In this document: piece after piece, positions 1 to 64,000 of the stretch
Numbering within the stretch: the first letter of the stretch is position 1
Layout of the letters: every line of letters starts with the position of its first letter
Source of the DNA: an uncultured Flavobacteriales bacterium
GTDB lineage: Bacteria > Bacteroidota > Bacteroidia > Palsa-965
DNA: 64,000 bases
Assembly: GCA_903873905.1 (NCBI GenBank)
Contig: CAIQQJ010000115.1
Location: forward strand, 42,356 to 106,355
Direction of reading: 5' to 3'
The notes under the pieces: generated by a model
Seen by the model: the letters and a program-made list of their open reading frames with translations, nothing else
Database searches by the model: none
Told to the model about the DNA's origin: nothing
Translations under genes and position numbers: made by a program

Positions 1-505
1 TTTCCCTAGCAGAAACAATTATGTTGGCAAGCTTTGCTGCATTTTCAACATCACCGAATTCTCTGAACATATTTCGCAATTGACGCTCATCGTAAGTGTT
101 CAACACTTCTTCTGCATCAGTTGTTGCGGAACGATTCATGCGCATATCAAGAGGTCCATCAAAACGCGTTGAAAATCCTCTTTCAGGTTCATCAATTTGA
201 TGCGAAGAAATTCCGAGATCAGCGAGGATTCCATCAACCGGAATTGCATTGTGCAAGCGGAGGAAATTTTTCAGGAATCTGAAATTCTGTCTGACAAGAA
301 TGAATCGCGGGTCATCAATTGCATTTACAACCGCATCTTCATCCTGATCAAATGCGATCAGTTTTCCTTTTTCTCCCAATTGCGCAAGCATTGCGCGTGA
401 GTGACCTCCACCTCCGAAAGTAACGTCAACATACGTTCCGTCGCTTTGAATGGCCAAACCCTCTAGGCTTTCATTTAAAAGAACGGGATTATGGTAAGTC
501 GACAT
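1..505 (-). CDS. rsmH: 16S rRNA (cytosine(1402)-N(4))-methyltransferase RsmH (MraW), C-terminus beyond window
   Basis: Reverse-strand reading from ATG at 505 gives MSTYHNPVLLNESLEGLA...YVDVTFGGGGHSRAML...; located directly after mraZ, overlapping its 3' end. Confidence 0.93.
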   Translation of the reverse strand, partial: MSTYHNPVLLNESLEGLAIQSDGTYVDVTFGGGGHSRAMLAQLGEKGKLIAFDQDEDAVVNAIDDPRFILVRQNFRFLKNFLRLHNAIPVDGILADLGISSHQIDEPERGFSTRFDGPLDMRMNRSATTDAEEVLNTYDERQLRNMFREFGDVENAAKLANIIVSARE

Positions 506-968
506 CATCTCCCTTATTGCCCATTGCACCCATTACCTCTTCAGCAAGTGAACCGAAATCAACTGAAGGATCATTGATCGCTTTTTCATAACAATCCTTG
601 TCCCAGATTTCAATCATATTCACTGCAGCTGACATAACGATGTTTTTGGAAATTCCAGCGAATGTCACTAAGTCTTTCGGCACAAGAATTCGTCCGCTAC
701 TGTCGAGATCAACAGGCTTCACACCGGCATTAAACATTCGGATGAAGTCAACATTTTTTTTCTTGAAGCGATTCAGTTTGCTAATGTCCTTCACTAATAC
801 ATTCCACTCATTTATTGAATAGAGTTCGAGGCACTTGTGAAACACACTACGCTTAACAACGAAACCTTTTTTCAGAATTGTCTGTAGCTGCTTTTTGAAT
901 GCAACAGGCAGGAGCAAACGCCCCTTCGCATCAATGTTGCACTCGTAAACACCAATCAAACTATTCAT
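489..968 (-). CDS. mraZ: Division/cell wall cluster transcriptional regulator MraZ
   Basis: 159 aa with two SpoVT/AbrB-like MraZ repeats (NIDAKGRLLLPVAFK; DSSGRILVPKDL); next to rsmH. Confidence 0.96.
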   Translation of the reverse strand: MNSLIGVYECNIDAKGRLLLPVAFKKQLQTILKKGFVVKRSVFHKCLELYSINEWNVLVKDISKLNRFKKKNVDFIRMFNAGVKPVDLDSSGRILVPKDLVTFAGISKNIVMSAAVNMIEIWDKDCYEKAINDPSVDFGSLAEEVMGAMGNKGDDVDLP

Positions 969-1006
969 GTTATTGCTTCTTGAGCCGTAAAAGTATTGAA
1001 ATAATT

Positions 1007-1034
1007 CCCACTATTTCCCACAAAACCCCACTTT
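1007..1034 (-). promoter_or_regulatory. Putative MraZ operator: three GTGGG repeats at 10-bp spacing
   Basis: Reverse strand reads AAGTGGGGTTTTGTGGGAAATAGTGGGAATT, 38 bp upstream of the mraZ start. Confidence 0.75.
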
Positions 1035-1473
1035 TGTTGATAACTTACCTATCAACACTTAAAATCGTAGTAGTTTCTGACTTATCATTTGCGTGAAAGG
1101 CTTGAAAACACTGAGATATATTGAATTTTATGACACTATTTTCAAGTGGGGGAAATGAACAATGGGCAAGAAACTTTGGAATTCAGAAACAAACCCAGAA
1201 GAAGCTTTGAAAAAAAATAAACAATAAAATATTATTTCATCAATTACATGAAAGTCAATAGAATTAAGCACTTCAAAGATTCAGCATAAAATGAACTATA
1301 GCTTTTTCTAATAAAATTTCTTTTTACGGTAACAATTGAACAATTATGCAAAAACTCTTAAACAGTAAGATTCCATTGATATTACAAGCTAATTGCAAAA
1401 AAAAAGAATTGAAAAAATTGATTTCAGATGTAGGGTATATCTGAAAAATCCAGAGTAATTTTGCGCCTGAAAT

Positions 1474-2325
1474 ATGAAGAAGGATCCATTTATCAATGTT
1501 GAAAAAATCATTCGCGGAAAAAATCCCCGGCTCTTGAAATGGATGCCAAAATTTTTATTGAATTATGTGAAACGTATTCTTCATGAGAAAGATGTAAATG
1601 ATTTCATGGAGCTGCATGGGCATAACAGAAATCTCGATTTTGTTAATGCCATACTAACAGATTTCAAAACAAAAATTGTCGTAAAAGGAATAGAAAACAT
1701 TCCGGAGCATGGGGGAGTTATCATTGCATCCAATCATCCACTTGGTGGATTTGACGGCCTTGCATTGATTAAAGCGGTTTCAGAAAAAAGATTGGACATA
1801 CGATTTTTGGTAAATGATATTTTACTGAATTTAAGTCCACTGAATGATTTTTTTGTTCCTGTAAATAAACATGGGGCACAAAATGCGATTTCAAAAATTG
1901 AAGAAACCTATAAATCCGATAATGCAATTTTGGTTTTTCCTGCTGGACTCGTTTCTCGAAAACAAAAAGGAAAAATCATGGATCTCGAATGGAAAAAAAG
2001 TTTCATTGCAAAATCCATACAATATCATAAGCCTATTGTCCCAACATTTATTGATGGAAAAAATTCTTCTTTTTTTTACAACTTTTCCCTATGGAGAAAA
2101 CGCCTAGGGATCAAAGCTAATCTGGAGATGTTTTATCTTTCGGAAGAAACGTTTAAGCAACGACATAAAACAATAACCATTACCTTTGGTGAAGTAGTTC
2201 ATCCATCTATTTTCGATCCAAAAAAATCCCATCGAGAATTGGCAGAACAAATGAAAACACATATCTATGCAATGGGCGAAGGAAAAATTGGACCTTTTTC
2301 CAAACCCAAGGAAAATTCGCTGTAA
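1474..2325 (+). CDS. 1-acyl-glycerol-3-phosphate acyltransferase-like protein (candidate aminolipid O-acyltransferase)
   Basis: PlsC-type motifs NHPLGGFDG and VFPAGLVSR; 14 bp upstream of a GNAT-type N-acyltransferase. Confidence 0.8.
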   Translation: MKKDPFINVEKIIRGKNPRLLKWMPKFLLNYVKRILHEKDVNDFMELHGHNRNLDFVNAILTDFKTKIVVKGIENIPEHGGVIIASNHPLGGFDGLALIKAVSEKRLDIRFLVNDILLNLSPLNDFFVPVNKHGAQNAISKIEETYKSDNAILVFPAGLVSRKQKGKIMDLEWKKSFIAKSIQYHKPIVPTFIDGKNSSFFYNFSLWRKRLGIKANLEMFYLSEETFKQRHKTITITFGEVVHPSIFDPKKSHRELAEQMKTHIYAMGEGKIGPFSKPKENSL

Positions 2326-2339
2326 AGAATCAAAACAAA

Positions 2340-3272
2340 ATGCAAGCACTTATTCCTCCTGTCGCACGTCATCTCCTCGAGCAAGAGCTGAATGAACATA
2401 CATTTGTGCGAGATGCTCGTGGAGGAGAAAATCAAATATTTATTGTGAATATTCACAATGCACCAAACACGCTTCAGGAAATTGGCAGACTTCGTGAATT
2501 GACTTTTCGTGCTGCAGGTGGCGGAACGGATAAAGCTTGCGATCTGGATGATTTTGACACATGTGAAAAATGCTATGAGCAATTGATTGTTTGGAGTCCC
2601 GAAAACAAAGAAATTGTTGGCGGCTATCGATTCATTCGCTGTTGTGATTCCAGGACTCCAGATGGAAATTATCATCTTGCAACAACAGAACTTTTTACTT
2701 TCAGTGATAATTTCAAAAAAGATTTTCTCCCTTACACAATTGAACTTGGAAGATCTTTTGTTCAACCCAATTATCAACCTTCCATTTCAAATCGGAAAGG
2801 TCTTTTTTCTCTTGATAATTTGTGGGACGGACTCGGCGCACTTGTGGTTGACAATCCAGACATGAAATATTTTTACGGGAAGGTGACAACCTATCGACAT
2901 TATAATGTTGAAGCTCGAGATTATATTCTTCATTTCATGAATCATTATTTTCCAGACGAAAATCATCTTGTTACTCCAATTCATCCTGTACAAATCAAAA
3001 CCGATGTGAGTTCTTTTGAAAAAGAACTTGATACGTTAAATTACAAAGAGGGACATAAAATTCTTAATCAGCATGTGCGGGCATTGGGGGAAAATATTCC
3101 TCCATTGGTAAATTCATACATGAACCTCAGTGCAACCATGCTAAATTTCGGAACTGCCGTGAATGATGAATTTGGTGATGTTGATGAAACAGGAATTATG
3201 GTAACGATTTCAGATATTTATCCGACAAAAAAAGAACGGCACATCAGTTCATATGCGGGCAGGGAAAAATAA
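2340..3272 (+). CDS. GNAT/hemolysin-like N-acyltransferase (OlsB/GlsB-like)
   Basis: RELTFRAAGGGT..., GGYRFIRC..., ELGRSFVQPNYQ resemble the ornithine/glycine lipid N-acyltransferase family. Confidence 0.75.
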   Translation: MQALIPPVARHLLEQELNEHTFVRDARGGENQIFIVNIHNAPNTLQEIGRLRELTFRAAGGGTDKACDLDDFDTCEKCYEQLIVWSPENKEIVGGYRFIRCCDSRTPDGNYHLATTELFTFSDNFKKDFLPYTIELGRSFVQPNYQPSISNRKGLFSLDNLWDGLGALVVDNPDMKYFYGKVTTYRHYNVEARDYILHFMNHYFPDENHLVTPIHPVQIKTDVSSFEKELDTLNYKEGHKILNQHVRALGENIPPLVNSYMNLSATMLNFGTAVNDEFGDVDETGIMVTISDIYPTKKERHISSYAGREK

Positions 3273-3308
3273 TTCTTTTGCTCTTTATTTTGCTTATTCC
3301 ATCTCTTC

Positions 3309-3920
3309 TTGAAAATTTCATCAGCAGTTTACATCAGCAGCAACGCAAAATTTGAAGATTGTCCTCCAGCGGATAAACCGGAATATGCTTTTATCGGTCG
3401 TTCTAATGTTGGGAAATCTTCCTTGATCAATATGCTTTGTGGAATAAATGGTTTGGCAAGAATTTCCTCTACGCCCGGCAAAACGCAAATCATAAACCAT
3501 TATTTAATAAATGATAAATGGTATTTGGTGGATTTGCCAGGTTATGGTTATGCGAAAGTTTCAAAATTAAAACGCGCACAGTTTAACCAAATGATCAGCC
3601 GTTATATTCTTGGAAGAAAAAATCTAATGTGTGTTTTTATTCTGGTTGATTCTAGGATTGAACCGCAGGCCATTGATTTGGAATTCATGGAAAATCTTGC
3701 AACAATGGAAATTGCTTTTACTGTGGTTTTCACAAAGTGCGACAAACTTTCTTCAATAAAATTGCCAAAAGCAATTGCTGCCTATAAAAGGACCATGCTA
3801 AAAACGTGGGAAGAATTTCCAAAACATTTTCTTACTTCAGCTGAAAAGAAAACAGGACGTGCTGATATTTTGGATTTCATTGAAGAAACCAATTTGATTT
3901 TCGATCAGCTTAACAGTTGA
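3309..3920 (+). CDS. engB: Ribosome biogenesis GTP-binding protein YihA/YsxC/EngB
   Basis: G1 GRSNVGKSSL, G3 DLPGYGYAKV, G4 TKCDK; TTG start. Confidence 0.95.
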   Translation: MKISSAVYISSNAKFEDCPPADKPEYAFIGRSNVGKSSLINMLCGINGLARISSTPGKTQIINHYLINDKWYLVDLPGYGYAKVSKLKRAQFNQMISRYILGRKNLMCVFILVDSRIEPQAIDLEFMENLATMEIAFTVVFTKCDKLSSIKLPKAIAAYKRTMLKTWEEFPKHFLTSAEKKTGRADILDFIEETNLIFDQLNS

Positions 3921-3924
3921 TTAT

Positions 3925-4332
3925 TTAGGGATGAATGTGGAAATACATTCGAGTGGTTTTAATGTAATTCCCCTTCCGGTCTTTCACCCACATATCCAAG
4001 ACCATTTCACGATTATTCAGGGTTTGTATTTTATAAATGTATTGATCGGGTTCCGTGCAATACAACCATAATTCCACTTTGTTTTTCAAAGTATAATTAC
4101 AAGCATAATTCTGATCCGACAAATCAAAAAGAATTGTTCCTTCAGAAAAAGTAATGGATTCTTTTTTGGGATTTTTATTCTTTCCTTCAAATAACTTTCC
4201 GCATTTTTTTTCAGCTACCAAATCCCATTTTGTTCCCGTTATTTTTTTAAGAAACTTTTCGTCAATTTTTCCAGCGTGCAAAGCGTTCGTTCCCACGATA
4301 ATACTTAGAAAAATAAAAACTATTTTTTTCAT
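3925..4332 (-). CDS. Small secreted protein, possibly lipocalin-like
   Basis: 135 aa with signal peptide; GTKWDLVAEKKC...; no firm family assignment. Confidence 0.55.
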   Translation of the reverse strand: MKKIVFIFLSIIVGTNALHAGKIDEKFLKKITGTKWDLVAEKKCGKLFEGKNKNPKKESITFSEGTILFDLSDQNYACNYTLKNKVELWLYCTEPDQYIYKIQTLNNREMVLDMWVKDRKGNYIKTTRMYFHIHP

Positions 4333-4383
4333 GAAATCATGTTTGCTTTAAAGACGTTTAAATCCTGAATCGTTGCCAAAGAA

Positions 4384-4415
4384 AAAGTCCCGTCCTGAAA
4401 TCAGAACGGGACTTT
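4384..4415 (-). terminator. Rho-independent terminator-like hairpin
   Basis: AAAGTCCCGTCCTGAAATCAGAACGGGACTTT downstream of the 4429-6249 gene. Confidence 0.75.
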
Positions 4416-4428
4416 CCAGAAAAATATT

Positions 4429-6249
4429 TTATTGTTTACCTGATCCTATCAAGGTAAGAAATCCACTTGTGCTGTAATCGCGGGTATCAGTTAGTGCATG
4501 CAAGATGTAATAATAAGTTCCATCGCTACACTTTTGGCCCGATGTGGAATGACCATCCCAATGAATGGCTGGTGCTTCAGATTCGAAAATTTTCACGCCC
4601 CAACGATCAAAGATTTCGATTTTGAATTCTTTCAATCCACTGTTTGGAATGTAAAACTCATCATTTGTTCCGTCACCATTTGGAGAAAATACGTTTGGTA
4701 TTAAAAGACCTTCAAGAACGGTTACGATGGATTGAACTGTGTCAACGCATCCATGAGAATCTGTTGCAGTTAAGGTGACTGTATAAGTTCCAGCGCCAGT
4801 ATAAGTATTTATAGGATTTTGTTGAGTTGAAGTTGAGCCATTGCCAAAATCCCAAACCCACGATGTTGCACCTGTCGTCTGATCAACGAAATTCCATGTT
4901 GATGCCCATGGTCCACTGCCTGTTGTATCGGTTACAAATTGGGCTACTGGACTAGGATAAACTGTTGGAGAACATGTTGCAGGAAGTGAAAAACAATTTG
5001 CATCCAATGGAGAAACAGAAACTACTGTTACAGCAGCAGTACCCGTGGTCCAATTAACATACAATGAATCTGTTCCTTGTCCACCAATTATTGTTCCGTT
5101 TCCAGGTATTGTCCATGTAAATGGAGCAGCTCCGCCTGTCGCAACAAATAAATTATTATTCGAATTTTCGCAGAATGAAGGACAAACAATTGAAGGTGCT
5201 GCTGGTTTTAATTCTGTCAAAACATAAGGTTCACCGGGATTTGCAAATGCCCATGCTGCGCGAGTGCGAGTTGTAAAAATTCCAGAAATTCCAGAAGTGG
5301 CAGCAGCAATATCATTCCACATATTGTTGGATGTTCTCCAATGAGAAACACCATTCCAAGGACCATCCGTTGCGGGAATAAAATAAACTGAAATGTCAGC
5401 AGCGTCATTGCCACTAGGACGAAGAATGGCGTGATAGAAAGTATCGTTAGCGGTACAAATCAATCCATCATTCGTTGCTCGGTTGTAAGTGTCATTATCA
5501 GGATTGTGATTAATGAACCGAACGGTATAGATGTCGTTATTGGTTGCTGTTGGTTTTACGTCAATTGGTCGGTAGCGTGTAGCTACAACACTCGATCCTG
5601 TTGGAAAAAGATAAGTTCCTGTTGAATTTGTTGCTCTAGAAAGTACTCCTGGAGCATCGCTACTTACAAATCCTTCGCTTCCTGGAACCTGAAGATTTAC
5701 AACTGCAGCCACCGCAGGATCATTGACAAAAAATGTATTGATTTGAGTTTCCAATTCACGATCTCCAATATTCAAGACGCCACCACTAGCATCGGTCATT
5801 GCATTTACCAACAACAATGTTTTTTTGCGATTGGCTAATGTTCCTGTGCCTGTGAGTTTGAGATTATGAAATGTAGTAACTGTGCTATTAATGCTTGTAA
5901 TAAATTGTTGTGTATTTCCATTCAATTCCACGGTGCTTGTTCCTCCAACAAAAACAGAATTGTTGATCCAATCCTGTTCCACTTTATAATATCCATTTCC
6001 AGAAGCAGAACCACTATTGATGGTCATGGTTCCTGGCAATAGAAAAAGTGGTGAATTCTTGACAACATCAACCGAACCATCATTTGTAAAGTTGGAAACG
6101 TTGTCGAGGGTAAGACCTCCATTACAATGCAACATTCCACCAGTAGTAACGGCTACAATGGCGCCATTGGAATAAAATATTTGTGCATTTAAACCCGAAG
6201 AAAAAGCGAGAGCCAATAATGCAGAGAAGATGGGGTACTTCTGTTTCAT
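4429..6249 (-). CDS. PKD-domain secreted protein with T9SS type B (gliding-motility/CHU_C) C-terminal domain
   Basis: Signal peptide; PKD VWDFGNGSTSTQQNPINTYTGAGTYTVTLTATDSHGC; CTD IPNVFSPNGDGTNDEFYIPNSG...FDRWGVKIFES. Confidence 0.9.
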   Translation of the reverse strand: MKQKYPIFSALLALAFSSGLNAQIFYSNGAIVAVTTGGMLHCNGGLTLDNVSNFTNDGSVDVVKNSPLFLLPGTMTINSGSASGNGYYKVEQDWINNSVFVGGTSTVELNGNTQQFITSINSTVTTFHNLKLTGTGTLANRKKTLLLVNAMTDASGGVLNIGDRELETQINTFFVNDPAVAAVVNLQVPGSEGFVSSDAPGVLSRATNSTGTYLFPTGSSVVATRYRPIDVKPTATNNDIYTVRFINHNPDNDTYNRATNDGLICTANDTFYHAILRPSGNDAADISVYFIPATDGPWNGVSHWRTSNNMWNDIAAATSGISGIFTTRTRAAWAFANPGEPYVLTELKPAAPSIVCPSFCENSNNNLFVATGGAAPFTWTIPGNGTIIGGQGTDSLYVNWTTGTAAVTVVSVSPLDANCFSLPATCSPTVYPSPVAQFVTDTTGSGPWASTWNFVDQTTGATSWVWDFGNGSTSTQQNPINTYTGAGTYTVTLTATDSHGCVDTVQSIVTVLEGLLIPNVFSPNGDGTNDEFYIPNSGLKEFKIEIFDRWGVKIFESEAPAIHWDGHSTSGQKCSDGTYYYILHALTDTRDYSTSGFLTLIGSGKQ

Positions 6250-6344
6250 AGTATTTTCGAAAACGGTTTAAACCGAGCCGACACTAAAATAAAACAATTT
6301 TCATGATAAATAATGGTCACAATCATATTTGCCAAAAAAAAAGC

Positions 6345-6674
6345 CTACTTAGGATCTACAAGCCCCATTTTTTCAGCAAAGTAGGCCGCAAAATCCCGCA
6401 TGTCGCCAGACATTTTTTCCTCACCTGTTGCGCGGGTAAAAGTATCGGACATGGTGACCAAATTTTGATGAAAAAAACGTTTCATTTCATCGATGGGCAT
6501 TGTTTTGGTCCAAAGGTCAATTCGCATGGTATTATGTTCGTTTTCATCCCACATGGTGAGCATGATGGCTTTACTTTTTCCGCCGTCTTGTGAATCGCTG
6601 GCTTTCCATTCAATGGATTCGGGAAGGTTGTTTTCATCAAGGGTGATGGTGAAATTGATGGTGGCTTTTCTCAT
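6345..6674 (-). CDS. gldC: Gliding motility protein GldC
   Basis: 109 aa, family-like MRKATINFTITLDENNLPESIEWKASD...; next to gldB. Confidence 0.9.
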   Translation of the reverse strand: MRKATINFTITLDENNLPESIEWKASDSQDGGKSKAIMLTMWDENEHNTMRIDLWTKTMPIDEMKRFFHQNLVTMSDTFTRATGEEKMSGDMRDFAAYFAEKMGLVDPK

Positions 6675-6743
6675 GCTGCAAAGTTAGCCAGAGATTTCGC
6701 AGATTTTGCAGATTTTGATTGGGAAAAAACTTGGAGGCTCGAT

Positions 6744-6850
6744 TTTGCGTGAGGGATGGAGGCATTATTGAAGCTCTTTTTTTCGATTTCTTCGAAAAAA
6801 AAGCGACTGCCGAGAGCCCGACCTGACGTAGGAAGGGCACGCCCTACTAA
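6744..6850. repeat. Interspersed structured element, TTTTGCGTGAGGGAT...GGGCACGCC family
   Basis: Shares TTTTGCGTGAGGGAT, AGCCC and GGGCACGCC with 52364-52459 (reverse complement); internal hairpin CTTTTTTTCGATTTCTTCGAAAAAAAAG. Confidence 0.7.
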
Positions 6851-6942
6851 AAAGGAGCAGTAGTCAAAAAGCGACAGCGGTAGTTAAAAATAAAAATATC
6901 GGCAAGTTGCTATCAGCGGTCGGTGGTTGAGGCGGTGTTGAA

Positions 6943-8013
6943 TTAGAATTTCGGTTTGTATTTGGAGCGATTCAATAAAGCTGCGCCGTCTTTGAAATTC
7001 ATTAATTCATCGAGGGAAATAGTTGGATTTTTTTCCATGAATGCTTCCACGATTTGCAGCCCAATCCAAGTGCCAGCCCTACCAGGAGATTCTTTCGGAA
7101 AACCAGGAGAAAAGGGGCCGTCTTCAGTATAATGATTGAGATCGTCTTCGTTTTCGGAATACACTTTTTTCTGTTCGATTAAAGTGGCCCACATTCTTGC
7201 TTCATTTTCCTTACACCAATCCAATTTTGATTGTGGAAAACCCGTGATGATGCTATCGGATGCATTTCGCAACAATGCTTTTTCGAGATAGAGTAATTTG
7301 CCTTCGTAAACCATTTTATTGATGAGATCATTTTTCGGTGGATCGTAAGGGAATTCATTCATCATCCAGCCTTTTACAAAACTCACTGCCATGTATTCTT
7401 TTGAACTTACACGACGACGATAAGCTGGCCATTTTTCACGAAGGGATTCGCTGGAATAATAAAAATGATCCTGACCGAGAAAATATTCCAATCCGATTCC
7501 ATAATAATTATCAACTTGGAGAATGCCATAATTAAATCCGGTCATGGTTGTGTAAACACCTTTTGGCAAGGGGCGTTTTGGAAAATGATATCGGAAATGT
7601 TTGTAGGCATCGGTGATATCGTTTTCCAGGAATGAAAAATCGTTGGCGAAAATGGAATTGCATTCTTTCAAAACATCGCGGTAACCCGTATTGAGAATAA
7701 AATCGCGGATGGCATAATCGCAGCCGATTGAATCGTGTGCTTGACTGCAAACAACATGGTTCACAAATCCATCATTAAAATTTCCGAAACGCTGATGAAG
7801 CAATTCCAATGACTGCGTCATTTTATTCGTATCCAAAGCAAAAAAATCTTTTTCATAATGCAGGATTTTCACTTGAGGGACGGAAATGGAAGAAACGTCG
7901 ACATCCAAAGGATCGTGTGAGCAAGAAGAAAAGAAAGTAATTATCAAGAAAAAAGCGGCAGCAATTTTTGTTGCAGCTACAGTTGAAAAAGAAATTGGAC
8001 CTATACCTTTCAT
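6943..8013 (-). CDS. gldB: Gliding motility lipoprotein GldB
   Basis: Lipobox FFSSC; GldB-like sequence; next to gldC. Confidence 0.9.
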   Translation of the reverse strand: MKGIGPISFSTVAATKIAAAFFLIITFFSSCSHDPLDVDVSSISVPQVKILHYEKDFFALDTNKMTQSLELLHQRFGNFNDGFVNHVVCSQAHDSIGCDYAIRDFILNTGYRDVLKECNSIFANDFSFLENDITDAYKHFRYHFPKRPLPKGVYTTMTGFNYGILQVDNYYGIGLEYFLGQDHFYYSSESLREKWPAYRRRVSSKEYMAVSFVKGWMMNEFPYDPPKNDLINKMVYEGKLLYLEKALLRNASDSIITGFPQSKLDWCKENEARMWATLIEQKKVYSENEDDLNHYTEDGPFSPGFPKESPGRAGTWIGLQIVEAFMEKNPTISLDELMNFKDGAALLNRSKYKPKF

Positions 8014-8067
8014 AAAACATTCAAAATTATCGTAATATTGTACAACGCAAAAACCTCAGACAAAAGT

Positions 8068-8871
8068 ATGAAAAAGGTAATCCTATTAATGCTAGCGCTC
8101 ACCATTGGTGGCAAATATGCAATCGCTCAAAGCGGCGAAAATGACATCAAAAATTTCCGTTTCGGTTTGAAAACTGCGGGAATGCTCACTTGGTACAAAC
8201 CTGATGATCAAAAGAAATACACCAGTGGCGGTGTTTCTGCTAAAGGTTGTTATGGATTGATGATGGAATTCCGTCTGAACAAAGTAGCATCGATTGCAAT
8301 GGGATTTCAAGTTGATTATTTCGGTGGAAAATTAAACATGTTGGATTCCAATTATTATTTTCTTTCGAAAGACAGTGAAATTCTACCTAAATCGGATTCA
8401 ACAACCCTCACTTCACGTTATCTTTTAAATAACCGCACCTACAAATCGACCTATGTAACACTTCCATTTACCTTGAAGTTGAAAACTCCTGAAATAGGAT
8501 CGCTTACCTATTATGGCCAATTCGGAATAAATGCTTCCGTAAGAATGAAAACCCGAGTTACTGATGCTGTAAATACAACAAGTTGGGCTGGCAATAGAGT
8601 TGTTACTGGCTCACCAGCCACACAAACCGATTTGATCAATTCAACCGACATGAATTTGTTCATGTTTGCACTTAATGTTGGTGCTGGCGCAGAATGGAAT
8701 CTTGCTGGTTCAACGTCATTGGTTTTTGGATTGAATTGGTATAATGGATTCTCAAACGTTTTAAAATCGGATTCAAAATATTTAGTACGCACACCTTTTA
8801 ATTCAAATGTTGCAACAAAACAAAATGCGAAAGCTAGTGCAATAGCGTTGACTTTCGGAGTGTTGTTCTAG
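8068..8871 (+). CDS. Outer membrane beta-barrel protein (PorT-like fold)
   Basis: Signal peptide MKKVILLMLALTIGGKYAIAQ; alternating beta-strand pattern; C-terminal ...ALTFGVLF; ATG at 8068 preferred over TTG at 8038. Confidence 0.7.
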   Translation: MKKVILLMLALTIGGKYAIAQSGENDIKNFRFGLKTAGMLTWYKPDDQKKYTSGGVSAKGCYGLMMEFRLNKVASIAMGFQVDYFGGKLNMLDSNYYFLSKDSEILPKSDSTTLTSRYLLNNRTYKSTYVTLPFTLKLKTPEIGSLTYYGQFGINASVRMKTRVTDAVNTTSWAGNRVVTGSPATQTDLINSTDMNLFMFALNVGAGAEWNLAGSTSLVFGLNWYNGFSNVLKSDSKYLVRTPFNSNVATKQNAKASAIALTFGVLF

Positions 8872-8891
8872 AAAAGAAAAAATAATTTGTA

Positions 8892-8926
8892 AAACGATCG
8901 GTTAATTCAGCCGATCGTTTTTTTTT
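8892..8926 (+). terminator. Rho-independent terminator
   Basis: AAACGATCGGTTAATTCAGCCGATCGTTTTTTTTT. Confidence 0.9.
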
Positions 8927-8964
8927 GTGTTATCAGAAAATAAACATTGTAATTTTACAGCATC

Positions 8965-10608
8965 ATGAAAATTGCATTAGCACAGCTGAATTATCATATC
9001 GGGAATTTTTCTTCTAATGTGGAGAAAATTAAATCGAACATTCTCCGTGCAAAAATGGAAGGTGCTGACTTGGTAATGTTTGGAGAATTGAGCGTGTGTG
9101 GTTATCCACCAAGGGATTTTCTTGAATTTCCCGATTTCATTTTGCGGTGTGAGGAAGCGGTAAAAGAAATTGCATCTGTTTGTTTTGGAATTTCTGCAAT
9201 TGTTGGTGCGCCAGTGAAAAATCCAAATGTAGAAGGGAAAGATCTTTTCAATGCTGCATTTGTTTTGGTTGATGGGAAAATAAAAAGTGTTCATCATAAA
9301 GGATTGCTTCCTAATTACGATGTGTTTGATGAGTATAGATATTTTGAGCCGGCAAAGGCTTTTCACATTGCAGAAATTTGCGGAAAGAAAATCGCATTGA
9401 CGATATGTGAAGACTTATGGGATGTGGAAGAAAATCTCATGTACACGCAATGGCCGATGGAAGAGCTGATCAAACAACAACCTGAATTGATGCTCAACAT
9501 TGCAGCTTCCCCATTCAGTACGGAACATGTGGAAATGCGGAGAGTTGTAATGAAACGCAACGTGGAGAAATATAAAATGCCGCTATTTTATGTTCAACAT
9601 GTGGGAGCACAAACGGAAATTATTTTTGACGGCGGATCGATGGTGTTGAATGAAAAAGGAGATGTTGTTTGTGAGATGAAGTATTTTGAGGAGGACTTTC
9701 AGATTATTGATACGGAAGGAATATCGAATATCGAATATCGAACACCGAATATCGAAGTGAATAAATCGGAAATCCTTATGATTCATGACGCTCTTGTTTT
9801 GGGAATCAAGGATTATTTTTCGAAGATGGGATTTACGAAAGCGATTTTGGGCTTGTCGGGAGGAATTGATTCTGCACTTGTTCTTGTTCTTGCGATTCGT
9901 GCATTGGGTAAAGAAAATGTTTTGTCGGTATTGATGCCTTCGGAATTTTCCTCACAACATTCCATTGATGATTCCATTGCGCTCTGTAAAAATCTGGAAT
10001 GCGGTTACGAAATTGTTCCGATCAATGATGCTTACGAAGAAATGTTGGATACACTTTCTCCTGTTTTTAAAAGTGCTCCTTTTAATGTTGCAGAAGAAAA
10101 TATTCAAGCGCGTTTGCGCGCCGTGATCTTAATGGGAATCGCAAACAAATTCGGTTACGTTTTATTGAACACTTCAAATAAAAGTGAAGCTGCTGTAGGT
10201 TACGGGACATTGTACGGCGATATGTGCGGTGGAATTTCCGTGATTGGTGATGTTTACAAAACCAAAGTGTTTGAGTTGTGCCGATTCATCAATTCTGAAA
10301 AAGAAATTATTCCAAATAATATCATTTCAAAAGCTCCATCAGCTGAGTTGCGTCCAAATCAAAAAGACAGCGATTCGCTTCCTGAATATGAAATTCTTGA
10401 TAAAGTTTTATTTGAATACATTGAAAAACGTCAAGGCCCAAAAGAATTGATTGAAATGGGATTCGAAAAAACTTTGATAGATCGCATTCTGAAAATGGTG
10501 AATTCGAATGAATGGAAACGTGCGCAGATGGCTCCCGTTCTTCGCGTTTCACAAAAAGCGTTTGGAAGTGGAAGAAGAATGCCTATAGTTGGGAAATACC
10601 TTGGCTAA
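8965..10608 (+). CDS. nadE: Glutamine-dependent NAD+ synthetase (nitrilase domain plus synthetase domain)
   Basis: N-terminal CN-hydrolase MKIALAQLNYHIGNF; C-terminal GLSGGIDSALVL P-loop; NTSNKSEAAVGYGTLYGD. Confidence 0.96.
   Translation: MKIALAQLNYHIGNFSSNVEKIKSNILRAKMEGADLVMFGELSVCGYPPRDFLEFPDFILRCEEAVKEIASVCFGISAIVGAPVKNPNVEGKDLFNAAFVLVDGKIKSVHHKGLLPNYDVFDEYRYFEPAKAFHIAEICGKKIALTICEDLWDVEENLMYTQWPMEELIKQQPELMLNIAASPFSTEHVEMRRVVMKRNVEKYKMPLFYVQHVGAQTEIIFDGGSMVLNEKGDVVCEMKYFEEDFQIIDTEGISNIEYRTPNIEVNKSEILMIHDALVLGIKDYFSKMGFTKAILGLSGGIDSALVLVLAIRALGKENVLSVLMPSEFSSQHSIDDSIALCKNLECGYEIVPINDAYEEMLDTLSPVFKSAPFNVAEENIQARLRAVILMGIANKFGYVLLNTSNKSEAAVGYGTLYGDMCGGISVIGDVYKTKVFELCRFINSEKEIIPNNIISKAPSAELRPNQKDSDSLPEYEILDKVLFEYIEKRQGPKELIEMGFEKTLIDRILKMVNSNEWKRAQMAPVLRVSQKAFGSGRRMPIVGKYLG
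9713..9763. repeat. Heptamer (GAATATC) array inside nadE, in frame
   Basis: GGAATATCGAATATCGAATATCGAACACCGAATATCGAAGTGAAT; near-identical to the reverse complement of 12138-12182. Confidence 0.85.
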
Positions 10609-10615
10609 TTACAGC

Positions 10616-10694
10616 CTTCGATACATTTTTTGTCAAACAAAAAATCTTATTTCAAAAGAACATTGTTGTGACAAAAAACACTCAGTCTGACAAT
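10616..10694 (+). repeat. Interspersed variable-hairpin element, arms CTTCGATACAT / ACTCAGTCTGACAA
   Basis: CTTCGATACATTTTTTGTCA...TGACAAAAAACACTCAGTCTGACAA; related copies at 30309-30486 and 52206-52252. Confidence 0.8.
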
Positions 10695-10695
10695 T

Positions 10696-10770
10696 TTAAT
10701 TTGAAAATTTGAAGATTCGGTCTTAACTAATTATAATCTTCGAATTTCGAATTTTCAAATTCTCGAATAC
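10696..10770. repeat. Inverted 7-8-nt unit array
   Basis: AATTTGAAAATTTGAAGATTC...AATCTTCGAATTTCGAATTTTCAAATT; fills the gap up to the SDR stop codon. Confidence 0.7.
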
Positions 10771-11588
10771 TACAGAAATATATCCACCATCAATTCCGCT
10801 CCCGGCACAACTGAGTAGTGTGACAAATCCGTAATTCCTTCTTTTGCCAACACTTCATCGTCGAGGAAAAAATTTCCGGTTGTTTCTTTTGAATTTTTAC
10901 TGAGAATATAATAAGCAGCGTCAGCCAAAATTTCCGGCTTGCGCGACTTCAACATCATTTCTTCTCCACCCAAAATATTTTTTACCGCAGCAGTTGCAAT
11001 CGTGGTTCTTGGCCACAAACAATTTGCTGCAATTCCATCCTTGCGCAATTCTTCAGACATTCCCCAAGTGAGCATACTCATTCCAAATTTACTTAGTGTA
11101 TAAGGAGCGAAATGCGAAAACCATCTTTTATCCAAACTCAAAGGCGGCGACATGGTGAGAATATGTCCGTTGGAAGATTTTTTCAAATGTGGAATGCAAT
11201 GACGGGAAACCAAATACGTTCCGCGCGAATTGATGTCTACCATCAAATCATATTGTTTGGCAGGAAGAAGTGAAACAGGAGAAAGATTAATGGCACTCGC
11301 ATTGTTCACGAGAATATCTATTCCACCAAAAGTTTTTACCGCTTCGGCCACAGCAGCTACAACTTGCTCCTCTTCTCGGATATCACATTTCACAGCCAAT
11401 CCCTTTCCTCCTGCTGCATTGATTTCCTCCACAGCAGAAAAAATTGTTCCTCCGAGTTTGGGATTCTCCTCTGTAGATTTTGCCGCAATGATAATGTTCG
11501 CGCCTTCCGATGCCAATTTCAATGCAATCGCTTTTCCAATCCCGCGAGATCCGCCAGTGATGAAAACTGTTTTTCCTTTATAGTACAT
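10770..11588 (-). CDS. SDR family oxidoreductase (HSDL2-like)
   Basis: TGGSRGIGKAIALKLA, NNASAI, YTLSKFGM. Confidence 0.9.
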   Translation of the reverse strand: MYYKGKTVFITGGSRGIGKAIALKLASEGANIIIAAKSTEENPKLGGTIFSAVEEINAAGGKGLAVKCDIREEEQVVAAVAEAVKTFGGIDILVNNASAINLSPVSLLPAKQYDLMVDINSRGTYLVSRHCIPHLKKSSNGHILTMSPPLSLDKRWFSHFAPYTLSKFGMSMLTWGMSEELRKDGIAANCLWPRTTIATAAVKNILGGEEMMLKSRKPEILADAAYYILSKNSKETTGNFFLDDEVLAKEGITDLSHYSVVPGAELMVDIFL

Positions 11589-11632
11589 TTTGCAAAGTTA
11601 GGTTATTGCATGAACTCTTTCAGTACGAACTT

Positions 11633-11672
11633 TTGAATATCGAATATCGAACACTGAATATCGAACATCGAA
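11633..11672. repeat. Heptamer (GAATATC) array, left flank of four-helix-bundle gene
   Basis: TTGAATATCGAATATCGAACACTGAATATCGAACATCGAA. Confidence 0.85.
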
Positions 11673-11769
11673 GGAAATAAAAAAAATGAAGGTCGGTTTT
11701 TCGGATTCGAGAATTTTTAGACCTTTGGCAACTGTTTTAAAATTATTTTACTTTTTATTAATTTATTTT

Positions 11770-12138
11770 ATGGAACAGAAGAAATTTGATTTACAAGAAA
11801 GACTTATTGATTTTTCGATTGCAATTATGGAGATATCAGAGTCATTACATTCAACTTTTGCATCAAAACACATTGGAGGACAATTATTGCGTTCAGGCAC
11901 CTCACCTGCTTTAAATTATGGTGAAGCTCAAAGTGCTGAATCACCAGCCGACTTCGTTCACAAAATGAAAGTTTGCTTGAAGGAATTGAGAGAAACATTG
12001 ATCGGACTAAAAATCATCAGCAAAAAACCTTTGACAAACAACCTTGAAATTGTGAACAAGTCATCCGTCGAATGTAATGAACTCATATCGATATTTGTAA
12101 AAAGTATCCAAACGGCAAATAAAAATCGTCAGAACTAA
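11770..12138 (+). CDS. Four-helix-bundle protein (23S rRNA intervening-sequence protein / bAvd-like superfamily)
   Basis: LQERLIDFSIAIMEISESL...GGQLLRSGTSPALNYGEAQSAES...FVHKMKVCLKELRETLIGLKII is typical of the IVP family; ATG at 11770 preferred. Confidence 0.85.
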   Translation: MEQKKFDLQERLIDFSIAIMEISESLHSTFASKHIGGQLLRSGTSPALNYGEAQSAESPADFVHKMKVCLKELRETLIGLKIISKKPLTNNLEIVNKSSVECNELISIFVKSIQTANKNRQN

Positions 12139-12182
12139 TTCACTTCGATATTCGGTGTTCGATATTCGATATTCAATATTCC
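12138..12182. repeat. Heptamer (GAATATC) array, inverted, right flank of four-helix-bundle gene
   Basis: Reverse complement GGAATATTGAATATCGAATATCGAACACCGAATATCGAAGTGAAT. Confidence 0.85.
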
Positions 12183-12188
12183 TTTTTT

Positions 12189-13250
12189 ATGACAAAACCT
12201 GTAATCAGCGGCATACAACAAGTTGGAATCGGAATTCCTGATGTGCATGCGGCATTCAAATGGTACCGACAAAATTTCGGGATGGACATTCCTGTCTTTG
12301 AAGAAAAGGCGGAAGCAAATTTGATGTTGCCCTACACCGGAGGAAAACCACATTGGCGTCATGCAATTCTCGCCTTGAATATGAAAGGTGGTGGTGGATT
12401 TGAAATTTGGCAATACACTTCGCGTGTTCCCGTTCCTGTGAGTTTTGAAATTCAATTAGGCGACATCGGACATTTTGTAACACGAATGAAATCTTCCGAT
12501 GTGAAAGGTTCTTATGAATTCTTGAAAAACAAAGGCCTTGATATTTTGGGTGAATTACAAAATTCTCCTGATGGCAATCCCACTTTTTTTGTGCGCGATC
12601 CGTGGGGAAATATTTTTCAGATTGTTCCGGGAACAGATTGGTTCGGAAAAGGAAAACAATTGACAGGCGGTCCTTCCGGTGCATTGCTGGGTGTAACTGA
12701 CATTGAAAAATCCAAGATATTCTATAATGAAATTCTTGGTTATGATACAGTCATTTACGACAAGAGCGGAAAATTTGATGATTTGAAAAACCTTCCTGGT
12801 GGAGATGTGGAAGTGCGTCGTGTGCTGTTGAAACATTCCAAACCACGTGCAGGAGCATTTTCAAGATTGCTCGGATCATCCATGATCGAATTGGTGCAAG
12901 TGATAGGTAAGAAACCAAGAAATATTTTCGAAGGAAGGTATTGGGGCGATCGTGGATTCATTCATTTGAGTTTCGATATCATTGGCATGAAAGAAATGCA
13001 AACGTTATGTGAATCGAAAGGGCATCCCTTTACTGTTGATAGCGCAAAAAGTTTTGATATGGGAGAAGCAGCAGGACATTTTGTTTACATCGAAGATCCG
13101 GATGGAACATTGATTGAAATGGTGGAAACACATAAAGTTCCCGTGCTGAAAAAAATCGGTTGGTATTTGAATCTGAAAAATCGTCCTGCAGAAAAAGCTC
13201 TTCCAGATTGGATGGTGAAATCAATGGCGATGAATCGGGTGAAGGATTGA
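12189..13250 (+). CDS. VOC (glyoxalase/dioxygenase) superfamily protein, two VOC modules
   Basis: Duplicated VOC pattern: QQVGIGIPDVHAAFKWYRQNFGMD...FVRDPWGNIFQIV and GVTDIEKSKIFYNEILGYD...YIEDPDGTLIEMVE. Confidence 0.85.
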   Translation: MTKPVISGIQQVGIGIPDVHAAFKWYRQNFGMDIPVFEEKAEANLMLPYTGGKPHWRHAILALNMKGGGGFEIWQYTSRVPVPVSFEIQLGDIGHFVTRMKSSDVKGSYEFLKNKGLDILGELQNSPDGNPTFFVRDPWGNIFQIVPGTDWFGKGKQLTGGPSGALLGVTDIEKSKIFYNEILGYDTVIYDKSGKFDDLKNLPGGDVEVRRVLLKHSKPRAGAFSRLLGSSMIELVQVIGKKPRNIFEGRYWGDRGFIHLSFDIIGMKEMQTLCESKGHPFTVDSAKSFDMGEAAGHFVYIEDPDGTLIEMVETHKVPVLKKIGWYLNLKNRPAEKALPDWMVKSMAMNRVKD

Positions 13251-13510
13251 TTTCAAATTGCAGATGTGCAGATTGCAAATTATTAAAAAAAAATCAGGAG
13301 CACACCAATATGGTTTTCCAGCAACTCTTCTCCCGCCTTCTGCTACAAGTCCTCGTCCCAACAGAAATGTTGGGACTGTGGGCTTTTCGCGGCAGTCGGG
13401 GCTATTTTCGAACACTTCAGTTTCAAACAAAAAAACACGGAGGCACGGAGGAGTTTCAATTTGATATCATCACATTTCTAATCTGAAATCTGCACATCTG
13501 AAATCTGAAA
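13251..13510. repeat. Composite intergenic repeat region: inverted heptamer arrays enclosing a variable-hairpin element
   Basis: GCAGATGTGCAGATTGCAAATT at the left and ATCTGAAATCTGCACATCTGAAATCTGAAATC at the right; element 13327-13406 has hairpin GTCCCAACA-GAAA-TGTTGGGAC. Confidence 0.8.
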
Positions 13511-14887
13511 TCAATCTGCTCCCAAGGGAAATTTAGCTTTCAATAGTTCTACTTCCTCAACAATTTCGTTTCTCATTTTCTGAACCTCCCCTACTTCACT
13601 ACTATTTTTCATCAAGAGAAATTTCCTTGCTCCATTTGCTTTTTTCACCAGCACATACAATTCCTGCGCAAGCATTCCTGTAATGGGAACCAGCAACATA
13701 AATGCTCCAAGTAAATACCAATTACGAAACACAAGTGCTACAACAAGACTTTGTGCTAGCCAATAAAACTGCCAAAGAAATGCGGCAATCGTAGCATTGA
13801 CAGAAGCTTGCCATTCAATATTCTTTGCAACCTTTTTAGCAATGACGTAAGGAACTTTGTAGGGAACATAATTGGTGATCAATCCAAATAGCCAGATGGG
13901 AGAAAACAGCAGGAAAATAAAATAATTGAATACAATTCCTCCACTTTTCAATTCTCCCAAATTATTTTTTTCAACGATCCAGTCTCTTGTATGAAGTGCT
14001 TTTATTTTACTGAAATAAATCGCCACTTTTTCACGCAATGCAGTAACACGACTTGATTCCACCTTTTCACATTCCTTCAACAAATGTGTAATTTCCTTTG
14101 AGATACGAAATGTCTCTGTCTGATTATTTGGATTGCGATATTCCTCCTTCGACCACTTCTTCACAAACATTTGTTCCAGTTGATAAACCAATTCATCATT
14201 CGCCTTATCATCAATAATGATAAGCTGTTGAGCCATCCGTTTTTCAAGATCACGCGTAAACAAATTCATTGCACGTGCCTTGTTCGTTTTATAAATCTCC
14301 TCGTAATCCTTTGCTGCAAATGGTTCTCCAAAACGAACGTGAAATCTACTTCTGAATTTCCATGGTGTTGCGGAATAATTTAATCCAACAGGAATAATAG
14401 TGAGATTGAGTTTGAAATCATTTCGTTCTTCTGCTGTTAAAGCAATTCGCGCCGTCCCTTTTTTCAAACTTCGCAACCTTCGTTCCTGAATGCAAAGTCC
14501 TTCGGAATAAATCATGATTGGTTTATTTTCGGAAAGCACCTGCGTACAACGATCAATCATCTCATCATTCTTGGAGAGATTTTCAGCACCTTCCAACAAT
14601 CTGTAAATGGGAATAATTCCAATGAACCCTAAAAATTTTGCAATCATTTTATTGCTAAAAGCATCAGATCGTGCAAGCGACCAAGTGCGGCGGTTAACGG
14701 TAGCTCCCAATAAAAGCGCATCCATAAAGGCATTCGGATGATTGGAGCAAAACAACACTGGTCTGTCCTTGGGAATATTTTCCATTCCAACTGAATGTTT
14801 CACTCGATTATGTCGATAGAAATATCCCAGAAAAATATTTAAAACTGACCAGAGGTAATTGTAAAAAATGTAAGCTATAATTTTCAT
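13511..14887 (-). CDS. 1-acyl-sn-glycerol-3-phosphate acyltransferase family protein
   Basis: PlsC motif FCSNHPNAFMDALLLG, IYSEGLC; C-terminal hydrophobic segments; start at 14887 preferred. Confidence 0.8.
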   Translation of the reverse strand: MKIIAYIFYNYLWSVLNIFLGYFYRHNRVKHSVGMENIPKDRPVLFCSNHPNAFMDALLLGATVNRRTWSLARSDAFSNKMIAKFLGFIGIIPIYRLLEGAENLSKNDEMIDRCTQVLSENKPIMIYSEGLCIQERRLRSLKKGTARIALTAEERNDFKLNLTIIPVGLNYSATPWKFRSRFHVRFGEPFAAKDYEEIYKTNKARAMNLFTRDLEKRMAQQLIIIDDKANDELVYQLEQMFVKKWSKEEYRNPNNQTETFRISKEITHLLKECEKVESSRVTALREKVAIYFSKIKALHTRDWIVEKNNLGELKSGGIVFNYFIFLLFSPIWLFGLITNYVPYKVPYVIAKKVAKNIEWQASVNATIAAFLWQFYWLAQSLVVALVFRNWYLLGAFMLLVPITGMLAQELYVLVKKANGARKFLLMKNSSEVGEVQKMRNEIVEEVELLKAKFPLGAD

Positions 14888-15093
14888 AGTGGTTACGGCA
14901 AAGATAGAATCTCCTCGGGACAATCTAAAGGCCTGTTGTAAAACGCTGTTGGGATAGCTGGACCTTACCAACAAACAAAATTTGCATAATTCTTACAAGA
15001 GGAAGGTGAGAAAGGTTTTGGGTTTCTGTAACAACTACGATTAGGATAAGTTTACTAGAGATAATTCCAAGTTCATTTTAACCCCAATGTAAC

Positions 15094-16863
15094 ATGAAAT
15101 ATTTTAACGCGATTGTTTTGACAGTGTTCGGTTCCGTCCGCCTCTTGGGTCAATTTGGTCCATTAAGTCCTTCGTCAGGAACAAATAATTCTGAGACGGG
15201 AACAATTGCTTGGAACACTCCTGAAAACATCACCGCGAGTGACAATGCATATGCTTCCGTTTCTACTTCTGCGAATACGAATTATCTCTTTGGAACAAAT
15301 TTTGGTTTTACCATTACAGGCCCGGTTAATATAGATGGAATTCAAGTTGAAATTGAAAAGAAAGAATTATCTCCAAATGCAGTAGGTATTCTCAATGACT
15401 GGTCAAATGGACTTACCAAAACTATTTCTTCAGGCACTAATCGTTGCCTCATTGTAGTAGCTGCAATAGAAAACGGAAATAGCATCCGTGATATTACGAG
15501 CATTAAATACGGAGGAATGGCAATGACACAAGTGCTAGAAATTTCTTCAGGTAATACAACAGGATTTTCCGATAAATTGGAAGTTTGGATGTTGCTGGAA
15601 AGTGATATCAGTTCTGCCGTGGGGACAATTATTGCACCAACTTATGCCGCCGGAACAGTTTTGGAAGATGTTGAATTCTATGCAAGTATTGTTTTTCAGG
15701 ATGTAGATCAGACTTCTCCCGTTTATAGCAGCCAAACAACTGCAAGTAATACATCTACAAATCCACACCAGCTCTCTGCGCCATTTAATACGCTCTTGAA
15801 TGGCATGAGTGTTGCCGGTGTAATATGCGGGAACAATACAACACCCAATTCAACCTCTGGAGGGACAAATACCTATTCCATCAATTCCACTTTTCTTGAA
15901 GGAGAAGATATTTATTTATCCAATGCATCTGCTACGACTTCGGGTTGTTCCATCGAAACCTCAACCAAAGCATGTACAGTGAGCGGAACAGAACAGCCAT
16001 CATTTACATTTGCAGGAACCGTTAACCGTGCAGCTATGTTTGGCTTCACACTTCAACGTGCACGAGGGCTTGACAATTCAGTTTACCTTCTGAAAGCAAA
16101 TGTCCTCGTAGGAGATAACAAAGCTCCCACTGCAACGTCGTGGCCAACAAGCGACACCTATGTTTCATATGGCAATTCCACAGATTTGTGGGGAACTACC
16201 TGGACGCTTTCCGATATTAACAACACAAACTTTGGTGCTGCCTTAAGTGCTTCAAAACATAATGGAAATCTCCAAGTCGATCATTTTCGGATTACCGTTT
16301 ACACAACAAGTACACTTCCAATTGAACTTTTGGAATTTAATGCAGTCCCTTCCGAAAATCAAGTAAACACACAATGGGTGACTGCAACTGAACAAAACAA
16401 TAATTATTTTGAAGTTGAAAGAACCACCGACGGCTTCACTTTTAAAACAATCGGTTTGATAAATGGATTCGGGAATTCTTCATCACCACATAGCTATGAA
16501 ATGGCAGACACAACTCCTGTAGTTGGTGTTGCTTATTACCGACTGAAGCAAGTAGATTTTAACGGGGAATACAGTTATTCCCCTATCGTTACTGTCACTT
16601 TTAATAAAAAAGCAGAAGCAACAATTTATCCAAATCCAAGTTTGGATGGTGTATTCACATTTCTTCAGGAAACACAATACACCAATAATGAAGTTGCCAT
16701 TTTTTCTACAGACCTAAAACTCATAAAAAAAATCATTGTTGCTCCTGGGGAAAAAGCAATCATCAGCATTGCAGATCAACCTGAAGGAATTTATTTTCTG
16801 ATCTATGAAGAAAATGGAATAAGACAAGTATCTAAAGTCCAGAAAATATCCAGGGATAAATAA
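15094..16863 (+). CDS. Secreted protein with T9SS type A sorting domain
   Basis: Signal peptide; C-terminal ATIYPNPSLDGVFTF...QPEGIYFLIYEENG...KVQKI. Confidence 0.8.
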   Translation: MKYFNAIVLTVFGSVRLLGQFGPLSPSSGTNNSETGTIAWNTPENITASDNAYASVSTSANTNYLFGTNFGFTITGPVNIDGIQVEIEKKELSPNAVGILNDWSNGLTKTISSGTNRCLIVVAAIENGNSIRDITSIKYGGMAMTQVLEISSGNTTGFSDKLEVWMLLESDISSAVGTIIAPTYAAGTVLEDVEFYASIVFQDVDQTSPVYSSQTTASNTSTNPHQLSAPFNTLLNGMSVAGVICGNNTTPNSTSGGTNTYSINSTFLEGEDIYLSNASATTSGCSIETSTKACTVSGTEQPSFTFAGTVNRAAMFGFTLQRARGLDNSVYLLKANVLVGDNKAPTATSWPTSDTYVSYGNSTDLWGTTWTLSDINNTNFGAALSASKHNGNLQVDHFRITVYTTSTLPIELLEFNAVPSENQVNTQWVTATEQNNNYFEVERTTDGFTFKTIGLINGFGNSSSPHSYEMADTTPVVGVAYYRLKQVDFNGEYSYSPIVTVTFNKKAEATIYPNPSLDGVFTFLQETQYTNNEVAIFSTDLKLIKKIIVAPGEKAIISIADQPEGIYFLIYEENGIRQVSKVQKISRDK

Positions 16864-16977
16864 AAACAGGAATTTGCTGAGTTGCATTCAGTGAGAATGA
16901 CACAAACCTTCAAATTTGGATCGAAATCTTTCCCGATTTTTCGCTAAATTTGAGTGTTCCCACTCAATTATTCCTAA

Positions 16978-19656
16978 ATGAAAAATCTCTTTACACTTCT
17001 TGCATTTTTGCTTGCCTTCCAATTGAGCGCTCAAAAATTCATTAAACCATCAACAGAAAAACCAATCACATTTACTGAAATGCAAAGACAGTATAATGAT
17101 TGGAAAAAAACGGTTGATCTGAAAAAAATTAAAGGCTGGAAATATTTCTCACGTTGGGAAGAGGATATGCTTTTACACACCAATGCACAAGGTGAAATTG
17201 CTGACCCTACTGATTATATCAATGCTGCAATTGATGTTGCCAATCAAAAACAGGCTGCATCATCACGACAAATGACAAGTGCCGCTTGGTACCCTGTAGG
17301 TCCGAATGCTGTTCCGAATAACCTTACTGGTTATATGGAAAATGGAATTGGCAGAATTAATTGCATTGCGTTTCATCCTACAAATGCAAACACTTATTTC
17401 GTTGGCGTTGCACAAGGGGGAATGTGGAAAACAAGCAACAACGGAACATCGTGGACTCCGCTTACTGATAATCTTCCCATCACACGCATCAGCGACATTT
17501 GTATTGATCCAAGTGATCCGAATAACACCATGTATATTTCTGTTTGTGATTTTGAATATATTGGCTTCGGACTTTATCTCAATGGAAGAAAAAGAAATAC
17601 GCATTACGGACTTGGAGTTTACAAAACCACAGATGGCGGTTTGACTTGGAATCCGACTGGATTGACTTTTCAAATGACACAAGGCGATGCTTCCTTGATC
17701 CGAAAAATAATTGTTGATCCAACAAACAGCAACAATATTCTCGCTTGTGGTGTAACAGGAATGTATCGCTCCACAAATGCTGGTGTAACATGGACAAATG
17801 TAAATCCCGGTTTATTCTGGGATATGCAAAAAGACCCTGTGACTTCTAATACAATTTATGCTGCAACAGGTTGGGTAATGAATTCAAATGATGGAAGCGC
17901 ATCCATTTTGAAATCAACAAATTTTGGTTTGACATGGACAACCTTGACAACTGGAATTCCTGCAACAGGATCTGTGCAAAGAATCAAATTAGCCATTGCT
18001 CCTTCCGATCCGAATTATATTTATGCAATTGCCGTAGACAACCAAAGTGGTTTATATGGAATTTATAAATCGACAAATGCAGGAACGAATTGGACATTTA
18101 TTCCAGCAACAACAAATATTTTAGAAGGTGGAGATGGAACAAATTCAGGAGGACAAGGAACCTATGATTTGGGATTTATGGTTAATCCAACAAATAGAAA
18201 TGTGTTATACGTTGGTGGCGTGAATTTGTGGGGCTCATCTAATGGCGGAACATCTTTTGATCCTGCAAGCCATTGGACATTAAGTTATGGTCCAACCATT
18301 CATGGTGACATCCATTTCATTGCACCAAATCCAGTGACAGGTGAGATTTATGTTTGCAGTGATGGAGGAGTGTTTCGAACAGCAAGTTTTCTTACACAAA
18401 CTTGGAACGCTGCAAATGGTGGATCACCATGGCCAACGCAATGGACACATATCAGTGATGGTATGCAGATTTCTTCATTCTACAGAATTTCAAGTTCAAA
18501 AAATGTTGCAGGAAGATTAGTTGTGGGTGCCCAGGATAACGCTTCGATGTATTTCTCGAATAATGCATGGAGTACAATTTTCGGTGGAGATGGAATGGAT
18601 AATTATTTAGACCCAGTGAATAATCTGAAAATTATCGGATCAAGTCAGTATGGATATTTTTACATGTCGCTTGATGATGGACTTTCAGATGCCGGAACAA
18701 ATCCGAATGTAAATGGTGAAGCAGGAGAATGGACCTCACCAATTATTGCGAACTACAATCAATACGGAACAATTTACGCTGGATTTGAAAATGTGGTAAA
18801 GACCACAAATGGTGGAAACAATTGGAGTGCAATTTCCAATTTTCCAAATCTCGGAAATGCACAGGAAGTTTGCGCCATTGCAGTTTCAAATTCTAATAGC
18901 CAGGTTATTTATGCTGCCAAGAGAGTTCACTATGAATATGGACTTCCTTCGTTGTTATATAAAACAACCAATGGTGGTGGCCTGTGGACAAACATCACAG
19001 CTGGTCTTCCCGATTCCTTGTATTTTACGAGTGTGGAAATAAGTGAAACGGATCCGCTCACGGCTTATGTAGCAATGGCTGGTTTTTGTGCGGCGGATAA
19101 AATTTTCCGTACAACAAATGGAGGAACAAGTTGGACAAACATTTCCTACAATCTCCCGAATGTTCCTGTGAATTGTATTAAATATGTTCCAAGTGCAAAT
19201 ACTGTAATCATCGCAACCGATCTTGGTGTTTATATGTTAGACGTACCAAACAACACATGGGTTTTGCGCAGTACAGGATTGCCGAATGTAATTTGTTCAG
19301 ATATTGAGTTCAATGTTCCTCTGAATAAAATTTATCTCAGCACATTCGGAAGAGGAATTTGGGCAACAGATCTCGACGTATTTACAAATCTTCAAAACAC
19401 AGCAACAAGCAACTCTGAACTCACGCTTTTCCCTTCACCAAACAATGGATCGTTTTCCATTGGCTTGAATGACGAAAATTCCTTAGATGAAAAACTCAAT
19501 CTGGAAATCATCGACATCAATGGAAGGATTATTCAAACTGCTGTTCTTTCCGGACAAGCTCAATACGATTTACATTACGACCTTGCTCCAGGAATGTATT
19601 ATGCAAGAGTGCACGGAACAAAACACAATGGCGTGAAAAGTTTTATTGTTCAGTGA
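16978..19656 (+). CDS. BNR/sortilin-like beta-propeller secreted protein with T9SS type A sorting domain
   Basis: Repeated VYKTTDGGLTWNPT, SWTNISYNLP motifs; C-terminal LTLFPSPNNGSFSI...LAPGMYYARVHG. Confidence 0.85.
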   Translation: MKNLFTLLAFLLAFQLSAQKFIKPSTEKPITFTEMQRQYNDWKKTVDLKKIKGWKYFSRWEEDMLLHTNAQGEIADPTDYINAAIDVANQKQAASSRQMTSAAWYPVGPNAVPNNLTGYMENGIGRINCIAFHPTNANTYFVGVAQGGMWKTSNNGTSWTPLTDNLPITRISDICIDPSDPNNTMYISVCDFEYIGFGLYLNGRKRNTHYGLGVYKTTDGGLTWNPTGLTFQMTQGDASLIRKIIVDPTNSNNILACGVTGMYRSTNAGVTWTNVNPGLFWDMQKDPVTSNTIYAATGWVMNSNDGSASILKSTNFGLTWTTLTTGIPATGSVQRIKLAIAPSDPNYIYAIAVDNQSGLYGIYKSTNAGTNWTFIPATTNILEGGDGTNSGGQGTYDLGFMVNPTNRNVLYVGGVNLWGSSNGGTSFDPASHWTLSYGPTIHGDIHFIAPNPVTGEIYVCSDGGVFRTASFLTQTWNAANGGSPWPTQWTHISDGMQISSFYRISSSKNVAGRLVVGAQDNASMYFSNNAWSTIFGGDGMDNYLDPVNNLKIIGSSQYGYFYMSLDDGLSDAGTNPNVNGEAGEWTSPIIANYNQYGTIYAGFENVVKTTNGGNNWSAISNFPNLGNAQEVCAIAVSNSNSQVIYAAKRVHYEYGLPSLLYKTTNGGGLWTNITAGLPDSLYFTSVEISETDPLTAYVAMAGFCAADKIFRTTNGGTSWTNISYNLPNVPVNCIKYVPSANTVIIATDLGVYMLDVPNNTWVLRSTGLPNVICSDIEFNVPLNKIYLSTFGRGIWATDLDVFTNLQNTATSNSELTLFPSPNNGSFSIGLNDENSLDEKLNLEIIDINGRIIQTAVLSGQAQYDLHYDLAPGMYYARVHGTKHNGVKSFIVQ

Positions 19657-19789
19657 TGAATTAAAAGTTCCATTTAGTCCTGATTATTGTTCATCGAACA
19701 AAATCATAGGAACTTTTGCAAAAACAAATCATTGAAACTGTTTTACCTCTGCTTGTGCTTCTAACTTATCTTTGTCGCCACTGATTTTT

Positions 19790-21145
19790 ATGGACCCCAT
19801 TTCCTGGCGCAAACATTTTTTTCAAACACTCGCACTTGCCATACCGGTTTGTCTGAGCAACGTTGGTCACATTGCAGTTGATCTTGCGGACAATTATTTC
19901 ATTGGACAATTACCTGAAAAAACTTCTGGACAAGCAGCCGTGAGTCTTGCAGGCGCACTTTACATCATGATTCTTGTTTTATTAATCGGCGTTTCATTTG
20001 GACTCACTCCAATTGTTGCCGAGGCAAATGCACAAAATAAAAAAGACAAAATCATCGCGCATTTAAAACATGCGTTTATTCAAAATATTTCTGTCGCCAT
20101 CCTTCTGTTCATTTTGTTGATGGCATGCGCACCCATGTTGCGACTCACCGACAAACCTCCAGCAATTACTGATCTCGCTGTTCGATATTTGAACGTCATG
20201 ATGTTGTCGATGATTCCTCTAAGTTTATTTTTTACAAGTAAACAATTTGCAGAAGGAATGTCGAATACAAAACCAGCAATGTTCATTACGATTGGAGCAA
20301 ACCTTCTGAACATTTTTCTGAATTGGGCATTGGTGTTCGGTCATTTGGGATTTCACCGCATGGGTGTAATGGGCGCATGCTGGGCAACATTTATTTCTCG
20401 ATGTGGAATGGCGCTTGTCATGGTCATGTACATTTATTTTGCACCTCGCTATCGCGATTATCGTTCTGCTTTTCGATATTGGTCAACAAGAAATACTGCT
20501 GAAAAATTATCTTGGCAACCCATCAAAGAACAATTAAAAATTGGAATTCCTTCTGGTTTGATGTTTGTATTGGAAGTTGCAGCCTTCAGTGTACCAACCT
20601 TATTCATCCCAGGCACTCCACAACTTGCGGCACACCGAATTTCACTTGGACTAGCCGGGATGACTTACATGATTTCAAGTGGACTCGGTGCTGCAGCTAC
20701 AATTCGAGTTGGACATTTTCTAGGATTACAAGATAAAATCGGTTTGCGTCGTGCTGGTTTCAGTGCCCTATTTCTTGCGCTTATGTTTATGTTCCTGTCG
20801 GCAATCACCTTTATTGTTTTCCGATTCAAATTAACTTCCTTTTTCAATAACGATCCGAACGTTTTAAAATATGCAGCGCCACTATTATTTATTGCAGCTG
20901 CATTCCAATTATTCGACGGAGCACAAGTAACAGTGCAAGGAGCTTTGCGCGGCTTGAAAGACACAATCGCACCAGGCTTCATCGCATTTTTCGCTTACTG
21001 GATAATTGGATTGCCAGCCAGTTGGTATTTCTGTACACAAATGAATTTGGGAGTACAAGGCGCTTGGTTCGGATTTATTCTCGGACTTGCCGCAGCGAGT
21101 TTCGGATTTATTTGGAGATTCAATCGGCTATCTTCTCTGGCATAA
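19790..21145 (+). CDS. MATE family efflux transporter
   Basis: About 12 hydrophobic segments; MATE-like ADNYFIGQLP, GALRGLKDT; ATG at 19790. Confidence 0.9.
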   Translation: MDPISWRKHFFQTLALAIPVCLSNVGHIAVDLADNYFIGQLPEKTSGQAAVSLAGALYIMILVLLIGVSFGLTPIVAEANAQNKKDKIIAHLKHAFIQNISVAILLFILLMACAPMLRLTDKPPAITDLAVRYLNVMMLSMIPLSLFFTSKQFAEGMSNTKPAMFITIGANLLNIFLNWALVFGHLGFHRMGVMGACWATFISRCGMALVMVMYIYFAPRYRDYRSAFRYWSTRNTAEKLSWQPIKEQLKIGIPSGLMFVLEVAAFSVPTLFIPGTPQLAAHRISLGLAGMTYMISSGLGAAATIRVGHFLGLQDKIGLRRAGFSALFLALMFMFLSAITFIVFRFKLTSFFNNDPNVLKYAAPLLFIAAAFQLFDGAQVTVQGALRGLKDTIAPGFIAFFAYWIIGLPASWYFCTQMNLGVQGAWFGFILGLAAASFGFIWRFNRLSSLA

Positions 21146-21148
21146 AAA

Positions 21149-21168
21149 ATCCTGCGCGAAGCAGGATA
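21149..21168. terminator. Bidirectional terminator-like hairpin between convergent genes
   Basis: AATCCTGCGCGAAGCAGGATAAT. Confidence 0.65.
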
Positions 21169-21174
21169 ATATTC

Positions 21175-21699
21175 CTAAAATAAATCTTGCAAATAGCGTT
21201 CCTTCAAAACATTCTGGTGATGAAGATGATGTCCTACAATAATATAAAGTAAAGCACGAGGTGTAACTGGATTATTGTTGGCACATCCCATCCGATCCAA
21301 ATCTTCAATGGTAAACGATTTGAAAAGTGAAAGGGTTGCTTCACGAACAAATCCGAATTCATGACTGAGATCGTAAAGCGAACGTTTGTCAAATTTTCCT
21401 TCTGCAACATATTCGTTTTCATCAAAACCAGGAAGCGATTGTTTCTCCCCACGCGCAATGCATAATGCGCGACAAGCCATGATGCGTTCCGTATCGATCA
21501 TGTGTCCTACAACTTCTTTCACTGACCATTTTCCATCTGCATAACGGAAATCCTCTTTTTCATCAGGTACTTCAGACAACAGCACTTTAAAATCCAACAC
21601 AAGTGATTCCAATAAATGCAATGGATCTTGGCCTGATAATTTGCTCACATATTTTTCATAATAAGGAGCAAAACTTTCGGATGTAGGAGGAGTAATCAT
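21175..21699 (-). CDS. DinB family protein
   Basis: KWSVKEVVGHMIDTERIMACRAL...VGHHLHHQNVLKERYL. Confidence 0.85.
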   Translation of the reverse strand: MITPPTSESFAPYYEKYVSKLSGQDPLHLLESLVLDFKVLLSEVPDEKEDFRYADGKWSVKEVVGHMIDTERIMACRALCIARGEKQSLPGFDENEYVAEGKFDKRSLYDLSHEFGFVREATLSLFKSFTIEDLDRMGCANNNPVTPRALLYIIVGHHLHHQNVLKERYLQDLF

Positions 21700-21709
21700 A
21701 CAAAAATTA

Positions 21710-23437
21710 CTATTTAATTAATTCCAATTGTTCCTTCACAAAACGCACTAACTCGTGCACGTACTTCTGAGAAAAATCAAATTTGATTCCTGCCGCTTCG
21801 TAAATCTTTCCTATCGGTTGTGTATACCCCAATTTCAATGCAGCCTCATACTGATCCAATGCTTTTTCGGGATTCAAAAGATAATTTCTCCAAACTGCAA
21901 TTGCACCCAATTGCGCCATTCCATATTCAATGTAATAAAACGGCACTTCGAAAATGTGCAATTGTTTTTGCCAGTTGTATTTCTGCACAACCTCAAATCC
22001 TTTCCAATCAATTACCGGTGATTCAAACTTGGACATTATTCTACTCCATGCATTGGAACGTTCCTCCGCAGTATGATTTTTATTTTCATAAATCCAATGT
22101 TGGAATTCATCAACAGTTGCTACCCACGGCAATGTTCCCAAAACTTTTTCCAATTGTTCGCGACGGGCGCGTTTCAAATCCTCTTCATTGGAATAAAAAA
22201 CATTCCAGTATTCCATCGAAATCAATTCCATTGACATGCTTGCGAGTTCACACACTTCTGATGGCGGATTTTTCAATGAAGTTAATGGTAATGGATTTTC
22301 AAGAAAAGAATGGATTGCATGTCCCGCTTCATGAACCATTGTTATCACATCACGTTGTGATCCGACAGAATTCATGAATATAAAAGGAACGCCTGTTTCG
22401 GAAAGCGAATAATTATATCCGCCAGGCGCTTTTCCCTTTCGAGAATCCAAATCAAAATGCCCCATTGCTCTCATGGTGGAAATATATTCCGCATAAGCAG
22501 GACGTACTCGACTCAAACAAAGAATTGTTTTGTCTAGAAAATCTTCTCCGTTTTGAAATGGTTTTAATGCAGGTTTCCCTGTCAAATCAACTTCAAGATC
22601 GTAAGGACGCAATTCACTTAGCCCCAAATTTTTCTTTCGTGCAGTTTCTATCTCCGTAATAAATGGCACAACCTCCGCTTCTACAGCAGCATGAAAACGG
22701 AAACAATCTTCTTTCGTATAATCAAATCTACCAAGGGAGGCAAAACTATAATCGCGGAAATTATCATAACCCGAATTCGTGGCAACTTCCTGACGAAGTA
22801 CGCACAGCTGATCAAATAATTTATCAAAAACTTCCCGATCCGCTAAACGACGTTCCCATACTTTCACAAAAGCCTCGAGACGAATAGTACGATCTGTATT
22901 CTTGAAATAATTGGAAGTTTGCTGAATGGTAATTTCTTTCCCTTCCATCGTCACCATCATATCGCCAGCAATTTTTCCGTATTCCTGTTTCAGTTTTTCA
23001 ATTTCTGTAAACAGAGGAATATTTTTTTCGCGATAAATGGCAATGTCATTGTGAATGGTGCGCAAAAAAATCGCGTACACTTCTGGATTGAGTTCGGTGC
23101 GGAATGCACATGCATCCAACTTAGAATTCAATTGCTGAAACCAAGGAGCTGCTTTCGGTTCAATTTCAGTGACAAAAAAATCGTAAGCTTTTTCGTAATC
23201 GGGATTTACCGTATCACAAGTGGAGCGAATGTAACGCCACGCCATTTCCTCATCGAAAACCGCATCGAGTTCGCTGTAATCCAACAGCCACTTCATCAGT
23301 TCATCAACAGAACTGATTTTACGTTCAGAAAGATTCTTGAACCAAGGTTCGAGTCCTTCCCAGTTATCAAACGAAAGATCTCCAAAAAGAAAATGTCTTT
23401 TCAGTTTGTTAGCCAACTGTGAACTGACAACATCCAT
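21710..23437 (-). CDS. pepF: M3 family oligoendopeptidase
   Basis: Zinc motif HEAGHAIHSFLE; M3 architecture. Confidence 0.9.
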   Translation of the reverse strand: MDVVSSQLANKLKRHFLFGDLSFDNWEGLEPWFKNLSERKISSVDELMKWLLDYSELDAVFDEEMAWRYIRSTCDTVNPDYEKAYDFFVTEIEPKAAPWFQQLNSKLDACAFRTELNPEVYAIFLRTIHNDIAIYREKNIPLFTEIEKLKQEYGKIAGDMMVTMEGKEITIQQTSNYFKNTDRTIRLEAFVKVWERRLADREVFDKLFDQLCVLRQEVATNSGYDNFRDYSFASLGRFDYTKEDCFRFHAAVEAEVVPFITEIETARKKNLGLSELRPYDLEVDLTGKPALKPFQNGEDFLDKTILCLSRVRPAYAEYISTMRAMGHFDLDSRKGKAPGGYNYSLSETGVPFIFMNSVGSQRDVITMVHEAGHAIHSFLENPLPLTSLKNPPSEVCELASMSMELISMEYWNVFYSNEEDLKRARREQLEKVLGTLPWVATVDEFQHWIYENKNHTAEERSNAWSRIMSKFESPVIDWKGFEVVQKYNWQKQLHIFEVPFYYIEYGMAQLGAIAVWRNYLLNPEKALDQYEAALKLGYTQPIGKIYEAAGIKFDFSQKYVHELVRFVKEQLELIK

Positions 23438-23457
23438 GGGAAGAAATAAATTCCGGC

Positions 23458-23997
23458 TTAAGCCAGTCCTGATTTGCGCACACCTTTCGCCTGTACTTTA
23501 GGCGCATTGGATTTCAAATCCTTTTTCTTTTCAAAATCCTTTTTCATGGAAGGAATTGCAGTGGTTTTGTCAACATGCAATTTTTTATCGGCATCTTCTT
23601 CCTTAGGCTCTTCTACAACTAGTAAACCGGCAGACTGAAGAATATTATACCAAGAAAAAAGTTTTCTCAAATCAGAAATATGAACGCGTTCCTTATCATA
23701 TTCAGGAACGATTGTTTCCACATATGCGCGCAAGGTTTTCTCATCGGAAGATTTTCCATCCGGACAAGCTCCGCCTTTTTCCTTATCGAAAATTTTCTTG
23801 TACACTTCTTTCAAAGGAAGATCATCGCCAGTTGTGTAGATGCTGATATCCTCCAATGTGCTGATGCGATTGGATGCGAAGGCAGGAAAACGTTTCTTGT
23901 CAATCAAAGATTCAACGATCACACCGCTTTTCGATTGTGCAATCACTTTATACAAACCGGGCATGCCGGACATTGAGATGATGTTACTGATATCCAT
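23458..23997 (-). CDS. Conserved Bacteroidota protein, DUF5606-like
   Basis: MDISNIISMSGMPGLYKVIAQSKSGVIVESLIDKKRFPAF... Confidence 0.7.
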   Translation of the reverse strand: MDISNIISMSGMPGLYKVIAQSKSGVIVESLIDKKRFPAFASNRISTLEDISIYTTGDDLPLKEVYKKIFDKEKGGACPDGKSSDEKTLRAYVETIVPEYDKERVHISDLRKLFSWYNILQSAGLLVVEEPKEEDADKKLHVDKTTAIPSMKKDFEKKKDLKSNAPKVQAKGVRKSGLA

Positions 23998-24143
23998 TTT
24001 ATAAGATTATTTGTACAAAAATACGAATAACAAGGGAGGTGGCAAGTGGAACAAGGAAAGAGATTGGAATTACAAGAACAAGGACCGTGATTGGTAATCT
24101 TTAAGGCAATATAATACACCTTCGCTAACGGTGTGTCTATCAC

Positions 24144-24180
24144 AAAAAAGCCGCTTCCCAACTCTGGAAAGCGGCTTTTA
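24144..24180 (-). terminator. Rho-independent terminator
   Basis: AAAAAGCCGCTTCCCAACTCTGGAAAGCGGCTTTT downstream of the S8 protease. Confidence 0.85.
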
Positions 24181-24195
24181 TCAATTCTACTTTTG

Positions 24196-27108
24196 TTACT
24201 TACGAGTAACCACGATTTTCTTCGTGATCAAACTATTTTCGGATGCAAATTGCACGAAGTACATTCCTTCAGGCAGATTGGCAACATCAAGTTGTGCAAC
24301 ATAATTACCAGGTGATTTATCTCCTTTTGCAAGAGTATTCACAAGTCTACCAGAAGCATCGATTATACGGATTTCAGAATAACCAGCTTCAGCTACGTTG
24401 TAAGTAATGTCGGTTACACCTGAAGTTGGATTTGGAAATGCATTTAATGTAGAATAATTTGCATCGTGAGATACGAAAACGCTCAATGGAATTCCATCCC
24501 ACATAATCTGAGCATCAGCTGCGCTAGCTTGCAAATCGGCCAAATTATCACCAGCAATTAAAGCAAATGCAACAGTGATCGAATCATTTGCGGCAACTGT
24601 GAATGGTCCACTTGAAACTACATCACAAATATCAGCACCACCACCGGTAGAGCCTGCAATATCTCTGGTGGTCGTCATTGAAGTGTATTTTTCAGCTTGA
24701 TCATAACCATCGGTAATATCCATTCCACCTGCTCCACCTGTTACATTATCAATTGCATAATGATTTACAGGAGCAGAATTGGTTAGCAATTTGATTCCAC
24801 AATATTTTCCACTTGCCAATGTACAGAACGCATAACCCATTTTTTGTCCAGCATCAAATCCTGTTCTATTGGAGCCGAAGGTGGCTGCGTCAATATCCCA
24901 GTCAGAAAAAATTCCTGCATAAAGATTTGAGAGTGTACTTGCGCCAGTATTCTTGATCACATATTTCACAATCACATATTTACGATGCGGAGCTGAGTTC
25001 CATGCATAGGCAGAATGATGTACCGTTACAGGAAGTGGTGTTGTAGATACGTTATCACGGAATTTTCCATCCACGTCAAAATTGGAAACAACAACAGGAC
25101 TTACGGTGCGAACATTACTTGAGGAAGCAAAATCTGCATCTGTATTTCCTGGAGTTCCATTACGAACCATGTCATTTGTATTTGCACTTGTAGTTCCAAT
25201 CATCAAACTGGATTCATACATCAATGATCCACCTTGCAAATAATTAAAGCCCAGACCTTGTAATTGGTTAGGTTGATTGTAGCCAATCAAACCTTTGCTG
25301 GTGATGGTGGTCCAAACATCATTAACAGTGATATTGATATAATCCACATTGACAACAACAGAGAAATAAGTATTGACAGAATAACTACCATCCACCATAG
25401 TGAGTTTAAAAACAATGCTCTGATTGATTGGAGCACTTGCATTTATTTTCACTGTGAAAGGATCTGCATTATGATTTGCTGTTCCCAATGTGCCTAGCGC
25501 ACCAACAGCAGTTGTTCCATCAAGAACAGTTACAAAACCACCGGCAGTAACAACGCTCAATGTTGCATTCAAATTAGTTGCAGCTCCAAGATAATTTGTA
25601 AACAAACCTCTTATGCGCAAAGTATCACCTGCAATGAATGTCATGTCATTATTATCATCAAACAAAACATTGGTGTAAGTAATAGCAGGACCATTTGGAT
25701 CTGTCAAAGCGCGATAAAGATTTACACGACCTGTTCCAAGACGATCTGCATAAATAGCAGATGTATTTCCAGACACGGAATAAATATCATCAGCTGTGCG
25801 CTTAAGACGTTCGCCTGTTTGAAGTGCATTGTAAGATGGGTAATAAGCACGAACCACTGCTGCACATCCTGCACAAACAGGAGAAGCCATTGAAGTTCCG
25901 CTATTCATTGCGTAACTATTCGAAGTCCAAGTTGCATTGACATTATTACCAGGAGAACAAATGTCGACTGTGTAATTGTAATTTGAAAAACTTGCACGCG
26001 CGTCAGTATTGGTTGTCGCGGCAACGCTTAAAACTTTATCATAAGCAGCAGGATAAAATATTTCATCCAAACCATCATTACCAGCAGCGGCAACAACTAA
26101 TGCATCCATATTATTTGTTGCATAATCAATAATGCTTTGTCCGTAAGAACCGCCACCTGCACCACCCCAAGAGCAATTGATAACACCACAACCATGATCG
26201 GCTGCATAAGTAATTCCTTCATAAGAAGCAGTCAAAGCGCCAGTAGCATCAGCTATTTTAACCGGCAAAAATTTGCAATTGTAACCCGTTCCGCACAAAC
26301 CCGTATTGTTATTGCATTGCGCAGCCGCACATCCGCTTACGTGAACACCGTGCGCATTTCCCTGCCATGTTGCATCTTTATCATTCATGGCAACATCCCA
26401 ACCAGTGTAGTTGTCAATGTAACCATCCGCATCATCGTCGATATTATTATTTGGAATTTCTCCTGCGTTGTGTGCAAGTTGGTTAACAAGATCTGTATGT
26501 GTAAGCTCTGTTCCAGTATCCACAATTCCGATTATGGAAGTAGAAGCGCCAGTAGAAATATCCCAACCACTTTGTGTTGCTCCAGCAGCATGAACGGTAT
26601 AAATGTGATATTGTCCATTCGCAGAAGTGTTATTTGCCGCTTTTGGATCGTTTGGTGTTAATGTGATTTTCGGAATGTAATGTGGTTCCACATATTCAAA
26701 AAAACCTTGATTGAAAAGTTTTCCAATTGCACTTTCAAGTGGCAATGCGCCTGTGTAGTGAACTTCATACACAAGAGAAAGGTCAATCATCGGCGCACCA
26801 TATTTATTTAAGGCTTTTTCTGGAGCCTTTTTCAAAGGATAAATTTTCTTGATATTATCAACGCCAATCATGTTGAAGAAATTTTCAACAGCAGCAATTG
26901 AAATTTGTGAATTGCTACACTGACTTCTGTACTCAGGAAGTACATTAATGATCAATGTGTTTGGCATAAATTCATCCGACTTTAATAAAGTGGTCGGTGT
27001 ATATTTTTGTGCATGAAGTCCCTGGGAACTTCCAGCATTACCAGTGTTTTTTGCAGAAATGTTTGCAGCAAACATTGTAAGCAGAGAAATCGTAATGATC
27101 CTTTTCAT
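24196..27108 (-). CDS. S8 (subtilisin-like) serine peptidase with T9SS type A sorting domain
   Basis: GIVDTGTELTHTDL, HGVHVSGCAA, GTSMASPVCAG; C-terminal NAFPNPTSGVTDITYNV...LPEGMYFVQFASENSLITKKIVVTRK. Confidence 0.95.
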   Translation of the reverse strand: MKRIITISLLTMFAANISAKNTGNAGSSQGLHAQKYTPTTLLKSDEFMPNTLIINVLPEYRSQCSNSQISIAAVENFFNMIGVDNIKKIYPLKKAPEKALNKYGAPMIDLSLVYEVHYTGALPLESAIGKLFNQGFFEYVEPHYIPKITLTPNDPKAANNTSANGQYHIYTVHAAGATQSGWDISTGASTSIIGIVDTGTELTHTDLVNQLAHNAGEIPNNNIDDDADGYIDNYTGWDVAMNDKDATWQGNAHGVHVSGCAAAQCNNNTGLCGTGYNCKFLPVKIADATGALTASYEGITYAADHGCGVINCSWGGAGGGSYGQSIIDYATNNMDALVVAAAGNDGLDEIFYPAAYDKVLSVAATTNTDARASFSNYNYTVDICSPGNNVNATWTSNSYAMNSGTSMASPVCAGCAAVVRAYYPSYNALQTGERLKRTADDIYSVSGNTSAIYADRLGTGRVNLYRALTDPNGPAITYTNVLFDDNNDMTFIAGDTLRIRGLFTNYLGAATNLNATLSVVTAGGFVTVLDGTTAVGALGTLGTANHNADPFTVKINASAPINQSIVFKLTMVDGSYSVNTYFSVVVNVDYINITVNDVWTTITSKGLIGYNQPNQLQGLGFNYLQGGSLMYESSLMIGTTSANTNDMVRNGTPGNTDADFASSSNVRTVSPVVVSNFDVDGKFRDNVSTTPLPVTVHHSAYAWNSAPHRKYVIVKYVIKNTGASTLSNLYAGIFSDWDIDAATFGSNRTGFDAGQKMGYAFCTLASGKYCGIKLLTNSAPVNHYAIDNVTGGAGGMDITDGYDQAEKYTSMTTTRDIAGSTGGGADICDVVSSGPFTVAANDSITVAFALIAGDNLADLQASAADAQIMWDGIPLSVFVSHDANYSTLNAFPNPTSGVTDITYNVAEAGYSEIRIIDASGRLVNTLAKGDKSPGNYVAQLDVANLPEGMYFVQFASENSLITKKIVVTRK

Positions 27109-27252
27109 GTAAGTTGGTTAGAAAGATTTGGTAGGTCTTGAATTTTGAACAACGAATGTAACGATAACATTCTGGAAATCAAACTGAGAAAGAGGTGAAA
27201 GTCGCGGGTATTGCGGTGAATTAACATTAATCTTCAAAAAACATAGGCCCTT

Positions 27253-27732
27253 TTAAAAATAGCTCGGCAATTCCTTCAGAAAAACATATTTCTCATTTTC
27301 ATGATCCACTTCACAGCAGAAATGCTGCAGTCCATTTGTAAGCAAAAATAAATTCACATCAAGTGTCAAATTATATCTTGCAGCCTGATCAAAAACGTGC
27401 TGGTTAATTTCCACATCATGCGCCTTGCATTCTACAATTAATACCGGCTTTGTTTCGTGATTGAAGGCAACAATATCACATCGTCGTGTCAATCCATTCA
27501 CAGCAATTGACTTTTCAACTGCCAATAAAGAAGCGGGATAATTTTTCTCCTCAATCAACCATTTTGCCGTATGTTGGCGCACCCATTCTTCAGGTGTAAG
27601 AGTCACCCATTTTTTTCTCACCACATCAAATATTTCCGGTCGTGATTTATTGTCACGCATTCGAAATTCATAAGAAGGAAAATTCAGTTTTGGAAGCGCC
27701 ATTTCTGATTGCGGATTGAAAAAACAATTCAT
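27253..27732 (-). CDS. HsdR N-terminal-domain (HSDR_N_2-like) PD-(D/E)XK protein
   Basis: RCDIVAFNHETKPVLIVECKAHDVEINQHVFDQAARYN fits a nuclease-fold D...ExK core. Confidence 0.8.
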   Translation of the reverse strand: MNCFFNPQSEMALPKLNFPSYEFRMRDNKSRPEIFDVVRKKWVTLTPEEWVRQHTAKWLIEEKNYPASLLAVEKSIAVNGLTRRCDIVAFNHETKPVLIVECKAHDVEINQHVFDQAARYNLTLDVNLFLLTNGLQHFCCEVDHENEKYVFLKELPSYF

Positions 27733-27957
27733 TTCAAAGTTAATTTAAAATGAACTGAAAAATATTTTCAATCCAGATCTCTGACACTTTTGATTGTTGA
27801 ATCCAATGTAACATGAATTCTTAATAGCAGTAGGCTCAATTGAATTTATGATTCATTTGGGGTTGATAGCTTATTGTTACTTCAATTAAAAATTTATTCC
27901 AAAAAAGGAAAAACTGTATTCCCTTTCACTTCCCTATCTTTGCCAATAATATTATCT

Positions 27958-28013
27958 CCAATTACCAATTACCAATTACATAATATCAAATATCAAATTA
28001 CCAATTACGTATC
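27958..28013. repeat. ATTACCA heptamer array upstream of AMP nucleosidase
   Basis: CCAATTACCAATTACCAATTACATAATATCAAATATCAAATTACCAATTAC. Confidence 0.75.
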
Positions 28014-28031
28014 ACTTGTCGCTGAAAAATT

Positions 28032-28802
28032 ATGAAAACTAAAGAAGATATCGTTGCCAATTGGCTTCCCCGTTATACAGGAATTCCATTGAATGAATGG
28101 GGTGAATATATTTTACTGACCAATTTCAACGGATACGTTCACATGTTTGCCGAAAAATTCGGTGTGGAAGTAAAAGGTGTTGACAAACCCATGATGAATG
28201 CACATGCGGATGGAATTTCAATTATCAATTTCGGAATGGGAAGTGCCACGGCAGCAACTGTGATGGATTTGCTTACTGCAATTCAACCTAAAGGAGTATT
28301 ATTTCTTGGAAAATGTGGTGGACTGAAAAGAAAAAACAAACTCGGCGATTTGATTCTTCCCATTGCAGCCATTCGTGGTGAAGGAACAAGTAATGATTAT
28401 TTCCCTCCTGAAGTTCCTGCTTTACCAGCGTTCAGTTTGCAAAAAGCAATTTCAACCACCATCCGAAATCATAACAAGGATTATTGGACAGGAACTGTTT
28501 ATACTACCAATCGCCGCGTATGGGAACATGATGAGGAATTCAAGGAATATTTGAGAACCATTCGCGCGATGGCGATAGATATGGAAACAGCAACTATTTT
28601 TTCTGTCGGTTTTCACAATGAAATTTCAACAGGTGCATTGCTTTTGGTGTCCGACCAACCGATGACTCCAGATGGCGTAAAAACTGAAGAGAGTGATAAA
28701 AAAGTGACGAACGATTATGTAAAAGAGCACTTGCAAATCGGAATTGACTCGTTGAAAGAGTTGATCAATAATGGACTTACCATTAAACACTTGCAGTTTT
28801 AA
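28032..28802 (+). CDS. amn: AMP nucleosidase
   Basis: INFGMGSATAATVMDLL, FLGKCGGLK, AIDMETATIFSVGF: nucleoside phosphorylase fold of the Bacteroidota Amn type. Confidence 0.88.
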   Translation: MKTKEDIVANWLPRYTGIPLNEWGEYILLTNFNGYVHMFAEKFGVEVKGVDKPMMNAHADGISIINFGMGSATAATVMDLLTAIQPKGVLFLGKCGGLKRKNKLGDLILPIAAIRGEGTSNDYFPPEVPALPAFSLQKAISTTIRNHNKDYWTGTVYTTNRRVWEHDEEFKEYLRTIRAMAIDMETATIFSVGFHNEISTGALLLVSDQPMTPDGVKTEESDKKVTNDYVKEHLQIGIDSLKELINNGLTIKHLQF

Positions 28803-28892
28803 ACAATAGGGAGATTTTTTTGGTACAGGATTTATTTCTTCGAAAAAAAATTCGATATTCGGAGAAATTAAATAACCCCTTCACTTTTGTTT

Positions 28893-29213
28893 ATGTCCTC
28901 CATTCCCCGGATTTGCATTTTTTTGCTTCTATTTTCTTTCATTGCCTGTCAACATGAAAAAGTTTGTTCTGGCTTAAATCCGGAAACGGGGAAATACAAT
29001 TCATATAGCAAAGTTCGAAAAGGGAAAAGAACGGCTCATGGGAATCCTGAAAAACAGGCTATACGGCGTCGACAAAAATCGATAAGGAAGCAAAAGGGTT
29101 GGAATCTTTCTAAAACAACAGGAAAACCAACAGGTGTTTTTCAATTTGGTGGCAGTGTACATGGTGGAGGCAGTAGCAGTGGCGGTGCAAATGTCAGTCA
29201 GCCAAAAAATTAA
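28893..29213 (+). CDS. Small basic putative lipoprotein
   Basis: Lipobox-like LFSFIAC; Lys/Arg-rich middle; Gly/Ser-rich C-terminus. Confidence 0.5.
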   Translation: MSSIPRICIFLLLFSFIACQHEKVCSGLNPETGKYNSYSKVRKGKRTAHGNPEKQAIRRRQKSIRKQKGWNLSKTTGKPTGVFQFGGSVHGGGSSSGGANVSQPKN

Positions 29214-29307
29214 TTGCAATTCCAAGGCCTAAGAAATCTTCGATTTAAGTTTTAACAACTTTTCAAATCGTAATTTCCAAATCGTATTTCGTACCTATTT
29301 TTACATC

Positions 29308-30306
29308 GTGGAATACAACGAAATCATTTCGGATTTAAAAAAGAAAATCTACAAACCGATTTATTTTCTTTCCGGAGAAGAACCTTATTTCATTGATCTG
29401 ATTTCAGATTTCATTGAGAAAAATGTACTCGATGAAAATGAACGCGAATTCAATCAAACAATTTTATACGGGCGTGACACCGATGTTGGAACGATTATCG
29501 GTGAAGCGAAACGCTATCCGATGATGTCGGACAAAATGGTGGTGATTGTAAAAGAAGCGCAGTCCTTAAAAAACATTGAGGACTTAGATGCTTACGTCAA
29601 CAATCCGCTCACCTCCACGCTGCTTGTCATTTGTTACAAATACAAAACGCTCGACAAGAGAAAATCATTTCCAAAAACGGTCGCAAAAAAAGGTGTTCTG
29701 TTTGAATCAAAAAAACTGTACGAGAATAAAATTCCAGATTGGATTTCGTCTTATTTAAAGGAGAGAAAATATACGGTAAGTCCGAAATCCTCTCAACTGC
29801 TCACGGAATATCTCGGAACTGATCTTGGAAAAATTGTCAATGAACTTGACAAGTTGATGATCAATCTTCCTCCCGGAACTGAAATCACACCTGATCATAT
29901 TCAAACTAACATTGGGATCAGCAAGGATTTCAATACGTTCGAGTTGAATGATGCTTTGACAAAAAGAGATGTTGTGAAAGCGAATCGGATCATCAATTAT
30001 TTCGCAGCAAATTCAAAAGACCATCCACTGGTTCTTACAATTGCTTCGCTGAATTCCTTTTTCGTAAAACTTTTACGTTATCACGGACTGGAAGACAAAT
30101 CAAAAGATTCTGCAGCAAAAGCACTGGGAGTTCATCCGTTTTTTGTTGGCGATTATATTGCCGCCGCGAAAAATTACCCAATGCAAAAACTGAAATCAAT
30201 TTTTTCTTTCTTAAGAGAATATGATTTGCGATCTAAAGGAATTGACAATGTGAGCGCGGACGAGGGGGAACTGATGAAGGAACTTATCTGGAAAATATTA
30301 CACTGA
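29308..30306 (+). CDS. holA: DNA polymerase III subunit delta
   Basis: PIYFLSGEEPYFIDLISDFIE...; GTG start; HolA length and architecture. Confidence 0.9.
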   Translation: MEYNEIISDLKKKIYKPIYFLSGEEPYFIDLISDFIEKNVLDENEREFNQTILYGRDTDVGTIIGEAKRYPMMSDKMVVIVKEAQSLKNIEDLDAYVNNPLTSTLLVICYKYKTLDKRKSFPKTVAKKGVLFESKKLYENKIPDWISSYLKERKYTVSPKSSQLLTEYLGTDLGKIVNELDKLMINLPPGTEITPDHIQTNIGISKDFNTFELNDALTKRDVVKANRIINYFAANSKDHPLVLTIASLNSFFVKLLRYHGLEDKSKDSAAKALGVHPFFVGDYIAAAKNYPMQKLKSIFSFLREYDLRSKGIDNVSADEGELMKELIWKILH

Positions 30307-30308
30307 GA

Positions 30309-30486
30309 CTTCGATACATTTTTCTTTTTTGTCAGTTTTAGTTCTAACCGAAAAGTAATCTTGAATTTGACAAAAAAGAAAAACACTCAGTCTGACAATA
30401 ATAATATTTTGTCAGACTGAGTGTTTTTTTCAGATCTGAAAATTTTCTTTCATTTTGAAATCTTGTCCTGAAAAAATGTATCGAAG
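30309..30486. repeat. Head-to-head pair of CTTCGATAC...ACTCAGTCTGACA elements forming a bidirectional terminator-like structure
   Basis: Outer ends CTTCGATACATTTTT and AAAAAATGTATCGAAG; 16-bp perfect stem 30319-30334/30368-30383; 17-bp perfect central stem 30382-30398/30409-30425 followed by a T-tract. Confidence 0.9.
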
Positions 30487-30487
30487 T

Positions 30488-30877
30488 CTACTTCCTACCG
30501 GGAACTCTTTTTGTAGGATCAACGGAAGCATAAGTGAAAGGGATGTCCACAATTTCTGAAAATGTTTCGCCGTGGTCGCGCATTTCTTCATCATCTGAAT
30601 AATATTCCCACATAACAGACAAAGGAATTTGCTTTAGATCTTTCACGATTCGCATGTAATCCAAAAATGCTTTGGAAGAAAGCGTGTTCATATATTCCAA
30701 ACGGAAAGTGAATGAAAATGATTTCACCAATTCAGGATCAAGCGCCTCGATGAATTCTTCTATAGGCCTAAAAAAAACGTAAGCGTTTTCCGGAATAGAA
30801 ACTCCCGCAATCATTACAGAACCACCCACTTCATCAAGTACAATAAGAGGTGTGTGCCTTGTCGCTTCAATTTTCAT
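30488..30877 (-). CDS. SiaC-family (DUF1987) regulatory phosphoprotein
   Basis: TPLIVLDEVGGSVMIAGVSIPENAYVFFRPIEEFI...FRLEYMNTLSSKAFLDYMRIVKDL. Confidence 0.85.
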   Translation of the reverse strand: MKIEATRHTPLIVLDEVGGSVMIAGVSIPENAYVFFRPIEEFIEALDPELVKSFSFTFRLEYMNTLSSKAFLDYMRIVKDLKQIPLSVMWEYYSDDEEMRDHGETFSEIVDIPFTYASVDPTKRVPGRK

Positions 30878-31056
30878 AATTAGCCCTTACTTGAGATTGT
30901 CTGAACAAATATAATTGATAATACTTCTCAAGGTCTAATTATGACAAAAAAACACCTTCACAAAGTAGATTATGAAAAATCAAAGAATAATAATTTGGGA
31001 CCTTGGCTCTGAATGATCCCATTCTCTTTCCATCTTTGCAATCCAAAACAAAAAAC

Positions 31057-31461
31057 ATGAATTATTGGTTAGTTAAATCTGAACCCACAACTTATTCTTG
31101 GGAAACATTTCTAAAGGATGGAGAAACTGCTTGGGAAGGCGTGCGTAATTATGCTGCACGTAATAATTTACGTGAAATGAAAAAGGGCGATGAGGTTTTA
31201 TTTTATCACAGTAATGTGGGAAAGGAAATTGTGGGTATTGCAAAAGTTTCGAAAACCGCTTACCAAGATTCTACAACACAGGAAACAGCTTGGCTCTGTG
31301 TGAATTTGAAACCCCTCAAAACATTCAAAAAGCCTGTAACACTAGCGAATATGAAAACAATAAAGACCTTGAAGGAAATGCCCTTGATTCGAATTGGAAG
31401 GCTTTCAGTTATGCCAATTAGTCCAGAAGAATTCGAAACCATCCTTGAATTATCCAAATAA
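31057..31461 (+). CDS. EVE domain-containing protein
   Basis: MNYWLVKSEPTTYSWETFLKDGETAWEGVRNYAARNNLREMKKGDEVLFYHSN. Confidence 0.92.
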   Translation: MNYWLVKSEPTTYSWETFLKDGETAWEGVRNYAARNNLREMKKGDEVLFYHSNVGKEIVGIAKVSKTAYQDSTTQETAWLCVNLKPLKTFKKPVTLANMKTIKTLKEMPLIRIGRLSVMPISPEEFETILELSK

Positions 31462-31572
31462 GACCGAATAATGTTAAAAACTGACCTCATAAGGCTCAAT
31501 TTTTACCGAATGTCAATTGGATGCTGAACAATGCATCTTTACGCTTACTTTTGGCACACTAAAAATGAAAAT

Positions 31573-31643
31573 AGTAATTGGTGATTGGTAATTGGATTTT
31601 TGAACCATCGCTAATAACCAAGCACTAATCACCAAGCACCAAT
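31573..31643. repeat. Inverted ATTGGTR/ACCAATC heptamer arrays immediately upstream of a TonB-dependent receptor
   Basis: ATTGGTGATTGGTAATTGG...CCAAGCACTAATCACCAAGCACCAAT; ends 7 nt before the ATG. Confidence 0.8.
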
Positions 31644-31650
31644 TTCCGTC

Positions 31651-34017
31651 ATGCTCAAAAAAATTACCTGCATTTTAACTGCAATCATCTTTTCCTTTTG
31701 TGCAACTGCTCAAACTGCCACCATTCGTGGAACTGTAACAAGTGAATCGAACGGAGAGGCTGTCCTTTTTGCACTCGTTTACCTTGAAGGAACTTCCTAC
31801 GGTGTTCAAACGGACATCAACGGTTTTTATTCACTCACAAAAATCCCTGCTGGAACCTATACTTTAATTGGACAATCGGGAAGTTATCTTGCTACGAAAA
31901 TTCCGATCACGGTAAAGGGCGGTGAAATTATCAATCGAAATATTGTTTTGAAACCGCGTGTCATGAAAGAGGTTGTGATTTCGGCAAAACATCAAGACTC
32001 GCAAGAAAATCCAGAAGTGGGAAAAAGCACAATGGATTCAAAAGATATTAATCGCGTAGTTGCAATTGGTGGTGTTGCGGATATTGCACAATCTGTTCAA
32101 GTATTACCAGGAGTTGTTAGTACAGGTGATCAAGGCGGACAATTATACATTCGCGGAGGAACACCAGTACAAAATAAAGTTTTGCTTGATGGAATGATCA
32201 TTTACAATCCATTTCACTCCATCGGTTTGTTTTCCGTTTTTGACACCGACATCATAAAAAACCTTGACGTTTATACAGGTGGATTTAACGCTGATTACGG
32301 CGGAAGAATTTCATCAGTAATGGATATTACCACGCGTGATGGAAACAGAAAACAATTTGGAGGAAAAGTTACTGTAAGTCCATTTGGCGCAAAACTGATG
32401 GTGGAAGGACCAATTCGTAAAGTGGATAGTCTTGAAACACACGGTTCAATTACCTATGTACTTTCTGCAAAAAACTCTTACCTGCGCGAGACTTCAAAAG
32501 TATTATACAAGTACATTGATCCAAGTGGTTTGCCTTTTAACTTCAGTGATTATTACGGCAAAATATCAATGAATGGTGTTAGTGGTAGCAAACTGAATGT
32601 ATTTGGTTTTCTTTTTAATGATACTGTTGCGCGTTATAAAGGGTCTGCAGATTTGGGATGGAAATCTGTTGGTTTCGGAAGTAACTTTCAAGTTGTTCCT
32701 GGAAATTCAACAACACTTATCAAAGGAAACTTCGCTTATTCTAGATATAGAATCGGAATGGTGGAGGATTATTACAAACCAAGAAATAGTGCGGTCGACG
32801 GATTTAACATGGGCTTGAATTTCACTTATTTCCAGAGAAAGAATGTTGTGAATTATGGTTTGGAAATCTTAGGATTTAAAACCGAATTTAGTTTTGAAAA
32901 TTCTGTGAATCGACTCATTGAGCAATCAGAAAACACAACCGAGTTTGCTGCTTATTTCAAATACAAATGGATTTACGGAAATTTTGGGGGCAATAAAGAC
33001 TCCACAACAAATCGCACGCTCGTACTTGAGCCAGGTTTCCGATTGCAATATTATGCGACACTCGCGAATGTTTCACCTGAACCAAGACTTGGCTTCAAAT
33101 ACAACATCAATAATCACCTTCGAATAAAAGGAGCTACTGGCGTTTATTCCCAGAATCTGATCAGTGCCACTTCCGATCGTGATGTTGTCAATCTGTTTTA
33201 TGGATTCCTTTCCGGAAGCGAAGCTGTACCGTCAACGTTTACTGATCAGAATGGAAAAACCTACGAACTCAAACACAAACTTCAGAAAGCCAATCATTAT
33301 ATTTTCGGAATCGAATATGATCCAATTGATTCAACTCAAAAATGGGGAGAAATCACTTTCAATTTGGAAACCTATCTGAAGGATTTCACGCAGTTGACAA
33401 ATTTGAATCGCAATAAACTTTACGAAGACGACCAAGCACATGCGAACAAACCTGATATCTTGAAAAAAGATTTTATCATTGAAACAGGAAAAGCATACGG
33501 AGTGGATTTCCTTTGCAAATACGAATACAAAAACTTCTATTTCTGGGGAGTTTATTCCTTGGGTTTTGTAACACGTTGGGATGGAATTCAAACTTATCGT
33601 CCGAATTTTGATCGCCGTCACAATATCAATATTGTCACTTCTTATATTTTCGGAAAACACAAGAATTGGGAAACGGATATTCGCTGGAATTTTGGAACAG
33701 GATTTCCTTTCAGTCCAACTGCTGGATTTTATGAAAACCTATCGTTCACCAGCATTACCACCGATTACACCACACAAAATGGTCAACTTGGCGTGCTTTA
33801 TGGAAAGTTGAATTCTCATCAACTTCCATCCTATTCCCGTCTGGATGCAACCGTTAAGCGCACATGGGAATTCAGCGCAAGCAACAAACTGGAAGTTGCG
33901 ATCAGTGTAACCAACGCATACAATCGTCGGAACATTTTCTATTTTGATCGTATTGCTTACAAACGCGTTGACCAGTTGCCGATCATGCCAAGTTTGAGTG
34001 TGAATTGGGCATTCTAA
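31651..34017 (+). CDS. TonB-dependent receptor with carboxypeptidase-regulatory-like N-terminal domain
   Basis: TATIRGTVTSESNGEAVLFALVYLEGT; plug LYIRGGTPVQNKVLLDGMIIYNPFH; beta-barrel C-terminus. Confidence 0.92.
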   Translation: MLKKITCILTAIIFSFCATAQTATIRGTVTSESNGEAVLFALVYLEGTSYGVQTDINGFYSLTKIPAGTYTLIGQSGSYLATKIPITVKGGEIINRNIVLKPRVMKEVVISAKHQDSQENPEVGKSTMDSKDINRVVAIGGVADIAQSVQVLPGVVSTGDQGGQLYIRGGTPVQNKVLLDGMIIYNPFHSIGLFSVFDTDIIKNLDVYTGGFNADYGGRISSVMDITTRDGNRKQFGGKVTVSPFGAKLMVEGPIRKVDSLETHGSITYVLSAKNSYLRETSKVLYKYIDPSGLPFNFSDYYGKISMNGVSGSKLNVFGFLFNDTVARYKGSADLGWKSVGFGSNFQVVPGNSTTLIKGNFAYSRYRIGMVEDYYKPRNSAVDGFNMGLNFTYFQRKNVVNYGLEILGFKTEFSFENSVNRLIEQSENTTEFAAYFKYKWIYGNFGGNKDSTTNRTLVLEPGFRLQYYATLANVSPEPRLGFKYNINNHLRIKGATGVYSQNLISATSDRDVVNLFYGFLSGSEAVPSTFTDQNGKTYELKHKLQKANHYIFGIEYDPIDSTQKWGEITFNLETYLKDFTQLTNLNRNKLYEDDQAHANKPDILKKDFIIETGKAYGVDFLCKYEYKNFYFWGVYSLGFVTRWDGIQTYRPNFDRRHNINIVTSYIFGKHKNWETDIRWNFGTGFPFSPTAGFYENLSFTSITTDYTTQNGQLGVLYGKLNSHQLPSYSRLDATVKRTWEFSASNKLEVAISVTNAYNRRNIFYFDRIAYKRVDQLPIMPSLSVNWAF

Positions 34018-34121
34018 ATTTTCGGTGTAAAAAATTCTCGGCTGAAATTCTTTTTTCAGTGGGATCTCGACTGATTTTCTGCACTTTTTCCAAGTGTTTA
34101 CCAACATTTGAAAAATTATAG

Positions 34122-35828
<1,707 letters not shown>

Positions 35829-36040
35829 TTTCAAAATTTAGAATTCAAAATTCAAAATTAATTTCTTTCCTTTTTTTTTCTGGCAATGGGATATTCCTAA
35901 ATAGCCCAGATTGAAGTGGAAAGCCCGCAAGCGCACGCATCGTCGGGTCTGAAGACGTGACGATGCGTGCGCTGAGGACTTGTAACGGAAAGCGGGAGAA
36001 GTGTTTCCTTGAAACTGAAATTTTTCTGCTCCCAAAAAAT
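35829..36040. repeat. Composite repeat region: TTCAAAA heptamers plus ATAGCCC...GCGGGAGAAG variable-hairpin element
   Basis: Element 35899-36002; 15-bp perfect stem AGCGCACGCATCGTC/GACGATGCGTGCGCT; arms match reverse complement of 13327-13406. Confidence 0.8.
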
Positions 36041-36049
36041 TGAAATGAA

Positions 36050-36937
36050 TTATTTCAACACCGAGATTTTCCTATTTTCCATTTCACCATTTGAAAAAGT
36101 AAGTGAAATAAAATAAATTCCTTCAGAAAAATCAGAAACATCCAGAGCAACATCTCCTGTTTTTATTTTCTCCTTCTGATAAACCAAGGATCCCAATTGA
36201 TCATAAATTTTCAAATCGCTTATTTGCTGCATTGGGTTTGTTGAAGTGATGTTCAAAAAATCGTTTGCCGGATTGGGATAAAGTTGTGACTGAAATTTTT
36301 GTTCGTGATTATTTATTCCATTGGTACTGTCGTATTCAATGACGTAATAAAGTGAATTGGTGATGGCAATGTCGTTCCATTCACCGGCAATTCCATAAGG
36401 CCAAGATGCAAGTCCAATTGCAGCTGCATCTTGATTTAAATAATTATCCGGTTCATCATTTTGTCCGAGATGAATATCTCCCCAATTGATATAGTTGGTT
36501 CCTACCACATTTCCCACACCCGTTCCCGCATTTCCCTGTCCATTCCAAAAATTAACTCCAACATTATCATTGTTGCCATCCCACAACCAAGTTCCTTCCA
36601 CATTTTTATCGGTGGCACCAATCCAGACATATGCAATTCCGCCTCCATCATTTACAACTGTATAAGTGCTAGAAACAGCAGCGCCACCAGTAATTGCATT
36701 GTAAATTGCAGTTTGTTCGCCTTGTGAATTAATTTGAGCGAGATATCCTCCTCGTGAAACCGCGCAAGCAGCTGCATTCGCCCAAGTCTTCGTTTCCTTT
36801 ACCACTTCATAATTTTTTCCATTGTACATGAAAGAAAAAACATTTGATTGGTTTGCGCATTGACCAAAAATAGTTGTCGCAAAAAATGCCGCCGTGATGG
36901 TAAGGGCGCAAATTATTTTCATCTGTGTCGTTTTCAT
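36050..36937 (-). CDS. C-type lectin-domain secreted protein with T9SS type A sorting domain
   Basis: CTLD pattern WANAAACAVSRGGYLAQINSQGEQ...WIGATDK...W...NW...GEWNDI; C-terminal LYPNPANDFLNITS...FSEGIYFISL. Confidence 0.85.
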   Translation of the reverse strand: MKTTQMKIICALTITAAFFATTIFGQCANQSNVFSFMYNGKNYEVVKETKTWANAAACAVSRGGYLAQINSQGEQTAIYNAITGGAAVSSTYTVVNDGGGIAYVWIGATDKNVEGTWLWDGNNDNVGVNFWNGQGNAGTGVGNVVGTNYINWGDIHLGQNDEPDNYLNQDAAAIGLASWPYGIAGEWNDIAITNSLYYVIEYDSTNGINNHEQKFQSQLYPNPANDFLNITSTNPMQQISDLKIYDQLGSLVYQKEKIKTGDVALDVSDFSEGIYFISLTFSNGEMENRKISVLK

Positions 36938-37259
36938 CTATTAAAGAACGCTGAAATTTGAATGGAAACAAAATTTTGGTATTCGTTCTCAAAATCACCA
37001 GCAGAATGGCCTTGAAATCCATAACCATGGCCAAACAAACCAATCAATCTTGCATTTTTTAAATAGAAAATCCTGCTCGGTTAAAAGCAGGACTTTCTGA
37101 TGTTGGGGTTCGATGGGGTAATTTTATTTTGCCGCCCGTATGAAAATGTAATTTTATTTTCGTTTTCAATAATACAACCGTTACTTGAGAAAATTATTGT
37201 TGGTTAGAAAAAGGTGCATTTCTCTAGAAAGTGGTCACAATTGGGATTTAACAGTCATT

Positions 37260-37520
37260 CTAAACGGCCAAATTCCTGACAGAATTGTATATTTCTGAGC
37301 TTATTGTTTCCGCAATTCTTTCCTTGCGCTGATCAGCTTCCACAAATTCATGCAACAAATCGTTAATGAGGTTAAAATCGGGAAGGATTTTTGCATTGTG
37401 CGTTTCAAGCAACCAATGCTCACCTAAACTCCTGATTTCTTCGAACGAATCGAGACTGTCGATTCGGAAATAATTTTTGCCGTTTAGATACCTTCTATAT
37501 TGTGGAAAAATGAAACTCAT
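37260..37520 (-). CDS. Hypothetical protein, 86 aa
   Basis: Free-standing ORF in an intergenic region. Confidence 0.45.
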   Translation of the reverse strand: MSFIFPQYRRYLNGKNYFRIDSLDSFEEIRSLGEHWLLETHNAKILPDFNLINDLLHEFVEADQRKERIAETISSEIYNSVRNLAV

Positions 37521-37631
37521 CGGATGAACTGTTGGTACAGTAATTTATATAAAATCATTTTTATTCAAATTTTCCAAGGGCGTTTACCATTAGATTTGTA
37601 AAGGCTAATCAAATATAAGCCCATTTGCAGC

Positions 37632-40523
37632 ATGGACGGATTTCTGAAAAAAGTCAGTGAGTTTATTTTCTCCACCTATGGTGAGAAAATAGATGACTTA
37701 TGCATAGTTCTTCCTAATCGCAGAGCAGGTCTGTTTCTCAAAAACCATTTTTCAGAACATTCCAAAATTCCAATTTGGTCACCAGCTATTTTTTCCATTG
37801 AGGATTTTATTTGGGAACTTTCGGGATTAAAAAAAGCAGACACTGCAGAACAACTTTTTATTTTTTATTCTGTTTACAAAGAGGCGGAAAAAGAAAAAGC
37901 TGAACCATTTGAACTTTTTTGCAAATGGGCACCTACCCTACTCAATGATTTTAACGAAACAGACAGTTATCTTGCCGACACTGAAAAACTTTTCGGAAAT
38001 CTGAGTGACATAAAGGGAATTGAAGAATGGAGTCTTGGCGATTCATCGCTAACTGATTTTCAAAAAAAATATTTGCACTTCTGGTCGTCCCTTGGTAAAT
38101 GGTATTCCAGTTATCGTGCGAAATTATTGGATGAAAAAATTGCATATCCCGGATTGGCTTACCGAATGGTTGCCGAAAATATTACTTCGCTTATTGAAAA
38201 TAAAAAGTGGCGGAAAATAATTTTCGCGGGATTCAATGCACTGAATACTTCAGAAGAAAAAATATTCTCTGCATTGAGGGAAAGCGGAAAAGCGGATTTA
38301 TTGTGGGACACTGATCGTTATTATTTGGAGAACACGGCGAATGAGGCCGGGGAATTCTTGAGAAAATACAAGAAGGAATATTTCAAACCAATAACGGGCA
38401 ACACATTTACATTCGAACATATTGAAGATCGATTTGCGACAGAGAAAAAAAACATTACAGTAATTGGTGTTGCAAGAATGGTGTCACAAGCAAAAGCCGC
38501 TGCCCATTTTTTAAAAACATTGCCAGAGGAAAAACGCTATGCCACTTCAACAGCAATTGTTTTAGCCGACGAACAATTATTGCTTCCTCTTTTACACGCC
38601 TTACCCGAAGAAGCTTCAACCATTAATATTACAATGGGATTTCCATTGAGGAATACGCCAGCAGCAACACTTGTCAATGCACTATTTTCATTGCACATCA
38701 ATGCAGAGCGTTTTAATATTTTAACGAGCAAACAAGATGCTAAACGGGAATTGAAATATTACCATGCTGATCTCACTCGCTTACTTCGTCATCCTTACAT
38801 CAAACAATTGCTCGCTTCATCAGGCCTTGCGGAAAAACTGGATGCACACCTTGCAAAGAGAAATATCATTTTCAGTTCTTCCGGACAACTTCAGAATGTT
38901 TTTCCAGAATCAAAAGAAGCATTCCAACCCATTGCACAAATTCTTATTCCATGGACCAATACAACACAGGCGCTGGATGGAATTTCAGCGGTAATTGATT
39001 TGCTTCGTCCAATTTTCGCCAACAAAAATTCTTCGGGTGATTCAGCCTCCTTGAATATTGATATGGAATATCTTTTTCAGATCAATTTAATTGTAAAACG
39101 TGCTAGGACTTTATTGGAAAAATGGTCTGCGATAAATCCTACAGAAAATATTGTAGGTGACATTCGCTCCTTAAAAGTTTTGGTGGATCAACAATTGACT
39201 TCATCAACTCTTCCCTTTTTCGGTGAACCGCTTTCTGGATTACAAATCATGGGCGTTCTCGAAACTCGAACACTTGATTTTGAAAATGTGATTCTGCTTT
39301 CTGCCAATGAAAATATCATTCCTGGCGGAAAAGTTCAGCACACCTTCATTTTATTTGATTTGAGAAAATATTTCGGCATGCCTGTTTGGGATGACAAGGA
39401 TGCCGTTTCCGCTTATCACTTTTACAGATTGCTGCAAAGAGCGAAAAATATTTTCATCGTACACAATACCGACACAGATCAATTCGGCAATCGCGAAAAA
39501 AGTCGCTTTGTTACGCAATTGCTTTATGAATTGCCGGAAGCAAATAAAAACATCACAATAAAGGAAGTCGTTTTTGATGCCGGTTTATCAGATGCAACAA
39601 TTGCTCCTGAAATCATTTCTGTTCCCAAGACTGGATCTGTTCCAGAAAAAATAAAGGAGCTGGGCGTCAAAGGGCTTTCTCCTTCCTTGTTGAATTCATT
39701 TCGTTCCTGTGGATTGAAATTTTATTTCCATTACATCGCACATTTACGTGAGCCGGATGAGGTGGAAGAAACCATTGGTGCGGATACACTTGGAACGATT
39801 ATTCACAAGGCGCTTGAAGAGCTCTACAAACCTGCTATTGGGCAATTATTATCAGCCACATTTTTTGATGCGGCGCTGAAAAAAGTGGAACATATCAGTG
39901 AAGCAATGTTTGCAAATTATTTTTCTGCAGAAGAATCTTCGTATGGAAAAAATTTGCTCGCAAAGAAAATCGCCATACGCTATTTGAAAAAATATTTGGA
40001 ATTGGAAAAGAAAAAGCTTTCTGATTCCAGTATTGAAATACCACATGTTGCTGCGCTAGAAACAAACCTTGAATTTAGTTTTGAATTGGATGGAAAAACA
40101 ATTCTGTTGAAAGGACAAGCCGATCGCATCGACAAAACGGATTCTCTGATTACTTTAATTGATTACAAAACCGGTGTTGCAGAAGAGAAGGAAGTGACCA
40201 TAAATAATTGGGAAGAGATCCTGAATAACCCGAAGATTGAAAAGGGATTCCAACTATTGATGTATGCTTGGCTCTATTCAAGAATGAATGGAAATAATTT
40301 GCCGACTCTTTCTGGAATTGTTTCTTTCCGAAAACTCAGCAGTGGTTTTTTGAATGTTAAAACGCCAGAAGGAAAAATCATTGGCGCCGAAACATTAATT
40401 AATTTCGAAAACGCTTTGAAACAATTGTTAGAAGAGTTGTTCGATTTAGAAAAAGAATTTGTTCAAACAGCTGACACAAACAGTTGCGTTAATTGTGACT
40501 TCAAGGGAATTTGCAGAAGATGA
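37632..40523 (+). CDS. PD-(D/E)XK nuclease family protein, AddB-like inactivated helicase/nuclease
   Basis: LPNRRAGLFLKNH; C-terminal RecB nuclease GQADRIDKTDSLITLIDYKTG; terminal Cys cluster CVNCDFKGIC. Confidence 0.88.
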   Translation: MDGFLKKVSEFIFSTYGEKIDDLCIVLPNRRAGLFLKNHFSEHSKIPIWSPAIFSIEDFIWELSGLKKADTAEQLFIFYSVYKEAEKEKAEPFELFCKWAPTLLNDFNETDSYLADTEKLFGNLSDIKGIEEWSLGDSSLTDFQKKYLHFWSSLGKWYSSYRAKLLDEKIAYPGLAYRMVAENITSLIENKKWRKIIFAGFNALNTSEEKIFSALRESGKADLLWDTDRYYLENTANEAGEFLRKYKKEYFKPITGNTFTFEHIEDRFATEKKNITVIGVARMVSQAKAAAHFLKTLPEEKRYATSTAIVLADEQLLLPLLHALPEEASTINITMGFPLRNTPAATLVNALFSLHINAERFNILTSKQDAKRELKYYHADLTRLLRHPYIKQLLASSGLAEKLDAHLAKRNIIFSSSGQLQNVFPESKEAFQPIAQILIPWTNTTQALDGISAVIDLLRPIFANKNSSGDSASLNIDMEYLFQINLIVKRARTLLEKWSAINPTENIVGDIRSLKVLVDQQLTSSTLPFFGEPLSGLQIMGVLETRTLDFENVILLSANENIIPGGKVQHTFILFDLRKYFGMPVWDDKDAVSAYHFYRLLQRAKNIFIVHNTDTDQFGNREKSRFVTQLLYELPEANKNITIKEVVFDAGLSDATIAPEIISVPKTGSVPEKIKELGVKGLSPSLLNSFRSCGLKFYFHYIAHLREPDEVEETIGADTLGTIIHKALEELYKPAIGQLLSATFFDAALKKVEHISEAMFANYFSAEESSYGKNLLAKKIAIRYLKKYLELEKKKLSDSSIEIPHVAALETNLEFSFELDGKTILLKGQADRIDKTDSLITLIDYKTGVAEEKEVTINNWEEILNNPKIEKGFQLLMYAWLYSRMNGNNLPTLSGIVSFRKLSSGFLNVKTPEGKIIGAETLINFENALKQLLEELFDLEKEFVQTADTNSCVNCDFKGICRR

Positions 40524-40638
40524 CAAAGAATGAAAAATATTTCATTTCATCTCTACCACCGACACATCATGCCTTTTTACCTCAAATCCCCTACTACAAC
40601 CAAGAAGACTTTATCTTTATAAGTAAGAGAAAAAGCAA

Positions 40639-41688
40639 ATGGAAAATAGAATTGTCAGAGTTGCGCTCCATATTTTAGGTTGCATTGTTGTTTTATCCGT
40701 CCCAATTCTATCGATGGATCCGCATACATTGGACAAAGGTTTGTTTGTGCTTGGACCATTTCAAGGAGATTTATTATTTCATATCCTTCTAATTGCATTT
40801 TTCTACGCCCTACATTTCCTTCTTGTCCCAAAATTATTTTTGACAAAAAAATATTTTTCTTTTTTAGCCATAGTGGTATTTTTCTTTTTCCTCATTGAAT
40901 TGTTTTTTAGATTATTTTTTTCGCATCAAGGTCCGACACCCAATGAATTCGTGCCTGCTATAGATCAAATTCCAACACCTAACTTTGATTTACACAATCC
41001 CAAGCCCCCAAGATTTCGCAATTTCATCATCAATTTGATTGAATATATTGCAGTAATTATTTTTTCCTTGTTGCTAAAAATTAATGAAAAGTGGAAAAAA
41101 GCAGAGAAAGAAAAATTATCGGTTGAACTCTCTTATCTAAAGGCACAAATCAATCCTCACTTTTTGTTCAACACCTTAAACAGCATTTATTCACTTGCCA
41201 TTACAAAATCGGATGGGACTGCTGATGCGGTTGTGAAACTTTCGGAAATGATGCGCTATGTTACTACCGAGGCGCACAATGAATTTGTTGATCTTGAAAA
41301 GGAATTAAATTACATCAAAAATTACATTGATCTGCAAAAACTGCGTTTGGGAAATACGGTTGAAGTACAATTCGAAATGAAAGGTTTTTCGAAATTCAAA
41401 AAAATCACACCCTTAGTGATTATTCCATTTGTTGAAAATGCCTTCAAGTATGGAGTAAATCCGGAAGAGGATTCTTACATTAGGATTTTTATTTCCGTTG
41501 ATGAAAAAAACCTTGATTTAAAAATCATAAACAAGAAAGTTGACATTCAATATAGCAAAGAATCGCATAGTGGTCATGGCATTGCCAATGCATCACGGCG
41601 GCTTGAATTTTCATATCCTGGAAAACACACGCTTATTATCAAGGACGAAAAAAAGGAATATTCTGTTTCACTAAAATTAATTTTATGA
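40639..41688 (+). CDS. LytS/YehU-type sensor histidine kinase
   Basis: LSYLKAQINPHFLFNTLNSIYSLA (His_kinase signature); PFVENAFKYGV. Confidence 0.93.
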   Translation: MENRIVRVALHILGCIVVLSVPILSMDPHTLDKGLFVLGPFQGDLLFHILLIAFFYALHFLLVPKLFLTKKYFSFLAIVVFFFFLIELFFRLFFSHQGPTPNEFVPAIDQIPTPNFDLHNPKPPRFRNFIINLIEYIAVIIFSLLLKINEKWKKAEKEKLSVELSYLKAQINPHFLFNTLNSIYSLAITKSDGTADAVVKLSEMMRYVTTEAHNEFVDLEKELNYIKNYIDLQKLRLGNTVEVQFEMKGFSKFKKITPLVIIPFVENAFKYGVNPEEDSYIRIFISVDEKNLDLKIINKKVDIQYSKESHSGHGIANASRRLEFSYPGKHTLIIKDEKKEYSVSLKLIL

Positions 41689-42377
41689 TAAAGGCAATTG
41701 CATTGGACGACGAGCCTCTTGCTTTAAAAGTAATTGAGGGTTTTTGTGGAAGAGTTGATTTTATTGATTTGCAAAAAACATTTACGAAACCAAGTGAGGG
41801 ATTAAAATACCTCAGGAAATTCCCTGCTGATTTGGTTTTCCTCGACATAAAAATGCCGTCCATTTCCGGGATAGAATTTCATAAGCAAATCCCCTATGAA
41901 ACCATGGTTATTTTCACCACTGCGTTCAGTGAATTTGCAGTAGAGGGTTTTAATCTTAATGCAGTCGATTACCTTTTAAAACCATTTTCATTCGAACGAT
42001 TTGAAAAGGCTGTCAACAAGGCAAAAGAATTATTTGATGCAGCACATCTGAAATCAGCACCATCTGATTTGCATTTGATGATCAGAGCCGATTACAGTCT
42101 CATGAAAATCATGGTTTCAGAAATTCTTTTCATTGAAAGTCTAGATGATTATATTAAAATCCATTTGCTTGGAAGAAGCCCACTTGTCACTCGCATGACG
42201 ATGAAATCTATTTTGGAAAGTCTACCACCAACAGAATTCATTCGTGTGCACCGCTCCTTTATTGTTCCAATGAATAAAATTGAAACCATCCGCAATAAGA
42301 TTATTCAAATTGGAGAAAATAAAGTGCCGATTGGATCAAGTTATGAAAGTGAATTTTTTGAGCGATTCAAGGGGTGA
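41685..42377 (+). CDS. LytTR family response regulator
   Basis: Receiver IALDDEPLALKVIEGF, VFLDIKMPSISG; LytTR IRVHRSFIVPMNKIE; ATGA overlap with kinase. Confidence 0.95.
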   Translation: MIKAIALDDEPLALKVIEGFCGRVDFIDLQKTFTKPSEGLKYLRKFPADLVFLDIKMPSISGIEFHKQIPYETMVIFTTAFSEFAVEGFNLNAVDYLLKPFSFERFEKAVNKAKELFDAAHLKSAPSDLHLMIRADYSLMKIMVSEILFIESLDDYIKIHLLGRSPLVTRMTMKSILESLPPTEFIRVHRSFIVPMNKIETIRNKIIQIGENKVPIGSSYESEFFERFKG

Positions 42378-42568
42378 TTTTTATCCGTACTTGCAATTCA
42401 AAAGCTGTTCTTGATATTTTTATTTGAAATAATCATTGCTATTTTCATTGGGAAATGAAATTTCGAAAGACTCATAAACAACTTTTGACCGATACAAATC
42501 ACTGATTTGTCGAATTAGTTTTTAATTCAGTAACATTTTGGTCACTTTTATTCTAAATTAGAATTACC

Positions 42569-44260
42569 ATGAAAGCCCTCAAAAAAATTTACTTGCCACT
42601 TCTGCTGACCAGCTTCTTTTCATTTACAAACTTGAATGCACAGCAATGGGGAGACTATACTTTATATAGCATAAAGAATAGCTCGAATGCATATCTCATT
42701 GACACCAACAATGCCACCTATCATACTTGGACCGGCTTATCTCCATCCACTGCATACTCAAGTTATTTATTACCGGGAGGAACATTATTGCGAACAGTAA
42801 ATCATCCGGGAAATTCTTTTTCAGGTGGAGCAATGACTGGAGAATTTCAAAAAGTTAGTTACAGTGGAACGCTTCTTTGGGATTTTGTGTATTCAACTTC
42901 CGCCTATTGTATGCATCATGATATTTGTCCCATGCCAAATGGAAACGTACTTGTAATTGCATACGAATCCAAGACTGGACCACAGACTACGCAAGCAGGT
43001 TGTTCCTCTGCCATTACAATGTGGCCCGATAAGATTGTAGAAATCCAACAAACAGGACCAACAACTGGAACCGTAGTTTGGGAATGGCATCTTTGGGATC
43101 ACTTGTGTCAAAGTTTTAATGCGGCAAAAGACAATTATGTAAGTTCAACTGCTGCGCATCCTGAATTGTACAATATCAATCTCAATCCGCAAAAAGAGGT
43201 TTGGCATACCAATGGATTAGATTACAATCCTGTGTTGGATCAAATCATCATGAGCTCACACATGAATAATGAAGCTTATATTATTGATCACAGCACCACC
43301 ATAGCAGAAGCTGCAAGTCACAGTGGTGGTCTCAGTGGAAAAGGTGGTGATTTTTTATATCGTTGGGGAAATCCAACAGCATATGGTCAAACGGGCACAA
43401 CAATTTTCAATGTTGTTCACGATGCACATTGGATTCCTGAAGGTTATGTTAATGAAGGAAGAATTGTAGGATTCAACAACAATGGAATTTCCATGTCGCA
43501 ATCTTGCGTTGATCAAATCACTCCTCCGGTAAGTGGCTATAATTATTCTTACACAGCCAATACTGCTTATGCTCCTTCAACTTACACTTCTCGCCTTTCC
43601 TGCACAGGCTATACGAGCAACGAAGGAAATTCGCAACAACTGCCCAATGGAAATCAATTGGTTTGCATTGCTTTTTCAGGACTCATTTACGAAGTTGATC
43701 CTGCGGGAACCACCATTTGGTCAAAATCTATTACAGGACAAGTTTCGCAGGCTTTCCGTTATTCAGCATGTTATGTTAACAATACTGCTCCGGCAATTCC
43801 AACTATTACTCAAAACGTTTCCGTACTGACTTCGAGTGCAGCCACCACCTATCAATGGTATTTGAATGGTGTTCAGATTGTAGGTGCAACCAGTCAAAAT
43901 TATACACCAAGTGTCAGTGGAATTTATCTTGTGCGTGTTACGGATGCAAATGGTTGCATGTTTAGTTATTCTGCGAATTTTAATTTTTCATTCACCACTT
44001 CTGTTTTGAGTATTTTCAATAATCAGAATGAATTAACAATTTTCCCAAATCCTTCAACTGGAATTGTTACGATTGAAACCGGATTAAATGAAAACAAAAA
44101 TTATATTGTTACGGTTCTTGACGCAATGGGGAAAAATATCATCACAGCAGAAAATTCAAAAACATTGGATTTGTCGAATCTTGAAAACGGAATTTATTTT
44201 ATTTCGGTAATCTCAGAAAATCAAACTTCGGTGACCAAGAAAATTTCTATCATCAAATAA
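42569..44260 (+). CDS. Aryl-sulfotransferase (ASST)-like secreted protein with T9SS type A sorting domain
   Basis: MHHDICPMPNGNVLVIAYE...VWEWHLWDH...GLDYNPVLDQIIMSSHMNNEAYIID; C-terminal LTIFPNPSTGIVTIE. Confidence 0.85.
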   Translation: MKALKKIYLPLLLTSFFSFTNLNAQQWGDYTLYSIKNSSNAYLIDTNNATYHTWTGLSPSTAYSSYLLPGGTLLRTVNHPGNSFSGGAMTGEFQKVSYSGTLLWDFVYSTSAYCMHHDICPMPNGNVLVIAYESKTGPQTTQAGCSSAITMWPDKIVEIQQTGPTTGTVVWEWHLWDHLCQSFNAAKDNYVSSTAAHPELYNINLNPQKEVWHTNGLDYNPVLDQIIMSSHMNNEAYIIDHSTTIAEAASHSGGLSGKGGDFLYRWGNPTAYGQTGTTIFNVVHDAHWIPEGYVNEGRIVGFNNNGISMSQSCVDQITPPVSGYNYSYTANTAYAPSTYTSRLSCTGYTSNEGNSQQLPNGNQLVCIAFSGLIYEVDPAGTTIWSKSITGQVSQAFRYSACYVNNTAPAIPTITQNVSVLTSSAATTYQWYLNGVQIVGATSQNYTPSVSGIYLVRVTDANGCMFSYSANFNFSFTTSVLSIFNNQNELTIFPNPSTGIVTIETGLNENKNYIVTVLDAMGKNIITAENSKTLDLSNLENGIYFISVISENQTSVTKKISIIK

Positions 44261-44268
44261 ATTACATC

Positions 44269-45285
44269 ATGAAAAAATATTTTCTAATTGCTGCCACACT
44301 TTTTATTTGCAGCGGATTGTTTGCCAAAAAAGTTAAGTTCTCCGTTAACATGACAGGACAAGTAGTTGTTGATTCATTAGGTGTACATGTAACGGGCGAT
44401 TTCCAAACTGCTGCAGGATTTACTGGCGGCAATTGGATTCCCAATACAGCAACCATGACACAAGAGGTGGCTGACACCAATATCTATAGCATCATTGTAG
44501 ATATTCCTGCTTTCACAAAATATGAATACAAATATGTAAATGGCATTTTTGCCTATCAAGTGGAATTTGTACCGATAGAATCTCGAGTGCTTTACAATTA
44601 CATCGACAACAGATGGATTTATATTGATTCCCTTGCCAATGACACCACGATCATTGAGCCTGTTATTTTTGGAACTAATGCACCAATAGGAAAACACCTT
44701 TTGCGTTTTGAGGTAGATTTGCAAAACGAGGCTGCAATTGATCCTACGGGCATACATGTTGAAGGAACTTTTCAAGGATGGAATCCTGCAAAAACAAGGA
44801 TGTACAGTTTTGATGGTCACGTTTATGAATACATAACATATATCGACACATTGACTGCAGTTCTTTCAAATGAATTCAAATATTTAAATGGAAATACCAT
44901 AGCGAATGCAGAAGTAATTCCCAGTCCATGTGTTACTGCAAATGGAAATCGTGAAACATACCTTCCGAAAGATTCCATGCTAGCAGTTATTTGTTATTCC
45001 GGTTGTGTGGATTGTCTTTCCATTGGAATAAGCGAAAATAATTTCTCAGAAGGCATTCGCATTTCCCCAAACCCAACTAGTGAATTTGCAATGCTTGAAT
45101 TCAATGACAAAACAAGTTTGCATACCATTTGCATTCTTGATGTAGAAGGAAGAATAGTGCGCACCTATAAGAATTATTACAACAGCTATTTGCGCATTGA
45201 AAAATCCGATTTGAATAGCGGCATGTATTTCATAAACATTTCAGGCGCCAACAAAAGCTCAACATTGAAATTGATTTTTAATTAA
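44269..45285 (+). CDS. Secreted protein with two E-set/CBM-like repeats and T9SS type A sorting domain
   Basis: Internal repeat VKFSVNMTGQ...GVHVTGDFQ / LRFEVDLQNE...GIHVEGTFQGW; C-terminal ISPNPTSEFAMLEF...LNSGMYFINISG. Confidence 0.8.
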   Translation: MKKYFLIAATLFICSGLFAKKVKFSVNMTGQVVVDSLGVHVTGDFQTAAGFTGGNWIPNTATMTQEVADTNIYSIIVDIPAFTKYEYKYVNGIFAYQVEFVPIESRVLYNYIDNRWIYIDSLANDTTIIEPVIFGTNAPIGKHLLRFEVDLQNEAAIDPTGIHVEGTFQGWNPAKTRMYSFDGHVYEYITYIDTLTAVLSNEFKYLNGNTIANAEVIPSPCVTANGNRETYLPKDSMLAVICYSGCVDCLSIGISENNFSEGIRISPNPTSEFAMLEFNDKTSLHTICILDVEGRIVRTYKNYYNSYLRIEKSDLNSGMYFINISGANKSSTLKLIFN

Positions 45286-45321
45286 TCGAAACTGCTTTTT
45301 ATTATTTCAATAGTATTTCAA

Positions 45322-47589
45322 ATGAATCGTAAACTGCTCTTTTTTCTTCCACTATTTATTTTTTGTGGCAATTTTCTTATTGGACAAAACAGTTTTTTTA
45401 GAACCGACACAGTTCAGGTTATTGAAATCACCTTTCCTACTCCGAATTGGGATTATGAAATGGATACTGCTAAAATTGGAAGTGATGGCTACGTTCTGGC
45501 AACACAAGTGAAAATAAATGGCACCATCTTCGACAGTGTCGGCGTTCGTTATAAAGGGAATAGTTCTTACGATTCAACCGTTGCAAAAAACCCGCTTCAC
45601 CTAAAGCTGGATTACGTACATGGAACTGCTGCATACGACAGTTATACGGATGTAAAACTCAGCAATTGTTTTGCCGATCCATCCATGGTGCGAGAAGTTC
45701 TTGCCTATGATATTCTGCGAAATTATATGGCTGCACCGCAATGTAATTTTGCAAGAGTTACCATTAATGGAATTTATTATGGAGTATACAGTAATTGCGA
45801 AAGCATTGATAACAATTTTTTGAGCAACCATTTTTATTCTGCCAGCAACAGTTTTTTCAAATGCAATCCTGTTAGTGTAATCAATGGACATTTCCCAAAT
45901 CTCCTTTACTTGGGAACGGACAGCGCAAATTATTATGATCGTTATGAAATGAAATCAGTTTTGAAATGGCAGGATCTCATCAATTTATGTGATACCATTA
46001 CAAATCACGGTTCGTCTGCAGATTCAATTTTGGATATCGACCGTGCGCTTTGGATGCTCGCTTTCAATAATGAAACAGTCAATCTTGACTCTTATTCCGG
46101 AGCCTTCGCACAGAATTATTATTTGTACAAAGATGGTAACGGAAGATTTGATCCGATCGTTTGGGATTTGAATATGTGCTTCGGTGGATTTACAAATACT
46201 GGTCTCAGCAATCTTTCCTTAACAGGAATGCAACAAATGACGCCTCTACTTCATTCTACGAACGGAGCGAGACCAATGATCATGAATTTGTTTGCCAACT
46301 CCACCTATCTGAAAATGTACATTGCACACATGCGCACAATTGACACAGAATTTTTCTCCAATGGAAATTATCTCGCAATTGCACAAAGTTTGCAAACGCT
46401 CATTGACAGTTCTGTACAGGTTGAAACTTTTTCACTTTTCACATACAACCAATTTCAACAAGGATTAACAACAACTATTTCAAATGTCCCTGGCATTTCC
46501 ACCCTGATGTCGCCAAGAACGGCATACTTGAATTCAACAACACAATTCCAACAAATTCCTCCCTTCATTACCAATGTCCATTCAAGTCCAACTACACTAA
46601 GTTTGAATGACACGATTTGGATTACTGCAAATGTTTCAAATTCTGCAAGTGTAATGCTTGGCTATCGTGATCAAACACCGAACCGTTTTTACCGAATCCC
46701 AATGTATGACGACGGCCTTCATCATGATGGCGCTGCTGGTGATTTTGTATTTGGAGCAAATATTACTGCCACTTCTGCTTTTATGCAATATTATATTTAC
46801 GCTGAAAATGCAAACGCAGGAATGTTTTCACCAGAAAGAGCAGAATATGAATTTTATTCCATTCCGGTTGCTGTCACTGCTGCTAATGTTGGACAGGTAG
46901 TCATAAATGAATTTGTTGCTTCAAATCAAACAGGCACTACCAATGAAGTTGGAGCGCATCAAGATTGGATTGAATTATACAACAGAACCTCCATTCCACT
47001 CAGCATGTATGGCTTGTATTTGACAGATGACTATACTTTGCCAATGAAATACGCTTTTCCAGAAGTTGTCATTCCTCCTTATGGTTACATGATTATTTGG
47101 GCAGATCTATCAACAAATACGTCTTCCTATTTACATTGCAATTTCCATTTGTCAGCAGCTGGTGAACAAATCATGTTAAGTAATTCAACAGGAGCTGTTC
47201 TCGACAGTATTTCTTTTGGAGCACAAACAACAGACATTTCATTGGGAAGATGTCCGAATGGAACTGGTCCGTTTATTCAATTTGCAAATACAACTTTCAA
47301 CTCAAGTAACATTTGTCCTGCGGGTGTACACGAACAAAACGCAACAACCTATTCTGTTTCCTCATTCCCAAATCCAGCTTCAAATGAAGTTAATATCATT
47401 TCTAATTATCCAGGAATTACTACTGTTGATTTGGTAAATTCAGAAGGGCAATTATTGGAAACTACTTATTTTGAAAATGACAAAGCCTTGTTTGATTTAA
47501 AAAACCTTGCACCTGGAATTTATTTTTTCAGAACAAAAGATAAAAATGGAATGATTTTGCAGATGGGAAAAATTGCTTTGATTCGATAA
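45322..47589 (+). CDS. CotH kinase-family secreted protein with lamin-tail-like domain and T9SS type A sorting domain
   Basis: GVRYKGNSSYDS...NPLHLKLDY...VKLSNCFADPSMVREVLAYDILRNYMAAPQCNFARVTINGIYYGVYSNCESID; VVINEFVASNQTG...DWIELYN. Confidence 0.9.
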   Translation: MNRKLLFFLPLFIFCGNFLIGQNSFFRTDTVQVIEITFPTPNWDYEMDTAKIGSDGYVLATQVKINGTIFDSVGVRYKGNSSYDSTVAKNPLHLKLDYVHGTAAYDSYTDVKLSNCFADPSMVREVLAYDILRNYMAAPQCNFARVTINGIYYGVYSNCESIDNNFLSNHFYSASNSFFKCNPVSVINGHFPNLLYLGTDSANYYDRYEMKSVLKWQDLINLCDTITNHGSSADSILDIDRALWMLAFNNETVNLDSYSGAFAQNYYLYKDGNGRFDPIVWDLNMCFGGFTNTGLSNLSLTGMQQMTPLLHSTNGARPMIMNLFANSTYLKMYIAHMRTIDTEFFSNGNYLAIAQSLQTLIDSSVQVETFSLFTYNQFQQGLTTTISNVPGISTLMSPRTAYLNSTTQFQQIPPFITNVHSSPTTLSLNDTIWITANVSNSASVMLGYRDQTPNRFYRIPMYDDGLHHDGAAGDFVFGANITATSAFMQYYIYAENANAGMFSPERAEYEFYSIPVAVTAANVGQVVINEFVASNQTGTTNEVGAHQDWIELYNRTSIPLSMYGLYLTDDYTLPMKYAFPEVVIPPYGYMIIWADLSTNTSSYLHCNFHLSAAGEQIMLSNSTGAVLDSISFGAQTTDISLGRCPNGTGPFIQFANTTFNSSNICPAGVHEQNATTYSVSSFPNPASNEVNIISNYPGITTVDLVNSEGQLLETTYFENDKALFDLKNLAPGIYFFRTKDKNGMILQMGKIALIR

Positions 47590-47839
47590 GATCAATTTGA
47601 ATTACCAATAACAACACAACATACCTTTTCCCAAAATTCACCTACACAGAAATATTTTTTTCAATTCCACATTTCTGTTTTCATTGGCAAATGCAAAAAA
47701 CTTATTGGGATTCCTGTTTTTTTTAAACAATCCATTTTTGCGCAATTCCGATAGGATTTTCCAAATTTGCATCAGAAGAGGGGCAAAACCACTTCCCTAA
47801 AGGCTATTTTTCAGGAAGTAAAAAAGGTAACTTTACCCA

Positions 47840-49681
47840 ATGGGATATAAGAGTCTTGAAGAGTGCATTCTCGATCTTGAAAAACACGGTCACCTGATTC
47901 GTGTTACGGAAGAAGTTGATCCGAATCTGGAAATGGCGGCAATTCACTTGCGCGTGCATGAAGCTGGCGGACCGGCATTACTTTTTGAAAATGTAAAAGG
48001 GTGCAAATTCAGAGCGGCTTCAAATATTTTTGGAACTAAAGAACGTGCACAATTCATTTTTCGTGACTCCATCGAAAATGTAAAAAAATTAGTGGATGTA
48101 AAATCCGATCCACTCAAAGCATTGCGTCATCCACTTGAGAATGCAAATACATTGCTCGCTGGATTGAAATCCATTCCCAAAAAATCGGAAATGGAAATGC
48201 CGGTTATGGATTTTGAAATTAAAATATCCGATCTACCACAAATCAAACATTGGCCCGATGATGGTGGGGCATTTGTTACGCTTCCTGCTGTTTATTCTGA
48301 AGACATCGATCAACCGGGAATCATGAATTCCAATTTGGGAATGTATCGAATTCAATTGAGTGGAAATGATTATGTGAAGGATAAGGAAATCGGGTTGCAT
48401 TACCAGTTGCATCGCGGAATTGGAATTCATCAATCGAAAGCAATTGCAAAAAATCAGCCACTGAAAGTTTCAATTTTTGTGGGTGGTCCTCCTTCCATTC
48501 CATTCAGTGCGGTCATGCCATTACCCGAAGGATTATCCGAACTAACATTCGCAGGGGTTTTGGGAAATCGGAAATTCCATTATGCATACCAAGATGGATA
48601 TTGTATAGCAACAGAAGCGGATTTTGTAATTACAGGAGAAATATATCCAGAAGAAAATAAATTGGAAGGACCATTTGGAGATCACTTCGGATATTATAGC
48701 TTGAAACATCCTTTTCCAATGATGCGCGTACATAAAGTATGGCATCGTGAAAATGCAATTTGGCCTTTTACAGTTGTTGGACGACCACCACAAGAAGATA
48801 CAAGCTTCGGTTGGTTGGTGCATGAATTGGCAGGGAAGGGTTTGGAAAAAGAAATCCCCGGATTGAAAAGTGTGCATGCAGTGGATGCGGCCGGAGTTCA
48901 TCCTTTGCTATTGGCCATAGGAAGTGAAAGATATACTCCTTATTCCAATTCAAATCGTCCATCGGAAATTCTCACTATTGCCAATCACATTCTAGGTTCA
49001 GGACAACTTTCATTGGCAAAATATCTTTTCATTTCTTCCTTCAATGATAATCCGCAACTGGACATTCACAATATTCCAGCATATTTCAAACACATTTTTG
49101 AGCGAATTGATTTGCGCCGCGACATTCATTTTTACACCAACACAAGTATTGATACACTTGATTATAGTGGAAGCGGATTAAATGCAGGATCAAAAGTCGT
49201 TTTCGCTGCCGCTGGCCCAAAAGTTCGTGAGCTGAAAAAGGAAATTCCAGAATTGAATTTACCCGATGGTTTTGAAAATGCAAAATTAATTATGCCGGGA
49301 TTTCTTTCATTGAAAGGGCCAAAATTCATTTCATATGAAAATGCGGAAAAGGAACTTTCAAAATTGACAGAAGCACTCTCCATTCAAAAAGAAAAGTTGG
49401 ACGGTTTTCCATTAATCATTCTTTGCGATGACTCCGATTTTGTTTCCAAGACAATTAATAATTTCCTTTGGGCAACTTTTACAAGAAGCAATCCTTCCCA
49501 TGACATTTATGGAGTCAAGGCTGTTACAGAACACAAACATTGGTCTTGCGAAGGACCGCTTATCATTGATTCCCGCACAAAACCCCATCATGCACCACCA
49601 CTTGAAAAAGACCCAACAATAGAAAAGCAAATTGAGCGTTTCTTTGCGAAAGGTGGATCACTGGAAGGAATTAAAAATTAA
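47840..49681 (+). CDS. UbiD family decarboxylase
   Basis: MGYKSLEECILDLEKHGHLIRVTEEVDPNLEMA...; GPFGDHFGYYS; UbiD-type length. Confidence 0.9.
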   Translation: MGYKSLEECILDLEKHGHLIRVTEEVDPNLEMAAIHLRVHEAGGPALLFENVKGCKFRAASNIFGTKERAQFIFRDSIENVKKLVDVKSDPLKALRHPLENANTLLAGLKSIPKKSEMEMPVMDFEIKISDLPQIKHWPDDGGAFVTLPAVYSEDIDQPGIMNSNLGMYRIQLSGNDYVKDKEIGLHYQLHRGIGIHQSKAIAKNQPLKVSIFVGGPPSIPFSAVMPLPEGLSELTFAGVLGNRKFHYAYQDGYCIATEADFVITGEIYPEENKLEGPFGDHFGYYSLKHPFPMMRVHKVWHRENAIWPFTVVGRPPQEDTSFGWLVHELAGKGLEKEIPGLKSVHAVDAAGVHPLLLAIGSERYTPYSNSNRPSEILTIANHILGSGQLSLAKYLFISSFNDNPQLDIHNIPAYFKHIFERIDLRRDIHFYTNTSIDTLDYSGSGLNAGSKVVFAAAGPKVRELKKEIPELNLPDGFENAKLIMPGFLSLKGPKFISYENAEKELSKLTEALSIQKEKLDGFPLIILCDDSDFVSKTINNFLWATFTRSNPSHDIYGVKAVTEHKHWSCEGPLIIDSRTKPHHAPPLEKDPTIEKQIERFFAKGGSLEGIKN

Positions 49682-49865
49682 TAATTATGGAATCGACATT
49701 GGGAATGTATCTTTTGTAAGATTTGGGATTATGATAAAAGAATAAGCAGAAACTTTTGCCAATAAATTAACAATCTTTCATTCTTATTCCTTATTCCAAA
49801 ATTTCAAATCGCTTTTCTAGACTTAACTTAGATGAAACAATTTCACTTACAAGGCAAATTCAATT

Positions 49866-52205
49866 ATGCGTAATCTATTAATTGCCTGCTTCGCTTTTTT
49901 TGCATTCGGAAATGCATTTGCTCAGATTGCTCCGCTTGAGCCCAATGGCAATCTTCCAACTTTTTTCTACAATCCGAGTCATGTATTAGTTGATCATGAA
50001 ATCGCAAAAAGAAATTCCAGTGGTGATCCTGTCAATACACAAGAGGAAGCTTTTATGCGCGAGATGAGTTATTATGCGCAGCAAAGAATGATTAGTGGAC
50101 TCGTGCTTTTTAATGATTCACTCAGTGCGTATGTGAGTAAAGTGGGAGCCGTACTTTTAAAAGACGACACTGCAACGCTGCACAAACTACATTTTTACGC
50201 TTACAAAAGTCCTGATCCAAATGCTTTTACTTCTGCCACTGGAAATATTCTTATCACAGTCGGACTTCTTGCGCAGTTGGATAATGAAGCGCAACTGGCC
50301 TATATTCTTGCGCACGAAATCACGCACTTTCGCCAACATCACATGCTGAAAGGTTATCTCAACAGGGAAGATCTAAAAGAGCGTAGCGATGACACACCTT
50401 CCTATCTTTTACTTTCCTCCTATTATTCATACAACCAGGAACAGGAACTTGAGGCGGATCAAATGGGATTTGAATTGTATAAAAAATCTCCTTACAGTGC
50501 AAAGGAAGCGCTTCGGTCATTTGATGTTCTCGATTATTCCGATTTACCCTTCGATGATATTCCTTTCGACACAACATTCTTCAATAAAAATTTCATGACC
50601 ATTCCTGTGGGATATTTTTTGAAAGATGTAGACCCAATTTATTCCGACGACAATTACGAAGATAGAAACAGCACGCATCCGAATGTTCGCAAACGCAGAA
50701 TGGCTTTGATGACAGAAGTGGATACTGTAAAAAATGGAGGAACGCATTTATTCATTGTTTCCAAAGATGAATTTTTGCGTGTACGTGAAAAATCTCGTTA
50801 TGAAATTTGTCGCCTGTATTTGCTTGATCGTAATTATCCAAGCGCGATTTATTCTTCCTACATGATGCTGCAACGTCACCCAAATGATATTTATCTGGAG
50901 AAAATAATTGGACGTTGTTTGTATGAACTTGCGGCGTATAACCAGACCAGCAGCGGTGGTTCAAATTACAATCCCTATTTGATGTATGATTTCTTTTCCG
51001 GCAACAGTGGAAAATATTCTGCACTAAATCGTGGTGGTTATTATCGAATTCCTGATTTCAAGGATTATCCTGGACAACAACAACAACTTTATCATTTATT
51101 CCATGAAATAGAACCCGATGAATTAACGGTTCTTGCCTTATCCTACAACTGGACACTTCACAAAACTGATCCTTCTGATAATTTTCAAAAATCACTTTGC
51201 GATAGTTTATTTATCATGCTGGTGAATAAGCAGAATTTGCACATGAGCTATTTTTCCACCATCACGCCCGATGCGGCGAAAGAACAATACCGAAAAGATT
51301 CTTTGCAACGCGTAACAGAAACAGGCGAAACAGGTGAATCAAAATATTCACGTATGGATAAATTCCGTTTGAATTCACAAAAAGAACGTTTTACAAAATT
51401 CGCTTTTGTTGAACAATTGCATGACACTGAATTCGTCCATACGTTTAAATATTTCACGGATCATCGTGCGAGTCTTGTTACCACGTCTGACAATTCCGTG
51501 TTTGACAAGCAGACAAAAAAACAAATACAGGCAGATAAAAAAGAAGAAGAAAATTATGGTTTCGGAATTTTGAAAGTGATTGTTGTTTCTCCTGATTATG
51601 AAAAATACATTCAGTTGAAACGTAAAAAAGACGCTGAACAGAATTTTGCTGCGAGTGAAGAAGGACAAAAAACACTAGGCACAACCATTTCCAAAGAAGC
51701 GAAAAGTGCTGGTGTAGAATGTGTCATGATGAATCCTTTTGGAATGGACAGTTTGGCTGGCGACACTTTTTCAGATCTCGCAATTTTAAACGAATGGTTC
51801 TTTGAACGTCTGCAACATGGAACTGGTGGATATGCAACGACCATTAACAATCAAATGCAAATTGATTCGATCATCAAGCGTTATGGAACTCGTTATGTGA
51901 TGTTCACCATGGTGGAAACAGAATACCGCAAAAAAATTCAACATCCATTTTGGTTTGGAGTTTCTTGTCTTGTTGTTGTTCCTGCAATCAGAGTTTTCAT
52001 TCCACGTCATTCGATGACATACGATGTGGCGATTTTGGATTTAAAAACAGGTGAGGTTATTTCCGTTCAACACACGCGAAAAAATCATGGAAAGGAAATT
52101 GAAAACAATCCGGCATTCTACAAAAAGCTTTTTGCAAAAATGGCGCTTCGCAAAAAACCAAAAGCCGATGGGAAACCTGTAACAGAAGCGGAAAGAGGAA
52201 TGTGA
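49866..52205 (+). CDS. M48-like metalloprotease with long C-terminal extension
   Basis: Signal peptide; AYILAHEITHFRQHH; downstream ELEADQMGFELY. Confidence 0.85.
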   Translation: MRNLLIACFAFFAFGNAFAQIAPLEPNGNLPTFFYNPSHVLVDHEIAKRNSSGDPVNTQEEAFMREMSYYAQQRMISGLVLFNDSLSAYVSKVGAVLLKDDTATLHKLHFYAYKSPDPNAFTSATGNILITVGLLAQLDNEAQLAYILAHEITHFRQHHMLKGYLNREDLKERSDDTPSYLLLSSYYSYNQEQELEADQMGFELYKKSPYSAKEALRSFDVLDYSDLPFDDIPFDTTFFNKNFMTIPVGYFLKDVDPIYSDDNYEDRNSTHPNVRKRRMALMTEVDTVKNGGTHLFIVSKDEFLRVREKSRYEICRLYLLDRNYPSAIYSSYMMLQRHPNDIYLEKIIGRCLYELAAYNQTSSGGSNYNPYLMYDFFSGNSGKYSALNRGGYYRIPDFKDYPGQQQQLYHLFHEIEPDELTVLALSYNWTLHKTDPSDNFQKSLCDSLFIMLVNKQNLHMSYFSTITPDAAKEQYRKDSLQRVTETGETGESKYSRMDKFRLNSQKERFTKFAFVEQLHDTEFVHTFKYFTDHRASLVTTSDNSVFDKQTKKQIQADKKEEENYGFGILKVIVVSPDYEKYIQLKRKKDAEQNFAASEEGQKTLGTTISKEAKSAGVECVMMNPFGMDSLAGDTFSDLAILNEWFFERLQHGTGGYATTINNQMQIDSIIKRYGTRYVMFTMVETEYRKKIQHPFWFGVSCLVVVPAIRVFIPRHSMTYDVAILDLKTGEVISVQHTRKNHGKEIENNPAFYKKLFAKMALRKKPKADGKPVTEAERGM

Positions 52206-52511
52206 CCTCGATACGTCTTGCTGGAAAAACGCAAGCCTACTCAGTCAGACAAATTTACAATTTACTAAAACTCCTAACATTCTTTTTCTCATCCTTTCGA
52301 CAATAACTTCTTATTGATAAGCAACAACTATTTCATTGGTAATTGGTAATCTGTAATCATTATGGCGTGCCCCCATCCCCCAAACAGAATTGTTGGGGGG
52401 ATGGGCTTTCTCCCGAAGGGACCACTATGTGGCACTACTATCCCTCACGCAAAAGAAATTTCCAATTGAAAGAAAATTGGAAATTGGAAATTAATAAATT
52501 GAAAATAATTT
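52206..52511. repeat. Composite repeat region between convergent genes (four repeat types)
   Basis: 52206-52252 CTCGATACGT..ACTCAGTCAGACAA; 52335-52358 TTGGTAATTGGTAAT; 52364-52459 reverse TTTTGCGTGAGGGAT..GGGCACGCC element; 52463-52508 ATTGGAA heptamers. Confidence 0.8.
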
Positions 52512-53438
52512 TCACTGATTGAGATAATCCCACAGCACACCTTCTTTCAAGGAATAGGAAGAATATCTCATTTCAGAAATGGCGAGTTTGCTGAGTACCG
52601 TTTCAACAAGAATTGCTGAAATCACAATTAGATCAACGCGCATGGCAAGCAGACCTTTCATTTCCAAACGTTCTGCACGTGTAGAACCTAAAATTGTTTC
52701 GTGAATCTTTCCACATTGATCAAGATTAAAAACACATTCTGTTTTAGTTGAAAGTCCTGGAAGCGAGCGGTAACGCATATTCACCAACTCCGCGAGCGAC
52801 TCAAAAGAACCAGATGCCCCAATTAATTCTGTCACATCATATTTTTTAGCGGCATCCCAAAGCGGTTCCAATTCATGTGTGATATAATCTGCAATTGCAG
52901 TTTGATCCTCTTTTGAAATCGGATCGGAGGGTTCAAAACGTTGCAACAAACGTGATGCTCCAATTTCAAAACTCCTTTTCCAAAGAATATTTTCGTGATC
53001 AACAATAATGAATTCTGTACTGCCGCCACCAATGTCAATAATCAAAGAAGGTTTCTCGGAAAGTTTTACAGCCTGTCGCACACCAATAGAAATCAATTCC
53101 GCCTCTTTCGCACCACTGATAACTTGAATATCTATTCCTGTTTTTTCTTTTACCGCGTCAATAAATTCTTTTCCATTGGCCGCATTCCTAACTGCTGAAG
53201 TTGCGAATGCCAATGTGCGTTCAGCATGCCACTGGTGAATGGTTGTCATGTAATTTTCCATTGCAGCAACGCCACGAACAAATGCTGCATCTGTAATAAA
53301 TCCTTTGTTAATTCCACCTTCACCTAATTTTACCGGCAGCTTTTCATTGTATAGCGTCTGGAAATCACTTCCCACTCTTGATTCCGCAACCAAAAGATTA
53401 AATGTATTCGTACCCAGGTCAATTACTGCTATTCTCAC
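52512..53438 (-). CDS. Ppx/GppA phosphatase family protein (exopolyphosphatase-like)
   Basis: MRIAVIDLGTNTFNLLVAE, LIIDIGGGSTEFI; GTG start. Confidence 0.93.
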   Translation of the reverse strand: MRIAVIDLGTNTFNLLVAESRVGSDFQTLYNEKLPVKLGEGGINKGFITDAAFVRGVAAMENYMTTIHQWHAERTLAFATSAVRNAANGKEFIDAVKEKTGIDIQVISGAKEAELISIGVRQAVKLSEKPSLIIDIGGGSTEFIIVDHENILWKRSFEIGASRLLQRFEPSDPISKEDQTAIADYITHELEPLWDAAKKYDVTELIGASGSFESLAELVNMRYRSLPGLSTKTECVFNLDQCGKIHETILGSTRAERLEMKGLLAMRVDLIVISAILVETVLSKLAISEMRYSSYSLKEGVLWDYLNQ

Positions 53439-53443
53439 GGGGC

Positions 53444-53510
53444 TTTGGTGGTTGGCAATTAGTGATTGGCAAATTCTTTCAATTGGACATTGGCAAAAAT
53501 CAAATTACAA
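53444..53510. repeat. TTGGYRR/TTGGCAA heptamer array
   Basis: TTGGTGGTTGGCAATTAGTGATTGGCAAATTCTTTCAATTGGACATTGGCAA. Confidence 0.7.
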
Positions 53511-53515
53511 ATTCA

Positions 53516-54880
53516 TTATGCTTTATAGAAAATCCATTTTCCTATTTCTTTCCAAGATGCTTTTTTACCATACATCAAAATTCCAACGCGGTAAATTCTT
53601 CCTGAAATCCATGTCATGGCGAGGAAAGTGACAATGAGAATTGCGAAAGAAAGCAATAACTCAAAAATACCAACGCCACCAAATGGAATTCGAATCAACA
53701 TGATGATTGGTGATGTAAATGGAATCATTGAAAGAATTTTCGCAATGTGCCCGTTCGGATCATTAATCACAGTTACACACGACATCATGGCGATAATCAA
53801 TGGAATGGTTACAGGCAAGGTGAATTGTTGCGTGTCGGCATCCACATCAGCTGCAGAACCAATCGCAGCAAAGATGGAAGCGTAAAGAAAATATCCAAAG
53901 AGAAAATAAAACAAGAATGCAGGAATCAGATTTCCCCAAGGAATGGTCATAATTGTTGCAATGACTTCTTTTGTTTTTTCTGTTGGATCAATGGATAAAA
54001 TACTATTTTCATTGGTAATCGGAATCGCATTTTTGATTTGATGCGGCATGGCTTTCGTATAATCCACATTGTCAGCGTTGACCGAATTCACAACGGGAAC
54101 AACAATTGCCATTGACAAAATCATCCAAATAAGAAACTGCGTAATACCAACCATTGTCACGCCAATGATTTTTCCCAACATCAATTGAAATGGTTTCACA
54201 GAAGAAATTATGACTTCAACAATGCGTGTCATTTTTTCTTCAACAACACTTCGCATGATTTGCACACCGAACATCAGGATATACATATAAATAATAAATC
54301 CAAATGCCAAACCCACCATCGCTTTGATATCTCCCTTGGTTGTTCCATTCACTTCGTCAGCAACGGCAACTTTTTTCAATGCAAGATCAACAGCTTTGTG
54401 TGAAATATGATTCACCCTCATATTATCACGCTGGATTTCATCATTAAAAACACTTTCCAGCATATTGATTGTATTCACGCCTGGCTCTGAAGTGGAAACA
54501 AGTTTGACGGTCATTCCTACAGAATGATTTTCAGTTGTATCACCACCTCCCATAAAATTATCCGGAATCCAAAGAATCGAAACGTGAGAAGAATCTTTGT
54601 AAACCTTTTTTACATCACCCAAACTTTTGTAGATGTAATTGAAATTGAATTTAAGATCGGCTGTGTCATGAAAAATATGCGCATAACTGAGAGAATCAGG
54701 CATACCTGAAGCATCAACAACTACAATGGTTCGTGCAACATTCTCTTCTTCGGAAATTCTTTGTGTTACCAAAATCATTCCGCCCATGAGTACTGGCAAC
54801 AAAAAGCACATAATGACAAACGTTTTGTTTTTCACACGTGTAATATATTCCCGCCAGATAATAATTCCGATTTTTCCCAT
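53516..54880 (-). CDS. ABC transporter permease (NatB/ABC-2 type)
   Basis: N-terminal IIIWREYITRVKNKTFVIMCFLLPVLMG; multiple TM segments; paired with ATPase. Confidence 0.9.
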   Translation of the reverse strand: MGKIGIIIWREYITRVKNKTFVIMCFLLPVLMGGMILVTQRISEEENVARTIVVVDASGMPDSLSYAHIFHDTADLKFNFNYIYKSLGDVKKVYKDSSHVSILWIPDNFMGGGDTTENHSVGMTVKLVSTSEPGVNTINMLESVFNDEIQRDNMRVNHISHKAVDLALKKVAVADEVNGTTKGDIKAMVGLAFGFIIYMYILMFGVQIMRSVVEEKMTRIVEVIISSVKPFQLMLGKIIGVTMVGITQFLIWMILSMAIVVPVVNSVNADNVDYTKAMPHQIKNAIPITNENSILSIDPTEKTKEVIATIMTIPWGNLIPAFLFYFLFGYFLYASIFAAIGSAADVDADTQQFTLPVTIPLIIAMMSCVTVINDPNGHIAKILSMIPFTSPIIMLIRIPFGGVGIFELLLSFAILIVTFLAMTWISGRIYRVGILMYGKKASWKEIGKWIFYKA

Positions 54881-54885
54881 GGCTC

Positions 54886-55860
54886 TTATTCGGTGTAATT
54901 ACTTTTTGTTCCAACCAATTCTTTTTTCTCTACAATTCCAGAACTTTCCTGAACTTTCATAATGAAAATATCATTCATAGTTGGCAATACTTCTGTAAAA
55001 CCATTTACCTCTCCAGCACGAATTACATTTTCAAGAATTAAATTCGGAGAAGTGTTTCCCAATAATTTTATGCGAGCATGCACCATTCCATTTTCTCCAT
55101 CATGCTTCTCAATCAATTCTGCACCCGTCCACATGGAATTTGTAAAGGCAATCATGCTTCCTTTGAATTGTATATCGTAGGTTCGAGCAGCATAGGCGCG
55201 ACGAATTTCTTTCACATTACCATCAAGAATCTTCTTTCCCTTATTGATGAGGGCAATGTTGTCGCAGAGTTCTTCAACGGAACCCATATTGTGTGTAGAA
55301 AGAATAATTGTTGCACCGTTATTTTTCAATCGAAGAATTTCATCCTTTATCAACTGTGCGTTGATGGGATCAAAACCGCTGAATGGTTCATCAAGAATTA
55401 ACAGTCTTGGTTCATGCAAAACAGTGACAATGAATTGAACTTTCTGTTGCATCCCTTTCGAAAGTTCTTCCACTTTTTTCTTCCACCATCCATCCATTCC
55501 AAATCGCGCAAACCAATCTTTCACTCTTGCATTCGCTTCTTTTTTGGAAAGGCCTTTTAATCGTGCAAGGTAAACGGCTTGCTCTCCCACGCCCATTTTC
55601 CGATACAATCCCCTCTCTTCAGGAAGATAACCGATATCTTTTACATGCTCTGGATTCAACAAACGGCCATCAATTAAAACGTGTCCGCTATCGGGGGCTG
55701 TAATCTGATTAATGATTCGAATGAGTGTTGTTTTTCCTGCTCCATTTGGTCCGAGCAATCCAAAAATAGTTCCAGTTGGAACTTCAATGCTCACATCATC
55801 AAGCGCAACAAAATTTCCGAATCGCTTGACAACATTTTTGGCGGAAAGAATGTTCTCCAT
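54886..55860 (-). CDS. ABC transporter ATP-binding protein (NatA-like)
   Basis: Walker A GPNGAGKTTL; ELSKGMQQKVQF; LLILDEPFSGFDP. Confidence 0.95.
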   Translation of the reverse strand: MENILSAKNVVKRFGNFVALDDVSIEVPTGTIFGLLGPNGAGKTTLIRIINQITAPDSGHVLIDGRLLNPEHVKDIGYLPEERGLYRKMGVGEQAVYLARLKGLSKKEANARVKDWFARFGMDGWWKKKVEELSKGMQQKVQFIVTVLHEPRLLILDEPFSGFDPINAQLIKDEILRLKNNGATIILSTHNMGSVEELCDNIALINKGKKILDGNVKEIRRAYAARTYDIQFKGSMIAFTNSMWTGAELIEKHDGENGMVHARIKLLGNTSPNLILENVIRAGEVNGFTEVLPTMNDIFIMKVQESSGIVEKKELVGTKSNYTE

Positions 55861-55935
55861 AAGACGAAGTTAATGGTTATTGGCGATTTTAATAGGGGAA
55901 ATGAATTGGCAATTAACAAATTAACAAATCCTTTA

Positions 55936-57081
55936 TTACTCAAAGTACTCCCGCATTCGATCGAAGAAACTCTTGTCTTTCTTGCTCGGATTTGGTTTGA
56001 AATTATGCGACTCTTTCATCTTCTCAATGACTTTCTTTTCATCCGACGTGAGATGTGTTGGCGTCCAAACTTGAATGTTCACCAATAAATCTCCACGACT
56101 GTAACCATTGATATCTGGAATGCCTTTGCCTTTCAAACGCAAAACTTTTCCAGATTGTGTGCCGGGTTCAATTTTTATTCTTGCTTTTCCTTCGAGTGTA
56201 GGAATTTCCACACTTGATCCTAGTGCAACGTCCGGAATACTTGCATGATGTTCGTAGAAAAGATTATTTCCGTCTCGCATTAAAAACTCATGAGGCGCTT
56301 CTTCTATGACAACAATTAAATCACCAGGAACACCGCCTCTTGGACCTGCATTTCCTTTTCCATTAACGCTCAATTGAATTCCTTCATGCACACCTGCAGG
56401 AATACGCACGCTGATCATTTCTTCACCGCGCACAACACCATCACCATGACAAGATTTACATTTATCCGTAATGGTCTGGCCCTCTCCGCCGCATGCAGGA
56501 CAAGTTGTTGCAGTTTGCATTCTTCCCAATGGAGTGTTTACGATTTGTGCAACCTGTCCTTGTCCACGACAAGTGCCACAAGTACTTGTTGATCCATTGG
56601 ACGAACCCGTTCCGTGACATTTTTCACAGCTTACATTTTTCGGAACCTTTAATTTTTTTTCTACGCCTGTAGCTATTTCTTCAAGTGTCAATTTCACTTT
56701 CACTCGAAGATTCGAACCACGCTGTACTCTGCGTCCTCCGCGTTGTCCGCCGAATCCACCACCACCTCCACCAAAAATATCTCCGAACTGGGAAAAAATA
56801 TCATCCATTGAAAATCCACCGGGACCATGACCGCCACTTCCACCTTGCGCACTGCTACCCACACCAGCATGACCAAATTGATCATACTTGCGACGTTTAT
56901 TTTCATCACTCAAAATTTCGTATGCTTCCGCCGCTTCCTTGAATTTATCTTCTGCAGCTTTATCACCAGGGTTTTTATCTGGATGAAACTTAATGGCATT
57001 TTGACGATACGCCTTTTTTATTTCTTCAGGCGTGGCCGTTTTTTTTATACCAAGTATATCGTAAAAATCTCTTTTGCTCAT
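55936..57081 (-). CDS. dnaJ: Chaperone DnaJ
   Basis: J-domain HPDKNPGD; Gly-rich; CXXCXGXG zinc repeats. Confidence 0.98.
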
Positions 57082-57089
57082 TGTTTTTT

Positions 57090-57170
57090 AGTTGGAAAGT
57101 TGGAAAGTTGGAAAGTTTTTTGTCAGCCTATTTAACTAGACAACTTTGCAACTTGTCGACTTTACAACTT
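57090..57170. repeat. Inverted octamer (AGTTGGAA / CAACTTTG) arrays between grpE and dnaJ
   Basis: AGTTGGAAAGTTGGAAAGTTGGAAAG...CAACTTTGCAACTTGTCGACTTTACAACTT. Confidence 0.8.
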
Positions 57171-57172
57171 CT

Positions 57173-57709
57173 TTAGTTCCCTACGATTACTTTAGCGAAT
57201 CGAATTATTTTTCCATTTAACATATATCCTTTTTCAACTTCATCCACAACTTTCCCTTTCATATCTTCACTTGGTGCAGGAATATTTGTAATTGCTTCGT
57301 GCAAATCAACATCGAAAATTTGTCCTACGGAAGAAACGGATTCTAAGCCTTTTTGGGCAAGTATACTTCTGAATTTTTGAGCGATAAGATTCACACCTTC
57401 GTTTATAGCTGCAACATCTTTTGATTGCTCATTATTTCTAATTGCGCGTTCGAGATCATCAACTACAGGGAGCAAACTTTTTATTATTTCCGCACCAGCC
57501 ATGTTCAAAATTTCAACACGTTCTTTAGAGGTACGCTTTCTGAAATTATCAAACTCTGAATAAAGACGAAGATGTTTATCATTCAATTCAGAAACCTGCA
57601 CCTCCAATTCAGCAATTCGTTTTGCATCCGCATCTGTTGGAATTCCAGGAAGATCGTGTTGTGGCTGATCCGTAGAATTAACAGTGCTATCATTCGTATT
57701 CTCGTTCAT
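57173..57709 (-). CDS. grpE: Nucleotide exchange factor GrpE
   Basis: KHLRLYSEFDNFRKRTSKER...; VVDEVEKGYMLNGKIIRFAKVIVGN; next to dnaJ; start at 57709 preferred. Confidence 0.95.
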   Translation of the reverse strand: MNENTNDSTVNSTDQPQHDLPGIPTDADAKRIAELEVQVSELNDKHLRLYSEFDNFRKRTSKERVEILNMAGAEIIKSLLPVVDDLERAIRNNEQSKDVAAINEGVNLIAQKFRSILAQKGLESVSSVGQIFDVDLHEAITNIPAPSEDMKGKVVDEVEKGYMLNGKIIRFAKVIVGN

Positions 57710-57911
57710 AATATTTTCTAATTTTTTCTTCCAATTTAGGGCCATAATCAGCACTATTAAGTCAAATTCTAAGCCAGCAAAGATAATGCGTCAGATTGTC
57801 AGAAATACTTGGTTTTATAGGGAAATTGAAGGTAAATGATGAATTATTAGCAGAAAATCCAGAAGCAACTTGAAAATATTGCCACTACGGCACTTAAGCA
57901 ATGAGAAAATA

Positions 57912-57943
57912 GAAAAACCGCCTCATTTCTGAAACGGTTTTTC
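57912..57943 (-). terminator. Rho-independent terminator-like hairpin
   Basis: GAAAAACCGCCTCATTTCTGAAACGGTTTTTC downstream of the TlpA-like gene. Confidence 0.7.
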
Positions 57944-57960
57944 ACTTGTGAAATTTATTT

Positions 57961-58641
57961 TCAGCAAGTCGAAATAATCAAAGCTTTTTGTTTGTCATCC
58001 AGCATAAAAGTACCGCCACTCGCTGCTTTCTTTTTCTTTTCTTTTCGCTTTTTAGCAGGTTTTTTCGAATCGTTCTTTTTTACTTCATATGCTTTCTTAT
58101 CGCGATTGGTCAAAGTGGAAAGTGCTTTTGGAAGATCTTCTCCACGCAAACCCTTTGCGATAATAATACCATTTCCATCAATCAAAAAATTTGTCGGAAT
58201 AGAAAAAACCTGGTATTGCTGAGCGGCTGCATTTTGCCAAAATTGCAAATCACTTACATGATAAGGCCAAACTAAACCATCGTGTGCAATTGCACCTTTC
58301 CATGAACCTTTATCTCTATCCAATGAAACACTGAAAACAGTAAACGAATTTCCATTGGTAAAAATGGAATCCTTATAACCCAAATAAGTTTTCACCACAT
58401 TCGGATTTTCGCCGCGACATGGTCCGCACCAAGATGCCCAGAAATCTATCAAAACCATTTTTCCACGAAGCGAAGAAAGCGCAATGGAAGAATCGTTCGG
58501 GTTTTTCATGATAATTTCAGGTGCGATGTTCCCCACATTGAGCCCTGTTACATTTCCAGAAACTTGGCCAAAAGAAATTAGCGGCAGAAAAAAAAGTGGC
58601 AGTAAATAAAATTTATTTGTTTTCATGTTTATCAAATTCAA
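57961..58641 (-). CDS. TlpA-family thioredoxin-like protein
   Basis: LIDFWASWCGPCRGENP; signal peptide. Confidence 0.93.
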   Translation of the reverse strand: MNLINMKTNKFYLLPLFFLPLISFGQVSGNVTGLNVGNIAPEIIMKNPNDSSIALSSLRGKMVLIDFWASWCGPCRGENPNVVKTYLGYKDSIFTNGNSFTVFSVSLDRDKGSWKGAIAHDGLVWPYHVSDLQFWQNAAAQQYQVFSIPTNFLIDGNGIIIAKGLRGEDLPKALSTLTNRDKKAYEVKKNDSKKPAKKRKEKKKKAASGGTFMLDDKQKALIISTC

Positions 58642-58661
58642 AATTTAGAATTCAGAATTAT

Positions 58662-59969
58662 TTATGCTTTTCTAACAATTTCCGCACCAAGTTTTCTAAG
58701 GCGTTCATCAATATTTTGATAACCCCGATCAATTTGTTCGATATTGTGAATGGTGCTCTTCCCTTTTGCAGAAAGTGCAGCAATTAGAAGCGATACTCCA
58801 GCACGAATATCAGGTGATGTCATGGTAACACCACGCAAATGGTGATTTCTTCCCAGACCAATTACTGTTGCACGATGGGGATCACAGAGAATAATTTGCG
58901 CTCCCATATCGATGAGTTTGTCCACGAAGAACAAACGACTCTCAAACATTTTCTGATGAATGAGCACACTGCCTTTTGCTTGTGTTGCAACGACTAAAAT
59001 AATACTCAATAAATCGGGAGTAAATCCTGGCCAAGGAGCATCTGCAATTGTGAGAATACTTCCATCAATGAAGGTATCAATCTCATAGGATTCTTGCGCA
59101 GGAATAAAAAGATCATCTCCTCTTAATTCCATTTTAATTCCAAGACGTTGAAACACACCAGGAATAACACCAAGACTTTCGTATGAAACATTCTTGATTG
59201 TAATTTCAGATTGTGTCATTGCGGCGAGACCAATAAAACTTCCCACCTCAATCATGTCGGGCAACAAACGATGTTCTGTACCACCAAGCTTTTCAACGCC
59301 TTCTATCGTCAACAAATTAGAGCCAACGCCAGTGATTTTCGCACCCATACGATTAAGCATCTTGCACAATTGTTGCAGATACGGTTCGCAAGCCGCATTA
59401 TAAATTGTTGTTGTTCCTTTCGCCAGTGAGGCCGCCATCACAATGTTGGCTGTTCCTGTTACTGATGCTTCATCGAGCAACATGTATGCGCCCGTTAGAC
59501 GATTGGCCTCGACTTTATAAAATTCATTCTCCGCATCGTAAGTGAATTTCGCGCCGAGATTTTCAAAACCGATAAAGTGTGTATCCAAACGACGGCGGCC
59601 AATTTTATCCCCACCCGGTTTCGGAATATATCCGCGACCAAAACGAGTAAGCAAGGGTCCAACGATCATGATAGAACCTCGAAGTGCGCCACCTTTATTC
59701 TTGAAAGCTTCCGTATTTATATAATCAACATTGACATGATCGGCCTGAAAAGTAAATTGTTCATGACCTGTTTTTTCAACCTTCACGCCAAGATCGCGCA
59801 TCAGATCGATCAACTTATTCACATCGACGATATCAGGAATGTTGGAGATGGTGATTTTCTCTGCGGTGAGAAGGACAGCAGAAATAATTTGAAGCGCCTC
59901 GTTTTTCGCTCCTTGAGGAATCAGTTCCCCTTTAAGGCTTTTGCCTCCGATGATTTCAAATGATGCCAT
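58662..59969 (-). CDS. murA: UDP-N-acetylglucosamine 1-carboxyvinyltransferase
   Basis: Full-length MurA-like; DIRAGVSLLIAAL; GGDKIGRRRLDTH. Confidence 0.95.
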   Translation of the reverse strand: MASFEIIGGKSLKGELIPQGAKNEALQIISAVLLTAEKITISNIPDIVDVNKLIDLMRDLGVKVEKTGHEQFTFQADHVNVDYINTEAFKNKGGALRGSIMIVGPLLTRFGRGYIPKPGGDKIGRRRLDTHFIGFENLGAKFTYDAENEFYKVEANRLTGAYMLLDEASVTGTANIVMAASLAKGTTTIYNAACEPYLQQLCKMLNRMGAKITGVGSNLLTIEGVEKLGGTEHRLLPDMIEVGSFIGLAAMTQSEITIKNVSYESLGVIPGVFQRLGIKMELRGDDLFIPAQESYEIDTFIDGSILTIADAPWPGFTPDLLSIILVVATQAKGSVLIHQKMFESRLFFVDKLIDMGAQIILCDPHRATVIGLGRNHHLRGVTMTSPDIRAGVSLLIAALSAKGKSTIHNIEQIDRGYQNIDERLRKLGAEIVRKA

Positions 59970-59974
59970 AATTC

Positions 59975-60041
59975 AGTTTGGAGTTTGGAGCGATTAGTTC
60001 GGAGACTATTTTAAACACTCCGAACTAAACACTCCGAACTG
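59975..60041. repeat. Inverted AGTTYGG / CTCCGAA heptamer arrays
   Basis: AGTTTGGAGTTTGGAGCGATTAGTTCGGAG...CTCCGAACTAAACACTCCGAACTG. Confidence 0.8.
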
Positions 60042-60043
60042 AT

Positions 60044-60712
60044 TTATCTTTTCTTTTTCTTGTGCATGTTGTTATTACTTTTCTTCTTCGCTGCATGCTG
60101 CATTTGATTTTGCGGAATTGCATTTTTCGGAAGAATTTCGCTGGTATGAAGGAATCGGAAACTTTCACTGACTTTCAATTTACCTTCTGAAAGATTTTCC
60201 AATTGCTCTACAATAAGTTGATCATTTACAGAATCGCGATTCCAATTCAAATAATGACGTTTCATTAATTGGGCAAGTTGTTCTGTGAAAATCTCTTTTG
60301 CTTTTGGATCTGTTTCTTCCATTGCCTTTTTCAAAAGATCTTCAAGAATTTTTCCGTAATGTTTGAAACGAATATTTCTTTGTGGATAAGGAACAATTTC
60401 AGGTTTTGATTTGATCAATTCGGGTTCTGGCTTTGGGAATGGACCATCGACATCTAATTGAAAATTCGAAATAATATGCAAGTGATCCCAAAGTTTATGC
60501 TCGTAATCGGCATATTCTTTCATTTGTGGATTAAGAATGATCATCACACGAACAATGGAGCGCGCGCATCTACTTCTTTCATCACGATCTGTCAATGTGA
60601 GGCAATAGTCTATCATGCGGTGAACACTTCTGCCATATTCGGCAATGGTCATTACAGGAAGACTTGTATTGTATTCCATCCCCGTGGATTTGGAGTTTGA
60701 ATCTGTTGTCAT
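60044..60712 (-). CDS. DUF4290 family protein
   Basis: EYNTSLPVMTIAEYGRSVHRMIDYCLTLTDRDERSRCARSIVRVM; upstream of murA as is common in Bacteroidota. Confidence 0.85.
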   Translation of the reverse strand: MTTDSNSKSTGMEYNTSLPVMTIAEYGRSVHRMIDYCLTLTDRDERSRCARSIVRVMIILNPQMKEYADYEHKLWDHLHIISNFQLDVDGPFPKPEPELIKSKPEIVPYPQRNIRFKHYGKILEDLLKKAMEETDPKAKEIFTEQLAQLMKRHYLNWNRDSVNDQLIVEQLENLSEGKLKVSESFRFLHTSEILPKNAIPQNQMQHAAKKKSNNNMHKKKKR

Positions 60713-60909
60713 TTTTTCAATAAATAAATTTTGGGAATACCCTTAAAGGATATTGGCAAATGTACGGAATTTGGGTGGAATTGATCGTATTTAGGGAAAT
60801 TTTGGAATTGGAAAAATAGCAGTGTTTAAGGGCTCTCAGAGATATGCTAGTAGGCTGATTTTCTAAAGTGTTGATGAGGGTAGAATATTACCACTAAATT
60901 TGCCCTCCT

Positions 60910-61782
60910 ATGTTTTTCAGCGCGCTGCTTTATTATCTGGTTCTTATTCCGATTTCGGTTTTGCCGTTTTGCGTGCTGCATTTGAAATCCAGATTCCTTT
61001 ATGTGATTATTTTTTACGTTGTAGGTTATCGTAAAAAGGTTGTGCTTGCGAATATTCGGAATTCATTCCCCGAAAAATCGGAAAAGGAACAGCGTGAAAT
61101 TGCAAAACGTTTTTACAAACATCTTTGCGATGTGCTGCTTGAAAGCCAAACAATATTTACCATTTCTCCCAAGCGACTGGCAAGACATATCACTTGTAAG
61201 AATCCTGAACTTGTAAATAAATATTACGAGCAGGGGAAAAATGTCATTCTTGCAATTGGACATTACAATAGTTGGGAATTGTTGTTGACAGGATTAAATT
61301 CATTTTTAAAACACCAGGCGGTTGTATTGTATACCCCACTGAGTGATTCCTATTTGGATAAAAAAATGATTACTGCGAGAAGTAGGAACGGAACGATTAT
61401 GCTTCCTACAAAAGGCGTAAAACTCTTTTTCGAAACACCATCAGAAAAATTACACGCATCACTTTTTGCCATTGATCAATCACCAGCTGATCCGACAAAA
61501 TGTTATTGGATGAAATTTTTAAACCAAGAAACTGCCGTGTTGTATGGAACAGAATATTTCGCGAAGAAGTATAACCAACCTGTTCTTTTTACGCGATTGA
61601 ATAAAATAAAACGTGGCCATTACGAATTGGAATTTGTAGAAGTCACCGACAAACCTTTGGAAACCGCCTACGGAGAAATCACAGAAAAAGTAACTCGCAT
61701 TTTGGAAAAAGACATTATTGCGAAACCGGAATTTTGGTTGTGGTCACACAAAAGATGGAAGCATAAGAAAAGTGACAAGTGA
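60910..61782 (+). CDS. Lysophospholipid / lipid A biosynthesis acyltransferase (LpxL/HtrB family)
   Basis: VVGYRKKVVLANIRNSFPEKSEKE...AIGHYNSWELLLTGLN...DQSPADPTK. Confidence 0.9.
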   Translation: MFFSALLYYLVLIPISVLPFCVLHLKSRFLYVIIFYVVGYRKKVVLANIRNSFPEKSEKEQREIAKRFYKHLCDVLLESQTIFTISPKRLARHITCKNPELVNKYYEQGKNVILAIGHYNSWELLLTGLNSFLKHQAVVLYTPLSDSYLDKKMITARSRNGTIMLPTKGVKLFFETPSEKLHASLFAIDQSPADPTKCYWMKFLNQETAVLYGTEYFAKKYNQPVLFTRLNKIKRGHYELEFVEVTDKPLETAYGEITEKVTRILEKDIIAKPEFWLWSHKRWKHKKSDK

Positions 61783-61837
61783 CAAGTGGCAAGTGGCAAG
61801 TGGCGGGGGACAAGTGGCAAGTGGCGGGGGACAAGTG
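61771..61837. repeat. GTGRCAA heptamer array overlapping the acyltransferase stop codon
   Basis: GTGACAAGTGACAAGTGGCAAGTGGCAAGTGGCGGGGGACAAGTGGCAAGTGGCGGGGGACAAGTGA. Confidence 0.9.
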
Positions 61838-61861
61838 AATAGAATAACTTTCCAACTATTT

Positions 61862-62611
61862 TCAAAGCGTACTATTTAAAAGTTTTCCGCTATTGATTAA
61901 TTTCTCCAGATACTTTTCTGTTCTCACCCTTTTCATGATCTCGATATGTCCCATATGGTGACAATCACTTCCTAAAAATTCATACCAGCCTCTATCAATC
62001 ATTTGCTCGGCCACTTTTTTTGTATCGGGAGAATAATGACCAGCCAATGCACAAATGTTGAGTTGAAAAAAAACTCCTTTGTCTTTTAATTTTTCGAAAT
62101 GTTCAAGATTTTTTGTAAACCAAAATGGATAACGTTCTGGATGTGCAAGTACAGGTTTATAGCCACTTGTTTGCAATTGAAAAATAAATTCATCTAGATT
62201 ATCAGGTGCATTCATATAGGAAACTTCGAACAACAAATAATCAAGTCCAAAGGTGAGCAAGCGCTCATTTTTCATTTTCCCTTCTAATTCATAATCATAA
62301 TAATATTCTGCTGCCGCCTCAATTTCCATTTCAATACCTTCTGCTTTTGCGGCATTGCGAACCTGCTCAAGTCCTGTTGTAATAACCGCTGATGTATTTC
62401 GAAAAAAATCGCTCATCACGTGCGGAGTGGTAATGACTTTTTTAAATCCGAAATCTTCCATCGCTTTCAATAATTCAATGGAATCCTTCATTGATTTTGA
62501 ACCATCATCAATTCCAGGAATGAAATGCGAATGCACATCACAATTCAGCAAACCAAGATCAAAAGGTTCACCTAAACGAGATTTTTTGAAAAGATTTGAG
62601 AAGAGGTTCAT
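61862..62611 (-). CDS. CpsB/CapC-family tyrosine-protein phosphatase (PHP-like)
   Basis: NCDVHSHFIPGIDDGSKSMKDSIELLKAM; ITTPHVM; LAHPERYPF; GSDCHHMGH. Confidence 0.92.
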   Translation of the reverse strand: MNLFSNLFKKSRLGEPFDLGLLNCDVHSHFIPGIDDGSKSMKDSIELLKAMEDFGFKKVITTPHVMSDFFRNTSAVITTGLEQVRNAAKAEGIEMEIEAAAEYYYDYELEGKMKNERLLTFGLDYLLFEVSYMNAPDNLDEFIFQLQTSGYKPVLAHPERYPFWFTKNLEHFEKLKDKGVFFQLNICALAGHYSPDTKKVAEQMIDRGWYEFLGSDCHHMGHIEIMKRVRTEKYLEKLINSGKLLNSTL

Positions 62612-62725
62612 GGTATTCTTCTGTGAAGATAGTCAATAGGAAATGAAATGGTGAATGATGAGTAATTAAATTAATATTAACGCAAAGGCTATTCAACATT
62701 TAACATCCACCACCCATCATTCCTT

Positions 62726-64000
62726 TTACCCTCCCAACTTTCCCTTCAAAGCAGCCAATTGATCTTGCCAATCATTTCCCTTTTTCTCTTTTGAAGAAGA
62801 GGAAGATGAACTGCTTTTGGGAATTGGAACTTTATTTTTGGACTGGTTTTTTTCAGAAATGGTTTCACCTTTCATGGAAAGTGCAATGCGTTTTCTTGGC
62901 GCATCGACTTCAGTAACGGTTACCATTACTTGTTGCTGCACCTTCACCACTTTATTCGGATCATCTACAAATTGATCGGCCAATTGAGAAATGTGCACGA
63001 GTCCATCTTGATGAACACCAATATCAACGAATGCTCCGAAGTTGGTAACGTTGGTGACAATTCCCGGCAAGCGCATTCCTTCACGCAAATCCTCAATGGA
63101 ATTCACGCCATCTTGGAATTTGAAAGCCTCAAAACTTTTTCGCGGATCGCGACCAGGTTTTTCCAACTCAGCGAGAATGTCTTTCAATGTTGGAAGTCCT
63201 ACAACGTCAGTCACATATTTTTTCGGATCAATTTTGCCGCGCAATTCCTTATCACGAATCAAATCATCAATTTCACAAGAAAGGTCTTTTGCCATTTGTT
63301 CCACAATCGCATAGGATTCCGGATGAACAGCACTACGATCCAAAATATTTTTCGCGTTTCTAATTCTTAAAAATCCAGCCGCTTGTTCAAATGCCTTTTC
63401 TCCAAGTCGCGCCACTTTTTTCAAATCCTTTCTCGATTTGAAAGGACCATTTTCATCACGATGATCAACAATACTTTTTGCAATGGCAGGACCAATTCCT
63501 GAAACATAAGAAAGCAATTGTTTGCTGGCTGTATTCAATTCCACACCAACCGCATTTACACAACTTTCAACAACTTCATCCAATTTCTTTTTCAAAAGAG
63601 GTTGATCAACATCGTGTTGGTACTGCCCCACTCCAATTGATTTTGGATCAAGTTTCACCAATTCTGCAAGTGGATCTGCCAATCTTCTACCAATGGAAAT
63701 TGCACCACGCACCGTCAAATCTAAATCAGGAAATTCTTCACGTGCAACTGCAGAAGCAGAATAAATGGATGCGCCACTTTCACTCACCATCACCACAGAA
63801 ATTTCTTTCGGCAATTCAGGAATCTTACGAATGAATTCTTCCGTTTCTCTTCCTGCAGTTCCATTACCAATTGAAATTGCTTCCACTTGATGTTTAGCAA
63901 TCAATCGGAAAAGTGTGTCTTCTGCTTCTGTTGCTTCACGTTTTCCCAAATGAGGATAAATGACATCGTGCTCCAATAATTTTCCTTGCTTGTCAAGAAC
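62726..64000 (-). CDS. Tex-like RNA-binding transcription accessory protein, N-terminus beyond window
   Basis: ISIGNGTAGRETEEF, VGQYQHDVDQPLL, HhH region, C-terminal S1 domain MRLPGIVTNVTNFGAFVDIGVHQDGLVHISQLADQ. Confidence 0.95.
   Translation of the reverse strand, partial: VLDKQGKLLEHDVIYPHLGKREATEAEDTLFRLIAKHQVEAISIGNGTAGRETEEFIRKIPELPKEISVVMVSESGASIYSASAVAREEFPDLDLTVRGAISIGRRLADPLAELVKLDPKSIGVGQYQHDVDQPLLKKKLDEVVESCVNAVGVELNTASKQLLSYVSGIGPAIAKSIVDHRDENGPFKSRKDLKKVARLGEKAFEQAAGFLRIRNAKNILDRSAVHPESYAIVEQMAKDLSCEIDDLIRDKELRGKIDPKKYVTDVVGLPTLKDILAELEKPGRDPRKSFEAFKFQDGVNSIEDLREGMRLPGIVTNVTNFGAFVDIGVHQDGLVHISQLADQFVDDPNKVVKVQQQVMVTVTEVDAPRKRIALSMKGETISEKNQSKNKVPIPKSSSSSSSSKEKKGNDWQDQLAALKGKLGG

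Follow-up and report, generated by a model that had tools for sequence, protein, structure and literature searches.

REPs tagged with CGTC, TGTC variants included, occur in Bacteroidetes among others and are apparently without a dedicated transposase; the published ones have loops of 4–5 nt and mostly head-head dimers with the tag outside, and the criterion for their stem is 8–9 bp with A-T pairs at the first and second positions (Di Nocera et al, 2013, PMC3733652). The same study placed REPs mostly between co-directional and convergent ORFs, downstream of ORFs, with most of the conv-REPs in the two species diagrammed lying within 20 bp of 3′ ends, and the ends of GTAG REPs often supplying a TAG stop (PMC3733652). 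The E. coli REP/BIME elements and the RAYT-associated GTAG REPs are intergenic palindromes, many of them close behind stop codons, and roles in termination, translation, and mRNA stability have been ascribed to them; according to work cited in PMC12306157, ribosomes were reported to stall at E. coli REPs that lie near stops. Inverted pairs of REP-like units have been described as REPINs (Bertels & Rainey, 2011, PMC3116915).

The window analysed here, a stretch of DNA of 64 kb, contains the convergent genes holA and siaC, the stop codons of which are 181 nt apart. These gene names, given in the original prediction, agree with the TIGR01128 and PF09345 matches. The features of the gap, along with a further single copy of its repeat in the window, are as follows.

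29308–30306, plus strand: holA, DNA polymerase III delta subunit (TIGR01128, E = 3.4e-79); stop TGA at 30304–30306.
30488–30877, minus strand: siaC-family gene, SiaC-family protein (PF09345, E = 1.1e-23); stop TAG at 30490–30488 on the minus strand.
30303–30398, plus strand: first repeat copy (copy 1), of the long class, matched by covariance model R1 with 54.4 bits (E = 5.6e-13); its left end is CTTCGATACA at 30309 and its right end CACTCAGTCTGACAA.
30409–30492, minus strand: second repeat copy (copy 2), of the long class, matched by R1 with 72.1 bits (E = 4.2e-18); it reads leftwards from its left end, CTTCGATACA at 30486.
30319–30383, plus strand: apical hairpin within copy 1; a 33-nt loop between perfect arms of 16 bp at 30319–30334 and 30368–30383.
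30379–30428, no strand assigned: inner-arm hairpin, made where the right ends of the copies face each other; a perfect stem of 20 bp at 30379–30398 and 30409–30428 with a loop of 10 nt and a T-tract on each strand, and hence a candidate for a bidirectional intrinsic terminator.
30306–30489, no strand assigned: outer perfect inverted repeat AGACTTCGATACATTTTT; 18 bp at 30306–30323 and 30472–30489, overlapping both stop codons.
10610–10693, plus strand: further copy of the repeat; R1, 75.4 bits; 7 nt behind a TAA stop.

As claimed, the gap is filled by an interspersed repeat in two copies, one inverted relative to the other; the perfect arms measure 16, 18, and 20 bp. The predicted coordinates were correct within a few bases; 2 nt and not 3 nt separate the TGA from CTTCG at 30309. 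Each half had been credited with a stem of its own; this is so for copy 1, where the 16-bp perfect stem was found as claimed, and the own stem of copy 2 is weak (fold z = −0.4). The inner arms do pair perfectly, over 20 bp rather than the 17 bp proposed, and the T-tract noted beside them was found as T-rich sequence on both strands. The outer pairing reaches into both stop codons, taking in the final base of the one in holA and the AG of the TAG in siaC, and the apical hairpins of the two copies are unrelated. Three of the four perfect inverted repeats in the window (≥15 bp, within 250 nt) lie in this gap, whereas nine of 10 shuffled windows contained none and the tenth contained one. The fold of 30303–30489 has an energy of −73 kcal/mol compared with a shuffle mean of −32.4 (z = −10.4). 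A weak R1 match (20.3 bits) at 52200–52252 of the window is possibly a decayed copy.

The gap sequence matched many other places in the same genome. The copies, read from searches and fetched genome stretches, share the ends AGnC-TTCGATAC and ACTCA-GnCT-GACAA, between which lies an apical hairpin of variable sequence. In this genome, 75 copies, nested ones included, were obtained by pattern searches together with a regular-expression scan, and the covariance model R1, built from 25 copies (alignment A1), matched at 77 places. The same model matched 6, 1, and 1 times in three congeners and not at all in three more; the genome analysed is in 181 contigs and its copy counts are lower bounds. Compensatory change is strong: 11 of 20 pairs of A1 had changes on both sides, and the covariation score was 0.234 versus 0.137 when shuffled, with none of 500 shuffles reaching the observed value, in a test where the structure was drawn from one aligned copy and is thus favoured over slid versions. 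The basal stem AGnCT carries a TC bulge, its first pair being A-T in 22 and its second G-C in 20 of the 25 copies, and the right end, read as TTGTC (the reverse complement of GACAA), is invariant or nearly so in A1. By core length, the copies fall into a long class of 70–92 nt and a short class of 36–52 nt, and a reverse short copy is nested in the loop of some long copies (loci L002, L003, L005, L007, and L089). At L014 (G000:C15) and L018 (G000:C19), long copies and 38-nt short copies are clustered ~100–650 nt apart, some of them nearly identical. Columns 17 and 78 of A1, a position pair beside the apical stem, are mostly A/C, with G/T or T/A in some copies, a pattern that looks like the exchange of an A-C mismatch for G-U.

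No known RNA family was identified for the repeat by Rfam scans, which gave no match at the gathering score in ten loci with repeat copies and, in a permissive scan of the holA/siaC gap, only matches below gathering scores. A text search of the literature with the short core sequence found no paper. The conserved ends and variable middle had suggested integron attC-like cassette ends, against which stands the position of the copies behind housekeeping genes. A close likeness was found with the CGTC/TGTC REPs: the reverse complement of the repeat, TTGTC-AGnCT-GAG...TCGAA-GnCT, has a four-base tag (the TGTC variant) beside a stem, and the repeat has many copies, some of them dimers, mostly downstream of ORFs. 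Unlike those REPs, it has a long variable apical hairpin and not a loop of 4–5 nt, its second stem pair is G-C and not A-T, and in its dimers the tag ends point inward. Because the tag and stem logic is common to CGTC REPs and the 4–5-nt loop is absent, we file the repeat as a variant within the REP kind, neither a plain CGTC/TGTC member nor a new system. The repeat also resembles E. coli REP/BIME and the RAYT-associated GTAG REPs as an intergenic palindrome often close behind stops. RAYT REPs were nevertheless rejected as its identity, as the tag is TTGTC and not GTAG or GTGG, and the Y1 transposase genes of this genome adjoin other palindromes. Three such genes (PF01797) are present; their fetched loci contained no copy of the repeat, and those at L098 and L099 are near the palindromes CTATCCCGTTAGGGATTA and AACCCCAAGCTTCAGCTTGGGGTTAT.

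The position of the copies relative to genes was examined for 74 of the 77 R1 matches, the three nested inner copies being excluded. A copy was taken as stop-adjacent when its end lay 0–11 nt behind the stop of an open frame of ≥90 codons, the frames being called by simple rules. The left end was so placed behind a same-sense stop in 48/74 copies, and the right end beside an opposing stop in only 4/74. With random position and orientation in the same gaps, 8.7 stop-adjacent copies were expected versus 44 observed among 70, and the maximum in 200,000 simulations was 20. The stops ahead of the 48 copies were TAG in 30, TAA in 13, and TGA in 5, compared with 115 TAA, 65 TAG, and 49 TGA for long frames of the same loci in an earlier set. 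Where the TAG lies one base before CTTCG, the AG of the stop is the AG of the conserved AGnC. The genes for GAPDH, malate dehydrogenase, and a glutamate dehydrogenase-like protein end in TAG here and in TAA or TGA among the congener stops read, which are a small sample. The genes carrying copies are unrelated housekeeping genes (IF-2, MutS2, GAPDH, and malate dehydrogenase among them were named from sequence, without a family search). The placement tracks the upstream gene, its stop codon and its strand, and not terminators. It follows from the left-end-to-stop rule that converging genes with one copy each give an inverted pair with right ends inward.

In three congeners, holA and siaC are likewise adjacent and convergent without a copy, and the gaps are 96, 30, and −4 nt; in each of the three, HolA has its end at the equivalent residue. 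Therefore, it is the ancestral stop that precedes the element, and the repeat accounts for nearly all of the gap here. Truncation of host proteins by the repeat was rejected, as the congener proteins have identical or nearly identical C-termini. This comparison with congeners is the ground on which the repeat appears to be mobile.

These results together make it probable that the gap is occupied by a REP-like interspersed palindrome in two copies that turn their right ends toward each other, a palindrome that resembles the CGTC/TGTC REPs and has an extra variable apical hairpin. The copies would have spread, probably by a process that recognises a single-stranded hairpin, and once transcribed would form 3′-UTR hairpins. 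The facing right ends of the pair would form the 20-bp stem with its T-tract and so may end transcripts from both genes; termination of this kind would arise incidentally where two copies meet and would not be the role of the family.

The placement data also bear on another reading, to which we give slightly less than an even chance, namely that the repeat is a selected 3′-UTR RNA element for translation end or mRNA decay. A hairpin within 15 nt of the stop would stall the terminating ribosome or block 3′ exonucleases, and copies would persist mainly where they are tolerated or useful. The stop proximity and strand polarity of the copies fit such a role, as do the compensatory changes that keep the structure and the like placement of the short form GTCAGCCTTCGACAAGCTCAGTCTGACA, with a small loop, in the congener G003, where it lies 5–12 nt behind the stop in 11 of the 15 copies read. 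However, the same genes in congeners are without copies, which argues against a conserved function at any given gene, and the genes carrying copies are unrelated housekeeping genes.

Whether the family serves termination was examined by scanning the 48 stop-adjacent copies. A separate intrinsic terminator was present downstream of 15, none was detected by the scan for 27, and in 6 copies at five loci, both holA/siaC copies included, a terminator-like hairpin arises from facing right arms; the shuffle rate for any terminator was 2.3%. Because 15 copies precede a separate terminator and 27 are without a detected one, the family does not mark or target terminators; the suggestion that it targets them was not supported, and the family as terminators was rejected. 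A facing-arm hairpin of this kind recurs at four loci besides holA/siaC. In the holA/siaC pair, the stem has 16–20 pairs, 7 of them G-C, and T-rich tails on both strands; the 20-bp inner stem reaches −29.5 and −28.7 kcal/mol, and a stricter terminator scan (loop ≤8) found none because the loop of the inner hairpin is 10 nt. Bidirectional intrinsic terminators between converging genes likewise consist of a stem and a T-tract on each strand; here, the stem is built from the ends of two repeat copies. Judged from its sequence, the holA/siaC pair is plausible as a two-way intrinsic terminator.

It is a further and more doubtful step, which we entertain tentatively, that the pair has been domesticated as a bidirectional terminator and is kept by selection at holA/siaC. 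The strength of its 20-bp inner stem and the recurrence of facing-arm hairpins would suit this. At GAPDH, congeners have a hairpin and T-run behind the stop, while the hairpin found in this genome is the facing-arm one, and the facing arms at L092 have the same off-consensus pair in common. Such selection is harder to reconcile with congeners that have no element at holA/siaC, with gaps down to −4 nt, and with the 15/48 copies that have a separate terminator downstream.

The pairing of copies could also mean that a REPIN-like dimer is the inserting unit and that single copies are remnants of decayed dimers, which we consider unlikely. Right ends face each other 9–14 nt apart at about nine loci, where several partners are decayed, and in P. 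fluorescens most GTAG-1 singletons were described as dimer remnants (PMC3733652). However, a recognisable partner is lacking for most copies, a partner-like match within 70 nt being found for 27/69 where chance gives 15%, and the holA/siaC partners have unrelated apical hairpins. The repeat also differs from REPINs in that a search for a cognate RAYT gave none. Least probable, and in our view rather improbable, is a mobile hairpin with a true insertion preference for stop codons, landing in or just behind the stop and supplying the AG of a new UAG with the protein left intact.

The repeat offers a clean and countable case of REP-like elements that obey a stop-codon rule specific to the strand, and the syntenic sites in congeners are empty. 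Two questions can be tested with it: by what means REPs of the CGTC type spread when no transposase is known for them, and whether stop adjacency reflects a preference at insertion or else selection acting on translation end and mRNA 3′ ends. Beyond the congeners, a few long forms were found in further Bacteroidota assemblies and one in a contig with the label Peregrinibacteria. Long forms are arranged in tandem arrays with a period of ~109 bp at L107 and L111 of Bacteroidales S145_13, with seven and four matches, respectively, and a 26-bp tandem array of a short repeat with CTCAGTCTGACA was seen at L189 (G006:C20).

Follow-up and report, generated by a model that had tools for sequence, protein, structure and literature searches.

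The window analysed here is a 64,000-nucleotide stretch of the genome of an uncultured Flavobacteriales bacterium, and the element under study lies between pyrG (CTP synthase, ending at position 35828) and a convergently oriented gene that encodes a secreted protein with a lectin domain. The whole copy with its flanking conserved stretches occupies 35878..36032 (+ strand) and closes at its 3′ end with a highly conserved TGCTCC. In an alignment of 20 copies, conservation runs from about 24 bases before a TAGCC motif through GCTCC and the identity edges are sharp; the left flanking stretch of the focal copy has diverged. A conserved left arm (TAGCCCAGATTGAAGTGGAAAGCCCGCA, 35902..35929, +) leads into the 5′ arm of a variable tip stem (AGCGCACGCATCGTC, 35930..35944, +), and the 3′ arm of that stem (GACGATGCGTGCGCT, 35959..35973, +) is followed by a conserved right arm (GAGGACTTGTAACGGAAAGCGGGAGAAG, 35974..36001, +), which pairs with the left arm via 3x3 GNA/GGA internal loops. 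The 15 perfect base pairs that the preliminary description had claimed for the tip are present (35930-35944 / 35959-35973), and the stem can be extended inward past one mismatch and one G-T pair. Its 5′ arm is absent from the other copies listed in the genome.

A second copy of the same kind (13297..13428, - strand, with arms at 13327-13406), whose neighbouring genes are also convergent, carries the tip stem GTCCCAACA/TGTTGGGAC. The likeness previously noted between the two copies is confirmed, with 25 of 28 positions matching in the right arm and 22 of 29 in the left, as is the contrast between their tips, AGCGCACGCATCGTC and GTCCCAACA sharing no relation. With up to three mismatches allowed, the right-arm pattern occurs at exactly two sites in the window, namely these two copies (0.06 expected), and the left-arm pattern at the same two sites (0.00 expected); the RNA folding z-scores are -6.6 and -3.9. 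Together, these site counts and z-scores show that the observation is not a matter of chance.

A scan of the whole window against Rfam at gathering thresholds returned no match, and a search by E-value was then used. The focal hairpin is a copy of Flavo-1 (RF01705), its core at 35899..36003 (+) being matched by cmscan over the full length of the covariance model (1-76/76, 40.3 bits, E 1.7e-7), slightly under a gathering score of 42 that is a database threshold rather than a biological feature. The shortfall is probably due to the long variable tip. The 13.3-kb copy (L001) also scores below the cut-off, at 37.5 bits, while other Flavo-1 copies of the genome exceed it (42.6-63.8 bits), and the full-length matches as a whole span 28-64 bits; membership of the focal copy follows from its clear homology to the above-threshold copies of the same genome. 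Other Rfam matches by E-value were at chance level and were discarded, and a literature search by sequence string gave nothing relevant among the papers listed. Flavo-1 was found computationally in 2010 by Weinberg and colleagues, who rated it "probably" an RNA and not cis-regulatory (PMC2864571), and Rfam files it under the type "Gene; sRNA". The family is thus a known one and not new, though without known function. The focal element adds a member to this unexplained family, and its interest lies in the modular tip and in a sister class that is missing from the database.

Two classes can be told apart in the 3.9-Mb genome. Type A, with the TAGCC left arm, includes the focal and the 13.3-kb copy and has about 25 copies (25 left-arm sites), and type B, to which most of the 89 right-arm matches belong, has about 85; reversed-pattern controls for the left- and right-arm searches gave 0 sites. 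Over 100 copies of this family (A and B) are therefore scattered through one genome. Type B has its core in common with type A, starts with GCGTGAGGGAT, ends with GGGCACGCC, and carries a second short variable hairpin, which makes a three-way junction; its outer stem is GCGTG/CACGC. It is a sister class of Flavo-1 without an Rfam entry. A covariance model built from type B (R1) matches the 13.3-kb type-A copy at 13335-13397 and finds two type-B copies in the window. One (6747..6843, +, 44.8 bits, E 2.4e-8) has the usual outer arms and a wholly different inner hairpin, an unrelated T-rich/A-rich stem standing in place of the whole inner hairpin with the outer arms intact. The other (52364..52450, -, 24.8 bits, E 0.0011) has lost the right core arm and keeps the outer arms and a CCCCCCAACA hairpin. 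This copy also bears an insert, CCACATAGTGGTCCCTTCGGGAG, made of two small hairpins, one with a TTCG loop, that recurs at one fixed position in the left core arm of about 10 copies (L012, L024, L033, L091 and other type-B copies). Across 59 relatives, the type-B model is found in 31 and RF01705 in 22, some of the relatives' Flavo-1 matches overlapping type-B copies, and copy number ranges from 0 to at least 71. The nearest named pyrG to that of the focal genome is from a Bacteroidia metagenome-assembled genome (85% protein identity).

The conserved core pairs through symmetrical 3x3 purine loops, produced by a 5′-GNA.GC.GGA-3′ unit repeated on both sides, and the pairs are supported by covariation. 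In the type-B alignment (R1), 97.5% of cells are paired and 8 of 19 pairs show double changes; the covariation score was reached by 0 of 500 shuffles, and slid controls fell far below it. Per-pair counts set CCG/CGG in type A against GGG/CCC in type B, TT/AA against TA/TA, and GC/GC against GT/AC. The loops are predicted to adopt sheared G-A geometry, and in the copies with GGTTA/TAATA an A-G loop pair is replaced by T-A, which turns the GGA loop into TTA/TAA pairs. Structural selection on the core, one of the two processes offered earlier for the hairpin, is thereby strongly supported. Mismatches in the tips, read on the + strand, comprise 51 G-T against 12 A-C when counted by cell (raw p 7e-7, inflated by shared ancestry; by position about 13:4, p ~0.05), an excess that gives a hint of + strand folding, whether in RNA or in single-stranded DNA.

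The tips behave differently from the core. A symmetric stem finder detects no simple long tip stem in about 30 of 105 copies, so that the description of the stems as always complementary was overstated for the genome and is better put as "mostly". Clustering at 85% identity gives 36 tip clusters, four of which contain both A and B copies, and the tip of the 13.3-kb copy, CACAGTCCCAACATTTCTGTTGGGACGA, is identical to that of the type-B copy L019. Since the same cassettes occur in both classes, arms and tips have separate histories, and tips have been swapped from one copy to another, also across the classes. Of the 24 members of the largest cassette, 4 carry the loop TTCA in inverted form, TGAA, on an unchanged asymmetric stem (e.g., GTGTTGGG or GTGTAGGG against CCCGACAC), and CCCAACA hairpins are present with loops in both orientations (GAAT/ATTC, GCAT/ATGC). 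Template switching at inverted repeats leaves such a trace, a loop turned round while its stem stays intact (PMC8794818), and it would be the process that renews the tips. Structural selection and templated renewal had been posed as alternatives; the data point to both, the first through core covariation and the second through shared A/B cassettes and loop inversions.

One such hairpin, CCCAACA-N4-TGTTGGG, occurs 99 times in the genome and its reversed pattern not once; the sites inspected are mostly tips or the second hairpin of type B, with a few elsewhere. The hairpin is also present in the tip of an unrelated repeat family of the same genome, CTTCGATAC...ACTCAGTCTGACA, and tips in this genome may therefore be renewed by a general process acting on DNA. 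This third family has conserved arms with unrelated, mostly complementary stems, and is represented in the window at 10616-10686 (+), 30309-30391 (+) and about 30416-30486 (-), the copies near 30.3-30.5 kb lying in opposite orientation like paired REPs. An origin of the tips as inserted REPs belonging to RAYTs of this genome was also considered. A likeness to such a REP (that of a RAYT on contig C106) was seen for the GTGTCGGG hairpin alone, and nearly all GTGTCGGG sites are inside the elements, for which reason this origin was not adopted.

The copies have definite ends: identity between pairs at unrelated sites reaches 95.8% within the element and is at the random level (0.58-0.59) in the flanks. 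Complementary termini (GCGTG/CACGC) are present in type B, whereas type A shows no obvious terminal inverted repeats; a target duplication was recognised for neither class. Many copies of both classes (e.g., L001, L016, L065) are directly preceded by a recurrent CTCCGTG(C/T)CTCCGTG-T-run, apparently another dispersed intergenic repeat. Gene contexts are convergent for 27 copies, tandem for 46 and divergent for 14, with 16 sense and 30 antisense among the tandem ones (p 0.054); orientation relative to genes is not fixed. In G032, replication-strand bias was not significant (26 lagging vs. 16 leading, p 0.16). The element is absent downstream of pyrG in those congeners for which the 3′ end of pyrG was available, and in the nearest named relative, so that the position of the window copy is lineage-specific; the congeners were too diverged to yield a precise pair of empty and filled sites. 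A composite transposon bounded by neighbouring copies was rejected on reading the translations: the open reading frames between them look like chromosomal genes of an ordinary sort, unrelated in kind, and no transposase was seen among them.

We consider it likely that the Flavo-1 copy represents a dispersed REP/MITE-like element of Bacteroidota that comes here in two sister classes (A and B) and acts as a folded single strand; its mobility as a DNA unit and its single-strand function are what we infer from these patterns. The unit would spread into intergenic gaps as a discrete piece of DNA, a spread that the dispersed sequences themselves record. Selection on the folding of one strand would keep the core as a long imperfect hairpin, in which 2-3-bp helices, whose pairing is established by covariation, alternate with 3x3 GNA/GGA purine loops. 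Beyond the core the tip would be free, and any self-complementary segment could serve. Tips, which are demonstrably swapped between copies and classes, would in addition be rewritten by template switching between the stem arms, such that most stay complementary. The strand that matters could be a transcript, or else single-stranded DNA that a transposase recognises, and we prefer DNA because orientation relative to genes is not fixed. More tentatively, Flavo-1 and its sister class might form one Bacteroidota superfamily of mobile single-strand DNA elements, with tips drawn from a swappable pool of hairpin cassettes; template switching, together with small palindromes inserting at the tips, might keep this pool renewed.

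Several observations would also suit a transcript, among them the covariation, the CCCTTCGGG insert in some copies and the excess of G-T over A-C on the + strand. They are what a true non-coding RNA, either a trans-acting sRNA or a UTR element amplified by duplication, would display if RNA selection had produced the covariation and had favoured G-U over A-C mismatches, and both the Rfam type and the "probably" of PMC2864571 lean that way. We nevertheless regard this reading as unlikely, given a single genome with more than 100 copies where many relatives have none, the lack of a fixed orientation to genes, and a window copy that is not kept at the orthologous site. Moreover, in the transcriptome of F. 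psychrophilum, Flavo-1 matches lie indistinctly sense or antisense to transcribed regions, without a consistent strand, and many fall outside any (PMC9723704). A discrete RNA gene is less well supported by the evidence than a dispersed, mobile-like element. Bidirectional intrinsic terminators, or protective hairpins at 3′ ends between genes, would account for copies that are intergenic, often between convergent genes, and stable by their folding z-scores. This explanation is very improbable. Instead of a GC hairpin followed by a T-run, type B has a T-run or T-rich stretch before and an A-rich stretch after it on the + strand, an arrangement opposite to that of a terminator whichever strand is read. 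In addition, the neighbouring genes diverge at 14 copies, and termination has no need of so complex a conserved core.

A more specific form of the dispersed-element reading would have an IS200/RAYT-like Y1 (HUH) transposase act in trans on the copies as REP-type substrates, in the way that RAYTs act on REPs; that the elements are single-strand hairpins speaks for it. In three genomes (G001, G025 and G055) a Y1 gene is found no more than about 200 bp from a type-B copy, and in G001 and G025 a single Y1 gene and a single B copy were found in each. With uniform positions, 0.19 such neighbour pairs are expected (P 0.001); the expectation rises to about 1 (P ~0.07) should Y1 genes and B copies prefer the same gaps between genes. 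The adjacency of IS200-type transposase genes and B copies is thus only suggestive. The Y1 proteins concerned are IS200-type and do not reach the NCBIfam cut-off for RAYTs, no two of the three genomes share the same geometry, and the palindromes that accompany the Y1 genes are unrelated ones of their own. A B copy accompanies 1 of the 32 Y1 loci listed, and in G020 31 B copies occur without any Y1 gene. In the focal genome, none of the three Y1 transposase genes adjoins a B copy, and no mobilising enzyme was identified. We judge this form doubtful, and rather more so than the RNA reading.

In the focal genome, one Y1 gene (C106:81549-81824) has GTGTCGGGT...ACCCGACAC hairpins on its flanks, similar to the commonest type-B tip cassette, and another (C23:7234-7575) has its own CCATAACCCCAAGC...GCTTGGGGTTAT hairpins downstream. 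Contig C121 of G055 has a vsr-like fragment, a gene with weak similarity to phosphorothioate-DNA restriction endonucleases and an IS200-type transposase gene, all enclosed between two type-B copies of opposite orientation.

A family filed as sRNA in Rfam for more than 10 years thus looks more like a dispersed, mobile-like element, and annotation pipelines may in consequence call many false sRNAs in Bacteroidota. The origin and upkeep of perfect hairpins are usually credited to slow compensatory mutation, and a single genome with 100-plus copies bearing interchangeable tips offers a natural experiment on both.

Compared with known systems, the focal element resembles the Flavo-1 RNA (RF01705; PMC2864571) in core sequence and structure over the full model, but the conserved region of its copies reaches a TGCTCC 3′ end that Rfam does not model, and sister class B scores ~28-39 bits with the Flavo-1 model, under the Rfam cut-off. 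With REP/REPIN sequences and their RAYTs (PMC2817692, PMC3733652) the elements share high copy number, intergenic location, a palindromic form, a folded single strand and lineage-specific amplification; they differ in being longer (~80-160 bp), in their complex purine-loop core, in having no cognate RAYT found for them, and in lacking a fixed terminal GTAG or CGTC tag, no tetranucleotide of that kind being fixed at the ends of the copies listed. MITEs are likewise short, non-autonomous, dispersed units with sharp ends, whereas type A is without clear terminal inverted repeats or a recognised target duplication. Template-switch renewal (PMC8794818) shares with the tips both loop inversion on unchanged stems and perfect stems of changing sequence; it was shown there for rRNA hairpins, and here the cassettes are also exchanged between element classes.
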